A DNA stretch of 64,000 nt. Origin: Glandiceps talaboti (Eukaryota > Hemichordata > Enteropneusta > Spengelidae). The notes under the pieces were generated by a model that was given only the letters and a program-made list of their open reading frames with translations, was not told where the DNA came from and did no database searches. A program made the translations under genes and the position numbers. Numbering within the stretch: the first letter of the stretch is position 1; every line of letters begins with the position of its first letter. This document shows, in pieces, positions 1-64,000 of the stretch. The stretch spans positions 25,502,114-25,566,113 of the forward strand of contig NC_135557.1 in NCBI RefSeq assembly GCF_964340395.1, written 5' to 3'.

Positions 1-905
1 TGGCTGTTGATGACTCGACAACGTTTGAGGTACAGAGTCGATTGATGACGTCATTTATATGCATATGTTAACGCTGAAGTAAACGGAGGTTACAAGAGGA
101 CATGCTTTGTACTTTGCCATTAGGGGAAAGGTATTGTACAAAGTTTGTGATAAACATAAAAGAAGATAACATATCAGGTGTTTTTTTTAAAACCTTGGTT
201 CCTCTTTTACTGTAAATTGTGGACTAGTCATCCATGGTTGTATAATAGAATTCAATTTGTCCTCATTCTGACAAAGTATCTATACTCCTGGTGTTCTTTA
301 TCCTATTTATGTGATAATACCGTCTTGTACACCTGCTTTCCTGACTGATTTTGATGTACTATGTTTAGTATCCTAATACCGTATTGATGTAGACCTAATA
401 TTTACATATTCATATCTAACTACTCACATTGTACATATTAAATTATCAATAATAGATAGAGATGACAGGATGTACATTATATTCCCTAGTTGGATGCTGA
501 TATTTTGCAAGCTAATAGGTTTAGGATGCTTCAGTTTCCATTCACCTCAAAACTTGGGTGAAATCGTTTGTAAAATCGTATGAACCTTAACCGACATATA
601 CCATAGACTTTTTACCATAACTAGTAAATAAAACACTTCAAATCAATGAGTTGATGACACAATGCCGCCGTGTTACTATTTGGATAATAAAGTCCAGTTG
701 AAAATTGTAAAAAAAAAAAATAAAAAAAAAAAAAACTATAGTTCGAAGATAAGAACCTGGTACTTATACTAGTCCATTGTTCTATGCATGGTGATAAGCA
801 AACGACGACATTTAGTAGTCATGTGATCTGGAAATACTAATATAAAGGCATGAAGCAGAGTTGAATAATACATATACATCTAACATAGCTCGTCTACCTA
901 TTAAC
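1..905 (+). promoter_or_regulatory. 5' flank of TRIM/NHL gene A (left copy of duplication)
   Basis: Upstream region of the first TRIM/NHL gene. It aligns by eye with 5232-5927, so the duplication includes the promoter; its left edge lies outside the window. A CRE-type palindrome TGACGTCA is at 46-53 and is kept at 5275-5282. A TATA-like TATAAAG is at 841-847, about 60 bases before the ATG at 906. An A-rich run lies near 708-735. I see no coding exon here. The regulatory roles are inferred from motif match only. Confidence 0.45.
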
Positions 906-3119
906 ATGGCTGTTACTGGTGATATCAACGAATTTCTCCACAAGATTGACGACAATTTTGTATCCTGTCCGATTTGTCGTAAACAATACAAGGAGCCTAA
1001 AATCCTACCATGTCTACACACCTTTTGTCAACAGTGTTTGATACACTATGTCAAGAAACACGGCGATTTAAAGTGTTCAACGTGTCAAAGAACATGTCAG
1101 CTACCCGATGGAGGCGTGAAAGTACTAACGACAAATTTATTTATGAAATCACTGGTGGATTTGATTGTTGAAAGACGACGACTTGAACTCAATATGAAAG
1201 AGCTGATCTGCGACGTTTGTAAAACATATATTAAAGAGAAGCAAACATTGTCAAGTAAAGTTTGCATAGATTGTTCACATCATTTCTGTGATACATGTAT
1301 TGACACAGAGCATAAGAGAACGAACACAATGTGTTCACATCGCATGGTTACAATTGACGAGTACCAGAAAACAAACATTCCAGCCAAGTTTCAAAACCCT
1401 GGACACTGTACCCGTCATCGCAAACACGAAATGGAGTTCTTCTGCGATACTTGCCAGGTACCTGTGTGCACTGAGTGTATGATCAGCGAACATAAAGTTC
1501 CTAAACATGCGTACAGGGATCTGAAGGACGCTGCTGGTGAGTACCGTGGACAATTAGAACAAACAGTACATACATTAAAAGAGAAAGAACAGAATGTCCT
1601 TGCTTTTAAACATGATATCAAGGAAAAACCAGAGACTATCAGAACGAAGACTTTGAATAGTTGTAACACGGAACAACAGAAAGTTGAGGAGAGAGCAGAG
1701 GAAATTATCAGAAAGGTGCGTCAGGAAGAAAAACGACTTAAAGACGAACTCCAACATAAATGTGACTTAAGATTAAAAGATTTAGATAAAGAAATTGATG
1801 AACCAGATTTAGAACTTACACCAAAACATGAAAATATCTCTAGTACTTGTAATTATGTAGAAACACTAATGCATCATGGGAATGATGTACACCTGCTGTC
1901 GACTAAACAATTAACAACATCTCGTGTTGATGAACTAGTCGCTATGGAAATTATATCTGATGTAGAATTCTTCTCGTGTGATAAAATGGATAACAGTGAT
2001 AGAGTAGGAGAAATACGGTATAATGTTGATGTTAGCCAGTGTATAATTAAAAACATTCCAAGCCATATTCTCAAAGGGGATTCAGTTGACATTGTCATGA
2101 CAACGAAAGACAACCTAGGAAAACCAGTATTGCCTCGTCAACCAATCACAGTGAAGGTACAGAAACCAGATGCATCTTGGGAGAATTTGTCGACAGTAGA
2201 TAACTATGATGGTACACACGTAGTAAAAATTAATGGGACATCAGCTGGTAAACATCGTGTTACCATGGAAATCAATAATCAACCAGTACCACCATCACCA
2301 TTTGAAATTCGTGTCATCAAAGTGAAGAAATTCGGATGTAAAGGCAGCAAAGGCGGACACTTTAACAATCCAAATGGTGTTGCTATAAACAAAGATGGTA
2401 ACATAGCTGTAGCAGACACTGATAATAATCGTGTTCAAATCATCAACATTAACGATGGGAAAAGCTTAAAAACTTTAGAATTTCCATGCTTTCAGAATAA
2501 ATTCATACCATACGATGTAGCAGTATCAGCCGATAATAATTATTATATGACAGATCAGGGTAACAATCAAATAGTTATTAGTAATGACACTGGCAAGTAT
2601 GTGAGATCCTTTGGACATAATGACCTCAATAAGCCCTGTGGAATCACTATTAGTCCTGTAGATGGCAATGTATATGTAGCAAGTTGTAAGTCGAGTAAAG
2701 TAATGATTTATACGCCAAATGGTAGTAGACGAGTGAAAGTTATTCGGGTTAATTTGTACGGACCTAGATATATCATAATTAACGACCTAGGAATGATATT
2801 TGTGTCAGATAGCCATCAGCGTATACAAGTTTTCAATGCGAAGTTTGATTTCTTATATACCTGTGGTAGTAAGGGTAGTGGGGATGGTCAGTTTAGTCGC
2901 ATCAGAGGTGTCTATTATTATGATAAATACGTGTATGCATGTGATTATGGTAATAATACTGTACAGAAATTTGACATCTGTGGAAGTTTCCTGTGTCGTA
3001 TTGATAGTGATAGTGATGGGCTTAAAGGGCCACAGGGTATAGTGTTGACAAATGGCACACCACAGAAAATAGTTGTTGTTGACAGAGGTAATCACTGTAT
3101 CAGAATATTTGTAGAATAA
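906..3119 (+). CDS. TRIM/NHL protein A (RING, B-boxes, coiled coil, filamin, NHL), probable E3 ubiquitin ligase
   Basis: Intronless 737-residue protein of the TRIM2/TRIM3-like class. I chose the ATG at 906 (context aacATGG): the open frame runs back to a TTG at 861, but both paralogues share MAVTGD at this point. RING zinc ligands are C21, C24, C36, H38, C41, C44, C57 and C60, typical of cytosolic E3 ligases. B-box 1 starts at C102/C105. B-box 2 has C168, H171, C180 and C183 with the normal 8-residue gap. A charged coiled coil spans about 210-340, a filamin-type immunoglobulin repeat about 375-470, and a six-bladed NHL propeller about 474-737, with repeats such as NGVAINKDGNIAVADTDNNR. By family, such proteins bind RNA or protein through NHL and ubiquitinate targets; the target here is unknown. 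The neighbour at 5928 is a tandem paralogue. The single exon suggests retro-origin or lineage-specific expansion. Confidence 0.93.
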   Translation: MAVTGDINEFLHKIDDNFVSCPICRKQYKEPKILPCLHTFCQQCLIHYVKKHGDLKCSTCQRTCQLPDGGVKVLTTNLFMKSLVDLIVERRRLELNMKELICDVCKTYIKEKQTLSSKVCIDCSHHFCDTCIDTEHKRTNTMCSHRMVTIDEYQKTNIPAKFQNPGHCTRHRKHEMEFFCDTCQVPVCTECMISEHKVPKHAYRDLKDAAGEYRGQLEQTVHTLKEKEQNVLAFKHDIKEKPETIRTKTLNSCNTEQQKVEERAEEIIRKVRQEEKRLKDELQHKCDLRLKDLDKEIDEPDLELTPKHENISSTCNYVETLMHHGNDVHLLSTKQLTTSRVDELVAMEIISDVEFFSCDKMDNSDRVGEIRYNVDVSQCIIKNIPSHILKGDSVDIVMTTKDNLGKPVLPRQPITVKVQKPDASWENLSTVDNYDGTHVVKINGTSAGKHRVTMEINNQPVPPSPFEIRVIKVKKFGCKGSKGGHFNNPNGVAINKDGNIAVADTDNNRVQIININDGKSLKTLEFPCFQNKFIPYDVAVSADNNYYMTDQGNNQIVISNDTGKYVRSFGHNDLNKPCGITISPVDGNVYVASCKSSKVMIYTPNGSRRVKVIRVNLYGPRYIIINDLGMIFVSDSHQRIQVFNAKFDFLYTCGSKGSGDGQFSRIRGVYYYDKYVYACDYGNNTVQKFDICGSFLCRIDSDSDGLKGPQGIVLTNGTPQKIVVVDRGNHCIRIFVE

Positions 3120-5129
3120 GGACATACATATACAACAAATAAGGAAATATATGCCATGTGTCTTGTTTACAGTATATATTGAGAGACTTTTATAGTAAAG
3201 TTGATGTATAAAGTCACTTTAAAAAAGAAAACAGCTTTGTAATGTAATACGTTTAAAGAGAACTTTGTGTGTTTGATTGTTCATTAAAATGCTTTTATGT
3301 ACAAGTGGATTTTAACATGACAAATCCTAGCTTGCACCATTATTTATAATGTATTTACAATCGGAATAAGACAATTTGTTCAGCTGGTATATTACTAAGT
3401 ACTAATAGTATCAAGGTCAACGTTTGAATAGACTCGTAGTCATGTGATCAAACATGACAAACTAGTCTATTTAGACATTACTGTCAATACTACTGTTTAG
3501 GAAGTGCTTTTGGGAAATTCCAATCTTATCCGATGTAGTGAACTAGGTGTTATTTCTTTATTCAGCTCTCATGTTTATTGTCTTTTCTTCTTCTTCTTCT
3601 TTTTGTTCTGTGAGTGGCCAATATATATGAACTACTTAGGCCATATGAATATTTGTTCAACCAAACTTTTTTTTCAATCATATATTTGTTGTGTGTGTGT
3701 GTGTGTGTGTGTGTGTCTGTTTGTTTGTCTGTCTATCTGTCTGTCTGTCTGTCTGTCTGTCTGTATGTTTGTCGGTCCGTGTGTATATGTGTGTAGTTTG
3801 CTGAGGTCGTGGTTTAGTCTTATTTAGTTGCCTTTCGGTTCAGTATGTCCCCTAGTTGTCTTTTATGGCTCAGTATGTACAGGTCTATCAGTAAAGTGGT
3901 TTAATATATACAGGCCCTTATATACATACATAGATAGTTATCATGTATTTATGCATAGACGTTGTCCCTCTCTAATATTAATATTACCTGAAAGACAAAA
4001 TATTATTCAGTTTGCCCACTGGCGCTGTTCCGAGGCAAATGCCGTGATGCACGTAATTGAGTGCTAGAGCTATAGCCTCCCTTTCAAAACACAATTTCTC
4101 AGTATTTCATGGCAAAGGTTAATTGTATTCACAACAACTCAAAGAATTTCTATTAACTTTGTTGCCGATCATTTACATGTTAGGAACTCCCAGATTATTT
4201 TACACGCTATGTTGACAACTTCATGCAGTATGTGACAGAGTGACTTTTTAAATATTTTTTTGACAAAGATTGCAAAATGAGACATGAGAATGGCATACAG
4301 TGCAATCAATGAATATATTAATTCAAAGTTGACACTGATATTACACAAATGATTACATTGAAAATGACGATGTCAACAAATACAGAATTATAAAAGAACA
4401 CAACGTTAAATTTCGAAATACTTCTTTATTGCACAACATGTTCACATAACAATCCTGAAACTCACAGTATATCATATTTAATATTTTATTGAATTACTCC
4501 TATTCAAGTAGCAATGCCTATTCTGTCCTGGTTTGTATGGAACTTACAAAACGTTTTACAGCGGGCATAAAGATGTCTGCAGAGAAATGGTAGACCATGT
4601 CAAGACACTGAGGGCACTGTACACTTGCAGTAAAACATTGTGAACTGTACCCTCCCAATCCAACCCCCCCCCCCCACACACACACACACACGAAAGGGCT
4701 ACATAGGGTTTTTTTAGATGTGCAATTACACTTCCTGCATTCTTGAGATGTACAATTGTGTGCCTGATATATAGACTACATTAAAAATAACATTGTCAAT
4801 GGACACCGGCGTCCAGTAAATAAGATGTGGATATCTTGGAAAACAAATGTCAATGTGGGCTTTGCAAGAAGAAAGCTCGCGTTGGGCTGTAACCTGCAAG
4901 AACACAGCCAACATGGCTTCCTCCTTCAACCATGACGTTTGGGAGAAACAGCAAGTGGAAAGGGGGAGGGGGTACCGTTTAGAAAAGAAGGACATGTACG
5001 GGAGGCTTTTAGAGGCAAATATCAAACTATAGTGACAGCTATTAAATACTTGAATATTCTTTTATTATCACCACTTTACTCTCTTGGTTACTATATGGCT
5101 ATGCTGTTTGTATTTTGTATTTTAAACTA

Positions 5130-5170
<41 letters not shown>

Positions 5171-5231
5171 CACTAACACGCGCACGCGCACGCGGTTTCG
5201 GCAAAACATGACCATCGAATCTGTATCACAA
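3120..5231. other. Intergenic spacer between the TRIM/NHL paralogues
   Basis: Non-coding spacer. The first 1.6 kb is the 3' flank of gene A and aligns patchily with the 3' flank of gene B (for example 4420-4530 with 9145-9250). It holds a GT/GTCT microsatellite at 3691-3775, a short CA run near 4674-4691 and a CA run at 5131-5164. An ATTAAA hexamer near 3283 could serve as poly(A) signal for gene A. The short open frames here are repeat-derived or lack homology, and I do not call them genes. Confidence 0.6.
3691..3775. repeat. GT then GTCT microsatellite
   Basis: A (GT)n run is followed by a (GTCT)n run. The composite array produces spurious Cys/Val/Ser open frames. Confidence 0.9.
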
Positions 5232-5927
5232 TGGCTGTTGATGACTCAACAACTTTTCTAGTAGAGTCGATTGATGACGTCATTTATATGCATATGTTAA
5301 CACTTAAGTATAGGACGGTTACAAGAGGACATACTTTGTACTTTCTTTGCCACTAGGGGAAAGGTATTGTATAAAGTGGGTGATAAACATAAACGAAGAT
5401 AACATATCAGGTGTTTTTTAAAACCTTGGTTCCTCTTTCACTGCAAATTGTAGACTCGTCATCCATTACACACATTTTGCATATTAAATTACCAATAATA
5501 GATAGAGATGACAGGAGGGACATTATATGCCCTAGTTGGATGTTGATAATCTGCAAGCTAATAGGTTTAGGATGCTTCTGTTTCCAATCACTTCAAAACT
5601 TGGGTGAAATCGTTTGTAAAATCGTATGAACCTTAACCGACATATACTATACAGTTTTTACTGTAACTAGTAAATAAAACACTTCAAATCAATGACCTAA
5701 TGACATAACGCTGTCGTACCACTACTTGGAAAGTTCAGTTGAGTTGAAAATTGTAAAAAGTACGGTTTTAAAGATAAGAACCAAGTAGGTATACATTGTT
5801 CTATGTTTGGTGGTGATAAACAAACGACAACATTTAGTAATCACGTGATATGGAAACACTAATATACATAAACAATTGAGAGTTGAATATTACATATACA
5901 TCTAACACAGCCCGTCTAAATTTTAAC
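5232..5927 (+). promoter_or_regulatory. 5' flank of TRIM/NHL gene B (right copy of duplication)
   Basis: Aligns by eye with the 5' flank of gene A from base 1 onward, including the CRE-type TGACGTCA at 5275-5282. The TATAAAG of copy A is replaced by a weaker AATATACATAA-like stretch near 5861-5871. Several indels shorten the copy by about 200 bases. Confidence 0.5.
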
Positions 5928-8357
5928 ATGGCCGTTACTGGTGACATCAACGAATTTCTCAACAAGATTGACGATGATTTTGTATCCTGTCCGATCTGTC
6001 GTGAACAATACAAGGATCCTAAAATCCTACCATGTCTACACACGTTTTGTCAACGGTGTTTGATAACTTCTGTCAAGAAACACGGCGATTTAAAGTGTTT
6101 TACGTGTCAAAGAACATGTCAGCTATCCGATGGAGATGTCCAAGAACTAACGTCAAATTTATTTATGAAATCACTGGTGGATTTGATTGTTGAAAGACGA
6201 CGACTTCAACTCCAAACGATACAGATAGTCTGTGAGAGTTGTGACAAGGAGGAAACAACTAAAGTTTGCCTCGAATGTCCACAGTATTTTTGTGATACCT
6301 GTATGGATACCGGGCATAACAGAATGAAAGCACTGCGTTCACATCGCGTGGTAACGGTTGATGAGTACAAGCAAACAAATCCAAACATTCCTGTCGCGTT
6401 TCACAAACCTGGATATTGTACACGTCATGACAAAGACAAAGACAAAGACAAAAAAGACAAAGACAAAGACAAAGACAAAGTCAAAGACAAAGACAAAGAA
6501 GACAAAGACAAACACAAAGACAAACACAAAGTCAAAGACAAAGACAAAGACAAAGACAAAGACAAAGACAAAAAAGACAAAGACAAAGACAAAGACAAAA
6601 AAGACAAAGACAAAGACAAAAAAGACAAAGACAAAGACAAAGACAAAGACAAAAACGAAATCAGCCTCTTCTGCGTTACTTGCCAGGTACCTGTGTGCAC
6701 CGAGTGCACGATCATCGAACATAAAAATCCTGAACATTCGTACAGGGATCTGAAAGACGCTGCTGGTGAGTACCGTAGACAATTAGAACAAACAGTACAG
6801 ACATTAAAAGATAAAGAAAAGAATGAACTTCATATCAAACAGGGTATCAAGGAAAATATCAAAAGGGGGATTTCGGAACGTTGTGACAGAGAAAAAAAGA
6901 AAGTCGAGGAAAGAACAGAAGAAATTATCGGAAAGGTACGTCAGGAAGAAAAACGACTGAAAGAAGAACTCGAACAGCAATATGAATTAAGATTAAAACA
7001 TTTAGCTGAAGAAATTGATGATTTAAAAGTAAATCGTGAAAATATCTCTGATACATGTACTTATGTAGACACACTGATGCATCATGGTAATGATGTACAT
7101 ATGTTATCGACTAAACAATTGACAACGGCACGTGCTGATGAACTAGTTGCAATGGAATTCGAAACGAATGATTACATTAAATCTGATGTAGAATTCATCT
7201 CATGCGACAAAATGGATAAGAATGACAGACTAGGAGAAATACGGTGTGATGTTGATGTTAGAAAGTGTACAATTGAAATCATTCCAAAACAAATAATCAA
7301 AGGAGAATCAGTTGACATTGTCGTTACTACGAATGATAACCTAGGAAGACCAGTACTGCCTCGTCAACCAATCAAGGTGAAACCAGATCCACCATTGGAG
7401 AAATTATCGATGGTAGATAACTGCGATGGAACACACGTAGTAACAATTAATGGGACATCAGCTGGTGAATATCGTGTTACCATGGAAATAAATAATCAAC
7501 CAATACCAGGATCACCAATTGAAATTCATGTCACCGAAGGATTGGTAAAGACATTGGGGTGCAAATGCAGCAAAGATGAACAATTTAACAATCCAAAGGG
7601 TGTTGCTATGAACAATGACGGCAACATAGCTGTAGCAGACACTGATAATAATCGTGTTCAAATCATCGACATTGACTCTAGGAAATGCTTAAAAACATTT
7701 AAATTTCCGGGATATAAGTATAATTTCATACCATACGATGTAGCAGTATCAGCTGATAATGATTATTATATGACAGATCAGGGTAACAATCAAATAGTTA
7801 TTAGTAATGACAATGGGGAGTGTAAGGGATGCTTTGGACACAATGACCTCGATGAGCCCTGTGGAATCAGTATAAGTCCTGTAAATGGCAATGTTTATGT
7901 AACAAATTATAAGCCAAGTAAAGTAATAATTTATACACCAAATGGGAGACAACTGAGGGTTATTCGGGGTAAGGTCAAAGGTCACGAATATCTCTACGGA
8001 CCTAGATATATCACAATTAACGACCTTGGAATGATATTTGTGTCAGATAGCCGTCAATGTATTCAAGTTTTTAATGCTAAGTTTGAATTCCTATATACCT
8101 GTGGTAGTAAGGGTAACGGGGATGGTCAGTTTAGTTTCATCACAGGAGTCTATGCCAATGATAAATACGTGTATGCATGTGATTATGGTAATAATACTGT
8201 ACAGAAATTTGACATCTGTGGAAGTTTCCTGTGTCGTATTGATAATTACAGTGACGGGCTTAAATGTCCAGAAGGTATAGTGTTGACAAATGACACACCA
8301 CAGAAAATAGTTGTTGTTGATTATGGCCATAACTGTATCAGAATATTTGTAGAATAG
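5928..8357 (+). CDS. TRIM/NHL protein B with a Lys/Asp tract inserted in B-box 2
   Basis: Intronless paralogue of gene A, 809 residues from the ATG at 5928 (context aacATGG); the frame is open from a TTG at 5883. The RING ligands sit at the same positions as in A (C21 to C60). B-box 1 is shorter than in A. In B-box 2 the first pair is C164 and H167, but the next cysteine is C249, so 81 residues separate them where A has 8. The insert is an almost pure Lys/Asp tract coded by a GACAAA hexamer repeat. The coiled coil (about 280-400), filamin repeat (about 445-540) and NHL propeller (about 541-809) are intact and close to those of A. The expected role is E3 ligase with NHL target binding. Whether B-box 2 still folds is uncertain. 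Intact flanking domains and the open frame argue against a pseudogene. Confidence 0.92.
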   Translation: MAVTGDINEFLNKIDDDFVSCPICREQYKDPKILPCLHTFCQRCLITSVKKHGDLKCFTCQRTCQLSDGDVQELTSNLFMKSLVDLIVERRRLQLQTIQIVCESCDKEETTKVCLECPQYFCDTCMDTGHNRMKALRSHRVVTVDEYKQTNPNIPVAFHKPGYCTRHDKDKDKDKKDKDKDKDKVKDKDKEDKDKHKDKHKVKDKDKDKDKDKDKKDKDKDKDKKDKDKDKKDKDKDKDKDKNEISLFCVTCQVPVCTECTIIEHKNPEHSYRDLKDAAGEYRRQLEQTVQTLKDKEKNELHIKQGIKENIKRGISERCDREKKKVEERTEEIIGKVRQEEKRLKEELEQQYELRLKHLAEEIDDLKVNRENISDTCTYVDTLMHHGNDVHMLSTKQLTTARADELVAMEFETNDYIKSDVEFISCDKMDKNDRLGEIRCDVDVRKCTIEIIPKQIIKGESVDIVVTTNDNLGRPVLPRQPIKVKPDPPLEKLSMVDNCDGTHVVTINGTSAGEYRVTMEINNQPIPGSPIEIHVTEGLVKTLGCKCSKDEQFNNPKGVAMNNDGNIAVADTDNNRVQIIDIDSRKCLKTFKFPGYKYNFIPYDVAVSADNDYYMTDQGNNQIVISNDNGECKGCFGHNDLDEPCGISISPVNGNVYVTNYKPSKVIIYTPNGRQLRVIRGKVKGHEYLYGPRYITINDLGMIFVSDSRQCIQVFNAKFEFLYTCGSKGNGDGQFSFITGVYANDKYVYACDYGNNTVQKFDICGSFLCRIDNYSDGLKCPEGIVLTNDTPQKIVVVDYGHNCIRIFVE
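6429..6656 (+). repeat. Coding hexanucleotide repeat (GACAAA)n giving a Lys/Asp tract
   Basis: Imperfect GACAAA repeat of about 228 bases, with extra AAA triplets and scattered GTC, GAA and AAC-type interruptions. All length changes keep the frame of TRIM/NHL gene B. It lies exactly between the first Cys-x2-His pair and the following Cys-x2-Cys pair of B-box 2. The tandem neighbour has only an 8-residue loop at the same place. Confidence 0.95.
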
Positions 8358-11300
8358 GGACATAAAAACACAACATAAATACAAGTCACTGTAAATAGAT
8401 GTTATGAGTCTTGATTTCAGTAAATATTAAGAGACTTATAGTAAAGTTCATGTGTAAAGTTACTTTTCAAAACAGCTTTGCAATGTAATACGTTTGAAGA
8501 AAACTTTTGTGTTTTTTATTATTCATTAATATACTTGATGATATATTCACTGAGTACTGTGTGTTTATGTACAAGTTGATTTTAACATAACCAATCCCAG
8601 CTTTTATATATATTTTATACATTTTTTTAAATATAGTTACAATTAGAAAAAAAATGTTACGTCATCACCTAGACGGACTCATGGTAATATGAACAAAGTA
8701 AGGTAAACTAGTCTATTTAGACATTACTGATGATACTATTGGTAACCACATACTTTTGTACTTATAGAAAATTCAAACATGGGGATAAACCACTACTTAG
8801 GCCATATAATTGCTTGTAGAAGGTGGAACAAATTATTTTTATATTGTGTGTGTGTGATTTCTTTTGCTATCAGATAGTGGTTTGGGATTATTTGTTTGCC
8901 TATCGGCTCAGTATATTCCCCTTGTTGTCTTTGTATGGCTCAGTAGACATGTTTATCAGTAACATAGGTTAATATATAGGCCTGCATTTACATATTTAGA
9001 TAGTTACTATGTGTTTATGCATATAAAGTGTCACGTTCGCCAATGGTCCTGAAAGACAAAAGATATTTCTGCTTTCCCACTGGGGGCGCTGTTTGGAAGC
9101 CAATGGTACATTACCATTATTAAATTTTAAAATGTTTCTTCTTTATTACAAAACATTTTCACATAACAATCTTGAAACTCTTTCAGTATATCATATTTTA
9201 ATACTATATTTTATTACTTCTATTGAAGTAACATTGCCTATACTGACCTGGTTGGCATGGGAACTAGAAAAAGTTTTAAAGTGGACATAAAGATGTACAA
9301 GTCTGCAGAGAAATGATAGACCATTTAATGACACTGAGGGCGCTGTACACTTCCATTTCATAATGACTGTCCAAGTCAAATTCCAGTCTTCAGAAAGGCA
9401 AAAGACTGTATGGCCAACTAGGGGTGCTGTTCAAAACCAGCTTTGGACTAGAAGTGAGGGGCATGATAGTTTATTTACTGTAGCCAAAACTAAAAATTTC
9501 CCACTGTTTTAAGGCAAGAGTTAGTGACATTCTCACAAAATAAAAACCTTTGCTAACTTTGTATCAGCTTAAACTATTTTAGGAAAACATGTTTTTACTA
9601 TTTCGTATTTTTGTCATTTGACTTCAGCCTTCAATTTTCAAAATGTAGGGCACCATTTTGAGATGCTTGTTTCCGAAACGACTTCAACATAGGTTACGTA
9701 GTATTCTATATTTTCATGGAATTGATATTATGGACTGTAATGTAACATGGGTGTGAAGAATATACAGTGCAGACATCACTAGCCTTTGTTTTATAGACAC
9801 ATTTCAGCACTAAACACAATAAACATTTGTTCACTGATTGTAGCCACCATACAAAACAGCACCCTCTGTGGTATAATAATCTATCATTTCTTCATTCAGA
9901 CTTTCAAATTACCCCAATATATTCATTTTTCCAATTTTAATAAAGTATAATGATTTTTTTTAATCATACCCTTTCCTCATGATTTCATTTGTGCATATCT
10001 AAAGCTATCACTAAACATTACCCTGATTGGACAGTGTGTGTGATTGACATTCAATCATATTTACATGCATGATGCTATTGGTCAATAAACATTTTTGTCC
10101 CACCTCATGCAAATGATATGCAAATGTTTGCTAAATCTCAGCCTTTTGAAAGTACTATAAAAACGGTATTGGCGGCAAGGAGAATCGCAAACTATAAACT
10201 TATGCCTGAGTTCTTTTCAAAAACTTACATTTGTGGAACTACTTTTTTGATCCATAATATTTCACTCTTACATTTTTTCATGCATTCACATAGAAAGTAT
10301 ATTTTAATATTGATATAAGCATTATAATATATGCAAACCATCATGTCAAAAACATCCAATAATGTTATCTTATCAGCTGCATGACCTATGACCTCATTTA
10401 CATACTATTTACATAACAATAGGTATGTACATTCATAAAGTAAATATAGAAATTTCAAATTCAATCTGAGTTTTAAATAATACCGACAAGAAAGAGAACA
10501 AATCTGTGGGGAAACAAAAACTGTTAGCATAAATATAGATATTTGGTGTGTACAGAATGGACGGCAAAACTATCAACAATATTATTGCAAATTTTAAAAA
10601 GGTAATAATGAAACTCAAAAAAAACAAAGAAAAATTACGCTGCCTGTGTTGATTTCTAGTTCTCGTCAATTAACATTTAGTCGTTCTTTTTGCCAGATTA
10701 CTTTCCATATGAAAACAGAGAATCAGAAACCTTGATAAACACTACAGCAAACACCTGTTATTAAATTATTGATGAAAATAACAAAACCAAAGTTGAAAAC
10801 AAAATGCACTCTTCGTACTCTAGAAATAACATTAAGAATTATAAATATATTGCATTCTATATTGATTATAAAAGTTACTGTGGTGAGATCACTTTGGACA
10901 GTTACGACAGAAACTGAACAAATCTTTTATTGTGACATGTTGACATACAACACTGATAATCCAGCCTTTAGATAGATGCAAACTAAATTTATTGTTCTTC
11001 AATGTAGTAGATTACACAAGTGAGTGATAGCGGTTTCCTCTGTTGTGTGATTCTAATCACCCTGTGATCAAGATAGTGAAAACATTGGAAGTCCCAAAAC
11101 ACTACACTACAAGTTTATGGAACTAGTTTTCAGAGCCACTTCCCTACTGAGACTATAATCAAACCATTCAATAGCTTATCACTGTTGTATCAACATGTTG
11201 TGACAATAGTTTGAGTTTGTGTCTATCTTAGTAATCCAAAAACTCAACTACCAGGGTATTAATCAGTCGATGTAATTACACTCAAAGTAGAATATGGTTG

Positions 11301-11600
11301 AGTCTATGTGAAGACTCATCCAGTTTTTCATTTCTGTACACTTCTAGTACATTTTCCTTGACTTCCAGAGTTTACACTATCCTGATTACATATACACCAC
11401 TGTGACATTGCTACCACCATTTCTGTTATCTACAACACATACAGTTTCAATTTGTCTGTTTTAGCTTGCCAAAGTGTGTCACATAAGTATATCATTGTAA
11501 TAAATACATAAGTGTTATAACACTTCTGAAATATTCTATACAAAATAAATTGCCCTGTGTGTGATTTTTCTAAAGCTTTTACCAATCTACACATAAAAAA
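8358..11600. other. Non-coding region downstream of the TRIM/NHL pair
   Basis: The 3' flank of gene B to about 9.5 kb is homologous to that of gene A. Beyond it I see AT-rich sequence with no convincing exon on either strand. Three stretches resemble CTCF-type motifs: near 9076-9092, 9334-9347 and, on the reverse strand, 9855-9873. Confidence 0.5.
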
Positions 11601-11614
11601 ACACCATCCTATCT

Positions 11615-11900
11615 GAGGTAAAAGTCAAGACCTCTTGAAGTGGGGTACAAGATCAGACCTCCTGAACTTGTGGGGTTCAAGTCAGGACCTCCTGAAGTGG
11701 GGTTCAAGTCAGGACCCCCTGAAGTGCGGTACAAGTCAGGACCCCTTGAAGTGTGGTACAAGTCAGGACCCCCTGAAGTGTGGTACAAGCCAGGACCCCA
11801 TGAAGTGTGGTACAAGTCAGGACTTCCTAAAGTGAGTTAAAAGTCAAGACCCCTGAAGTGCAGTTTAAGTCAGGACTTCCACTTAAGTCAGAACTTCAAA
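11615..11900. repeat. Minisatellite, about 27-bp unit, about 10 copies
   Basis: Tandem copies of a unit reading like GAAGTGTGGTACAAGTCAGG followed by ACCCCCT, more divergent at both ends. The unit is a multiple of three, so both strands show spurious repetitive open frames. Confidence 0.9.
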
Positions 11901-11969
11901 ATACTGAAGTGCGATTAGCCACATGTGTAATTCGACATTACTGAAACAGACTGTATACTATACATTGTT

Positions 11970-12312
11970 GATCCAGATAACTGGTAAGTGATCCAGATAA
12001 CTGGTAAGTGATCTAGGTAACTGGTAAGTGATCCAGATAACTGGTAAGTGATCCAGTTAACTGGTAAGTGATTCAGGGAATTGATAAGTGATCCAGGAAA
12101 CTGGTAAGTGATCTAGGTAACTAGTAAGTGATCCAGATAACTGGTAAGTGATCCAGATAACTGGTAAGTGATCTAGGTAACTGGTAAGTGATCCAGGGAA
12201 TTGATAAGTGATCCAGATAACTGGTAAGTGATCTAGGTAACTGGTAAGTTATCTAGGTAACTGGTAAGTGATCCAGGGAATTGATAAGTGATCCAGATAA
12301 GTGGTAAGTGAT
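11970..12312. repeat. 20-bp minisatellite containing GGTAAGT, about 17 copies
   Basis: Unit GGTAAGTGATCCAGATAACT with variants (GATCTAGGTAACT, GATCCAGGGAATT). Almost every copy keeps GTAAGTGAT on the plus strand, which equals a strong 5' splice-site (U1) consensus. It lies downstream of the Dixin stop codon and is antisense to that gene. Confidence 0.9.
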
Positions 12313-12430
12313 AATTATTGTCATGTATGTTTCAGGGTATGTTGCAAGTAGACCAGATCACTGCACTCACCAATGAATGATTGTACTTGCAGAATACTTG
12401 TCCTTGTTTGCCTGCTATCTGAAGGATGAC

Positions 12431-12432
12431 GA

Positions 12433-12481
<49 letters not shown>
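12431..12481. repeat. (GTT)n microsatellite
   Basis: Near-pure GTT run of about 50 bases in the 3' flank of Dixin. Confidence 0.95.
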
Positions 12482-12482
<1 letters not shown>

Positions 12483-12752
12483 GTGACTAATTAGTTACAT
12501 TTTTTGACATCAGCCTCAGCCGGAATCAACACATTGAATGATTTCATAACACAGAAATCATCTGTTCTCAAATTTAGCCGAATACTTTGCAACTTTGAAC
12601 ACATGTATTTATTGCTACTTATTCATCATACATTTAACCGTGTTTGCTTTTTTTACTTTTGACTTGAGCAATTAGCATGGTATATATGATAGATTTTGAG
12701 TTCTACTACATTTACTCTGTCTTGGCCTTGAACAGTCTAGTGTATACAGCAA

Positions 12753-12946
12753 GCCATTGGTCATCTCTACGGGTGACATTAGCGTGATAGTATGAAAGCC
12801 ATTGATCACCTATAAGGGTGACATTAGTGTGATAGTATGAAAGCCATTGATCACCTATAAGGGTGACATTAGCGTGATAGTATGAACGCCATTGATCACC
12901 TATAAGGGTGACATTAGCGTGATAGTATGAAAGCCATTGGTTAAAG
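12753..12946. repeat. 45-bp minisatellite, four copies plus a partial one
   Basis: Unit begins GCCATTGATCACCTATAAGG and ends GTGATAGTATGAAA. The unit is a multiple of three, so an open frame crosses it on the minus strand; I do not call it a gene. Confidence 0.9.
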
Positions 12947-13392
12947 TAATAGAAAGTATGACAGTGATAGTCACCCATAAGGGCCATAGTTGCATGATGG
13001 CAACAAAGTATCTTTAAAAGTCCGTTGTAGATGGATGGATGACAAAATCCTTGGTAGGGTCAAATTTCTTTGATAGCTTCAATCATCAGTTATAGATGAA
13101 AAGTGAACAGCAGACACCCATAGAGGCCATACTTGTATAATGACACAGAAGTCGGGAAACATTGTCGTGGCACGGCTGCGTCATCCAGTACGGTCAAATT
13201 TGCACGATGACCATTGTATGACTTGGCATAGCAGTATCATTCACTACATCACATTCCTGGTAAGCGCAGCACATGTACCATTGATGTTTGCTATGACTAC
13301 GCATTCACATAGCTGTATGGATGACACTCATTCTACACAGCAGATCTGTTTCACTTGTTGAGTCCTTTTAGACATTACATACTATTATAACT

Positions 13393-13467
13393 CTACCCGG
13401 TGTCTTCCTCAATCCAGGCCACTATCTTGCCTTCCCAACCAGGAACTATGTCATCATCACTTGTTAC
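13393..13467 (-). CDS. DIXDC1: Dixin last exon: end of DIX domain and stop
   Basis: Codes PGWEGKIVAWIEEDTG and then TAG. The GWEGKIVAWVEED-type ending is diagnostic for Dixin. The acceptor reads ttgctag; the phase is 0. Confidence 0.95.
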   Translation of the reverse strand, partial: VTSDDDIVPGWEGKIVAWIEEDTG

Positions 13468-13615
13468 CTAGCAACAAAGAAAAAGGACTATTTAAGAGAA
13501 CTACTTAATTATATGTTATGACTTGATCCAAAACACTAAATGAATGAATGAGATGTATAAAACAGAAACTTATCAAGTTTTGATCTTTACTAGTACTATT
13601 CTGACCAGTGATTAT

Positions 13616-15495
13616 ACATGTCCTGGTTTTTTTTCTCTACTGCTCTATTGTCTACTGTTCTAAACTGTGACATACAGTGTCGGTCACAGTGCCGTTCTCT
13701 TTTCTACTATTCTGTTTAAGTATTCTGGGTCTGTTATTCTATTCATTACTCTTCTGTTCTGCTTTACATTATTCTGTCCTTTGAAATTCTGTGCTGTTCT
13801 TATTTCTCTCTGTTCTCTTTGGTACTCATGTACATGTACTGTTCTATTCTATACTGTTCTACAAAGCATTCTACTATTCTGTTCTGTATATATGTACTTA
13901 ACTTTGGTTTATTCTGTTCTGTACTTTTCTGTTCTGTTCTGTTCTGTACTTTTCTGTTCTGTCCTGTTCTGTTCTGTACCTTTCTGTTCTGTTCAGTACT
14001 GTTCTTTACTTTCCTGTTCTCTACTTTTCTGTTCTGTTCTGTACTTTTCCTGTTCTATACTTTTGTTCTGTTCTGTTCTGTTCTGCACTTTTCTGTTCTG
14101 TCCTGTTCTGTTCTGTACCTTTCTGTTCTGTTCAGTACTGTTCTCTACTTTTCTGTTCTGTACTTTTCTGTTCTGTACCTTTCTGTACTGTTCTGTTCTG
14201 TTCTGTTCTGTACCTTTCTGTACTGTTCTGTTCTGTTCTGTACTTTTCTGTTCTGTTCTGGTCTGTTCTGTACTTTTCTGTTCTGTCCTGTTCTGTTCTG
14301 TACCTTTCTGTTCTGTTCAGTACTGTTCTTTACTTTCCTGTTCTCTACTTTTCTGTTCTGTTCTCTACTTTTCTGTTCTGTTCTGTACTTTTCTGTTCTG
14401 TACTTTTGTTCTGTTCTATACTTTTCTGTTTTTTTCTGTTCTATACTTTTGTTCTGTTCTGTTCAGTACTGTTCTTTACTTTCCTGTTCTCTACTTCTCT
14501 GTTCTGTTCTGTTCTGTTCTATTCTGTACTGCTCTGTACTATTCTCTTCTGTTCTGTACTATTTTATACTGTTCTGTTCTTTTCTGTATTATACTGTTCT
14601 GCTCTGCTGTTCTGAGCTATTCTATGCTGTACTGTACTATTTTGTTGCTCTATTCAGTATTGTATTGTATTGTACTGTACTAAAATATACTATACTGTAT
14701 TGTACTGTACTGTACTAAATCATACTGTACTGTACTAATACTATAGTATAGTATGTTATACTGTACTGTACTGTACAGTAGTGTACTGTACTGTATGGTA
14801 CTGTAGTGTTGTACTGTTACAGTACTGGATCATACTGTAATGTGCTGTAATGTACTGTACTGTACTGTACTGTACTGTATTGTAATGTACTGTACTGTGT
14901 TGTACTATTCTGTACTGCATAGTACTGTATTGTAGTGTTGTACTGTTACAGTACTGTATCGTACTGTACTGTGTTGTACTGTACTATATTGTGTACTGAA
15001 CAGTACTGTACTGTGTTGCACTGTACTGTACTGTACTGTGTTGTACTGTTCAGTACTACACTGTACGCTGTTGTGCTGTACTGTGCTCTACTGTACGCTG
15101 TTGCACTGTTCTGTTCTGTACTGTACTGTACTGTACTCTGTTGCACTGTACTGTTCTGTTCTGTACTGTACTGTACTGTACTGTACTGTACTCTGTTGCA
15201 CTGTTCTGTTCTGTTCTGTACTGTACTGTACTGTACTGTATTGTTCTGTACTGTACTGTACTGTACTCTGTTGCACTGTACTGTTCTGTTCTGTACTGTA
15301 CTGTACTGTACTCTGTTGCACTGTTCTGTTCTGTTCTGTACTGTACTGTACTGTACACTGTTGCACTGTACTGTTCTGTTCTGTACTGTACGCTGTTGTA
15401 CTGTACTGTACTGTACTGTACTGTACTGTACTGTATTGTTCTGTACTGTACTGTACTGTACTGTACTGTATGCTGTTGTACTGTACTGTACTCTT
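13616..15495. repeat. Pentanucleotide satellite (CTGTT)n then (CTGTA)n in the last Dixin intron
   Basis: About 1.9 kb of pentamer repeat: mostly CTGTT/CTGTA mixtures in the left half and almost pure CTGTA in the right half. On the transcribed minus strand it reads (AACAG)n and (TACAG)n. It ends about 25 bases from the donor of the 15521-15629 exon. Long Cys/Leu/Phe/Tyr-rich open frames here are repeat artefacts. Confidence 0.95.
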
Positions 15496-15520
15496 CTAGA
15501 TATACATAAAGTTAACTCAC

Positions 15521-15629
15521 CTCTTCTTTAACAGTACCAAACTCTGGATCTAATGCTTTGAAGTGATATCTATAGTTTCCTTGTCTGTCGTATATTTCTC
15601 TAAAGTCTCTCAGTGTGATTTCACCAAGC
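15521..15629 (-). CDS. DIXDC1: Dixin exon: middle of DIX domain
   Basis: Codes [16 protein letters not shown] and [20 protein letters not shown], the most conserved block of the Dixin DIX domain. The first base completes an Arg codon split from the previous exon; the exon ends in phase 0 at a gtgag donor. Confidence 0.97.
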
Positions 15630-15984
15630 CTATCAATAACAGTATCAACATCAAAATGACAAACATTAAAATCAAAATCATGGCAAGCTGCCTCAAAAAC
15701 TTGTAATTATACACAAACATAGTTAGCTGTAATGCTTCTAACTACTACAGTCTGGATTTAAACCCACTTAGCAATAACTGGGTTTGATTAATAAAATTAA
15801 CATGTCTGTATGCAGGAAGGGTGATACTTAATTTGACTCTGAAAAACAATGCAGGTTTTATCCTAGTACTCTGTTTTAATAGTAGAACACTGGGAACTAC
15901 TCAATTGCTATTATTCAACACATTTCCCCCAATTTATTTGGACCAATAAAGATCACTATCATGAAACGATATACTTGCATACAA

Positions 15985-16381
15985 GATAATCAAATTAAGA
16001 TAATCTAACTAAGATAATCTAACTAAGATAATCTAAGATAACCTATGATAATCTAACTAGGATAATCTAAGATAATCTAACAGAGATAATCTAGCTGAGA
16101 TAATCTAACTCAGATAATCTAACTAAGATAATATAAGATAATGTAACTGAGATAATCTAACTGAGATAATCTAAGATAATCTAACTATGATAATCTAACT
16201 AAGATAATCTAAGATAACCTATGATAATCTAACTAAGATAATCTAAGATAATGTAACTGAGATAATCTAGCTGAGATAATCTAACTGAGATAATCTAACT
16301 AAGATAATATAAGATAATGTAACTGAGATAATCTAAGATAATCTAACTATGATAATCTAACTGAGATAATCTAAGATAATG
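15985..16381. repeat. Degenerate GATAATCTAA-type tandem repeat
   Basis: About 400 bases of AAGATAATCT and AACTGAGATAATCT units, alternating about 9- and 14-bp spacing. It fills the intron just downstream of the exon that opens the DIX domain. Confidence 0.9.
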
Positions 16382-16404
16382 ACATACATTAAATGATTAC
16401 CCAC

Positions 16405-16525
16405 CTTTTTGGTATGGAAGACATGAATGGAGTAACAGTTCTTTCTGTGAAATACAGCACCTTGGTACATGGTATAGAGGATGGACCATTTGTGTATGGA
16501 GATATACCACCAAAACCACCAGACA
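16405..16525 (-). CDS. DIXDC1: Dixin exon opening the DIX domain; starts inside the 65-bp array
   Basis: Codes SGGFGGISPYTNGPSSIP and then CTKVLYFTERTVTPFMSSIP, the first strands of DIX. It ends AG before gtgggt. The acceptor ttttacag and the first 35 or so bases of the exon are identical to the unit of the adjoining 65-bp array. Phase fits the exon at 19488 (A plus TG makes Met). The only other phase-compatible AG lies inside conserved DIX sequence and would delete the first strand, so the repeat-borne acceptor is the best choice. Confidence 0.88.
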
Positions 16526-19102
16526 CTGTAAAATGTAAATACTACATTCATTATTTGTATATGGAGATATACCACCAAAACCACCAGACACTGTAAAATG
16601 TAAATACTACATTCATTATTTGTGTATGGAGATATACCACCAAAACCACCAGACACTGTAAAATGTAAATACTACATTCATTATATGTGTATGGAGATAT
16701 ACCACCAAAACCACCAGACACTGTAAAATGTAAACACTACATTCATTATTTGTGTATGGAGATATACCACCAAAACCACCAGACACTGTAAAATGTAAAT
16801 ACTACATTCATTATTTGTGTATGGAGATATACCACCAAAACCACCAGACACTGTAAAATGTAAATACTACATTCATTATTTGTGTATGGAGATATACCAC
16901 CAAAACCACCAGACACTGTAAAATGTAAACACTACATTCATTATTTGTGTATGGAGATATACCACCAAAACCACCAGACACTGTAAGATGTAAATACTAC
17001 ATTCATTATTTGTGTATGGAGATATACCACCAAAACCACCAGACACTGTAAAATGTAAACACTACATTCATTATTTGTATATGGAGATATACCACCAAAA
17101 CCACCAGACACTGTAAAATGTAAACACTACATTCATTATTTGTATATGGAGATATACCACCAAAACCACCAGACACTGTAAGATGTAAATACTACATTCA
17201 TTATTTGTGTACGGAGATATACCACCAAAACCACCAGACACTGTAAAATGTAAATACTACATTCATTATTTGTATATGGAGATATACCACCAAAACCACC
17301 AGACACTGTAAGATGTAAATACTACATTCATTATTTGTGTATGGAGATATACCACCAAAACCACCAGACACTGTAAGATGTAAATACTACATTCATTATT
17401 TGTGTATGGAGATATACCACCAAAACCACCAGACACTGTAAAATGTAAACACTACATTCATTATTTGTGTATGGAGATATACCACCAAAACCACCAGACA
17501 CTGTAAAATGTAAATACTACATTCATTATTTGTGTATGGAGATATACCACCAAAACCACCAGACACTGTAAAATGTAAATACTACATTCATTATTTGTGT
17601 ATGGAGATATACCACCAAAACCACCGGACACTGTAAAATGTAAACACTACATTCATTATTTGTGTATGGAGATATACCACCAAAACCACCAGACACTGTA
17701 AGATGTAAATACTACATTCATTATATGTGTATGGAGATATACCACCAAAACCACCAGACACTGTAAAATGTAAACACTACATTCATTATTTGTGTATGGA
17801 GATATACCACCAAAACCACCAGACACTGTAAGATGTAAATACTACATTCATTATTTGTGTATGGAGATATACCACCAAAACCACCAGACACTGTAAGATG
17901 TAAATACTACATTCATTATATGTGTATGGAGATATACCACCAAAACCACCAGACACTGTAAAATGTAAAATACTACATTCATTATTTGTGTATGGAGATA
18001 TACCACCAAAACCACCAGACACTGTAAAATGTAAAATACTACATTCATTATTTGTGTATGGAGATATACCACCAAAACCACCAGACACTGTAAAATGTAA
18101 ATACTACATTCATTATTTGTGTATGGAGATATACCACCAAAACCACCAGACACTGTAAAATGTAAACACTACATTCATTATTTGTGTATGGAGATATACC
18201 ACCAAAACCACCAGACACTGTAAAATGTAAATACTACATTCATTATTTGTGTATGGAGATATACCACCAAAACCACCAGACACTGTAAAATGTAAATACT
18301 ACATTCATTATTTGTGTACGGAGATATACCACCAAAACCACCAGACACTGTAAGATGTAAATACTACATTCATTATTTGTGTATGGAGATATACCACCAA
18401 AACCACCAGACACTGTAAAATGTAAACACTACATTCATTATTTGTGTAAGGAGATATACCACCAAAACCACCAGACACTGTAAAATGTAAATACTACATT
18501 CATTATTTGTGTACGGAGATATACCACCAAAACCACCAGACACTGTAAGATGTAAATACTACATTCATTATTTGTGTATGGAGATATACCACCAAAACCA
18601 CCAGACACTGTAAGATGTAAATACTACATTCATTATTTGTGTATGGAGATATACCACCAAAACCACCAGACACTGTAAGATGTAAATACTACATTCATTA
18701 TTTGTGTATGGAGATATACCACCAAAACCACCAGACACTGTAAGATGTAAATACTACATTCATTATTTGTGTATGGAGATATACCACCAAAACCACCAGA
18801 CACTGTAAGATGTAAACACTACATTCATTATTTGTGTATGGAGATATACCACCAAAACCACCAGACACTGTAAGATGTAAATACTACATTCATTATTTGT
18901 GTATGGAGATATACCACCAAAACCACCAGACACTGTAAGATGTAAACACTACATTCATTATTTGTGTATGGAGATATACCACCAAAACCACCAGACACTG
19001 TAAAATGTAAATACTACATTCATTATTTGTGTATGGAGATATACCACCAAAACCACCAGACACTGTAAGATGTAAATACTACATTCATTATTTGTGTATG
19101 GA
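16489..19102 (-). repeat. 65-bp minisatellite, about 40 copies, each carrying a Dixin 3' splice site
   Basis: Near-identical 65-bp units (a few are 66). On the transcribed strand each contains intron end TTTACATTTTACAG (or TTTACATCTTACAG) and the exon start TGTCTGGTGGTTTTGGTGGT. The unit is 3x21+2 bases, so reading through copies shifts frame; one of the three frames meets TAA in CACAAATAATG. Copy variants: aaaatg/agatg beside the AG, aatact/aacact, and gtatgg/gtacgg. Confidence 0.97.
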
Positions 19103-19251
19103 CATTTGCCCAAAAAATGAATGGAATATCAAAAAGGCCAATAAATAAATAAAAATTGCACAAAAAATAATGAGATCTGTGCATCATTTCATAAAATGTC
19201 AATGCTTTGTGTCATTAACATCTTTGCAGTGCTTACTGAGGTGTTGATAAC

Positions 19252-19252
<1 letters not shown>

Positions 19253-19297
<45 letters not shown>
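19253..19297. repeat. (GACA)n microsatellite
   Basis: Clean CAGA/GACA tetranucleotide run just beyond the far end of the 65-bp array. Confidence 0.95.
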
Positions 19298-19487
19298 TTA
19301 TCATAAGCTCCCTGCAATAGGAGTTAGATATCACGTGCAGTACTTGTTTTTATATGGCAGGTGACCCAACTATACCTTGGCCTACCAGCTGCCTCAATAT
19401 ACTTTACTTTTTCTTTTGTTCTTTGCAGTAAGGACCATACCATTCTAGAGTATTAGGGGTGATAGGATTACAAATGATATGACTTAC

Positions 19488-19569
19488 TATGTAGTGACGT
19501 TATCGGTGACCTCCTTGGATCTCTCTCTTGACTGTAACCATGGTGACGAGATACACTTTCTGTTGAACT
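19488..19569 (-). CDS. DIXDC1: Dixin exon: basic linker before DIX
   Basis: Codes SRHHGYSQERDPRRSPITSL. It lies where vertebrate Dixin has a divergent Ser/Arg-rich linker. The acceptor is ttgcag and the donor is gtaagt; it ends with one base (A) of a split codon. Confidence 0.88.
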
Positions 19570-20210
19570 CTGCAAATCATCATTGTTTTGTAAATTGTAA
19601 AAATAATAAGTTAATAGAAATTGGTTTGATTTGCATGATATTAAAGACACAAATAAATAAAATGAATAAGGTAATTGTTTAATAATTAGATGTGATTTCC
19701 TAATATTCTACTTCATTCTGCCCTTGAAAATACTCATGACCTAAGGGGTCTTTGTCACTACGAGTCTAGCAACTCATGAGTATTTTCAAGATGACTGAAG
19801 AAACATATTGGAAAATAACATAGAGAAAAGTAATGGCAATAAAAAATCGGAGAAAGTAATGACAATTTTGAACGTTTTGACTCATATTGCAAGCACAACA
19901 GAACCAGTGATGTCGACACACGTTGTCATGACAGAGATGGGCGTTGTTGTGACTTAGAATAGTCAGATATAAATTCCATATTTTTTGTTCAACTTGGTTT
20001 CTGCATAGTATAATATGATTATATCTCTGAATGTTGTAACTAATTTTAAACATTTCAGAGTCAATGATGTAGACACTTGTAGACGTCGTAGACACTTGTT
20101 GTCATGGCGTAGAATGACCAGAGTATAAATCATACATTTCTTTATTTGACTGTGTTCAACTTAACTACAATGTGGTATGATATCTACTGATAATGATAGT
20201 CCATACTTAC

Positions 20211-20270
20211 AGAGTCACTGTTTCTTCTTGACTGTGTTACTCGTACTCTGTCAACTAATGTTGCTATACT
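20211..20270 (-). CDS. DIXDC1: Dixin exon: end of coiled coil
   Basis: Codes exactly SIATLVDRVRVTQSRRNSDS. It matches the place of the human segment that follows DALEQ. Splice sites are tttacag and gtaagt, and both ends are in phase 0. Confidence 0.9.
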
Positions 20271-20787
20271 CTGTAAATAGACAAACTTTGATTGTAAAGA
20301 GTATCAAGTGTGATTTTAAAAACTGAATGTATGAAAAATGGGTTTGTCAGCAGAACAAATATCAGTCCAACTACAGACGAACAGCAGTTGTTGTACACGG
20401 AAACAGGACTTGTGGAAAATACGGTAGTGGGTATGGGTATCAGAGAGAGCAAGCTACAGTTTCTGAAAAATTATATATTCTTTATAGAAATTACACCTAT
20501 TATGAAAAATGTTTTATTATCAGTTTCCAAGTTTATACTTGTAGTTAAAAATAATGACATTGTCAAATTTCTTTCTTTTTTGAAGATGTTCATCATTGAA
20601 TCCATGCACTGTTGTGACGTGGCTATTTGACAAGTTAGCACGTATAACTATCTCTTCAATTTCACAATAATAGCTCGCAAAGTAGCCGCATATCGGCTCA
20701 ATGAATAGTACGCATGCATGTCCTATATACTATGATATTATCCTTTACGCCAACATTACAGAATATTTCTCTAAGTATAAAACTTAC

Positions 20788-20889
20788 TTGTTCTAATGCA
20801 TCAATCGTATGATGTTGGGGATCGTGTCCACTAAAACTTGCACGTAGATTTCTAAGAGCATCTCTGACAACCTGTAGTTCTTCACCAAC
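20788..20889 (-). CDS. DIXDC1: Dixin exon: [12 protein letters not shown] signature
   Basis: Codes [20 protein letters not shown] and then HTIDALEQ, nearly identical to the vertebrate DIXDC1 signature. 34 codons, phase 0 at both ends. Confidence 0.97.
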
Positions 20890-21306
20890 CTGACACAAAT
20901 ATAAAGCAGATGAAGATTTCAGTAAGTCATTGTCCACCACAAGGTTACAGGACTTGAAATTCACTTTTTTTCTTTGGTAGTCCTAGTGGGCTACCAGTTT
21001 CAGAAAATGGTAGCCCAAGGATTGTGACCTGTAATCCAATATTGCTGAACTGAAAACAGATTTCCTTTATATTGGAAAAAAAGTATATTAATAAAATACT
21101 TTCATGTCCATAAATCTTCCACCCTCATCACATAATCAGTGGTAGCCTGAATGAGCTACAAGCTGCAAATTATGGTAGTCCCATGACAAGAATTGGTATT
21201 ATAATTATCTAATTCTGTCTCAAGAATGTGCTAATGCACCTTACTCCCAACACCTTGAGGAAACAAATAGCAAACAACCAAATGAGGTTGTTGCTAGGAT
21301 ACCAAC

Positions 21307-21420
21307 CTCTACAGGATGGTGTTGGTGATGATTGAGACTGAGGTCGTTGGTTTGTAAAATCTTTCCTTCTAATTTATCCATCATTCTATCCTGCATTGCA
21401 ATCTTATTGGCAAGAGTAGA
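21307..21420 (-). CDS. DIXDC1: Dixin exon: coiled coil segment
   Basis: Codes ANKIAMQDRMMDKLEGKILQ followed by a His-rich end (NHHQHHPVE). 38 codons, phase 0; the acceptor is tttcccag. Confidence 0.88.
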
Positions 21421-21719
21421 CTGGGAAAAACAGAGAGAAAAGATTCATGTAGGAATAAAACTTGGTACAAAGATAAAACACAAGGAGATAAATAAAACAT
21501 CTATTTGTACATATAACAATAATATAAAAAATAAATTATAAAATAGGAGATAGAGATGAAATATATATTTATACATATAATGATAATATATTGCATAAAT
21601 TATATAACATTAGGAGATAGTTCATTTTGAATAATACAGACATTCTTACTGCAATATCTTTTGTGATCATGTAATGAAACATTTGATTTCAAAGTTGTAC
21701 ATATTATGTTACTATGAAT

Positions 21720-22005
21720 ATAAATACATAAACACTAAAAGTAAACAAATAGTACAGAAGTCAACATCATACTAGTAACACAACAGTATAGTACTAAACA
21801 GTATAGAAAAAGTAAACAAAACAGTGTAGAAGTAAACAAAGCATACAAAGTCAACATCATACTAGTAACATAACAGTATACAAACTGTCAAGTAAACAAA
21901 TAGTATACAAGTAAACAAATAGTGTACAAGTAAACAAACAGCACTGGAGTAAACAAACAGCACTGAAGTAAACAAACAGTATGGAAGTAAACAAACATAC
22001 TACAA
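21720..22005. repeat. Degenerate AGTAAACAAA repeat in Dixin intron
   Basis: Irregular copies of AGTAAACAAACAGTAT-like units about 16-20 bp long, ending about 10 bases from the donor of the next exon. Confidence 0.7.
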
Positions 22006-22014
22006 GTTACCTAC

Positions 22015-22119
22015 CTCTGATATTCCTACATTTCCTAATCTATCACTTAAATCTCTCAATTGGACCTCTAACGTACTGGTTGTATCATCTCTTTGCTGTA
22101 CTTCATTTTGGAGTTCATT
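22015..22119 (-). CDS. DIXDC1: Dixin exon: coiled coil segment
   Basis: Codes NELQNEVQQRDDTTST and LEVQLRDLSDRLGNVGISE. 35 codons, phase 0; sites ttgacag and gtaggt. Confidence 0.9.
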
Positions 22120-22569
22120 CTGTCAAAGTAAATGTTACAAATTAAATATATTCTAAACATAATCATAATTTCATATTTCATATCCCATAATGATAGACAT
22201 CCTTGTTTATGTCTTTGCACACTAAGCTATGAGTATTTTAAAATTGTATACATGTATTGGCTTGTCACGCTGACACTGGCATGTCATAGCGCCCTCTATC
22301 AATCCTGATACATTTACTTTTGTTTTTAAGTTGTGGGGCGGTACACAAATATATTGCACATGATGCGCTGGGAGTTCATTAGAGGGTAGGTAACCAGTAT
22401 GTTAACCTGTAAATTTACATCTGGAGATATTTATCTTTATATTCACGTTAATATCATTTTTCATGATTATTTTTAACAAATGATATCTCTCTATATCATT
22501 TTGTCAGGTGGTAAAAACTTCACTCTCTTGAAAATATGACGAATCGTGATGAATATATTTAGTACTTAC

Positions 22570-22716
22570 TTTTAAAATATTTAATTCTTGTAATTGTCTT
22601 GTGACTTCTTCAATTTGAAGTTGTTGGTCTGTAAGTAATTTATCTTTTTGGTGAAGTTGTCTAGTCATATCAGATATATACCTGCTTTTTTCTTCTAACT
22701 TTCTCTTAAGTTCAGC
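22570..22716 (-). CDS. DIXDC1: Dixin exon: coiled coil segment
   Basis: Codes DMTRQLHQKDKLLTDQQLQI, matching human GQKDRLLQQHQAKLEE in spacing. 49 codons, phase 0; donor gtaagt. Confidence 0.94.
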
Positions 22717-22779
22717 CTGGAATGAAATTAAATACATGCAGTGAAACAAAACATGCATTGATTACACAATTTCAGATTT

Positions 22780-23110
22780 TAGAGTGGATGACTTGGAATC
22801 TGGATGTTGCAGGTTCCAGTTTCATATCTGCCATTTGTTTCTACATAGCTACTACCCTTGGGCAAGATTTGAACAACGATTGTGACCTAGTCAACACGAG
22901 GTGATGTAAGCTGTTACAAGGTTGTCACTGATTGGACATTATATACATACTATAACATTCATTAACTGTACAACCAACAGATGTGTTTGTTTCCTTTCTC
23001 TTCTAACCAATCAGAATAAAGATTGTAAAGTGCTTCACATTATCTGGTCAACCCAGCTGTATAATTGCGTACCTGGTAGGATAGTGACTGCAATATGAAT
23101 GTTGTAATCC
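22780..23110 (+). mobile_element. tRNA-derived SINE-like copy
   Basis: Starts with GAGTGGATGACTTGGAATCT and a box-B-like GCAGGTTCCAGTTTC. It continues to a tail ACCCAGCTGTATAATTGCG and CCTGGTAGGATAG shared with the copy at 27566-27800. The box A half is truncated. Confidence 0.6.
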
Positions 23111-23252
23111 TGTGTACTTGCAGTGATAAAAATGATGGTGATTCTAAATATTTAGACTTAAGCACCACAGTAAAATGACATAGATACATGTAGACCAACC
23201 CAGATATAACAATCCTTTGTGTTCTAATATATACAACTTGGTCATATGCATC

Positions 23253-23330
23253 ATCGCGTCAGTGCAGTAAGGTCGTATCTGCTATGAAGTTGAATAGGCA
23301 GATACAACCTTACTGCACTAACACAACGAC
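23253..23330. repeat. Short hairpin, arms about 26 bp
   Basis: The left arm GTGCAGTAAGGTCGTATCTG is mirrored by CAGATACAACCTTACTGCAC with a loop of about 17 bases. It lies in a Dixin intron. Confidence 0.8.
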
Positions 23331-23462
23331 ATGTTATATAAGTACAGCTATTCACCTCTCCATGTCTTCTTAGTGTGCTGTTATACCCAATTCAGTGTGT
23401 CTACATACGTCTGACAACTTATAAAGATCACAAAATGTCATTTTCCGTTAATTTGTACTTAC

Positions 23463-23567
23463 ATTTTCAGCTTCTAGGTTTTGTTGTGTAAAACCCAGTC
23501 TAAGTAATTCAGCCTTTAGTTGTAGTAATGAGTTGTCTTGTTCCGTTAGACGTGATTGTAAACCAGA
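23463..23567 (-). CDS. DIXDC1: Dixin exon: coiled coil segment
   Basis: Codes LTEQDNSLLQLKAELLRLGF, which matches human RLTQQDTSVLQLKQELLRAN. 35 codons, phase 0; sites ttttcag and gtaagt. Confidence 0.95.
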
Positions 23568-23660
23568 CTGAAAACAAACACAAAGATATGTCAGAACAAA
23601 AATGTCGGTGGGTGGGTGGGGGGCTGACAGTGACAGTCGAAGTGTCATAGATTGGGGGGG

Positions 23661-23668
23661 GAGAGAGA

Positions 23669-23728
<60 letters not shown>

Positions 23729-23756
23729 CAGAGAGACAGAGAGACAGAGAGAGAGC

Positions 23757-23804
<48 letters not shown>

Positions 23805-23809
23805 AAGAG

Positions 23810-23878
<69 letters not shown>
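23661..23878. repeat. (GA)n microsatellite with GACA interruptions
   Basis: About 218 bases of GA on the plus strand, which reads as polypyrimidine (CT)n on the transcribed strand. It starts about 95 bases upstream, in transcript order, of the acceptor at 23567. Confidence 0.95.
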
Positions 23879-23884
<6 letters not shown>

Positions 23885-24316
23885 ACTAGAGAAAAAGACT
23901 GCATTCTTCTTAATTTTGCTCAAAATAATTCAACAACACATTTCATGGTTCACCTTGAAACTATTTTTCCACAATATAAAATACCCTATCTAATTTCACA
24001 TGATATGTGATTTTTACCACTATCCAATTCTTCCACAACTTATCAGTCACTTATTTTAAACAAAAGATTATGTTTGGTCTATCAATAGAGGCAGTATCTA
24101 CATAAGCTCATCAAAACAAATTCCAGAAAGTACCTGTAACCACTTACCTTCAGTACAAAGAATGTGTACATCATGAAATATTATGACACAATCTTCCATT
24201 TCAAATTATTTTCGAATTGAGAATTAAATGTAATGTAATCACTAAATGAATAATAATATTGAGAAAAAAAAATAAAATATAAAAAAAAATTGAATTATAT
24301 CTGAGTAATTAATTAC

Positions 24317-24421
24317 CTTGACACCCTGTAAGTTTCTGCTAGCTTGTTTACTTTTAGCAAGTTCTGATTTGAGTTCATTACATTCTGCCTGACACTGGTC
24401 AAGTCTAGCCTGTACAACAAT
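24317..24421 (-). CDS. DIXDC1: Dixin exon: coiled coil segment
   Basis: Codes QARLDQCQAECNELKSELAK and SKQASRNLQGVK, close to the human QSRLDQSMEEN...RNLQGIK stretch. 35 codons, phase 0; donor gtaatt. Confidence 0.95.
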
Positions 24422-25054
24422 CTGTAATATAGAATTAGAAATACAATCTTGAATCTTATTTTATCAATGTTTGTCACAATCATTAGACAGAAGAAAACAA
24501 TCCTCATTTTGTGTTTCCGCTAACACGACCTCAGAAAATAGGGTAGGTAGGTCAGGATTTTGTTATTTTTATCTTATTTCATCTTTTAAATTGTATTTTA
24601 TTTTTGAAAAAAATTGCTTCGACTCAAAAACAAGTAGGTAAGAATACCCCTTCTGTGACAGTTTTGATGAAATATGTACATATATCTCTAGGGAAAGAAA
24701 ACAGATGTGCATGAAGGTCAAGAAGACAGAGTTTCTTATCTTTTTGTTTTAAATGTTTAACAAAACATTAGGGTCGTTGACTTAAACTAGGATGTCAGGT
24801 TATTGGAAACACATTATTTTTTTATTATTTTGGTTTAATGGTATTCTACCTTAGTAGATCACCTTAAAATATAAAAAGTGAAAGTGTCATGAAATATTTT
24901 CATCATTGGAAAAAATAGAAAGTCAATATATTAATAAATTACTTAGGTTGGCATGTGTTTTTTTTTCTATAATTGTGAGAAACTGTATACAAATTCTTAA
25001 ACAGGGAACATTGCTACACATGTTATAATATACAATGATAAATATCAAAGAGAG

Positions 25055-25295
25055 AAGACTGACTGTTTGCCGTTTAAAGCACTGAGCTTTATCAACAGCG
25101 CCCTCTATCACAGAGTGAACAAGACTGACAATTTGCAGTTTTAAGCGCAGCGCTTTATCAACAGCACCCTCTATCACAGAGAGACCAAGACTTACTACTT
25201 GCAGTTTTAAGCGCAGCGCTTTATCAACAGCGCCCTCTATCACAGAGAGACCAAGACTGACTATTTGCAGTTTTAAGCACTCAGTTTTATCAAAT
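25055..25295. repeat. 66-bp minisatellite, about 3.5 copies, with an AGAGGGCGCTG core
   Basis: The unit includes GCAGTTTTAAGCGCAGCGCT and CAACAGCGCCCTCTATCACA. On the minus strand each copy carries GATAGAGGGCGCTG (one copy has GGTGCTG). Confidence 0.85.
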
Positions 25296-25429
25296 TATAT
25301 TGTGTGTATTTGTTAAAATGTTCATTGTCAGTACAACAACATTGTGATATTCGTCGTAAAATGACAATACATTTTCCTCTCTTGTTCAGTTTGATCAGTG
25401 ATTTGTACAAATCTTCCTCGACTACTTAC

Positions 25430-25519
25430 AATGTGTTCCTTGGGATTAGTGCCTTCAAATGGAAGTTGATCTTCCTCGGCATCAGAAGCCCCTCCATCTG
25501 GCACTTGGCCATTGAGTAA
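25430..25519 (-). CDS. DIXDC1: Dixin exon: acidic spacer in the coiled-coil region
   Basis: Codes LLNGQVPDGGASDAEEDQLP and ends NPKEHI, the counterpart of human LLLNGSLPEDEQE...NPEEQL. 30 codons, phase 0. Confidence 0.93.
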
Positions 25520-25871
25520 CTATCAAGAAGAAAAAAAGATGTGAGTTATATCATTGTACAAGATGGATTGCTTGCCTGTAAGCATTTCACCCTATGTACA
25601 ATGCAAGGCCAATTAAAGTTAGTATGAAATAGGTACCATAGATTACTTGCACTGGTATGCACACACTAGTGGTATTTTCACTGTGTAATTTCGAAAATGT
25701 TATTGCATATCTGCATGCAAATTATATGCAAATGAGGATGCAATCATTTGCTACACAAAATTGCATGACAACGCTGTATGATTTTTTATGATTTTTATGA
25801 GAAATTTGCTGCTTCAGACAAATATATGTAATAATAACAGAACCCCATGCCAGGTGAGTTCCAGTGAGAGG

Positions 25872-25979
25872 TACTCGGGGGTATTTGCATTCATGCTTGA
25901 AGTGTTTACTGCTGCACTTCACAAGCAAAGTATGGGTGCAGAGAACACTGTAAGCACTCATGCAAATACCCCGAGTACA
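25872..25979. repeat. Foldback with arms about 35 bp
   Basis: GTACTCGGGGGTATTTGCAT is mirrored by ATGCAAATACCCCGAGTAC around a loop of about 40 bases. A diverged right arm recurs near 47995-48032, so this is probably a dispersed element. Confidence 0.7.
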
Positions 25980-26033
25980 CCACACTTGCACTAGTGCATC
26001 ATGGGATGCTATCATATTAATGTAGACACTTAC

Positions 26034-26164
26034 TAAATCTTGTAAAGTATGGACCATCTTTTTAGTTTCTTCTAATTCTTTGGCAAGATCACTTTGTTCC
26101 TCTTGTAGGTCATTCCAAAATGATGACGATGAACATTGCGAACTTTTATCATCAAATATACTAC
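26034..26164 (-). CDS. DIXDC1: Dixin exon: start of coiled coil, acceptor triplicated
   Basis: Codes SIFDDKSSQCSSSSFWNDLQ and then SDLAKELEETKKMVHTLQDL, matching human EYLEKEMEEAKKMISGLQAL. It starts with two bases of a split Gly codon. The acceptor atttctag lies in a 42-bp repeat present three times. Confidence 0.93.
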
Positions 26165-26279
26165 CTAGAAATATGAAAACACAAGACAACATTTCAAATA
26201 TACTACCTAGAAATATGAAAACACAAGACAACATTTCAAATATACTACCTATAAATGTGAAAACACATGACAACATTTC
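26154..26279 (-). repeat. 42-bp repeat, three copies, each with a 3' splice site
   Basis: On the transcribed strand each copy runs from exon start GTAGTATATTTGA through GTTGTCTTGTGTTTTCATAT to TTTCTAG (TTTATAG in the most upstream copy). The unit is a multiple of three and the read-through frame is open, so use of an upstream acceptor would add 14 or 28 residues resembling FEMLSCVFIFLGSI. Confidence 0.93.
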
Positions 26280-26394
26280 AACAACAAAAATCTGAAAGAT
26301 AATGTAACTAGAACTTCAAATTGAAAGGACAGGTCCTGTTTGACTTTGAATACTTTATTAATTACTATTAGCAACTCACATATTATTTTGGATG

Positions 26395-26690
26395 ACAAAA
26401 TAGCATTTTCACAACTGCGAACATCAGACCATGGCGAAATGGAACATGTCACGAACAGGGAAAGTAAACTAATGAATTGATTTAATAACACTTGACACAG
26501 CATGTTGGAACAAGGGAGACTTGTATTACATTTCATGGTTTGATAAGAAGTTTTATGGCCTCTTTATGTGTACATGAAATGTCAGGGAGAACTGGAAGTC
26601 TCTGTACTTCCAAAATGTTATGCCAATTCATTTGTTTACTTTCCCTGTTTGTAACATTTCTCCACATTCTGATGTCGGCAGTTATATAAC
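26395..26690. repeat. Imperfect foldback, outer arms about 90 bp
   Basis: GAACAGGGAAAGTAAACTAA near 26453-26472 is mirrored by TTTGTTTACTTTCCCTGTTT near 26631-26650. AACTGCGAACATCAGA and TCTGATGTCGGCAGTT extend the arms, and ACATTTCATG / CATGAAATGT sit near the centre. Confidence 0.7.
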
Positions 26691-26972
26691 CCTGGTAACG
26701 TATTCAACTTTGAAATCTTGTAAAGACGGCCTATTGTATTTATGTGTGTCCTGTCACTTTGGGGATTTCCTGCAAGGAATTGTGGAGAACATTGACTTGG
26801 TCATGGTTACCACAATCTCTGTGTCTTAACAGAGACTGTGATAATTAACTATGATGTCATTTCCTACAATGTTTTGCCAGAATCTCTTGCAGGAAATCCA
26901 GCAAATAGTAGAATACATGGAAGTGCAGTTGGGCTTTACAAGGTTTCAAAGTTATGTAAGTTACCAAGGTAC
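26688..26972. mobile_element. Long palindromic foldback, MITE-like
   Basis: Arms of about 140 bases around a TTAA centre at 26827-26830. Paired blocks: CTGGTAACG...AACTTTGAAATCTTGTAAAG with CTTTACAAGGTTTCAAAGTT; GGGATTTCCTGCAAGGAATT with CTCTTGCAGGAAATCC; ACAATCTCTGTGTC with CAGAGACTGTGAT. No open frame for a transposase is present. Confidence 0.72.
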
Positions 26973-27230
26973 CCAAAAAATCCTACTTTGTAAGTTGATA
27001 GCAGTAATCAAAACAGGTGCAGAAATAAGTCTGACTAGACATTTCCTTCCAGTAACTTTTATATCCAATTGACAAAGAATCCTGCATTGGATCAAATGCA
27101 AAGATACCAACATATGATATGTAAATTTTGTTTTCTTTTGACCTCTGGCAAATAAATAAATATATCTAACTTTTTTATCATGTTTTTCTTCTAGTTAACA
27201 CAAAATAAATAAAAGTTTAAATAACTCTAC

Positions 27231-27511
27231 CTTGGTCAGAATCTTCAGCTTTACCAAATGTATTGATTGGATTGGTAACAACTGGGTTAGAAGCTGGTGA
27301 TGAGAGAGGTGTCCGCCTCCTGTCTAGTGGTAGTTTAACTTGTGGACCACCAACACTCAGGTTTGGACTACTATGAACGCTAACATGTGGACTACTAGCA
27401 GGACTGTGACGAACACTGACGCTAGGACTACTGGCAGGACTGTGACGAACACTCAGACTTGGACTACTGCCTGGACTACTGTTCATAAACTCACCATAAC
27501 TAACTCGATCC
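27231..27511 (-). CDS. DIXDC1: Dixin exon: Ser/Pro-rich linker
   Basis: Codes DRVSYGEFMNSSPGSS, then tandem SVRHSPASSPSVSVRHSPAS-type repeats and LPLDRRRTPLSSPASN. Low complexity with many SP sites, which could be proline-directed phosphorylation sites (inference). 281 bases, with split codons at both ends that match the neighbours. Confidence 0.9.
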
Positions 27512-27565
27512 CTGAAAATAATGTACATCAAATCAGAATTAGAGAAAAGTACTGACATTGTGGAG

Positions 27566-27800
27566 TCATGGTGACTGAATGGTTAGAGTGGCTGGCTGAC
27601 TTGGAAGCTGTGCTGGTTCAACTTTGCAGCAGTTATCTATGTCGCAATAATAATTTGGCAAGATTTGACTTGCCAATGTGCCCCAGTCTGCTGTATAAAT
27701 AGGGACCTGGTAGGATAGAGTACAGATTTAATCCTCTCCACCTCACTAGCTGCAAGGATTGTACGTTCTCCAGGGAACTGATTCTGACAAAGGGTTGCTT
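27566..27800 (+). mobile_element. tRNA-derived SINE-like element
   Basis: The head GACTGAATGGTTAGAGTGGC resembles a polymerase III A box and GCTGGTTCAACTTTGC a B box, about 35 bases apart. The tail has CCCAGTCTGCTGTATAAATA and ACCTGGTAGGATAG, shared with 22780-23110. Confidence 0.7.
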
Positions 27801-27865
27801 TATATAATTATTCATATGTATAATTTAACTGGTTAATGAAATGTGAAATTAACTTGTTAACTCAC

Positions 27866-27949
27866 CTTGCCCTAGGTGGTCTAGATGGAGTAGCCATTGG
27901 GGTACCAATCTGTGGACTTGATTGGTTGGACTGTGGTGAGTGACTATGT
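27866..27949 (-). CDS. DIXDC1: Dixin exon: Pro/Ser/Gln linker
   Basis: Codes HSHSPQSNQSSPQIGTPMAT and then PSRPPRA. Split Arg codons at both ends fit exons 29768-30008 and 27231-27511. Sites ttccctag and gtgagt. Confidence 0.88.
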
Positions 27950-28913
27950 CTAGGGAAAACAAGAACAAACACATTAATGTTTTAGCTAAAGTTATGAAAT
28001 CCAGGAACACAGATGGAAAATCTTATTAAAGTTATATGGATTGTACATATAGTAGTATATGCACATTTTGTTTAGAAACTCAGGAGACAGAGGTAGAAAT
28101 ATGGTAAATACATGTATACGTCACAGTGTTATGTTATTATTACATTCACTATGATTTCAGTTGGAAACTCAAAAGACAGAGGTAGAAATCTGGTAAATAA
28201 ACTTATATATCACAGGGTTATGTTATTATTGCATATTACATGTATGTGTTTAACAAAAAAAAAAAAAAAAATATGTTTTAAATATAACTATGATTTCACA
28301 TACATTCCAGTACTGCCTGTTTATTTGCACACAGGCAAGTAATAATGTTTTCAGTACTGCAGAGATAAGACAATTGGTATTTGTGCCAATGTAAGTAATT
28401 TATGGAACATGTGTACATAATATCTAATTTCACTTTAAAGACATCAACAAAGTTTTCATTTCACAAAATTACCTAAAATCTAAATTATCTATCAGTTATT
28501 ACTCACAAACTCTTTAAAATAATTAATAATTGACAAGTATTTATTTTATAGCATACCCTTTGTAATCAGGGTGGGGAAAATTGAACGGTAGAATGAATTT
28601 ATTTGAAAAATATCAGTTTATATGTGTGTCTCTAGTCTGGAATACACATACATACACTGTGAAATTCATCTACACACTTGGCATAATGCCAAGATTGATG
28701 TAACATCCAGACAGACATTACTGCATATGTTTCTAGGAAGGTACAGTTACATATGTTGTTATGTTTACAATGTGATCAAAAATCCTGTCATTATCTCTTT
28801 GTTAAGTCTGTGGTTGACAGTTGCCATGGCAATATCTCTTATAATGCTTTGATTGTGAGGATTTGTGTTGAGAAGAAAAACAACATTTGTTTATAATAAC
28901 GCCAAAATGTCAA

Positions 28914-28926
28914 AGGTCAAAGGTCA
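28914..28926 (+). promoter_or_regulatory. DR1-type nuclear receptor half-site pair
   Basis: AGGTCAAAGGTCA, a perfect direct repeat with one spacer base, in a Dixin intron. A binding role is inference. Confidence 0.4.
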
Positions 28927-29205
28927 AGGAAGTTAAACACATATGCTGGCATGTTTACATTTTCACTTCAATATATGATATAGAATATTATAGAATTCAT
29001 ATCTCTACTTCACTCACTTACAAATAAATTTGCAGAGATTTCATAATTAGTATTGGACTCCAGACTAGTAATTTTCAGCCTTGCACTCTGTTGTCATATA
29101 GTTAGTTTTGTCTAGTATATTTTATTTGACATGAAATAATGTAAAAATATATTATCTAGAGTCAAAAACAACATATAGAAACAACAAAAACAAAAATAAA
29201 TATAT

Positions 29206-29208
29206 ATA

Positions 29209-29250
<42 letters not shown>
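29206..29250. repeat. (TA)n microsatellite
   Basis: AT dinucleotide run with an A8 interruption. Confidence 0.9.
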
Positions 29251-29252
<2 letters not shown>

Positions 29253-29316
29253 TATAACTATATAAAACATTATAAAATGTACTGTATTGTTCATCTATTC
29301 AAATATGTTGTGGTGT

Positions 29317-29329
29317 TGACCTTTGACCT
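29317..29329 (-). promoter_or_regulatory. DR1-type nuclear receptor half-site pair
   Basis: TGACCTTTGACCT, the reverse of AGGTCAAAGGTCA, in the same intron as 28914-28926. Confidence 0.4.
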
Positions 29330-29767
29330 TAACAAAGCAATATGTTACCTTTAAGTAAATAGTTGACAATTATTGGGTTAATATATACAGAAAAAAAGTT
29401 ACTGTCTGTTGTTATAAGACCACAACTGTGAGTCTCTAAAGTTTATCGATGTGTACATGTTTATAAATAGATATTATTTATTTGACTATATTCATTAATT
29501 TACAATATTTTATTACTTGTTAATGTCATTGGTTTCTATTAATGTATGCCATTTTCTTCCCCCATTCTTTAATTTTTATTATTATTAATATATAATTGGG
29601 AATATAAATCAATGAATTAATTAGTCAAATAATTAACGATGCATAAAATGAATGAATGAAAATATAACATTATAAATAAATATATGTAAATCAGCCTGAT
29701 GTACATACATACACAGATAACTCAAAATATGAAATCAACAAACAAACAAACAAACAATAATTTCTAC

Positions 29768-30008
29768 CTTTGCTCTGATTTTTGATGATGATGTTCCCGA
29801 TACCGTCGTGATGATTGCCCAGCATTTGCCAGATCATTGCGTATATCTCGTAGTCCAGCGGCTACATTGGCAGCGACGGCGGCGGCAGACGGTGTTCTTT
29901 CTACTGGTTTACCATGATGTCCTGATTGCTTTACACTGCTTGGTTTATAGTGAGCTGCTAATGCTAGGATTAATCTCATCATAGCTTTAAGATTACCATC
30001 AACAATAT
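29768..30008 (-). CDS. DIXDC1: Dixin exon: end of CH domain and Ala-rich linker
   Basis: Codes IVDGNLKAMMRLILALAAHY and then TPSAAAVAANVAAGLRDI; human has IVDGNLKSIMRLVLALAAHF. The exon ends RYREHHHQKSEQ plus a split Arg. 241 bases; the frame fits both neighbours. Confidence 0.97.
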
Positions 30009-30165
30009 CTGAAAATTTATCAATACATGTATATGTTGTATGACATAAGTTTTGAGACATGCCTATATATTGTACAAGCACAGGGAAATGAAAGTTTTTG
30101 AGCAAACAATGTCATGATTGGACCAGGTTTGTTAAGCATTACACTACACAAACAAACACAAACAC

Positions 30166-30257
30166 ACAGACAGACAGACAGACAGACAGACACAGACAGA
30201 CACAGACACACATACATACATACATACATACATACATACATACATACATACATACAT

Positions 30258-30330
<73 letters not shown>
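30166..30330. repeat. Compound microsatellite (GACA)n, (CATA)n, (CA)n
   Basis: Three consecutive simple repeats in a Dixin intron. They give spurious Thr/His and Cys/Val open frames. Confidence 0.95.
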
Positions 30331-30338
<8 letters not shown>

Positions 30339-30565
30339 GACCGGCACACTCGCAGACACACTCAAAAAGCACAGTTGTGATAAAACAATAAAAATTTGTT
30401 TCCATTACTCTTCACCAACTATCTAGTTCATATCTCATAACTACACTGTACAGTATCCAATGTACAGTACATATCTACTAATAAACTTGTTACATTTAGC
30501 CTAAGTATACATGTACATGTATGGTCTATACACACATGTACTCTATTTTCTGCAATACTTCTTAC

Positions 30566-30691
30566 CTTTAGCTGAAGTATGATGCATGCGTATTCGTTTA
30601 GCTGCCATAAACTGTAAAACTCTATCTACATTCTCTCTCATACTGGCAGTAGTTTGTGGGTTAAAATCTACACGGGCCAGAGTCTCGCCAG
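30566..30691 (-). CDS. DIXDC1: Dixin exon: CH domain, middle
   Basis: Codes GETLARVDFNPQTTASMREN and RVLQFMAAKRIRMHHTSAK; human has NVEKVLQFVASKKIRMHQTSAKD. 126 bases, acceptor gttacag, donor gtaaga. Confidence 0.97.
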
Positions 30692-31583
30692 CTGTAACAA
30701 ATTCAATAACAATTTTATATAATATTCATGTTATATTAACATAACTGTTTTGTTGATGTTCTTACATTTCCTGATCTGATGTACGTCATAGACTTGTTAT
30801 GATCAGGTTCTTGTCCTGGTCTTAGTTAAGTTGATTAGAGTTACATAAAAGGGATTCAATGGCAGTGACCACAAGTCTCTGGACTAAGATTCCACTGATG
30901 CTTTCTGAATAGGGAAAAAGTTGGTTTCCCTTCCCTAGCTTGGACACTGACTTTGACTGGCACCCTGGCAGTTTGGGAGTTCCCATGAAAAAACATCATG
31001 CACTCCCTTCACTATGCAAAGCTGTCAATACCTTTAATTATGCTGGAATAGTTAGGTGGCAATCAAGCAAATGCAGTAATAACTCAACCTTGTCCACCAC
31101 AGTCAAGTGATGGTCAGTCACCTGACTAAAAAGCAGGAACAGGCTAGGTGTGAAAGACTTCCACCCTTCACAGACCTCAACCTCTCAATCTCAAAACTGG
31201 GCTTCATTATTGGAGTTTTCAATTTGCAAACTAACAGTTTCTAGTCAGAATGCATGTAACTGATATATTTTTAACATTACCAAATTGAGATCTACGAATT
31301 AGTCTCAATTTTAATTTCACTTCTGATTGCAATTCTATGATAATGTTTTATCCATTCAACACAAGTTAGTAAACCTGGTGGCCAACTTCAATGGAAAGGA
31401 CTTCGGTGTCTCAGTCTTGAAGTGGAGTGGAATATGGTCCAGACAAAATATGGCACAAACATACATGTATGTGCGAAGTATCAAATGGAAAACTTAAAGC
31501 CATTGAAAAAAAAGCCCATCAAAGCCAAAGACATTTAAATGAAAAAACGTAATCATTACTGTAGTTACAAAGATGAAAACCGA

Positions 31584-31645
31584 GTACAAATTTAACAATA
31601 AATACTTAGACAATTTCTACAAGATGGATTAATGAGACACCATCT
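31584..31645 (-). pseudogene. Duplicated 3' end of a Dixin CH exon with a broken donor
   Basis: Near copy of 31734-31796, covering the last 36 or so coding bases of the CH exon and its donor region. Two bases are lost at the donor (gtctAAG in place of gtctGTAAG), which removes the GT and creates an in-frame TAA. GTTCAGTTCAAGTGTCTAGT repeats lie between the copies. Confidence 0.85.
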
Positions 31646-31759
31646 CAATCATCTAGTACCATATTCAGTTCAAGCGTCTACTACTACTATGTTCAGTTCA
31701 AGTGTCTAGTACTATGTTCAGTTCAAGTGTCTAGTACAAAGTTAACAATAAATACTTAC

Positions 31760-31889
31760 AGACAATTTCTACAAGATGGATTAATGAGACACCATCTTGC
31801 ATGTCTCGCCGAAGGTCTTCCACCAATCGGCATCCTGGTCTTTTCTTGAGTTGAGAGTTAACCCATGCTACATATGCCTTTAATTGTTG
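31760..31889 (-). CDS. DIXDC1: Dixin exon: CH domain, first half
   Basis: Codes QQLKAYVAWVNSQLKKRPG and DGVSLIHLVEIV; human has QQLQAYVAWVNAQLKKRP. 130 bases starting in phase 0. The gtaagt donor splits a Ser codon. Confidence 0.97.
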
Positions 31890-32049
31890 CTATAAGAAAT
31901 AAGAAAGAAACATTTCTATGAGTATGAGTGTCTTTTGCTATGGCCAATAAATGCTGTGTAAAATCTCAGTTCAAGGTGTCCAGTGATATACTGAAGTTAC
32001 CAAACATAATTATAATTAAATTATATAATAAGTGTATATAATATATATC

Positions 32050-32265
<216 letters not shown>

Positions 32266-33143
32266 CAAGGTTTGCAAATTTAGCAAAATCACTAAAACAT
32301 ATTTCTGTGTTAATATTACCAGTATATTATTATTTTCAATTGAATATTTACTTCAGCAATAAAGTTATTATACAGGAAATAACAAAGCATGAAATTTTAA
32401 TTTTTCTATTGTTCACTAAAGTTGTCACTATCTTAAAATCCCGGAAAACATGGACTTCCTTTTTCTTCATATTACAACATGTTATGTTATAAGTGGAAGC
32501 TATACTTTTCCTGGAAATGCAAGGATCATTGTGATAATAAATTATATCAAATAAATACAACATTCTCCCAGAATGGGGTCAGTTAAATGTATGACTCAGA
32601 CTACACTTGGATTCAATTTCATTTTTCAAGAGCCCTGCCCAGGTTTTAGTATATGTCAATGCACATGACATTAGTTAAACCCACGTTTTATCAATGTCTT
32701 TGTTAAATTTAAGAATAATATCAAAATAGTATTACAACTGACATTACTAATTGATTCTATGCACTTACTACAATCCATGTACAGCTACATTTACAATGTA
32801 CTAGATGATATGAATGCATAGACAGTCTTCCTGAACTCTGATGACCTAGACTAGAGAATCACTAACAATATCTGTCCTCTACTGTCAGTGAGGAGAACTA
32901 AAAAAGACTTTTGAAATTGGCATAGTTCATTGCTATGACATCTGATGCCGCAGCACATAGCCTCACTTTCAAGTCTTCTGTAACTGGCACACAATTCTGG
33001 TGTATGCAAGCACTGTATATGCACATATATTTTTAAGAGCTAGCTAGGACTAATTTGATTTCATTGGTTAGACTTCATGAACAAAAACCAACCATTTTTC
33101 TTCTTTCTCAATATTATATTTTTGTGAATACCCAAAAAAAAAC

Positions 33144-33200
33144 CTTGAAATCGTCATCGCTAATGGCCACAATGTCCTTTAAAGAATTAGTGCAGCCAGT
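33144..33200 (-). CDS. DIXDC1: Dixin exon upstream of the CH block (most 5' exon found)
   Basis: Codes TGCTNSLKDIVAISDDDFK, 19 codons in phase 0, running straight into QQLKAYVAW. This lies where human has LLDVLQEGFNE. The acceptor is aattacag. The donor is GT followed by eight T, which departs from the GTAAGT seen in most other exons. There is no Met, so another exon lies upstream. Confidence 0.72.
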
Positions 33201-35270
33201 CTGTAATTGATATATTATATGGTTATGGGCTATTATTACAATCAACTAAATACTAAAATGCAAGTCGCGATTAACCCATTGAAACATGGCTCTAAGACTC
33301 TAGAGTCTAAATCTAGCCTATGACAAAATTCACTTTGGGAAGCATACATGTTTATATGTATACCACCTTTCTCAATTATTCCATGTAGGTAAAAATCCTA
33401 TGAAATACCTTAACTTGTAACAACAGATATATACAAATGTTACATATAATGATATATTCACACATGTAGCTAGAAATGTAAACACTGTGACACAAAATTA
33501 CACTGGGTCATATCACTTTTATACATTGTGTGGTCACTACTACTCACTAGTCATCAGAATAAAACAAGTCCACAAATCCATGCAAACTAAAAATACTCAT
33601 TTGTTAATTCCACAAAATTACACTGGGTCATATCACTTTTATACATTGTGTGGTCACTAGTCATCAGAATAAAACCAACACTGTGAAACAAGGACACCAA
33701 GTCCATGCAAACTAAAAATACTCATTTGTTAATTACACAAATTAAACTTTAAAAAACAAACACTTGCCGACCACAAGGACTGATAAATCTGAAAAATACT
33801 CAGCATAGCTTGAAGAAGTCTACCATTATAAAGAAAGGATCCAGCGACTACAGACTGTACCACAAAAACAAAGACTCACTCACTCATCACCACAGACTTA
33901 AAAGGCCCTGTGGAATGTTTGGGGAATTTGACACAGGGCAAGTTTACATTTTTTTGGTTAAGCCCTAATTTACTGCATAGCTAGTATTGTGTAGTTTGCT
34001 GCTGGCAAGATGTGGACTGTTGTTGTTGTTTCAATACACTTTGTGTACACAGAAAGTAATGCAGTGTGACTAGAAACAGGGTAGGTATACATACAATTGT
34101 ATCATATATCAAATTAGCTGTTTTCTTAGACTGTATTTTGACCTTTGACCCTTTGATATTAAAGTAGGTCATGTGCATTGTGTAAGGTCACCTTAACATC
34201 TGTTTGCCAAAAAGTTTAGTTATACTGCCATAAATCTGTCTAAATGTTGTTTAGTATATCAACATGAATTGTGTAATTAATTAAAGATATCTTTTGGTAA
34301 ATTCATACTGTGCAAAATAAAAACATATACATGTTTACACCAAATATTTTTAGCAAACCCCTGGCATCCACCCCCACCCCCATCCCCATCCCCATGGCAA
34401 CAGCTGAGGGTGTACTTGAATGTGTGTTTACAACATTTTAAATTTTAAATTCTCAACAAGTTTACATGAACTTTCATTTTAAGAAGTAATTTGATCCTTA
34501 TGGTTAAAGTGAAGTATACAACGTAGAAGTTTTACAATATTTGTTTTAATAATTATGCAAAATTAACAATCAGAAAGAAATATAAATCAACTCTATGTGT
34601 ATCTTACATGCTTTATTTAATGTCTACACCACTAGTGTCCGCTTGCCCAATTTGACATATGACGACAAAAGTTTCTCCGACCACCAAAATTTAATGTCCT
34701 CCTAACCTATCCCTTATGTAGGAAGGGATTCACAAGAATCAATTTGACTCACACAACAAAAACTTGTTCATAAAATCGAAGACAAACTGTCCACCATACA
34801 TGTACTGCAATACTTCATGTAAACCTAACAAAATGGCTGCCGTGTTCTATTAAAAGTCTGTCATCCCGTCCCATTAAAAACTAGTAAAGTACTTGTAGAG
34901 ATCTTAGCAACAGAACTATGATCACATGACAGTGTCAGTAACGTTACCTCTCTGGCGGAGTGGCAAAAACCAACGGTTGAATGACACAGCAGAATGTTGG
35001 CTAATGTTGTCGTCAACCAAAGTGTTTTAGAAAGTTCACATCAAATCCAATCAATGGTGTAGTGTCACCATTACACTGCAGTCAATTCTTTACTGCTATA
35101 AATCACTAACCAGGACCTCTTGGCATGAGTAGACAATGTCATGTGATATCTGACCTGGAATCCAGCCTGTAGTACATGTCAAGCACTATTTATGACAGTG
35201 GCCTCCTTTCCAGTTCAGTTGATCACATGCTTTCTGATGTCAATGTCTCAGAGTTAAGTTTACTTTTGTC

Positions 35271-35307
<37 letters not shown>

Positions 35308-35439
35308 ATGTCAACAAATATGCTCTCAAAACAATAGAAAACTATGACAATGGCCGCCTTTCCTGTGCAGTTGGTCACATACATATGTTTCTGATGGCAA
35401 TATTTTAACTTAGATGTCTCAGACTTAACTTTGCCTTGA

Positions 35440-35484
<45 letters not shown>

Positions 35485-37630
35485 GTACATTTGTATTTCA
35501 ATAGTAAGCTACATGTACATGACGTGTACATAAACTGAGTCCTGCACACTTCCTTCAACCACAACATAATGTGTAACACAACTTTATTCAATAGGGTATC
35601 CATATTTTACGATGTTTTCAATAAAACTAAGTTTCATATTTTGTGTATTCAAATTTGCCGTTCATCAGATACTGGTCAGTGAGTAGAATGAATGTGAAAC
35701 ACATCACTGGACTCTGAGGAAACTAACTAACAAATCACAGTTAATATTAGCGTCAGTTAATTTTATTTCATTGTCATATATTTAAGTAACATGACTTCTG
35801 TATTTGTTTATGACACATTTGACATTATATTGTTCACTGAATTCTTGATGATAATTTGACAACCAAGAATTGAAATGCCATGTACTATCAATGAAATGTC
35901 TGGCATTCCAATACTGAGGCCAACTGCCTGCAGGGGGTGAAACAGATCACTTTACACTTTGCTTAAGTCAAGGACCGTGAGATCATGTTATGTCAAATCG
36001 AAGATTTAAGTCAAAACAAATGACAAAAGATATAAATATACTGCTTACAATTTACAATCAACTGATAATTTTCTAGAAATTCAAAAAATAAATGTTGATT
36101 TAACACTGTATCAAAGAACAACCAGAACTTCTAAACATAGTGTTTATGTTAATTTAGAATTAACCAATCAGCAGACTTTCTCCTGTGATGTCACAGGAAT
36201 GGTTGTAAGTTAAACGTTTCCTCCATGCAGTAAAATATAAACTGAAGAGGTTAGTTTTTACGTTTATATAAGTTATAACTGATAGTATTATGTACAATAC
36301 TTTAGATCTATTTATATAATTCTCAGAGGGAGTGCTCAAAATTGGTTAATTAGGATAGAAGTGCATCTCTCCTCTCCCCCCCCCCCAATAAACGGTGAAT
36401 ATTAGAGTTTGACTGTACTGTACATATATCAAAATCTATCAAACTTCATGACAAACACTTCATGTTAGAATGTCAAGTGTGCTGTAGATACTTTGGTTAC
36501 CAAACTTTAAAATCCATCAAATCTACCTAGGAACATGTATGACACAGGGTGTCCAATTAAAATAGTAAGGTTAAATGTAAAAGATAGGAAATTGTATAAT
36601 TTATCAGACCCCTCCCAACCCCTACCCCACACCCCACCCCACCCCACACCCCTCCCAACCCCCACCCCACACCCCCACCTCCTTCAATACCACTGCTGCT
36701 GCCACTGTTGCCATCACAACTACTGGGGAACTATGTCAATTCAGAACACACTTCATGTATATAATTGACTTGAATCTAGGCTAACCAAATATACAGTTTA
36801 TAAAAAGGTGAATGTCAGAGTCCTAATGTACATATATCAAAACCTATCCAACTTTATGACAAACACTTCATATTAGAATGTCAAGTGTGCTGTTATTATC
36901 AGTCCATGTATTTAGATACTTTGGTTACCAAACTAAATACTTTGTATTAATAGAGTTTAATATCAGTCCAATCTACCTTGGTATTTAACATGGTGTTCCA
37001 TTAACATTATGGCAACATTGTATAGGAAACTGTCAGTGTAATTTTATCAGACTCCAAGTCTCCAAACCCCCTACACCACCATCACTACATGTACCCCCCC
37101 TCCCCGCACCACCACCACAAAAAAATTACAACTACAAACATGAACATAGTGCCTAAACAATTCAAAATACATAGTAATAGTGTTTAGACTGTAGGCTAGC
37201 CAATTATGATTCATAAAAGGTGAATGTAACATTCAAATATAGACTTGTAATATGCACTCTCACCTGTATATCTGATTTGATAACTTTACCACCTTACCAT
37301 CTTACCGCCTTACCACCCTCCCACCATACCACTATCCATGGCAACTATAAACTAATATTCGATGAATCGATGTGAAGTACTTTTGTGTTCTGACTTGGGT
37401 TCAAAACAAACAAACAAACTACATGTATCCACAGTTTCATTTGTACATTTTACAATCCTTTATCATTTCAATGATTCAAACTTGAGGTATTGAGGAGAGA
37501 CTATAAAGTGTTTACATTTTACGTTATTTACATACCAATCCTATTGTCATATCCTATATGTAGTTTACCTGGTGTACAATACCAGGTACCTTTTATGACA
37601 GATTTGAATATAGTACAACATTTGAAAGGT
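33201..37630. other. Region 5' of the known Dixin exons, no firm exon
   Basis: Probably Dixin intron and/or promoter. It holds a two-copy repeat (33491-33555 and 33611-33665), a DR1-like TGACCTTTGACCC at 34139-34151, two (GTT)n runs inside a tandem repeat of about 200 bp (35182-35306 and 35341-35482), and C-rich stretches near 36605-36680. The diverged tandem segment 36400-37260 repeats TATCAAAATCTATCAAACTT and AGAATGTCAAGTGTGCTGT. The missing Dixin start exon may lie here or further right. Confidence 0.5.
35272..35482. repeat. Two (GTT)n microsatellites in a tandem segment
   Basis: GTT runs at about 35272-35306 and 35441-35482, each preceded by a diverged copy of the same flank (GTGGCCTCCTTTCC / ATGGCCGCCTTTCC). 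Confidence 0.85.
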
Positions 37631-37713
37631 TCACTCTGTGGCATAAGCGGCCTGATACAGTCGTCTTGACTCGTAGTAACGAGGCACTTTATGCCACTCA
37701 AAAATTTCCTTGG
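37631..37713 (-). CDS. Candidate last exon of an unidentified gene
   Basis: After a good acceptor (tattcttctttcag) the frame codes KEIFEWHKVPRYYESRR and LYQAAYATE, then TGA. Two leading bases complete a codon begun by the exon ending at 43953. I do not recognise the family. The residue mix (Trp, Tyr, charged) looks protein-like, and the C-terminal end is well defined. Confidence 0.5.
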
Positions 37714-40700
37714 CTGAAAGAAGAATACCTGATTATGTCAGTAACTACAGAGATGAAGCAACACAGTTCAATGAAGTATCTACATGTAACTACTTGAAAA
37801 CATACCAACCTACTTACATGTAGAGTATTAATGTTCAGAATACAAGTTTTACTCTGAGGTGACACGGAATAGTGTAACTATTAAATAAGCTGGAGTTGGG
37901 ACGCCATTCACACTCAATTTTTGTACCTGACACATCACATACCAAAGTCATCCGATATTAGCATAGCCTTCATTTGTTCCAATCATTTAGCAGCAATCCT
38001 GAACTTTTAACCTTGGAAGTGGAACCCTCTTTATCTAGGAGACTAAATGCACTTATGTAATCAAATGGAATTTTGTGTCAGACACAACAGATAAGTCGAC
38101 TCTAAACCAAGTGCAGTACAGTACAGTACAATACAATACAATACAATACAATGCAATGAAATCTCAACTCAAGAATTCTTCCTAACTTTAACTATTTTAC
38201 GGGATTCAGTATATGATACCTTTATAAATAAACGAGGTAAGTTTTAGCACGAAATATTAAGATCAACTAGAAAAAAAAATATTATAATTCCTAGTTTAGT
38301 GTTATGGATTTTATTCACAAAGTTCCATACACAAAGGACTTTATTTTTGGCACAGTAAATTATTTGATATATTTTTCAAATTGAGAACAATGACTAGTAC
38401 CTAGAAAACAAGGTATTTGAAGATCTAACTCTGCAATGTTCATAATATGGCCGGCCTATGCTATTTCATTTGTATGTAAATTCTATTTACTTAGCAGCAG
38501 TCTTCAAGCTATTTTTTTCTACCAGAATTATTTTCTACCAGAATAAAGTTCTTAGACTGCAAGATAGTACACCATGTTGTTTAGTTCATCTAAAGTTTAG
38601 GGCTTAGTGAGTGGTGGCTATAGTGTGGCACAAACGTCGTATCATACACACTACAACGTTCTTAGACTGTAAGATAGTACACCATGCTGTTTAGCTCATC
38701 TAAAATTTAGGGCTTAGTGAGTGGTATATGTGTGTAGCTGAAAGTAAGAAGCCTGTCGTTCAATTTGACTTAACTGAACAATGCAGGTTTTCCCCGGGCA
38801 CTCCGGTTTTCTCCTGCACTAACACTGACATTAAGAAGCCTATAAATGGGACTAGCTCCCATTGGTTATCCTGGAAATAAATTTAAATTTTAAATTAAAT
38901 GTGTGGCATGAATGTCTTAGTGTACAGACTACAATAGTACAAAGTTCTTGGTATGTTGGTAGAAAACTTCGAATACAGGCTTTGGAATGATTCAAACATT
39001 CCAAACAATACACGTAAAGGTACTTGATTTAAATCTATTTTATATTCATCTGAAACAAGAAAGCAATCCAGAAAACTAAAAATCAGCTGATTACACAACT
39101 TCAGAAAACTACAATTCATATTTTTTTTTTTTTTTTAAACTACATCAAATTAATTAACACATGCATGTAAAACCATTTTGTCTGTGCAAACAATTCATAT
39201 TTGTTCAAAACAGAAATACACATATTTAAACACATGTGAATCATTTTGACTGCATACGTGAAATATTTCATAAACACTTCATCATTTTAAAAGAATTCTA
39301 TATGCAAATTCAAAAGGTAATTTAACACATGCAGAACACAAATTTGTTTGTGGTATTTACATTGTACTTTATTTCCATACATAGTTTACAGATGGAAGTA
39401 ATACGGAATGTTAATAGCTCGCACATAGAGGCTCAATGACTAGTACACATGCGCGTCATACTATGTGATGTTCTTTTGGTGGTTTTTACCCAAGTATGCA
39501 TTGCGGTGCAATGACTACGTACATTCTATATACTATGTGCATTCTCCACGGAGAGGGTGCTATCTACAATATCGTGAGGCAGCCGGTCACAAATGAATCT
39601 ACCCTGCGTGAGCTTATGGGCTTTGCCTAGTTATGATATTAATATTAATATTAGTTTCATGACTCAGACCTGACATGCATTCAAGACCCCCTCCCCTTCC
39701 CCCTCCCCCTCTCAGTAATATCATATGTATAAATTTACATGTTTAAACTGAAGCAGCAGAAATATTAATAGCAATGCAGAAATTCTATCCCTACCCACCC
39801 CATTGTTACATTTCAACACACAACCCTTGGAGTCATCGGATAATTCTGTTTATTAGTTCTGTAATGTATTCTGTATTATAGATCATACATGCAAATATTA
39901 GGTGGATATAATATTTACTCTTTCAAAGTTCCTTATTGAAAATATTCCAATAAGGCCTAACCAAAAAAATTGTGTAGTTCCAATTATGCTCAATTTTAGA
40001 ATAGGTGGGGTAGGTAGATTTTTTTATTTATTTATTTTTACATATGTGAATGTCTAGTTCAGGTAGTTATGTTTTCCGTTGTTTTCCATATGGTCTCTGT
40101 GTTATTGGTTTCTTCTCATCAGATGTACAGCCATTAAAGATTGGAAGAATAGTTTTATATATTGTCTTTTTAAGTAGATATTAGTTTCCACATCCACTAT
40201 TTCTTGCGAGACTTCAAAATTTTCGCAATTTTTTTTCTCGGCATGAAAAATTCTGTGAGATCGGGTAACCGGAACCAAACAATTTTTTTGGAGGCCTAAA
40301 CTGTCAAATATTTTGAAAACATATACTTTGATGAAATGAAAGAGCTGTTTACAACAAATATAAATCGTGTCTGAAATTCTCAGTCTGATAAAAAAATATT
40401 CATTCACTTTAAATGTCACCAGCTGTGCAGCTTATAAATTAAAATCTATTAAAATCCTTCATCTGTTCAATTTCTGTTATAAAATGGCATTAGGAAAATG
40501 TTATTTTCTGTAATAATTGGCCAATATGGTCTCTGTCAGGATGAATGACATGGTATTATAGATATTTGACAGACATACTGTACAACAAACCTTGAACCAA
40601 CATCATGGTTGCAGGCAACTCTTTTTAAACTAAAACAGAAATAAGAAGTTGAGACTGTTCAGTGAATGAATGTCGCTGTTTTTAAATACCTAAAAATGTT

Positions 40701-41314
40701 TGTACTGTATGTAGCTGTGATTTGAAATGAGTTCTTCTATTATACAACTTAATATTGAAAAATCTAGCTTACACTTACACCTACATTAATTTTTACTAAT
40801 TGAAAATCAGACAATTGTAGCAACACAACCTCAAAACTTTAATAATTTGTTTTTTAAAGAATAAAAATGATGAAACATAAATCGATGTACTAATATTTAG
40901 AAATCCTGTTAATGTTACGTTGGATTTGATAAAAATATACCACAAAGTGTAGGTAACTAAATTTTTTAATTAATTAGTTCACCAAACTAATATGTATTGA
41001 TTAGTCTGTACTAAAAAGGTTTTACTGGATACAATATTTAGCTTTAAAAAATCACCATGTACATTCCACTTAGAACTTAGGAGAGATGGTTCTATTTCAG
41101 TATTTGTTTTGAACACAAAATAATTCATTTTAATTTTCCATTTTAATCAAATATTACTAATTCTTTAGATGTAATATAATATTTAGACTGAAATGTCTTC
41201 ACTTTTCACTTAAAATTGAAATGAGAAATAAATATACTTTACCAAAATTATAAAATGGATTTAGTCATAATTTTCATCCCTGAATGAAAAAAATCCTTCA
41301 TCCAAAAGAAATTA

Positions 41315-41640
41315 TTCTAAATAAATATGATTATAAAAATAAGGATTTTTTATAAACATGATTATGAAAACAAGGAATTCTAAATAAATATGATTATAAA
41401 AATTAGGGCTGCTAATAAATGATTATGAAAATAAGGATCTCTAATATACATGATTGTGAAAATAAGGAATTTTAAATAAATATGATTATGAAAATAAATA
41501 ATCCTAAATAAATATGCTTATGAAAATAAGAATTTCTAACTAAATATCTGTATGAAAGTAAGGAATTTTAAATAAATATGATTACGAAAATAAAGAATTC
41601 TAAATAAATAAATATGGTTATGAAAATAATGGCTTTCAGT
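41315..41640. repeat. Degenerate AT-rich repeat, about 33-bp unit, about 10 copies
   Basis: Copies of TAAATAAATATGATTATGAA followed by AATAAGGAATTC, with many substitutions. Confidence 0.8.
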
Positions 41641-41975
41641 AGATTTGACCAGCTTTACCACCGGTAACAAAACATGTTTATAGATAGATATACAATGTAA
41701 TTATGGAAATACAAAAGATGATAAAATTCTGAAATATTTCTATACAGATTTAAGTCACAATCATAGCTACTAGAGGTGATAACAAATCTAGATATATTTC
41801 AGGATTGGTTTATAGGAATTTTATCTTCTTACGGATCAACAATTATTGGTATGTTGACATGGATATTGTGTTTTTTTATCAGATCATACAGACTTGTAAT
41901 ATAATACTTCATACCATTGTGTTATACAATATGTGTATATATTTATTACAGATGTTTTCATGGTCTAAGGTTACA

Positions 41976-42766
41976 AACTGGACACATTGATATTCTTAAA
42001 GACCAGGGTTTCACATGTTGTGCTGTGTTTTTTATAATGTACCACAACTTAGTAGACATAAGTACTGGACACATTGATAGTCTTAAAGATCAAGGTTTCA
42101 CATCATGTGACATGTTGTGCTGTGTTTTTTATAATGTACAACAACGTAGTAGACATAAGTACTGGACACATTGATAGTCTTAAAGACCAGGGTTTCACAT
42201 GTTGTGCTGTGTTTTTTATAATGTACAACAACTTAGAAGACATTAGTACTGGACACGTTTGATCGTCTTAAAGACCAGGGTTTCACACGTTGCGCTGTGT
42301 TTTTTATAATGTACAACAACTTAGTAGACATAAGTACTGGACACATTGATAGTCTTAAAGACCAGGGTTTCACATGTTGTGCTGTGTTTTTTATAATGTA
42401 CAACAACTTAGTAGACATAAGTACTGGACACATTGATAGTCTTAAAGACCAGGGTTTCACACGTTGCGCTGTGTTTTTTATAATGTACAACAACTTAGTA
42501 GACATAAGTACTGGACACGTTGGTAGTCTTAAAGATCAGGGTTTCACATGTTGTACTGTGTTTTTTATAATGTACAACAACTTAGTAGACATAAGTACTG
42601 GACACGTTGGTAGTCTTAAAGATCAGGGTTTCACATGTTGTGCTGTGTTTTTTATAATGTACAACAACTTAGTAGACATAAGTACTGGACATGTTGATAG
42701 TCTTAAAGACCAGGGTTTCACATGTTGTACTGTGTTTTTTATAATGTACCACAACGTAGTAGACAT
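41976..42766. repeat. 87-bp minisatellite, about 9 copies
   Basis: The unit contains GTCTTAAAGACCAGGGTTTC, ACATGTTGTGCTGTGTTTTT and GTACAACAACTTAGTAGACA. It is a multiple of three, so open frames of up to 176 codons cross it. Copies differ at many non-silent positions, so I do not call a gene. Confidence 0.92.
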
Positions 42767-43952
42767 CACAATTTTAACAAAGTTTTGCAAAATTGTCTTA
42801 AATTCATTTCCTTCTTTACTTCCATAAATCTCTTTTCAATAGTTAGATTTATTCAGCTTTAAAAAATACTTGGATTCTCAGGCACGTCTGAATCATTCAA
42901 ATATTTTTCCATATTACATATATTCATTTAATGTATTTGATGTTTGCTATATGACGTGAATTTACCAATTTAACTTTGAATCACAGACAACAGAAAATAA
43001 CTGAGAAACATTCATCCCCATTACTGTTCTGTGTACATGGTGTACTTTATGTGGGAGGTACAAGTAATAGCAAATTTTGAAGAAATAAAATCAGGAACCG
43101 GTATTAGTCACAGTTTCCTGTACAGCATGACGCTGAAAACCTGGACATTTACACTAAAGACTTGACTAAAAATACCTTCTTGCATATGAACACAATGTAC
43201 CAGTCTGGTAATTAGTAAAAAAATTAATCTTTGAGATCTAGCTGAAGATTGCAAAAATGAAACATTTTCTAGTAGTGAAAATATAAAGGTTTAAAGTACA
43301 TGCTAAATTTAGCAAAAATCCTAAATAAATAAAATTCAAAACAACTCAGGAACTCGTGTTAACTTTTAAGCCGTCTGCACCCCAACACTGTTAACCCTCG
43401 TCAGCATAGTTAAGCCATCTATACCCACACACTGTTAACACTCGTCAGCATAGTTAAGCTCTACTTCATGTCTTGATATATTATTATTAGAGAAGTCATA
43501 AATTTTGTTTCTACATTGTTAGGGAAACTGAGATAAATTGTACCTGTAGACAATTACAACATCCCCTCTATAAAGACCACTACAAGAACTCAGAAAACAC
43601 AGCTGTAATTTAGATACATAAATCTCTGTTTAAAAAACCTGCAGTTTCTGTATATGCACAATGTACATGTATGTTCTTTAAAAAAAATCTTGTTTTGCAA
43701 ATTTTCGTAAATTGTAAATTTAAATTGATAAATAAGCTATGCCAGCCAAACCTAAGAGAATTAATTCCTGATATCATTACAAAGTGAAACATCTTAGAGA
43801 AGATATTGGATTTTGTGTTTTTGAAAAACACAGTGTATTTAGTTTCACATGCATCCATATGTATTTAAAATACTGATATATCAGTGCATGGTTACAATGT
43901 ATCTATTAAAACGTTCATGCTCACATTACAGTGCGGACTATTATATACTCAC

Positions 43953-44181
43953 CTCTGTCAGTTTGACTGATTTTGCATTCCCCATCTTCACCGATAATCT
44001 GAAAGTGTTTCAAAATTGTGTACAAGAGAGTTGCCACGTTGGTACAGTTCCATTTATGACGTAAACAAGCACTCCAAGTGACATAAGATGAGGTGGGTAC
44101 TGACAGGAAGCGGGAAGTGTCTGCTGTATTGCATCGCTGTTTAAATGCAACTATATCTGTCATGCAGTGTATGTGTGACCC
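43953..44181 (-). CDS. Candidate exon of the unidentified gene ending at 37631
   Basis: An open stretch of 76 codons plus one base between acceptor ctatcacag and donor gtgagt. It includes MTDIVAFKQRCNTADTSRFL, VPTSSYVTWSACLRHKWNC and ILKHFQIIGEDGECKISQTD. Phase fits both the exon at 44288-44382 and the one at 37631-37713. Family not recognised. Confidence 0.5.
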
Positions 44182-44287
44182 CTGTGATAGGAGGGGTCGT
44201 GTTTAGTTAAGGTCAACACATTGATACCATACTGTAGTGAGTAATCTGTTGTCCCCGGATACAATACAGGAGAAATTTAAATATCAC

Positions 44288-44382
44288 CTTGTTGGATTGG
44301 CAGATCAAAGATACAGCTGCTGTCAGTCCAGTGTGTACCAAAATTAATGCATCAATGGTTTGTACGATATGTTCGTCATCAC
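44288..44382 (-). CDS. Candidate exon of the same unidentified gene
   Basis: Codes DDEHIVQTIDALILVHTG and LTAAVSLICQSNK between acceptor gatattcag and donor gtgata. It begins with two bases of a split codon, so the previous exon must end with one base. An in-frame ATG 16 bases upstream offers an alternative start if this is a first exon. Confidence 0.42.
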
Positions 44383-45237
44383 CTGAATATCCATACATTC
44401 AACTCTGCCAACACCCAAGGTGTATATTACTCATGTAACTAGTACTCAGAACAGAAATCAAGCAAGACTATGATTGATCCTCAAAATGTTGCAGCTCGAT
44501 AAATTGTCCCTATTTGCAAACACTCAATACAATCTGGTGACCTAAATTATCATTGCATGCGTTTGGTAGATGCACAGAAAATGAAGGAAATAAATATTTT
44601 CATCAAAATTCAAATATGGAACTTTTGCTTGATTAAACACTTTGCAGTAGATGTATAGTTTCACTCTATCGTGTCAGACTCAAAGACCATATTGTCTGTT
44701 TGGTTGCTGCAGTATTACATGGATATATTGACAAAGTACATGTATTGCTGTATACTTGACATATATACATGTATCCAGTGACTTGAGTACGTACTGAAAT
44801 TGGATGGGATAAATGTTATTGTGATCCAATGTTTTTGAGCTGCTTTGGCTTAAAACATAGCAAAGCCTATATCCATATATGGTGATTCTGAAGCAGGTGC
44901 ACTGAAAAAACTCAAAACGTCCAACCACAGTACATCAAATGTAGATTATCTCGGTACAAAAAATGTACATCCACCTTATACAGACCACCATGTGTTCAAA
45001 CCATCCACATGTTCAAAATGTGTTGACACACACACAAAGCCTTCCACAGACAGGTAATAGGTATTGATTCCAAGCTCCTCTTTTGATCGTTGCAAAGAAA
45101 TGAATTTAACTGTACACCGCTAACCTGACATATATTCACAAACTGAGGAATAGCTTCCTATAGGTGAAGAGTGATGAATTCATTAAAAAAACCATCATCA
45201 TTTACATAACAAAGCCACTACATAAATTAGCGTTTAC

Positions 45238-45299
45238 CTTTTCATAGAAATTAGTCATCCATGTATGATTCATATCCAATAGAGTATGGAAGGGTGTTC
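45238..45299 (-). CDS. Candidate short exon, minus strand
   Basis: Codes TPFHTLLDMNHTWMTNFYEK before a gtaaac donor. The acceptor (ttttaagtaag) lacks a pyrimidine tract. Its phase does not join directly to 44288-44382, so a missing exon or a false call is possible. Confidence 0.3.
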
Positions 45300-45597
45300 C
45301 TTACTTAAAATACACTAGGATTTAATGAAAACATCAGCTAACCATGTCACGTTATCGTTCTCCTTATGAGTTTTTCACAAGAAAGTAATCGTAAAAAATT
45401 CAGCTGTCTCAAGTTTCTAGGCCAGGAGTGGGAGTCACTGAAGCTTTTGATATTGAAAACTAAAGTCATGACCTTTAGAGTGTGATAACTGCTCTGATGT
45501 AAACAAAAATAGATTTGAAATTAGTTCTGATGTGAAAAGTTACCTCTATGACTTGTCATGTGGTTTGGATAGCTTCAGATACTTAAAGGTCACACAT

Positions 45598-46060
45598 CTC
45601 TGGGCTAGTCAAAGTTTGCGTACAAGGTGATCACTGAATTAGATATATTTTGACTAAATTTAAATAACATTTTGATCACATAGAGACACTGTTTCTGTTG
45701 ATCTTTCTATCGTAAAGAATCTATATGCAAACCAAAGTATTCAAAGGACCTGTATTGAAAGTTTTTTTTTTTATTTTCATTTTAGGGGATCATGTGATTT
45801 TGAGGGCCACCATATGTCTCTGGGCTAGTCAAAGTTTGCGTACAAGGTGATCACTGAATGTACATGTATGTACTTTACAGATGTATTTTGACTAAGTTCA
45901 TTTAACATTTTGATCACCCAGACTGATAGAGAACACGTTTTCTCTTGATCTTACTTTACTGTCTTAGAATCTATATATATCCAAACCAAAGTATAGAAAG
46001 GACCTGTATCGAAAGTTTTGTTTTTATTTTCATTTTAGGGGATCATGTGATTTTAATAGT
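45598..46060. repeat. Tandem duplication, about 230-bp unit
   Basis: CTCTGGGCTAGTCAAAGTTT and TGCGTACAAGGTGATCACTG recur at about 45598 and 45821, followed by matching blocks ending TTTTAGGGGATCATGTGATTTT. Confidence 0.85.
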
Positions 46061-46931
46061 GTCTATGTTGGCCATGTGACCACTTCATTTGGTCATGTGA
46101 CAACTCCATTATTGTATTTCATTCTTTGGATATTTTTCTAATACCGACACATTTCACATTTTCCTCAATCTACATAAAAATAAAAACTACAGAGTTAGCA
46201 CATTAATATCACTATTTTTCTATTTTACTATAAATTCCATATTTCCTTAGTTCACTGAAGTTTTCAAAATATAATTTATCACACTTCATGAAGTTATTTT
46301 TGTATATGCAAGTCAGCTATTTACTAAAGAGAAAATGTTTGTTTTGTTTTACTAGTATATTTAAAACCTAAAAGGGTGGACTGTGAACAGCGCCCTCTAG
46401 CATCCATCTTACAAACACAATTACATTACATTCTATTGTATTTATCAAATGCCTTATGATTCATCTCTCTTTGAAGGTCAAGAATTTACAAAGTGTAAAA
46501 AACAGTTGTCAGACAGAGATAAATAAATATTGGGTCAGAACATAACATTTATCCTAATGACGTAATCCTTTTACTGATAAGATAACACTAATATGAAAAC
46601 CCGAGATTCAATTATGTAAAAACCTGATATTCAAACATTTTAGTTTGATTGGATGAATGCAATTAAGATGTAACTGAGAGCCATTTAATTATTCCTTGAA
46701 TACATCCTCATTTACTTCATGACTTCATCTGCTGTTAGTTCCTAGATACACACAATATCTCAGTAATTATCAACCACACCTATCTGTGATTAATCAGACT
46801 CCAAATATATCACTGAATTAACATGACTAATTCAATTGTGTTCATTTACATATCAACCAATTAACAAGATTACTCTATTAAAAGTATTGTGCGGTATGCA
46901 AATATATTGCCCACTCAATAGCATGTACTCA

Positions 46932-46946
46932 TCACTAGAGGGCGCT
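46932..46946 (+). promoter_or_regulatory. CTCF-type motif candidate
   Basis: ATCACTAGAGGGCGCTATT matches the core of the bilaterian CTCF consensus (CCACTAGRKGGCGC). A second match in reverse orientation is at about 46389-46402. Confidence 0.35.
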
Positions 46947-47104
46947 ATTGCCCTTGCTGACAATGACTGCTAGAAACATTTATGAATGCAATATTCTTTT
47001 TTCATTTGATGTAGTTCTTTTGGTAAAAGTTGTGTCATTTACTTTGTTTCTATATTAAAGGTTATCAGATTTACAGAATGATATGTGTGACTGAGAGAGG
47101 GGGG

Positions 47105-47108
<4 letters not shown>

Positions 47109-47178
<70 letters not shown>

Positions 47179-47296
47179 TGTGTGTGTGTGGGGGTGTGGG
47201 GGAGGGGAGGGAGAGAGAGAAACAGAGAGAGGGGAGAGGGAGAGAAAAGACAGACACAGAGACATACAGACAGACAAACAGACAGACAGACAGACT

Positions 47297-47355
<59 letters not shown>

Positions 47356-47364
47356 GGACGGACG

Positions 47365-47452
<88 letters not shown>
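47109..47452. repeat. Compound microsatellite (GA)n, (GT)n, (GACA)n
   Basis: GA run 47109-47177, then GT/G-rich sequence, then about 185 bases of GACA with a GACG block. It yields several spurious open frames on both strands. Confidence 0.97.
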
Positions 47453-49384
47453 CAAGGAAAGAGGGACAGAAAGGAACAAAAAAAGAAACTGGTTACTGGG
47501 CAGAGACAGAGACAGACAAAATGAGAGACAAAAAAGTACAAAAAGCGAAAGACAATTCGTGAGACAGAGAAATTTACAAAGTAAACATAGAAAAGTCAAA
47601 GAATGTGGATCAATTTTACATCTCAAATTAACAACAACATTTCTAGATTTCCATGACAAAACTCTCCATATTCTCTTTATCTAATAGATTGACTGCATTA
47701 CCTATCAATCATCATATAACACAATCACACAAGTACACAGTATAGTCTGACACACCATTATATTTTCATTTATCTAAGACATATCAATTACTTAGCCTAT
47801 CCACAGGCTGATAGGTTTTATCAGAAGAAATGAGCTTAGCTATTATGTTGCTAGGTAACCAATATAAACAGCTTTGGGCCATACACCTCTACATCACCTT
47901 CATGTTTTGAATTTGTTTCACTTGATGAAAATAAATGATCACTGTATTTGTTGAAACACAATTTAGAAATCAGCGCTCCTGAAAGTCTGACCACAGAGAA
48001 ACTGTAAGTGCTCGTGCAAATATCTCAAGTACATTTATTCTACAGTTACACTCAGGTTCTGTCATATTACATTTAATGATATGCAGTCTGTATTATCAAT
48101 ATTTAATATTTTATATACATCTATATTTAATCATCTGCAATGAAATGTGTTCTTTATAGAAATATCATTTCACCATCAATTCATGAATTATAATGTATCA
48201 TTCAAATATAGCACCTGAGTGCCTTGACAAGGAAAGGTCACAATATGTGCAATTCTGATGGACAGTTCTTTTCATACATCTCTCCAAATAGAATAATTGA
48301 AAGGATATTTTTATTAGAAAGGCATTATATATATTATTATTATTATATATTGTCATATCATGTGATATGCATTTTAATGCTATGAAAAAACTGTATGAAT
48401 TCCCTAGTTGCTTTGTAATATTTTATATTATGTTTTTACAAATTTTACCTATATTGAATTTGACAAGTTTTGATATCAAACTACTACTGAGACAAGTACT
48501 TTCACACCTGAATTTACTTTTTCACACCTCCAGTTTACTCAACACCTCCAGCAAATTTGGATCATTCTGTCAGATCCAATTAGACACTCAAGAAGGACAA
48601 GTGATTTGTTCAAAATATGTCTGTTTCTCAATCAAAAGTGGAACTTGTGTATGAACAATAACAAGGTTGGCTTACAAGGTACTTCATCAGGGACATATCA
48701 TTGTCAGTAATCAATGCATAAACAAAATTGTTGAAGTTGTGGAATGCGTCCCAGCACGAAGAGGCATAGTACTACTAGTTGGTTGGCAAAGCAACAATGT
48801 ACATACTTATAGATAAGATGTCATAGAGTTCATTTCAAGGCTACAGTGGCAAATCACTGCTTTGTTGTGATAATTTATCACCAAGCTGACATGACACTAA
48901 ATCATGGATTTATTACATACAATTTACACTCCTCCATACATCTTGTGTACATGTACCTAAAAATACATAAAACTTCCCACCTGATCCTAAGATTACAACA
49001 AATCTGTTTGATTACAATTAACTGTTTTAAAAAATTATATTGTGATAAGTACACCTGTACATATTTATAATATAAGTGTTATATCTACCTCAGGATTCAA
49101 GTTATTTTAGTTTTGTAAACAAAACGTATTGATGACAAAAAGTACTTGTAGCATTGGATGTTTTAAATGTTTCCACACATACAAGTTTGTCAGTTTCTGA
49201 GTTGTAAAGTGTACAAAATGCTACACTGTATCAACATTCATACAGGTGTTACAATGATAACACCATTTGATACAATTCTGCAACAGTTTATCAAAAAATG
49301 TGTCAAATGTGATGCAATTACTTCAGTTTGAAGCACACTGTATCAAAATAGATCTCCAAATGGTTACATTATATAAATGATTAG

Positions 49385-49635
49385 TCTAGTTCCTATACAG
49401 TATCGCTACAACCATGGACGTTTACTTCCATGCTATGACTCACAGTATAGTTCCTATACAGTATCGCTACAACCATGGACGTTTACTTCCATGCTATGAC
49501 TCACAGTCTAGTTCCTATACAGTATCGCTACAACCATGGACGTTTACTTCCATGCTATGACTCACATTATTATAGTTCCTATACAGTATCGCTACAACCA
49601 TGGACGTATACTTCCATGCTACCACTCACAGTACA
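49385..49635. repeat. Tandem repeat, about 58-bp unit, four copies
   Basis: The unit contains TAGTTCCTATACAGTATCGC, ACAACCATGGACGTTTACTT and CCATGCTATGACTCACAG. It belongs to the same family as 50140-50530, and to 53839-54202 in reverse orientation. Confidence 0.88.
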
Positions 49636-50139
49636 GCTGTTTTGACAATGTCCAATGTCCAACCAGGACTCCACCGCCAGTCCTTTTAAACTAAATCACG
49701 TGGGGATGCAACAACATAATCATATTTATATGAATGCTGTAGGAGAGAGCACAGTAATGTGTGCTGATTGAGGGACTTTGACCAGACTGTGGTTTGTCAT
49801 CCAGGCTATAATAAATGATAGCCATGCAGTGTAAACTGTCCTTGTGTACAACTGCAAAGTCTCTGTCTCTGTTACATACATTATAACTGTTCTTATTTCA
49901 CTTTCCTTTTGTATATATAAGAATAATTGTAGTCTAAAATGTTGAAATTATAGCAGCTGAAATATCCCTTCAGCTACAACGTATGTTTCTCCACATTTCT
50001 GAAGCCGCCTCCTATTTCACTTACGATAATGGAACATAAAATAGCTTGAGGATAAAACAATTGTAAGTAAATATAAAGTCTGTGACTGTTGGCACTCTAC
50101 TATTAAACTTTTCAAGAATTCATGCCAGCTTGTACCGCA

Positions 50140-50530
50140 GTAGTCTAGTTCCGAAATGGTATCGTTACAATTTACTTTCCACTCATTTAGTTAGAGACCA
50201 CACTGGCATCCTGACTAAGTATCCAGTAGTGGTAGCATATACAATCACAGCATAGTAGTACCCTGTAGTCTAGTCCCCATATGGTATCATTACGATTTAC
50301 ACCTCCACCTCACTTAGAGAGACCACACTGGCATCCTGACTAAGTACCCAGTAGTGGTAGCATATACAATCACAGCATAGTACCCAGTAGTGGTAGCATA
50401 TACAATCACAGCATAGTACCCACTAGTGTTAGCATATATTCAATCACAGCATAGTACCCAGTAGTCTAGTCCCTATACAGTATCGTTACGATTTACACCA
50501 GAGTCCACTCACTTAGTTAGAGAGACCACA
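50140..50530. repeat. Nested repeats of the TAGTCTAGTTCC family
   Basis: Three longer units with TAGTCTAGTCCCTATACAGT and AGAGAGACCACACTGGCATC, plus short internal repeats of CAGTAGTGGTAGCATATACA. Confidence 0.8.
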
Positions 50531-50595
50531 TTGCCATCCAGACTAGTAGCATTGGTACATTAGTTATTTTAGCAGTATTAGTAGCTTGACCTTAC

Positions 50596-50659
50596 CTTAC
50601 TCATATCTGGAGTGATTTCACCAAAACATATAAAAACATGTCTTCCATATTTATCAGAC
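50596..50659 (-). CDS. Candidate exon, minus strand
   Basis: Codes SDKYGRHVFICFGEITPDMS plus Lys. The acceptor is tttgacag, with an alternative atatcag at 50672. Two overlapping donors (gtaagg at 50600 and 50595) differ by five bases. The first base can complete the split Arg of the exon at 58795-58897. Family not recognised. Confidence 0.42.
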
Positions 50660-51097
50660 CTGTCAAATAAACCTGATATTTTCACACTTTCTTATCAAGA
50701 TCCATTTTCAAATATCCTGTATGGATAAGATCGCAATCCAATCATGACGTTACATCTTAACGTTTCACCTCCTAAGGATTGACTGACTGTAGTCCTTGGT
50801 ATTTCAATTGTAGTGTTCTGGGTTATTGAACAATAGACATTTAACTAAGTACTATGGAATTAACCCACACTGCTAACAGATTACAATAGACAGACATTAC
50901 GCTAACTGAATCACTATGGACTAATGTATAACCTAACAAAATATGCCCCAATATCATGGCACATCACCAACTTTTTAACTGTTGTGTGTAAGAAACATGT
51001 TTAGCATGCTGTAGCAGACAACAAGGTTTGATCACAATGATATACTAGTACACATACAACTTTGCAGTGTTTTTCTTAAGTCTGGGAATTCCTTTTG

Positions 51098-51318
51098 GTG
51101 GGGAACCCCGGTCAAATACCTGAGAAACTCAGGTAGATTTTACCTGCTTACCATCCTTCACAAAAACACAGGTAGGAAACCCTGGTAAAATGACAGGGAA
51201 ACTCGGGTAGAATTTACCTACTTACCACCCTTCACAAAAACACAGGTAGGGAACCCTGGTAAAGTAACTGGGGAACTCAGGTAGATTTTACCTACTAACC
51301 ACCCTTAACAAAAACACT
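51098..51318. repeat. Tandem repeat, about 73-bp unit, three copies
   Basis: The unit holds ACTCAGGTAGATTTTACCTG (itself near palindromic) and CCCTTCACAAAAACACAGGT. Confidence 0.85.
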
Positions 51319-51590
51319 GTACCTGCAATCTTCAAAACTTTATACTTTATTAAACTTGTAACTAAAATACAGAAATGTAAGTATAACTTTTTGACAAGAT
51401 CTCTACCTTTTGTTATTTGGGAATGGCTAGTAATTGTCTTTACTATTACAGTATTAGGATACACCTACATACAAAGAATTCTTCATTGTTTCTATTATGA
51501 ACTTTCCCTGCTGACTGGATTTACTAGATTACAAAGAAATGGTCATTGTTTCTATTGTTAACTTTCCATGCTGACAAAGAACGACAATGT

Positions 51591-51643
51591 CTTACCTTTC
51601 CAACACAATGTCACGATTAACCTATACTTGTCAGCTCTTTTCA
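51591..51643 (-). CDS. Weak candidate exon, minus strand
   Basis: Open stretch coding LKRADKYRLIVTLCWK before a gtaaga donor. With a 33-base stretch near 52586-52618 (cccag acceptor, gtaagt donor; ELNNIKRLGK) it forms a phase-compatible helix-like segment, but both pieces are short. Confidence 0.22.
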
Positions 51644-53479
51644 AACTTTGATCAGACTGAGGACATTTGATCTTGATTTTTTTTATACATTTTTTACCTG
51701 TAGTTCTCTTCACTCAACTATGTTACTTGAATTCGGTAGAAAGGATGCCCTCTCAGTCAGTTTCAAGTACGTTGCATCTCTGATACACAGTGATTTCTTG
51801 AGACACACCAACATGTGGTATTACTCTATCTCTTACTATGTAATTATCTCTTACTATGTAATGACACAAATAACCAAGATGTAAGTTAAAAAACATATTT
51901 AGACTTTGATTAGAGAACACACTAGACATATTTCTGATACACACAGATTACTCCCTTGTATGGAATTATCTACTTCAAACGTTTCATTAGTAATTACTTA
52001 AATACATTGTAAAGTGGCAAAATACTATATTTCTAGAGATAGTCCCACTGTTAGACAGACAACAAGGGAATGATAGTGGTGTGAGCCAACAAACTAAAGT
52101 ATTCAATTCCAACAGGTTAGCTATTATCTCTCTATGAATGACAATCAAATAGTTTTGTTGTTGTACGCAGATGTTTGATGGCAAAGTGCCAAAGCGTCCC
52201 ACATTCCAAAACAGTTCTGTTCTATTCAGAGTGAATGCAATACAACAATACTTTGTAGGACACTGGCCACCACCTTGACGTTTTGCAGCCACTGATGTGT
52301 GACTTTGTCAAGAAGACAACATACAATTCCTACTTTTTTTTAAATGTCAGATACTTTGGTGACACAATACTATGAGAATAGTAATATTGTTAAAAACACA
52401 TGCAAGGAAAAACTTACAAAGTTCTATGGAATGGTACATTGTTTTTGCCTGCACTTTAATCTAAATTTTAATGTTTTTTCTTTCCAAAATTAATTTCTTC
52501 AAGATGATTTGATTTTAAATTTTGTTCTTATGTTCAAAATTTCTGTTTTTTTTACATCTAGAAGAACGGCTGTCAAACTTACATCTTGCCCAGTCTCTTA
52601 ATATTATTTAGTTCACTGGGAATAAGACACAGACTCATTTAACAGGTGTAAATAATGGATACTCTTTTCCCATGTCATATCATAAAATATCAAGTACGTG
52701 TAAAATTAACATTAAAGCTAAAGTGTTTTCAATGTGCATACATGTATGGTGGTGGCTGGAAAGCAATTACAATACTTCTAGTGTAATAATACTGTAAATT
52801 GTGGTAATTTTTCTGACATAAAGGTTGTATCAAAGTGTACTGCCATTCAATTAATTCATCCATGTACAAAAAACTACACTGTAAATGAGAAACTAAATTT
52901 ACCATTGGATAAGTCGAGTTGTGATTCCATTCATCAACAATTCTGTTACAGCTAGATTCAATTGTGTTCAATGCCATAAAGAATTTTGACAAGAAAGTAA
53001 TTTATAACATAAATTGGCTATGATGTGAATTCAATAGATATTAATAATTTTTGAGATGGTATAATTATTGTATATTTTAAAGTACCTAAGGAATTCAATT
53101 TTTTTTCTTTGATTGTATTCACATTTTTAACAAATTGCTTGCATTGTTAGGGTTACACAGCAATTACACAAATAACTGTATGACACACATTTCATGAACA
53201 TTTATTTTACTCAAAATACTCAAAATTCTTTGCAAATGTATACATGTAGTTTTGACTGTTTATGCTCCTGCCATACAATAAAATGATTGGTTAACAGGGT
53301 TCCCTGCCATTTACAGATTTCCCCTGTCTGTTTCCAGGGTTACCAAACCTTTGCAAAAAAGACAGTTAAAAAGCCTTTAACAGTGCACAACATTTTTGCT
53401 ACGGTACTGGAACCCTGGGAACAAAAAGAGGGAAATCAAATAAAATGTGACATGCATATTTTACAATACATACTTGTAG

Positions 53480-53518
<39 letters not shown>

Positions 53519-53838
53519 CACCATGATTTTGTTTAGGAGCCCTAGCAAAAGGACTATGAAACATAGTTACAGATGTAAATCTTACGTACTTACTGCCACT
53601 CACAAAAGACAGTGCAAAAATATGAGTTATCTTACCAACTTACTGCCACTAGCAAAGTAGAGTGCAAAATAATGAGCCATCTGTCATTTTCCAGAAGTTC
53701 CTGACTAACATTATGATGGAATCAAGTATAATGAATCCTGTACATGTAAATTTCATTAGTACTTGATTCTCATCAAAGTATATCTATCAATTCAGAATAC
53801 AATTAGTTTGGATGCCAACATGGTCTCTTACTAAATGT

Positions 53839-54202
53839 GGAGGTGTAAATTTTAACAATACTCTATAGGAACTAGACTGTGAGTGGAGGTGTAAATTTTA
53901 ACGATACTCTATAGGAACTAGACTGTGAGTGGAGGTGTAAATCGTAACGATACCGTATAGGAACTAGACTGTGAGTGGAGGTGTAAATCGTAACGATACC
54001 GTATAGGAACTAGACTGTGAGTGGAGGTGTAAATTTTAACGATACTCTATAGGAACTAGACTGTGAGTGGAGGTGTAAATCGTAACGATACCGTATAGGA
54101 ACTAGACTGTGAGTGGAAGTGTAAATGGTAACGATACTGTATAGGAACTAGACTGTGAGTGGAGGTGTAAATTGTAATGATACTGTATAGGAACTAGACT
54201 AG
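53839..54202. repeat. 46-bp minisatellite, eight copies
   Basis: The unit reads GGAGGTGTAAATCGTAACGA, then TACCGTATAGGAACTAGACT, then GTGAGT. It is the reverse complement of the family at 49385 and 50140. Confidence 0.93.
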
Positions 54203-54690
54203 AATACAATGGACTTTAGACATTTTACCAATTTCCACCTTCTGTTACCAGGGATCTCAAAACGTAGCAGAACACTGACAAGTAGATACAAACACCAGAT
54301 TGAAGTGTATACAGTACATTAACATGAATCATTATACTTATTGTCAGGAAATTGGTTTGGTTTCACACACATCACTGACTGTCTGCCACCTGGACAAACT
54401 TGTATACTACATTACCAGTGTATTAACATTTCAACAGTACACATACATATACACATCAGCAGTGACAGCCCTAAAGTGAACCAAGTCACTGTAACTATTT
54501 CTATTTTTGACACAAGTGCTCAATTAAGGAACATTTCAAAGAATTTGACACTGCAAAACAACGCAGGTTTTCCACGGGTACACCACTTTCCTCTTTGCTT
54601 CTACAACACTAGGGCACTAGGGTGATGCTCTTGTGGCAACCATTCAATACATTTTTGTACGAAGAGATTATTATTATTACACATTGCTGA

Positions 54691-54691
<1 letters not shown>

Positions 54692-54728
<37 letters not shown>
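54692..54728. repeat. (AAT)n microsatellite
   Basis: Clean trinucleotide run. Nearby, 54550-54615 resembles a SINE 3' end (GCAGGTTTTCCACGGGTACA). Confidence 0.93.
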
Positions 54729-54730
<2 letters not shown>

Positions 54731-55239
54731 TCTTATCAGCGCATTACGCAACAGCCTCAATGCGCTTTAGAATACTGAAGGAAAAAAAATGAAATGTTAT
54801 GTACTTAATCAAGTTCTGACTTGAAGTCTTACTTCAGCTTAATTTGTACATGTACGCTAGAAAATTGCTCCAATTTTGCAAGAAAAACACAGACTAAACT
54901 TTGTAATTTTGTAAATGATATAGCGACTTAGCATTAAAACACATAATTTTGAAATATTTGCACTGTACTAATGTATACATTTACAGAATCCCTGATTCCT
55001 TATGGTTGATCCTGTCCATCAAAACATTTACACGTTAGATTTGCAACAATAACCCCCCCCCCCCCCCCAATTATAAGTTCCATTACATTGAACACGTACA
55101 TGAGAGAGAGAGAAAAAAAAGCAAGACAGGTAAAATGGTTCGTGAGCCACTCACATTATCAACAAAAGGTTATTGGATACTTACAAGTACCTAGAAGATT
55201 ATGTCCAGACCACATCATTACTTTGAAAGCTGTCATGAT

Positions 55240-55640
55240 TCTATTGTTACCAATGACTGATGGTGAGTGGTACATCTTTGTAATCCTTGGTAAACATTAC
55301 ATCCTAACATGTAACACATCATTATTTTGTAAGATGACACGAATAATTTGTCACCAATGACTAATGATAAGTGTCACATATTTGCAATCCGTGGCAAAAT
55401 CCTCCTTGTACAAAACGTCTGCTTTGTCTGTGTATGCCACAGTTGACACAAGCGAAATGAATTGTCTGTCATCAAAGATGAATGGTGAATGGTACAAGTA
55501 TACAACATTACAAATCCTTGGCATACATTTGTAAGCACTGCTTGTTCAGCCATATCTGTAAGTGTAATTGTCAATGTGCGCCATGGTTGACATATCACTA
55601 AAAATGAATCATTGTCACAATGACTGATAGTGAGTGGTAC
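55240..55640. repeat. Degenerate repeats, about 100 bp, about four copies
   Basis: Copies share CACCAATGACTGATGGTGAG and TGGTACATCTTTGTAATCCT-like blocks with many changes. Confidence 0.6.
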
Positions 55641-56485
55641 ATCTTCAGAGTTTACTGGGTGGGGGGGGGGAATCTTTTGTATATCACGCAAATCTCTGCT
55701 CTGAATTTATTTGAGCATCTATAGTTACTATGATCTAAGATTTTGAAGTGTGGAACCCTAAGGCATGTGTGTATGAATGGAAGACTGTTACACTTTACAA
55801 CAAATGTACAGACACCTTTCTATTGTCTATGTATATACCTCCTCTAGCTGAGACATCACTTTTAAAGTTGTATGATGAATTATTTGTCACCAGTGACAAT
55901 AGTAAGAAGTACACCTCTACTAATCATTGCCATCCTGGTTGTAAAATAGGTTACTCTTCTTCCAACAAAGTCATCATAGAATGACACTTATACCTGTAGA
56001 CAGATCTGTATTGTCTACATGCATGCCCTAGGTGACATGTACATCACTGTAAAATAGAATGATTTATTTGGTACAAATGAGTTATGGTTCCTTGTCCGGA
56101 ATGTCACCATTCTAGAATCATCAGACAGTGACCATACAGTTTTTACTTTACTTCCAGCATTATCCCCTCTATCAGACACCTCCTGTCAATTATGAATCAT
56201 CATGTGATGTCGGAGAGAGGTGGGTTTTTATACAATAGTTGAAAATCTGTCAGTTGTAAGGTCATGACGTCAGAGAGAGATGGTTCCTTGTACAATAGTT
56301 GAAAATCTGTCAGTTGTCGAGTCAGTAGACCATATGGCATTTTGTCGAGCATTAATCACTAGATCACCTTCATTTCCATACCTGGACACCTATTATGAAT
56401 TATAAATAATTTTCCTGAGTTCCATTAATAATTGATTTGTTGAACTGAAATCTTTGTATAGCAGTATTTTGAACATACATGTACA

Positions 56486-57558
56486 ATGTAGTAGCCTGGC
56501 GTCCATGTAGACAGGACAGTATAGGATTCCAGACTTAGTGACAAAAATACAATGTAGTGGCCTGGAGTCCATGTGGATAGGATAGTATAGGATTCCAGTC
56601 TTAGTGACAACAATACAATGTAGTAGCCTGGAGTTCATGTGGACAGGACAGTATAGGATTCCAGACTTAGTGACAAAGATACAATGTAGTAGCCTGGAGT
56701 CCATGTGGACAGGACAGTATAGGATTCTAGGCTTAGTGACAAAGATACAATGTAGTAGCCTGGAGTCCATGTGGACAGGACAGTATAGGATTCCAGGCTT
56801 AGTGACAAAGATACAATGTAGTAGCATGGAGTCCATGTGGACAGGACAGTACAGGATTCCAGTCTTAGTGACAAAGATACAATGTAGTAGCATGGAGTCC
56901 ATGTGGACAGGACAGTATAGGATTCCAGTCTTAGTGACAAAGATACAATGTAGTAGCATGGAGTCCATGTGGACAGGACAGTATAGGATTCCAGGCTTAG
57001 TGACAAAGATACAATGTAGTAGCCTGGAGTTCATGTGGACAGGACAGTATAGGATTCCTGGCTTAGTGATAAAGATACAATGTAGTAGCCTGGAGTCCAT
57101 GTGGACAGGACAGTATAGGATTCCAGTCTTAGTGACAAAGATACAATGTAGTAGCCTGGAGTTCATGTGGACAGGACAGTATAGGATTCCTGGCTTAGTG
57201 ATAAAGATACAATGTAGTAGCCTGGAGTCCATGTGGACAGGACAGTATAGGATTCCAGTCTTAGTGATAAAGATACAATGTAGTAGCCTGGAGTCCATGT
57301 GGACAGGACAGTATAGGATTCCAGTCTTAGTGACAAAGATACAATGTAGTAGCCTGGAGTCCATGTGGACAGGACAGTATAGGATTCCAGGCTTAGTGAC
57401 AAAGATACAATGTAGTAGCATGGAGTCCATGTGGACAGGACAGTATAGGATTCTAGACTTAGTGACAAAGATACAATGTAGTAGCCTGGAGTCCATGTGG
57501 ACAGGACAGTATAGGATTCTAGACTTAGTGACAAAGATACAATGTAGTAGCCTGGATG
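56486..57558. repeat. 66-bp minisatellite, about 16 copies, open on both strands
   Basis: The unit includes GTAGCCTGGAGTCCATGTGG, ACAGGACAGTATAGGATTCC and CTTAGTGACAAAGATACAAT. Because 66 is a multiple of three, open frames run through it on both strands (about 390 codons minus, about 327 plus). Copy differences change residues in both frames, so no coding constraint is visible. Confidence 0.93.
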
Positions 57559-58794
57559 TAGCCACATGTTGGGTTAATTTTAAATGAATTCACATGTTTA
57601 TAGTAGTTGCTTACGTTCATTTACATAATGACGTCATTTAAATAATCACAGTCTGATGTACAAATGTATGTACTCACTCCACACTGTGGTGACAAGTCAG
57701 CTTACTGGGTGAATGTGTTCAAACCATAATAACAACTTGATACATAGGAATGATGGACAAGCTGATGATATGAGAGCTAGTCCAGTAACATAATTTATCA
57801 CAGCTGAAAACAGACTAGTCCATACCATCTTTCTGAAGTAGAACAGGATAGTAACCATATACATTTAAGACTAAAAGTGACAACACAAAACCCTGAAATA
57901 TATTCTGTGCATGCTCCTATGTTTGACTTTCGAAAATTACTTCCTAATTTCAACAGTACTGAATAAAAACATATAATCGCAGAATATCGAAATACTTCAA
58001 AGACAGGAGTGCGATACATATGTACAAATGTACATGTACATGTGCAGTGTATGCACCCAAATCAAACCCAAATACACACAACATAATACATGTATGAACA
58101 TTTTGCAATAATAAACAGTCAACCTTCTTGTTCTATTTTGACCCTCTACCATAGGGTATACAGCTATTACAGGTCACAAGAATTGCAGTTTTATATGCAG
58201 CTATAACATTTATTAATCTGTGATTTATGAATATTATATTAATAATAATGGAAAGGATATTACAGATAGCCTCATAAAATATTCAATCTGGCTGTAAAAC
58301 TCTCATAAACTATAATATCAAAATTACTTGATAGTTTGAGGTTTGAATCAATCTAATTTGTATATCCTTGTTAGAACACAACCAGGTTTCTGTATAGCAA
58401 TATGGTAGAACAGGTAGTCACTTTAACACAATGCCGTAAATCTCATATAGAAAGTAGATTGAGAGTACTTAATCTCGCATCTGACATCTCTTACGTATGA
58501 TGCAGAAACAGTTCTTGTTGCTATGGTGATGCACTCATACTCTCAATTCTGATAACTACTGCTTGTATATTTTATGATAGAATAAAGCTTTTTGTGATAT
58601 TCAACCATAATTGCAGGAATTGCTTTGTATGAGTTACGTGTCTGTACACATGCCTACTGTATTTATTATACTAGCTAATAAAGACTGTGTTCAATCAAAA
58701 ACTGGACTGACAACAAAATTGATGTCATTCTACATTCTACATTCTACATTCAGTGTATGTATTATGAGGAATATTGTAAGTAGGTGATATCTAC

Positions 58795-58897
58795 CTTCTT
58801 CCATAGATATTTAGTACATGGCCTCTAACAGTAAATGAGCGTATGAAATGAGTTTCATTTTCCCAATCAGTAGTTAATTGTACATAAATAAATAACC
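58795..58897 (-). CDS. Candidate exon of an unidentified minus-strand gene
   Basis: Strong acceptor (ctttctccccag) and donor (gtagat). Codes LFIYVQLTTDWENETHF and IRSFTVRGHVLNIYGR, then a split Arg. It looks like a beta-rich, possibly extracellular or lumenal segment with an NET glycosylation-type sequon (inference). It could belong with 50596-50659. Family not recognised. Confidence 0.52.
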
Positions 58898-58969
58898 CTG
58901 GGGAGAAAGAGGATTAATGAAATGACAATTGTCCAAAGTTAGGAAATGTGACTGACTGAATCGGTGAGG

Positions 58970-59350
58970 GTAAAAGTCCCAGTGGCGGTACCACTACCAG
59001 TGGCCACCACTGGTAGGGGTGTGTGGCCAGTGCTGGAAACCCCAGGTCCAGCTTTAGACCCACTTTGACCAACAACCAATACCCCATTTTAGACCATTAC
59101 AGTCTTAAAGGTTTCTAAAAGATGAAAGTTTAGATCTAAATACATTTCCCTTAGGAGGCAACATTTTGGGACAATTAATGGCAGTTTACATTTTGTATGA
59201 TTTGGTAAAGGACAACGGACAAAATCGGAAATAATGCAAAGTGAACCCCATTTTTGACTAAAGGGCTAGAAAATGCACGCACCCCAAAGGGCGGCATATA
59301 TACGTATACTCAAATAAGGGAAGTACCCAACCCATCCCACCCCCCCCCCC
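58970..59350. other. Possible old interspersed element
   Basis: GC-richer block with an internal hairpin (TACCACTACCAGTGG / CCACTGGTAGGGG) and phrases such as CCCAGGTCCAGCTTTAGACC that look like repeat-element sequence. No ends could be fixed. Confidence 0.3.
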
Positions 59351-60779
59351 CATCCCGACCCCAGGTGGGATAAAAGTACATTTGTATCTTGCTCCTAGCA
59401 TTCCTCCAAATACCAAATTGATAAGAATTAAGTACTTTTAAACAGTTGATAATTATTTTAAGTTATCGATTGATGATTCATTTTCAGTCAAGATCCATCT
59501 ATGTACAGTATACTTCTACAGCTCCCAGGGTGTGACCACAACCTACATGTACTACTGATTGCACTATTGTTGCAGCAAGGTTACATCTTCAGTCATCACC
59601 ACTTTGCATCAAAATTTAACTTAATTCACAGACTACAATGGTTCTTCAATGTATTGCAAAGGCTTGTCATATTCAGTTTTATTCAAGCATGCCAGATAAA
59701 GAACCATTATACAAAGCTAGCCCCTCTATGGAATAATGGTGATAGAAGGACTGTGTATTAACATGGCATAAAGTGGTTATTAGTGAAGTATGGTATATGT
59801 ACATCACATACATCTATCATAGGGTGATGTACATTACAATGTACCATACTTCAATATAAACAACCATTATAGTATAACCTGGTTCTGTCATGCTCTCAAG
59901 ATTAACCAATCTCTTTAATCTGGCCTCACAACCTTCTCCATTTGCCCTGTTATCCACTTTCTACTTATACTCATCCTTCCCTCTCTCTATTGTATCCTTA
60001 GACTGTCGACAGTTGCTCGCACCTTTTTTTCCTACATTATATCTAAACTCCAATCCGGCGCAACACTAGTCTAATCACAAACTGATATCGAGGGCCGAAG
60101 GTGTTGGTGTTTATCCAATGCACAGTTGTTATCTCATGGACTGCCCAATGAAACTACAACAATTGTACACAATTCTAGATAAGTCATTTACCACATTTGA
60201 ACTCAATTTACTATCAAACTCATTACACACATAATGGTCATTCAACTGTCATCTGGTCATCTACTGAAAGCATTTATATGATTTCCACATTTGATATCAG
60301 TACATGCCAATTCAATAAATATGTTAACTAATTAATTAATATGTAAATAGCTAGTAAGACTGAACTCTGTCTTAAATATATGTGATTCAATTATTTAGTT
60401 AAATTAATGGCTTCATTTGGATTTTACACCCACTAAGTAGTGGATTCTGTAGTAGCTGGATAGAGGCCATCTAGAGGTGTAATCATTTTCAGATTATTTT
60501 ACCTCCATTTGGTACATATTTTATCACATGACAATACACATCACAGGTGTATATGACATATCGATGTAAACCAATCAGTCCAAACAGAGAACACAAAGGT
60601 ATTGATTTCTTTGAAATAACTGTCTGGCATAATGGCCTTACATGTACATCATTAGATATCTGTAATATATTAGTTTTTTAACGATACATGTACATACAGT
60701 AAAACTACATGCCTCTTGTTGTTACGGAAATGCATATAACATACATGCTCGCACATATGCACACACATACACAAACTTA

Positions 60780-60963
60780 CTGACCTACCTACCTACCTAC
60801 ATGCATGCACACACACGCATACACACACACACACATACTACATACACACATACATACATGCATGCGTGCATGCGTGTGTGCGTACGTACGTACGTAAGTA
60901 CATACATACATACATACATACATACATACATACATACATACATACATACATACATACATACAT
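60780..60963. repeat. (CATA)n and related microsatellite
   Basis: Mixed CACA, CATG, CGTA and then a clean CATA run. Confidence 0.95.
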
Positions 60964-61372
60964 AAATACCGTAGTCCACTTCTAAAATTCAATACTGTAA
61001 AAAGGGTCAATTTTTAGGGATTCCAACTAAAAAAAAGATCATATTGGGGTCCATACTGAAAAATATTTAACAAAAACTAGCCAACATACATAAAAACCAC
61101 AATTTATATGTACATAACAAACCTGAACATATGTTACATTCAAACAAAATCAATATTATTTTACAACAAAAAGGATATTGTGTATTTTCTTTTCTCTTTC
61201 TCTGTTTATTTTACTGCACTCTACAACATGTTACATATGTTACAGGGTAAACTCCATTATTGTAGGATTTGTTGTTTTCAAATCACATCTTTTATTAATT
61301 GAACATATGTGCAACAATTTTTTGAACCCTTGGAATAGTCAACATATATTCTTTACCGGCATATTATTACAT

Positions 61373-61583
61373 TACAATAAAACCCCAATTATCTGAACTC
61401 AAAGGGGGACAGCAATTTTGTTCGGATATACAGACAGTATGGATATTCAGATACTATATGAAAACAATAGAAAACTTTGGGGATATGACAGCTGTTCAGA
61501 TGACCAAACAATTTGGATAATTGGAGTTCGGATAATGGGAGTTCGGATAATTGGAGTTCGGATAATTGTGGAGTTTTACTGTA
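61373..61583. mobile_element. pogo/Tigger-like MITE
   Basis: Terminal inverted repeats: CAATAAAACCCCAATTATCTGAACTC at the left (26 bases; key part AAAACCCCAATTATCTGAAC) and the reverse complement of GAGTTCGGATAATTGTGGAG plus TTTTACTG at the right, with TA at both ends. About 210 bases with no transposase frame. The CAGTAAAAC...ATTATCCGAACT ends are typical of pogo-group elements. The right end repeats GGATAATTGGAGTTC three times. Confidence 0.8.
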
Positions 61584-62212
61584 TTTTTTACACATTTCAC
61601 TATTTTACAATAAATCACAAAATTTAAAGAAATTAAATTAAGTTTTATCCTAAATGTTGTCTTTCATCTGAATTTATGTCACAGAGTTACAGAATTCATC
61701 AGAAGTGAAGTGATTTGATTCAGAAAGCAATGAAAAGTAAACAGTGTAAAATGATACGGGTAGAGCCAATGGCAGGCTAAAAGGTGACTCCCAGGAGACA
61801 ATGTGTGTCCAGGGTTGTACAGCTGCAGCACTCAGTGACTCTCACTCAGTAAATACAACAGGGACAGATTTGACTAAGTGTGTCTCTCAAGTTGTAATTA
61901 TCTGACAAATATGTACACAAAGTGAAATGATAACATATCACTTAGAAGACTCAGTCACTACTTAGTAATTACAAGAAAGGTAAAATATGTTTTATAATAT
62001 ATGTTCGTATATATTGATAACTACAAAAATGTATAGTTACTGCAGTTGTAAAATCATACCTAAGTAAGACTTGATGATTACCTAACACAAATATATTATA
62101 ATAATATATCACATTCACATCTACAGATGTATCCCACCACTCACAATTGAGTAATAACTCACGTATGTACCTTTATAAAATATACATGTACCCAATGCAT
62201 GCTGGCATGAAT

Positions 62213-62251
62213 ACACACACACGCACGCACGCACGCACGCACGCTTGCACG

Positions 62252-62309
<58 letters not shown>
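62213..62309. repeat. (CGCA)n then (CA)n microsatellite
   Basis: Simple repeat ending directly before the TIR of the MITE-like element at 62317. Confidence 0.95.
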
Positions 62310-62314
<5 letters not shown>

Positions 62315-62316
62315 TT

Positions 62317-62586
62317 AGGGGTGAACAAATCCACTGGTCCTGGGTCTGGGACTTGTAATTTTTTGGGTGGACCACACAAAATTTACCTTGTCTGGTCCGT
62401 TGGACCAGTACCTTACTGTTAGTAACTATGTTAAAAAGTCATCTGAATATACAGATTCATAGGCAAGATTTAATGTTTCACATTAGCGGGACACTTAGGA
62501 CCACTAATTCTTTCAGCAGGACCACTGGAATTTTTAAGGTACTGGTCCGGGGAGCACCAGTTCACAAAATGATTTGTTCACCCTGC
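62317..62586. mobile_element. MITE-like element with AGGGGTGAACAAATC ends
   Basis: TIRs TAGGGGTGAACAAATC and GATTTGTTCACCCTG, about 270 bases apart. Internal CTGGTCC / GGACCAGT blocks also pair, so the whole element can fold back. No coding capacity. Confidence 0.72.
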
Positions 62587-63797
62587 ACATACATACACTA
62601 AGTACAATGCAGATGTGCTCAATGAAGGAATGGTACCTCCTTCTCAAATTACAACAATATTACGGTACGACAGTAATAAGGCAGTTAAAAACTACTTTGT
62701 CTTTCAAGACTTGGTTAAAAGTCCTGAAAAAAATGTAATAATTCCTAACAGTAAGGACTCTAACAGGGTAAAGTACAGTTCACAACAATAACATCCCAAC
62801 AAAACCTTAGTTATGGGTCAGTAACCCAGGTCAGCAGTTACACTCATTTGAATTTCAGATTGGCATCAGTTGTCACGACAACCAATGAAGCTATCCCAGT
62901 ACTTCCATTAATGGGCCAGTCAAAGCTGTGTACTCTAAGCACAGTTATAGGACTTAGACCAAACTGAGTTGAAGTCATTAACCACAGTAATAGTCCTAAT
63001 AAAGTGTAAGAATTATTTAATGAGATGTGTCTATGAAAGGACAGTTCTGGTATATGTATGGCCTACTTGGGATTTGATGGATCATTTTGAAGTAATGGGA
63101 GCCATTCTGCTTCACCATCTACACCAAGTCTAAATGTTTGATGTCAGTTTTACTGCCATGAAACATGTTTCTGTGGTTTTGGCCAAGACTTATTTTATTA
63201 GCAGACACATTAAAAAGTTAGATTTTTTTTACACAAATGAGGCACCCTATACAATTTGTAAAGGTCCCTGTCTGAAGTTAATCACAAAGGGACATGTCCA
63301 CACACTGTATTCAGATTTACTACTAGTCCTGAATCATGGATATTCACAAATTAAAATAATTGGCATCAGATTCATCTCAGCAAAACAATCCCTACCATAT
63401 CAAATATCAAATCAAAAGTGTGGTGTCATTGTTCATTGACTTTCTAATATGAAGAAAGTTGGCTTGATATGGAATCATTACTAAATTACTATATTTAGTA
63501 TTTTTTTTGTAAGTACAAACTCAAGTTAAATTTGCTAATATAAATAAATTCACTACAATATTGGGTCTCACCAAGTTGGTATGCATGTTAGGAGAAATTA
63601 CCCTGTCCTCATTTCAAATCTAATTTGAATCAAATTTGATTCATATGTCTTCGATAACTCTGCATCAAAGCCTTCTCTGGGTGGTGGTAAGTAATGATTC
63701 AAATCAAAGGAATTCAAATCAAGATAATCAGTTATTGTACATTTGACACGATATTCACATGCTACATGTACTAAAGTTATTTTCTATTTTTTTTCAG

Positions 63798-63922
63798 CTG
63801 CACAAACTCCAAATCAAATGATGATAGCATTATCAGTCTGTATTGGTATTTATGTGTTCTTCAGTTTTTATGTTCTAGATAAGGACATTCCTGAATGGTA
63901 TGGACAACAACTTTGGCATTGA
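63798..63922 (+). CDS. Candidate last exon of a small single-pass membrane protein
   Basis: A very strong acceptor (tctattttttttcag) opens a frame coding AQTPNQ, the hydrophobic stretch MMIALSVCIGIYVFFSFYVL, then DKDIPEWYGQQLWH and TGA. One transmembrane helix with a short charged and aromatic tail. Two leading bases belong to a split codon; the upstream exon was not found. Family not recognised. Confidence 0.45.
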
Positions 63923-64000
63923 CACTCACTGCTATCTTAACATACCACAAGTTGTCCTTGAAAATAATTGAGATAACTTTAGTGAATGAACACTTCACTG

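Follow-up and report, generated by a model that had tools for sequence, protein, structure and literature searches.

In Dixin of the acorn worm Glandiceps talaboti, the first exon of the DIX domain starts inside a 65-bp minisatellite in which the intron-exon boundary itself is repeated. With a probability of roughly three in four, this array is a mirage of the type described for amphioxus, existing mainly as a by-product of high minisatellite turnover and spliced at the exon-proximal copy. The occurrence of mirages would then apparently extend beyond the cephalochordates into an acorn worm, and a mirage could reach 40 copies in a conserved gene. With 40 near-identical 3' splice sites in one intron, one of which yields DIX, the locus is also a natural experiment on acceptor choice. 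While the kind of structure is known, a mirage of 40 copies outside the cephalochordates, a second one in the same gene and the counts of boundary arrays in this genome are new. The analysis was based on a stretch of 64,000 nucleotides, referred to as the window, from contig C10 of a 590-Mb assembly of 47 contigs.

The Dixin Gene and Its Public Protein

The Dixin gene is located on the minus strand of the window. Its best database match, P0001, is the dixin-like isoform X2 of Glandiceps talaboti with 758 residues, which carries the Pfam domains CH and DIX and is 99% identical to a query stretch of 191 residues over 96% of its length. Apart from intron-split codons, residues 24-758 of P0001 are matched exactly by 18 exon pieces, with residues 1-23 left unplaced. 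P0001 fits the joining of the 19488 donor to the last copy of the 65-bp array and is the sole product model seen, being an annotated model that possibly rests on frame logic rather than on reads, and a cluster representative with four mates. In both of the arrays identified in Dixin, it is the last copy that P0001 fits.

The DIX-opening exon (16525-16405) comprises 121 nt and ends at the donor AAG/GTGGGT. A preliminary description of this DNA had placed the beginning of this exon inside the minisatellite, which proved correct; the donor at 19488 given there was likewise confirmed, and so were the exon limits. The features are listed in Table 1.

Table 1. Positions of the Dixin exons and arrays in the window, and of repeated exons and boundary arrays elsewhere in the genome.
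Feature	Position	Strand	Basis
Upstream Dixin exon, donor ATA/GTAAGT at 19488	19488..19569	minus	splice joining, P0001 mapping
First exon of the DIX domain of Dixin, (M)SGGFGGISPYTNGPSSIPCTKVLYF...; first 38 nt = last repeat copy	16405..16525	minus	identical to P0001
Next DIX exon (109 nt)	15521..15629	minus	splice joining, P0001 mapping
Last coding exon, DIX end and stop	13393..13467	minus	splice joining, P0001 mapping
Dixin exon GSIFDDKSSQC...	26034..26164	minus	P0001 fits start at last 42-bp copy
65-bp minisatellite, 40.2 copies	16488..19102	minus	TRF, unit list
40 acceptors ACAT[CT]TTACAG, first exon bases	16525..19062	minus	script, acceptor scores
Second array, 42 bp, 3.1 copies	26152..26281	minus	TRF, acceptor scores
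Boundary arrays of myosin or kinesin exons	L047, L050, L059, L064, L068, L072		
Repeated kinesin exon	G000:C22:18850998-18861185 (-); G000:C23:19036435-19042650 (-); G000:C11:22926056-22934877 (+)		

Anatomy and Origin of the 65-bp Array

The unit of the array consists of the final 27 nt of the intron and the initial 38 nt of the exon; the exon-like part had been recognised in the preliminary description, where its length was put at about 35 bases. TRF gave 97% matches and a score of 4939. By script, the first exon bases of the 40 acceptors were found to run from 19062 down to 16525 in plus-strand coordinates, with a spacing of 65 nt in 37 of 39 cases and of 66 nt in the other two. The AG is kept in all 40 copies matching the acceptor motif, and the spacing leaves no gap for a missing copy. 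The 39 full units, two of them 66 nt long, fall into 13 sequence types, which are interleaved along the array. Variation is confined to six positions and a one-base insertion, and units of equal length differ by a mean of 1.53, without a trend by the distance between copies. Since similarity is flat with distance, the whole cluster, including the edge copy, looks homogenised. The sequence CCATACACAAAT is present at both ends of the array, as expected for an array ending in a partial copy, and this arrangement would also be compatible with a birth by slippage between short direct repeats.

It is very improbable that the copy number has been inflated or collapsed by the assembly and that the array in the animal differs greatly in length. 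Such an error is suggested by the general difficulty of assembling tandem repeats and by one amphioxus mirage that apparently was misassembled in the draft genome (PMC3087553); moreover, the contig given for P0001 has a length of 26684518 and that of the window one of 26682613, and the assembly versions therefore probably differ. A crude assembly stutter is, however, argued against by the interleaving of the 13 types among the 39 full units; the absence of any decay of similarity with distance and the restriction to one locus likewise speak against such an error.

This restriction was seen with a 21-nt core of the unit, for which 39 exact matches were identified in the assembly, all at the Dixin locus, the 40th copy differing from the core by one base. 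An origin from a dispersed element was rejected on this ground, and also because the 960 bp at 15521-16480 match in full only here among the 41 places listed; the other 40 are partial and 69-81% identical (40 of 330 candidates were scored).

The 5' end of the exon, (M)SGG...PYTNGP, is also present in Dixin of Saccoglossus and Ptychodera, the proteins of which carry the equivalent stretch, SLKMSGGYGGVPPYTTNGP and SFSMSGGVSPYTNGP, ahead of the DIX core. By this protein comparison, the DIX-opening exon is older than the 65-bp array, and the copies therefore derive from an old exon end. Of the five types of change in the exon-like part of the copies, four leave the Dixin reading synonymous (P 0.019 at an expected share of 0.26) and none is synonymous in either of the other frames, and three of the four variant sites are at third positions (P 0.08), these counts being small and the repeat copies not independent. 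Such mostly synonymous variants would fit a descent of the copies from a coding copy.

Splice Outcomes and Splice Site Scores

When the donor at 19488 was joined to each of the 40 acceptors, only the last copy (16525) led to a reading through DIX. All 39 other acceptors resulted in an early stop, located within the array in 37 cases and a few codons into the next exon in two. The earlier claims that most other copies would lose DIX and that the last copy alone keeps the frame are in agreement with this result. The explanation offered, that 65 equals 3x21+2, is slightly incomplete: copies with an offset divisible by three fail as well, since one frame of the repeat contains a stop. For 37 upstream acceptors the stop is at least 146 nt ahead of the exon end, and with the remaining pair it ends at 9 and 20 nt within the following exon of 109 nt. 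By the 50-nt rule for nonsense-mediated decay, these stop positions would make all 39 products expected targets of decay. Skipping of the 16525-16405 exon also results in a frameshift and the loss of DIX.

The description of about 40 near-equal acceptors holds: with 40 intact copies, the acceptors of the array score 4.8-9.2, the used last copy scores 6.8, and the two with an extra base are the strongest at 9.2. By leave-one-out scoring, the 15 other acceptors of Dixin range from -4.6 to 10.2. The median of the array is reached or exceeded by 3.3% of the 3642 minus-strand AGs, the array's own AGs being counted in. No local feature marks the last copy as a better acceptor, and its lack of an advantage in strength over the upstream acceptors counts against the interpretation as a mirage. 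The copies differ in the distance to the downstream donor, which is 121 nt for the last copy and 186 to 2658 nt for the others.

According to the mirage interpretation, a tandem duplication of the intron-exon boundary would have given rise to a minisatellite, which would have grown to 40 copies. Pairing of the 19488 donor with the last copy, by exon definition, is the most likely choice of the spliceosome, since no other copy is followed by the remainder of the exon and a donor at a distance of 121 nt. Occasional use of an upstream copy would produce transcripts with early stops, to be removed by nonsense-mediated decay, and the array would be nearly neutral. A strong preference for the exon-proximal copy is suggested because a conserved gene carries the grown and homogenised array, and because equal competition would leave about one productive mRNA in 40 and strict use of the first acceptor none.

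Three other roles of the repeat were considered and not adopted. RNA structure of the array was rejected as a mechanism, since the folding of five tandem units is not better than that of arrays with five repeats of a shuffled unit (z -0.13, 200 shuffles). A role of the 65-bp units in recursive splicing was rejected since the acceptor reads CAG/TG and not AG/GT. The use of the units as alternative exons is not favoured: no GT within the unit exceeds a score of 3.4, and the donors of Dixin score 6.2-11.2 in 16 of 17 cases by a matrix that includes them, yet one real Dixin donor scores 1.3.

Comparison to Known Systems

NAGNAG acceptors are located in front of one exon at a spacing of 3 nt, without a minisatellite. 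The Dixin array shares with them the tandem acceptors in front of one exon; its spacing is 65-66 nt.

In amphioxus, mirages have been described for Adh3, the globins BflGb6 and BflGb9, TnC and PGBD5 (PMC3087553, PMC3902484), and the name is credited by PMC3087553 to the Adh paper (PMC117041). In the portions of PMC3087553 and PMC3902484 that were consulted, mirages are reported to leave regular splicing intact, which for PGBD5 was inferred, and array length is reported to vary between haplotypes. To judge from these portions, the Dixin array resembles the amphioxus mirages in being a minisatellite-like tandem duplication of an intron-exon boundary within a gene, where many copies contain splice signals and the genuine exon copy lies at the margin of the array. 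In Dixin, the unit spans the boundary with 27 intron and 38 exon nucleotides, the authentic exon copy at the array edge is open into the remaining exon, the splice dinucleotide is kept in the copies, and evolution within the cluster is concerted. Unlike the amphioxus cases presented there, the host is a hemichordate and two arrays are found in one gene. The 40 copies compare with 6 and 3 in two haplotypes of BflGb6 (PMC3087553, PMC3902484), and the edge copy of Dixin is undiverged and shares the homogenisation, from which the edge copy of BflGb6 is described as excluded. Judged by title or abstract opening, none of the open-licence papers listed for the terms searched concerned a hemichordate mirage.

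In the intron gain reported for Drosophila, tandem duplication of proto-splice sites likewise copies splice signals; in the section of PMC2891723 consulted, a duplicated AG/GY gives rise to a new intron, which the CAG/TG of the 65-bp unit cannot do directly.

For human ABCA7, a VNTR in intron 18 has a 25-bp unit that begins with a donor, and splicing was measured in patients and controls (PMC5954066). In the text of this source available here, frameshifting retention of a single unit is given as 2 +/- 1%, unaffected by length, and a 3.2 times higher level of exon 19 skipping is stated for the sample with the largest allele pair relative to that with the smallest. Like the Dixin array, this VNTR is located beside an exon, its unit carries a splice site and the use of the next copy causes a frameshift; it differs by its position on the donor side, by its 25-bp unit and by an effect of length on the skipping of the next exon.

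It had been proposed in the preliminary description that copy number tunes the share of full-length Dixin, the 40 near-equal acceptors competing with each other. The acceptors are indeed all intact and alike in strength, and a single one gives DIX. However, no support for this proposal was obtained: P0001 fits the last copy, the amphioxus mirages are reported to splice normally (PMC3087553, PMC3902484), the retention in ABCA7 is about 2% and independent of length (PMC5954066), and equal competition would waste about 39 of 40 transcripts. A repeat-encoded tail was searched for in cluster representatives and gave no match at E 0.001, with two candidates, which counts weakly against the proposal as decayed transcripts are missed by such a search. 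Competition between the acceptors is thus unlikely to set the amount of full-length Dixin.

An effect of length without competition between sites, by which a longer array would lower the inclusion of the 16525-16405 exon or slow its splicing, is equally doubtful. It is in line with the effect of VNTR length on the skipping of exon 19 in ABCA7 (PMC5954066), and skipping in Dixin would also remove DIX by a frameshift. The precedents of ABCA7 and the mirages make tuning by copy number as originally worded less likely, and by analogy suggest exon skipping as the better place for any length effect. There is little to favour a heritable rheostat, in which a copy number varying between animals or cells would set the DIX-containing Dixin by either route; in that case, the capacity of Wnt signalling would be set as well, and minisatellites at hemichordate splice boundaries would be a general source of tunable splicing.

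Boundary Arrays Elsewhere in the Genome

A first base rate for exon-edge arrays in the Glandiceps talaboti genome was obtained from sampled exons. For arrays with a period of at least 20, six of the 112 boundaries assigned to myosin or kinesin exons were located 8 nt or more inside an array (2/57 acceptors, 4/55 donors). The sample of 61 exon matches was small and not random: from 78 myosin matches the 30 with loci were used, and from 142 kinesin matches 31 were chosen for their close proximity to each other. Exon edges were defined with a score that had been trained on 17 sites each from Dixin, and of the 61 acceptors and 61 donors, 4 and 6, respectively, were dropped as unassignable. Such arrays cover 8.5% of 118834 non-exon positions, a background in which some positions are counted twice by overlapping loci and which may hold unlisted exons. 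Among the exons sampled, boundary arrays are no rarity; they are about as common as the density of minisatellites in the sample predicts. Selection against them was not adopted as an explanation, since 6 observed cases as compared to 9.5 expected from coverage (P 0.15) are neither an excess nor a clear shortage. A period that is a multiple of three, in 5 of 8 boundary arrays (P 0.09), is the basis for no claim. In 30 of 132 kinase matches screened, no boundary array was flagged; the kinase loci were excluded from the count because their matches mostly end at domain borders within long open frames.

From a reading of the copies, the repeated splice site is plain in five of the six arrays (L047, L059, L050, L064 and L068) and degenerate in L072. 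For L059, the second AG is three bases off and visible in the letters, having been left unflagged by the script. For L068, the score chose the second donor copy and the reading frame favours the first, 58 nt upstream, both being inside the array.

Among 72 arrays outside the window with a period of at least 20, the maximum is 24.0 copies and 76% have at most 3; in the window, the next-largest copy number after the 65-bp array is 17.2 at the same minimum period. The Dixin 65-bp array stands out by its size, and a copy number of 40, far above that of the other arrays met, counts against the mirage interpretation.

At L066:1043-1482, eight copies of a 55-bp unit adjoin a myosin exon and lie outside it, and several of them contain a donor-like AAG/GTAAGG on the minus strand. 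This array is possibly an old donor mirage that has since become detached from its exon.

The Second Array in Dixin

The 42-bp array contains three acceptors with the first exon bases 26248, 26206 and 26164. Its period is a multiple of three (42 = 3x14), and the reading frame is open across the upstream copies, the use of which would add 14 residues each. At the corresponding position, no insertion was found in the Dixin proteins of Saccoglossus and Ptychodera. In contrast to the 65-bp unit, the acceptor is TAG/GTAGTA (AG/GT), and it could in principle serve as a proto-splice or recursive site.

Further Observations

At three loci, an exon of the kinesin motor that matches profile positions 245-320 occurs in about four copies spaced roughly 2 kb apart. 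For the locus on C11 one gap is 4.6 kb, and on C22 single upstream exons (55-95 and 100-164) are listed beside the repeated exon. These could be arrays of alternative exons or gene duplicates.

Two long open frames were identified on the plus strand of the window at 846-3119 and 5880-8357, which presumably encode TRIM/NHL-type proteins, judging by their motifs. The second contains an in-frame KDKDKD tract derived from a GACAAA repeat at 6429-6655. A further large minisatellite in the window, at 56482-57556, has 16.3 copies of a 66-bp unit and long open frames on both strands.
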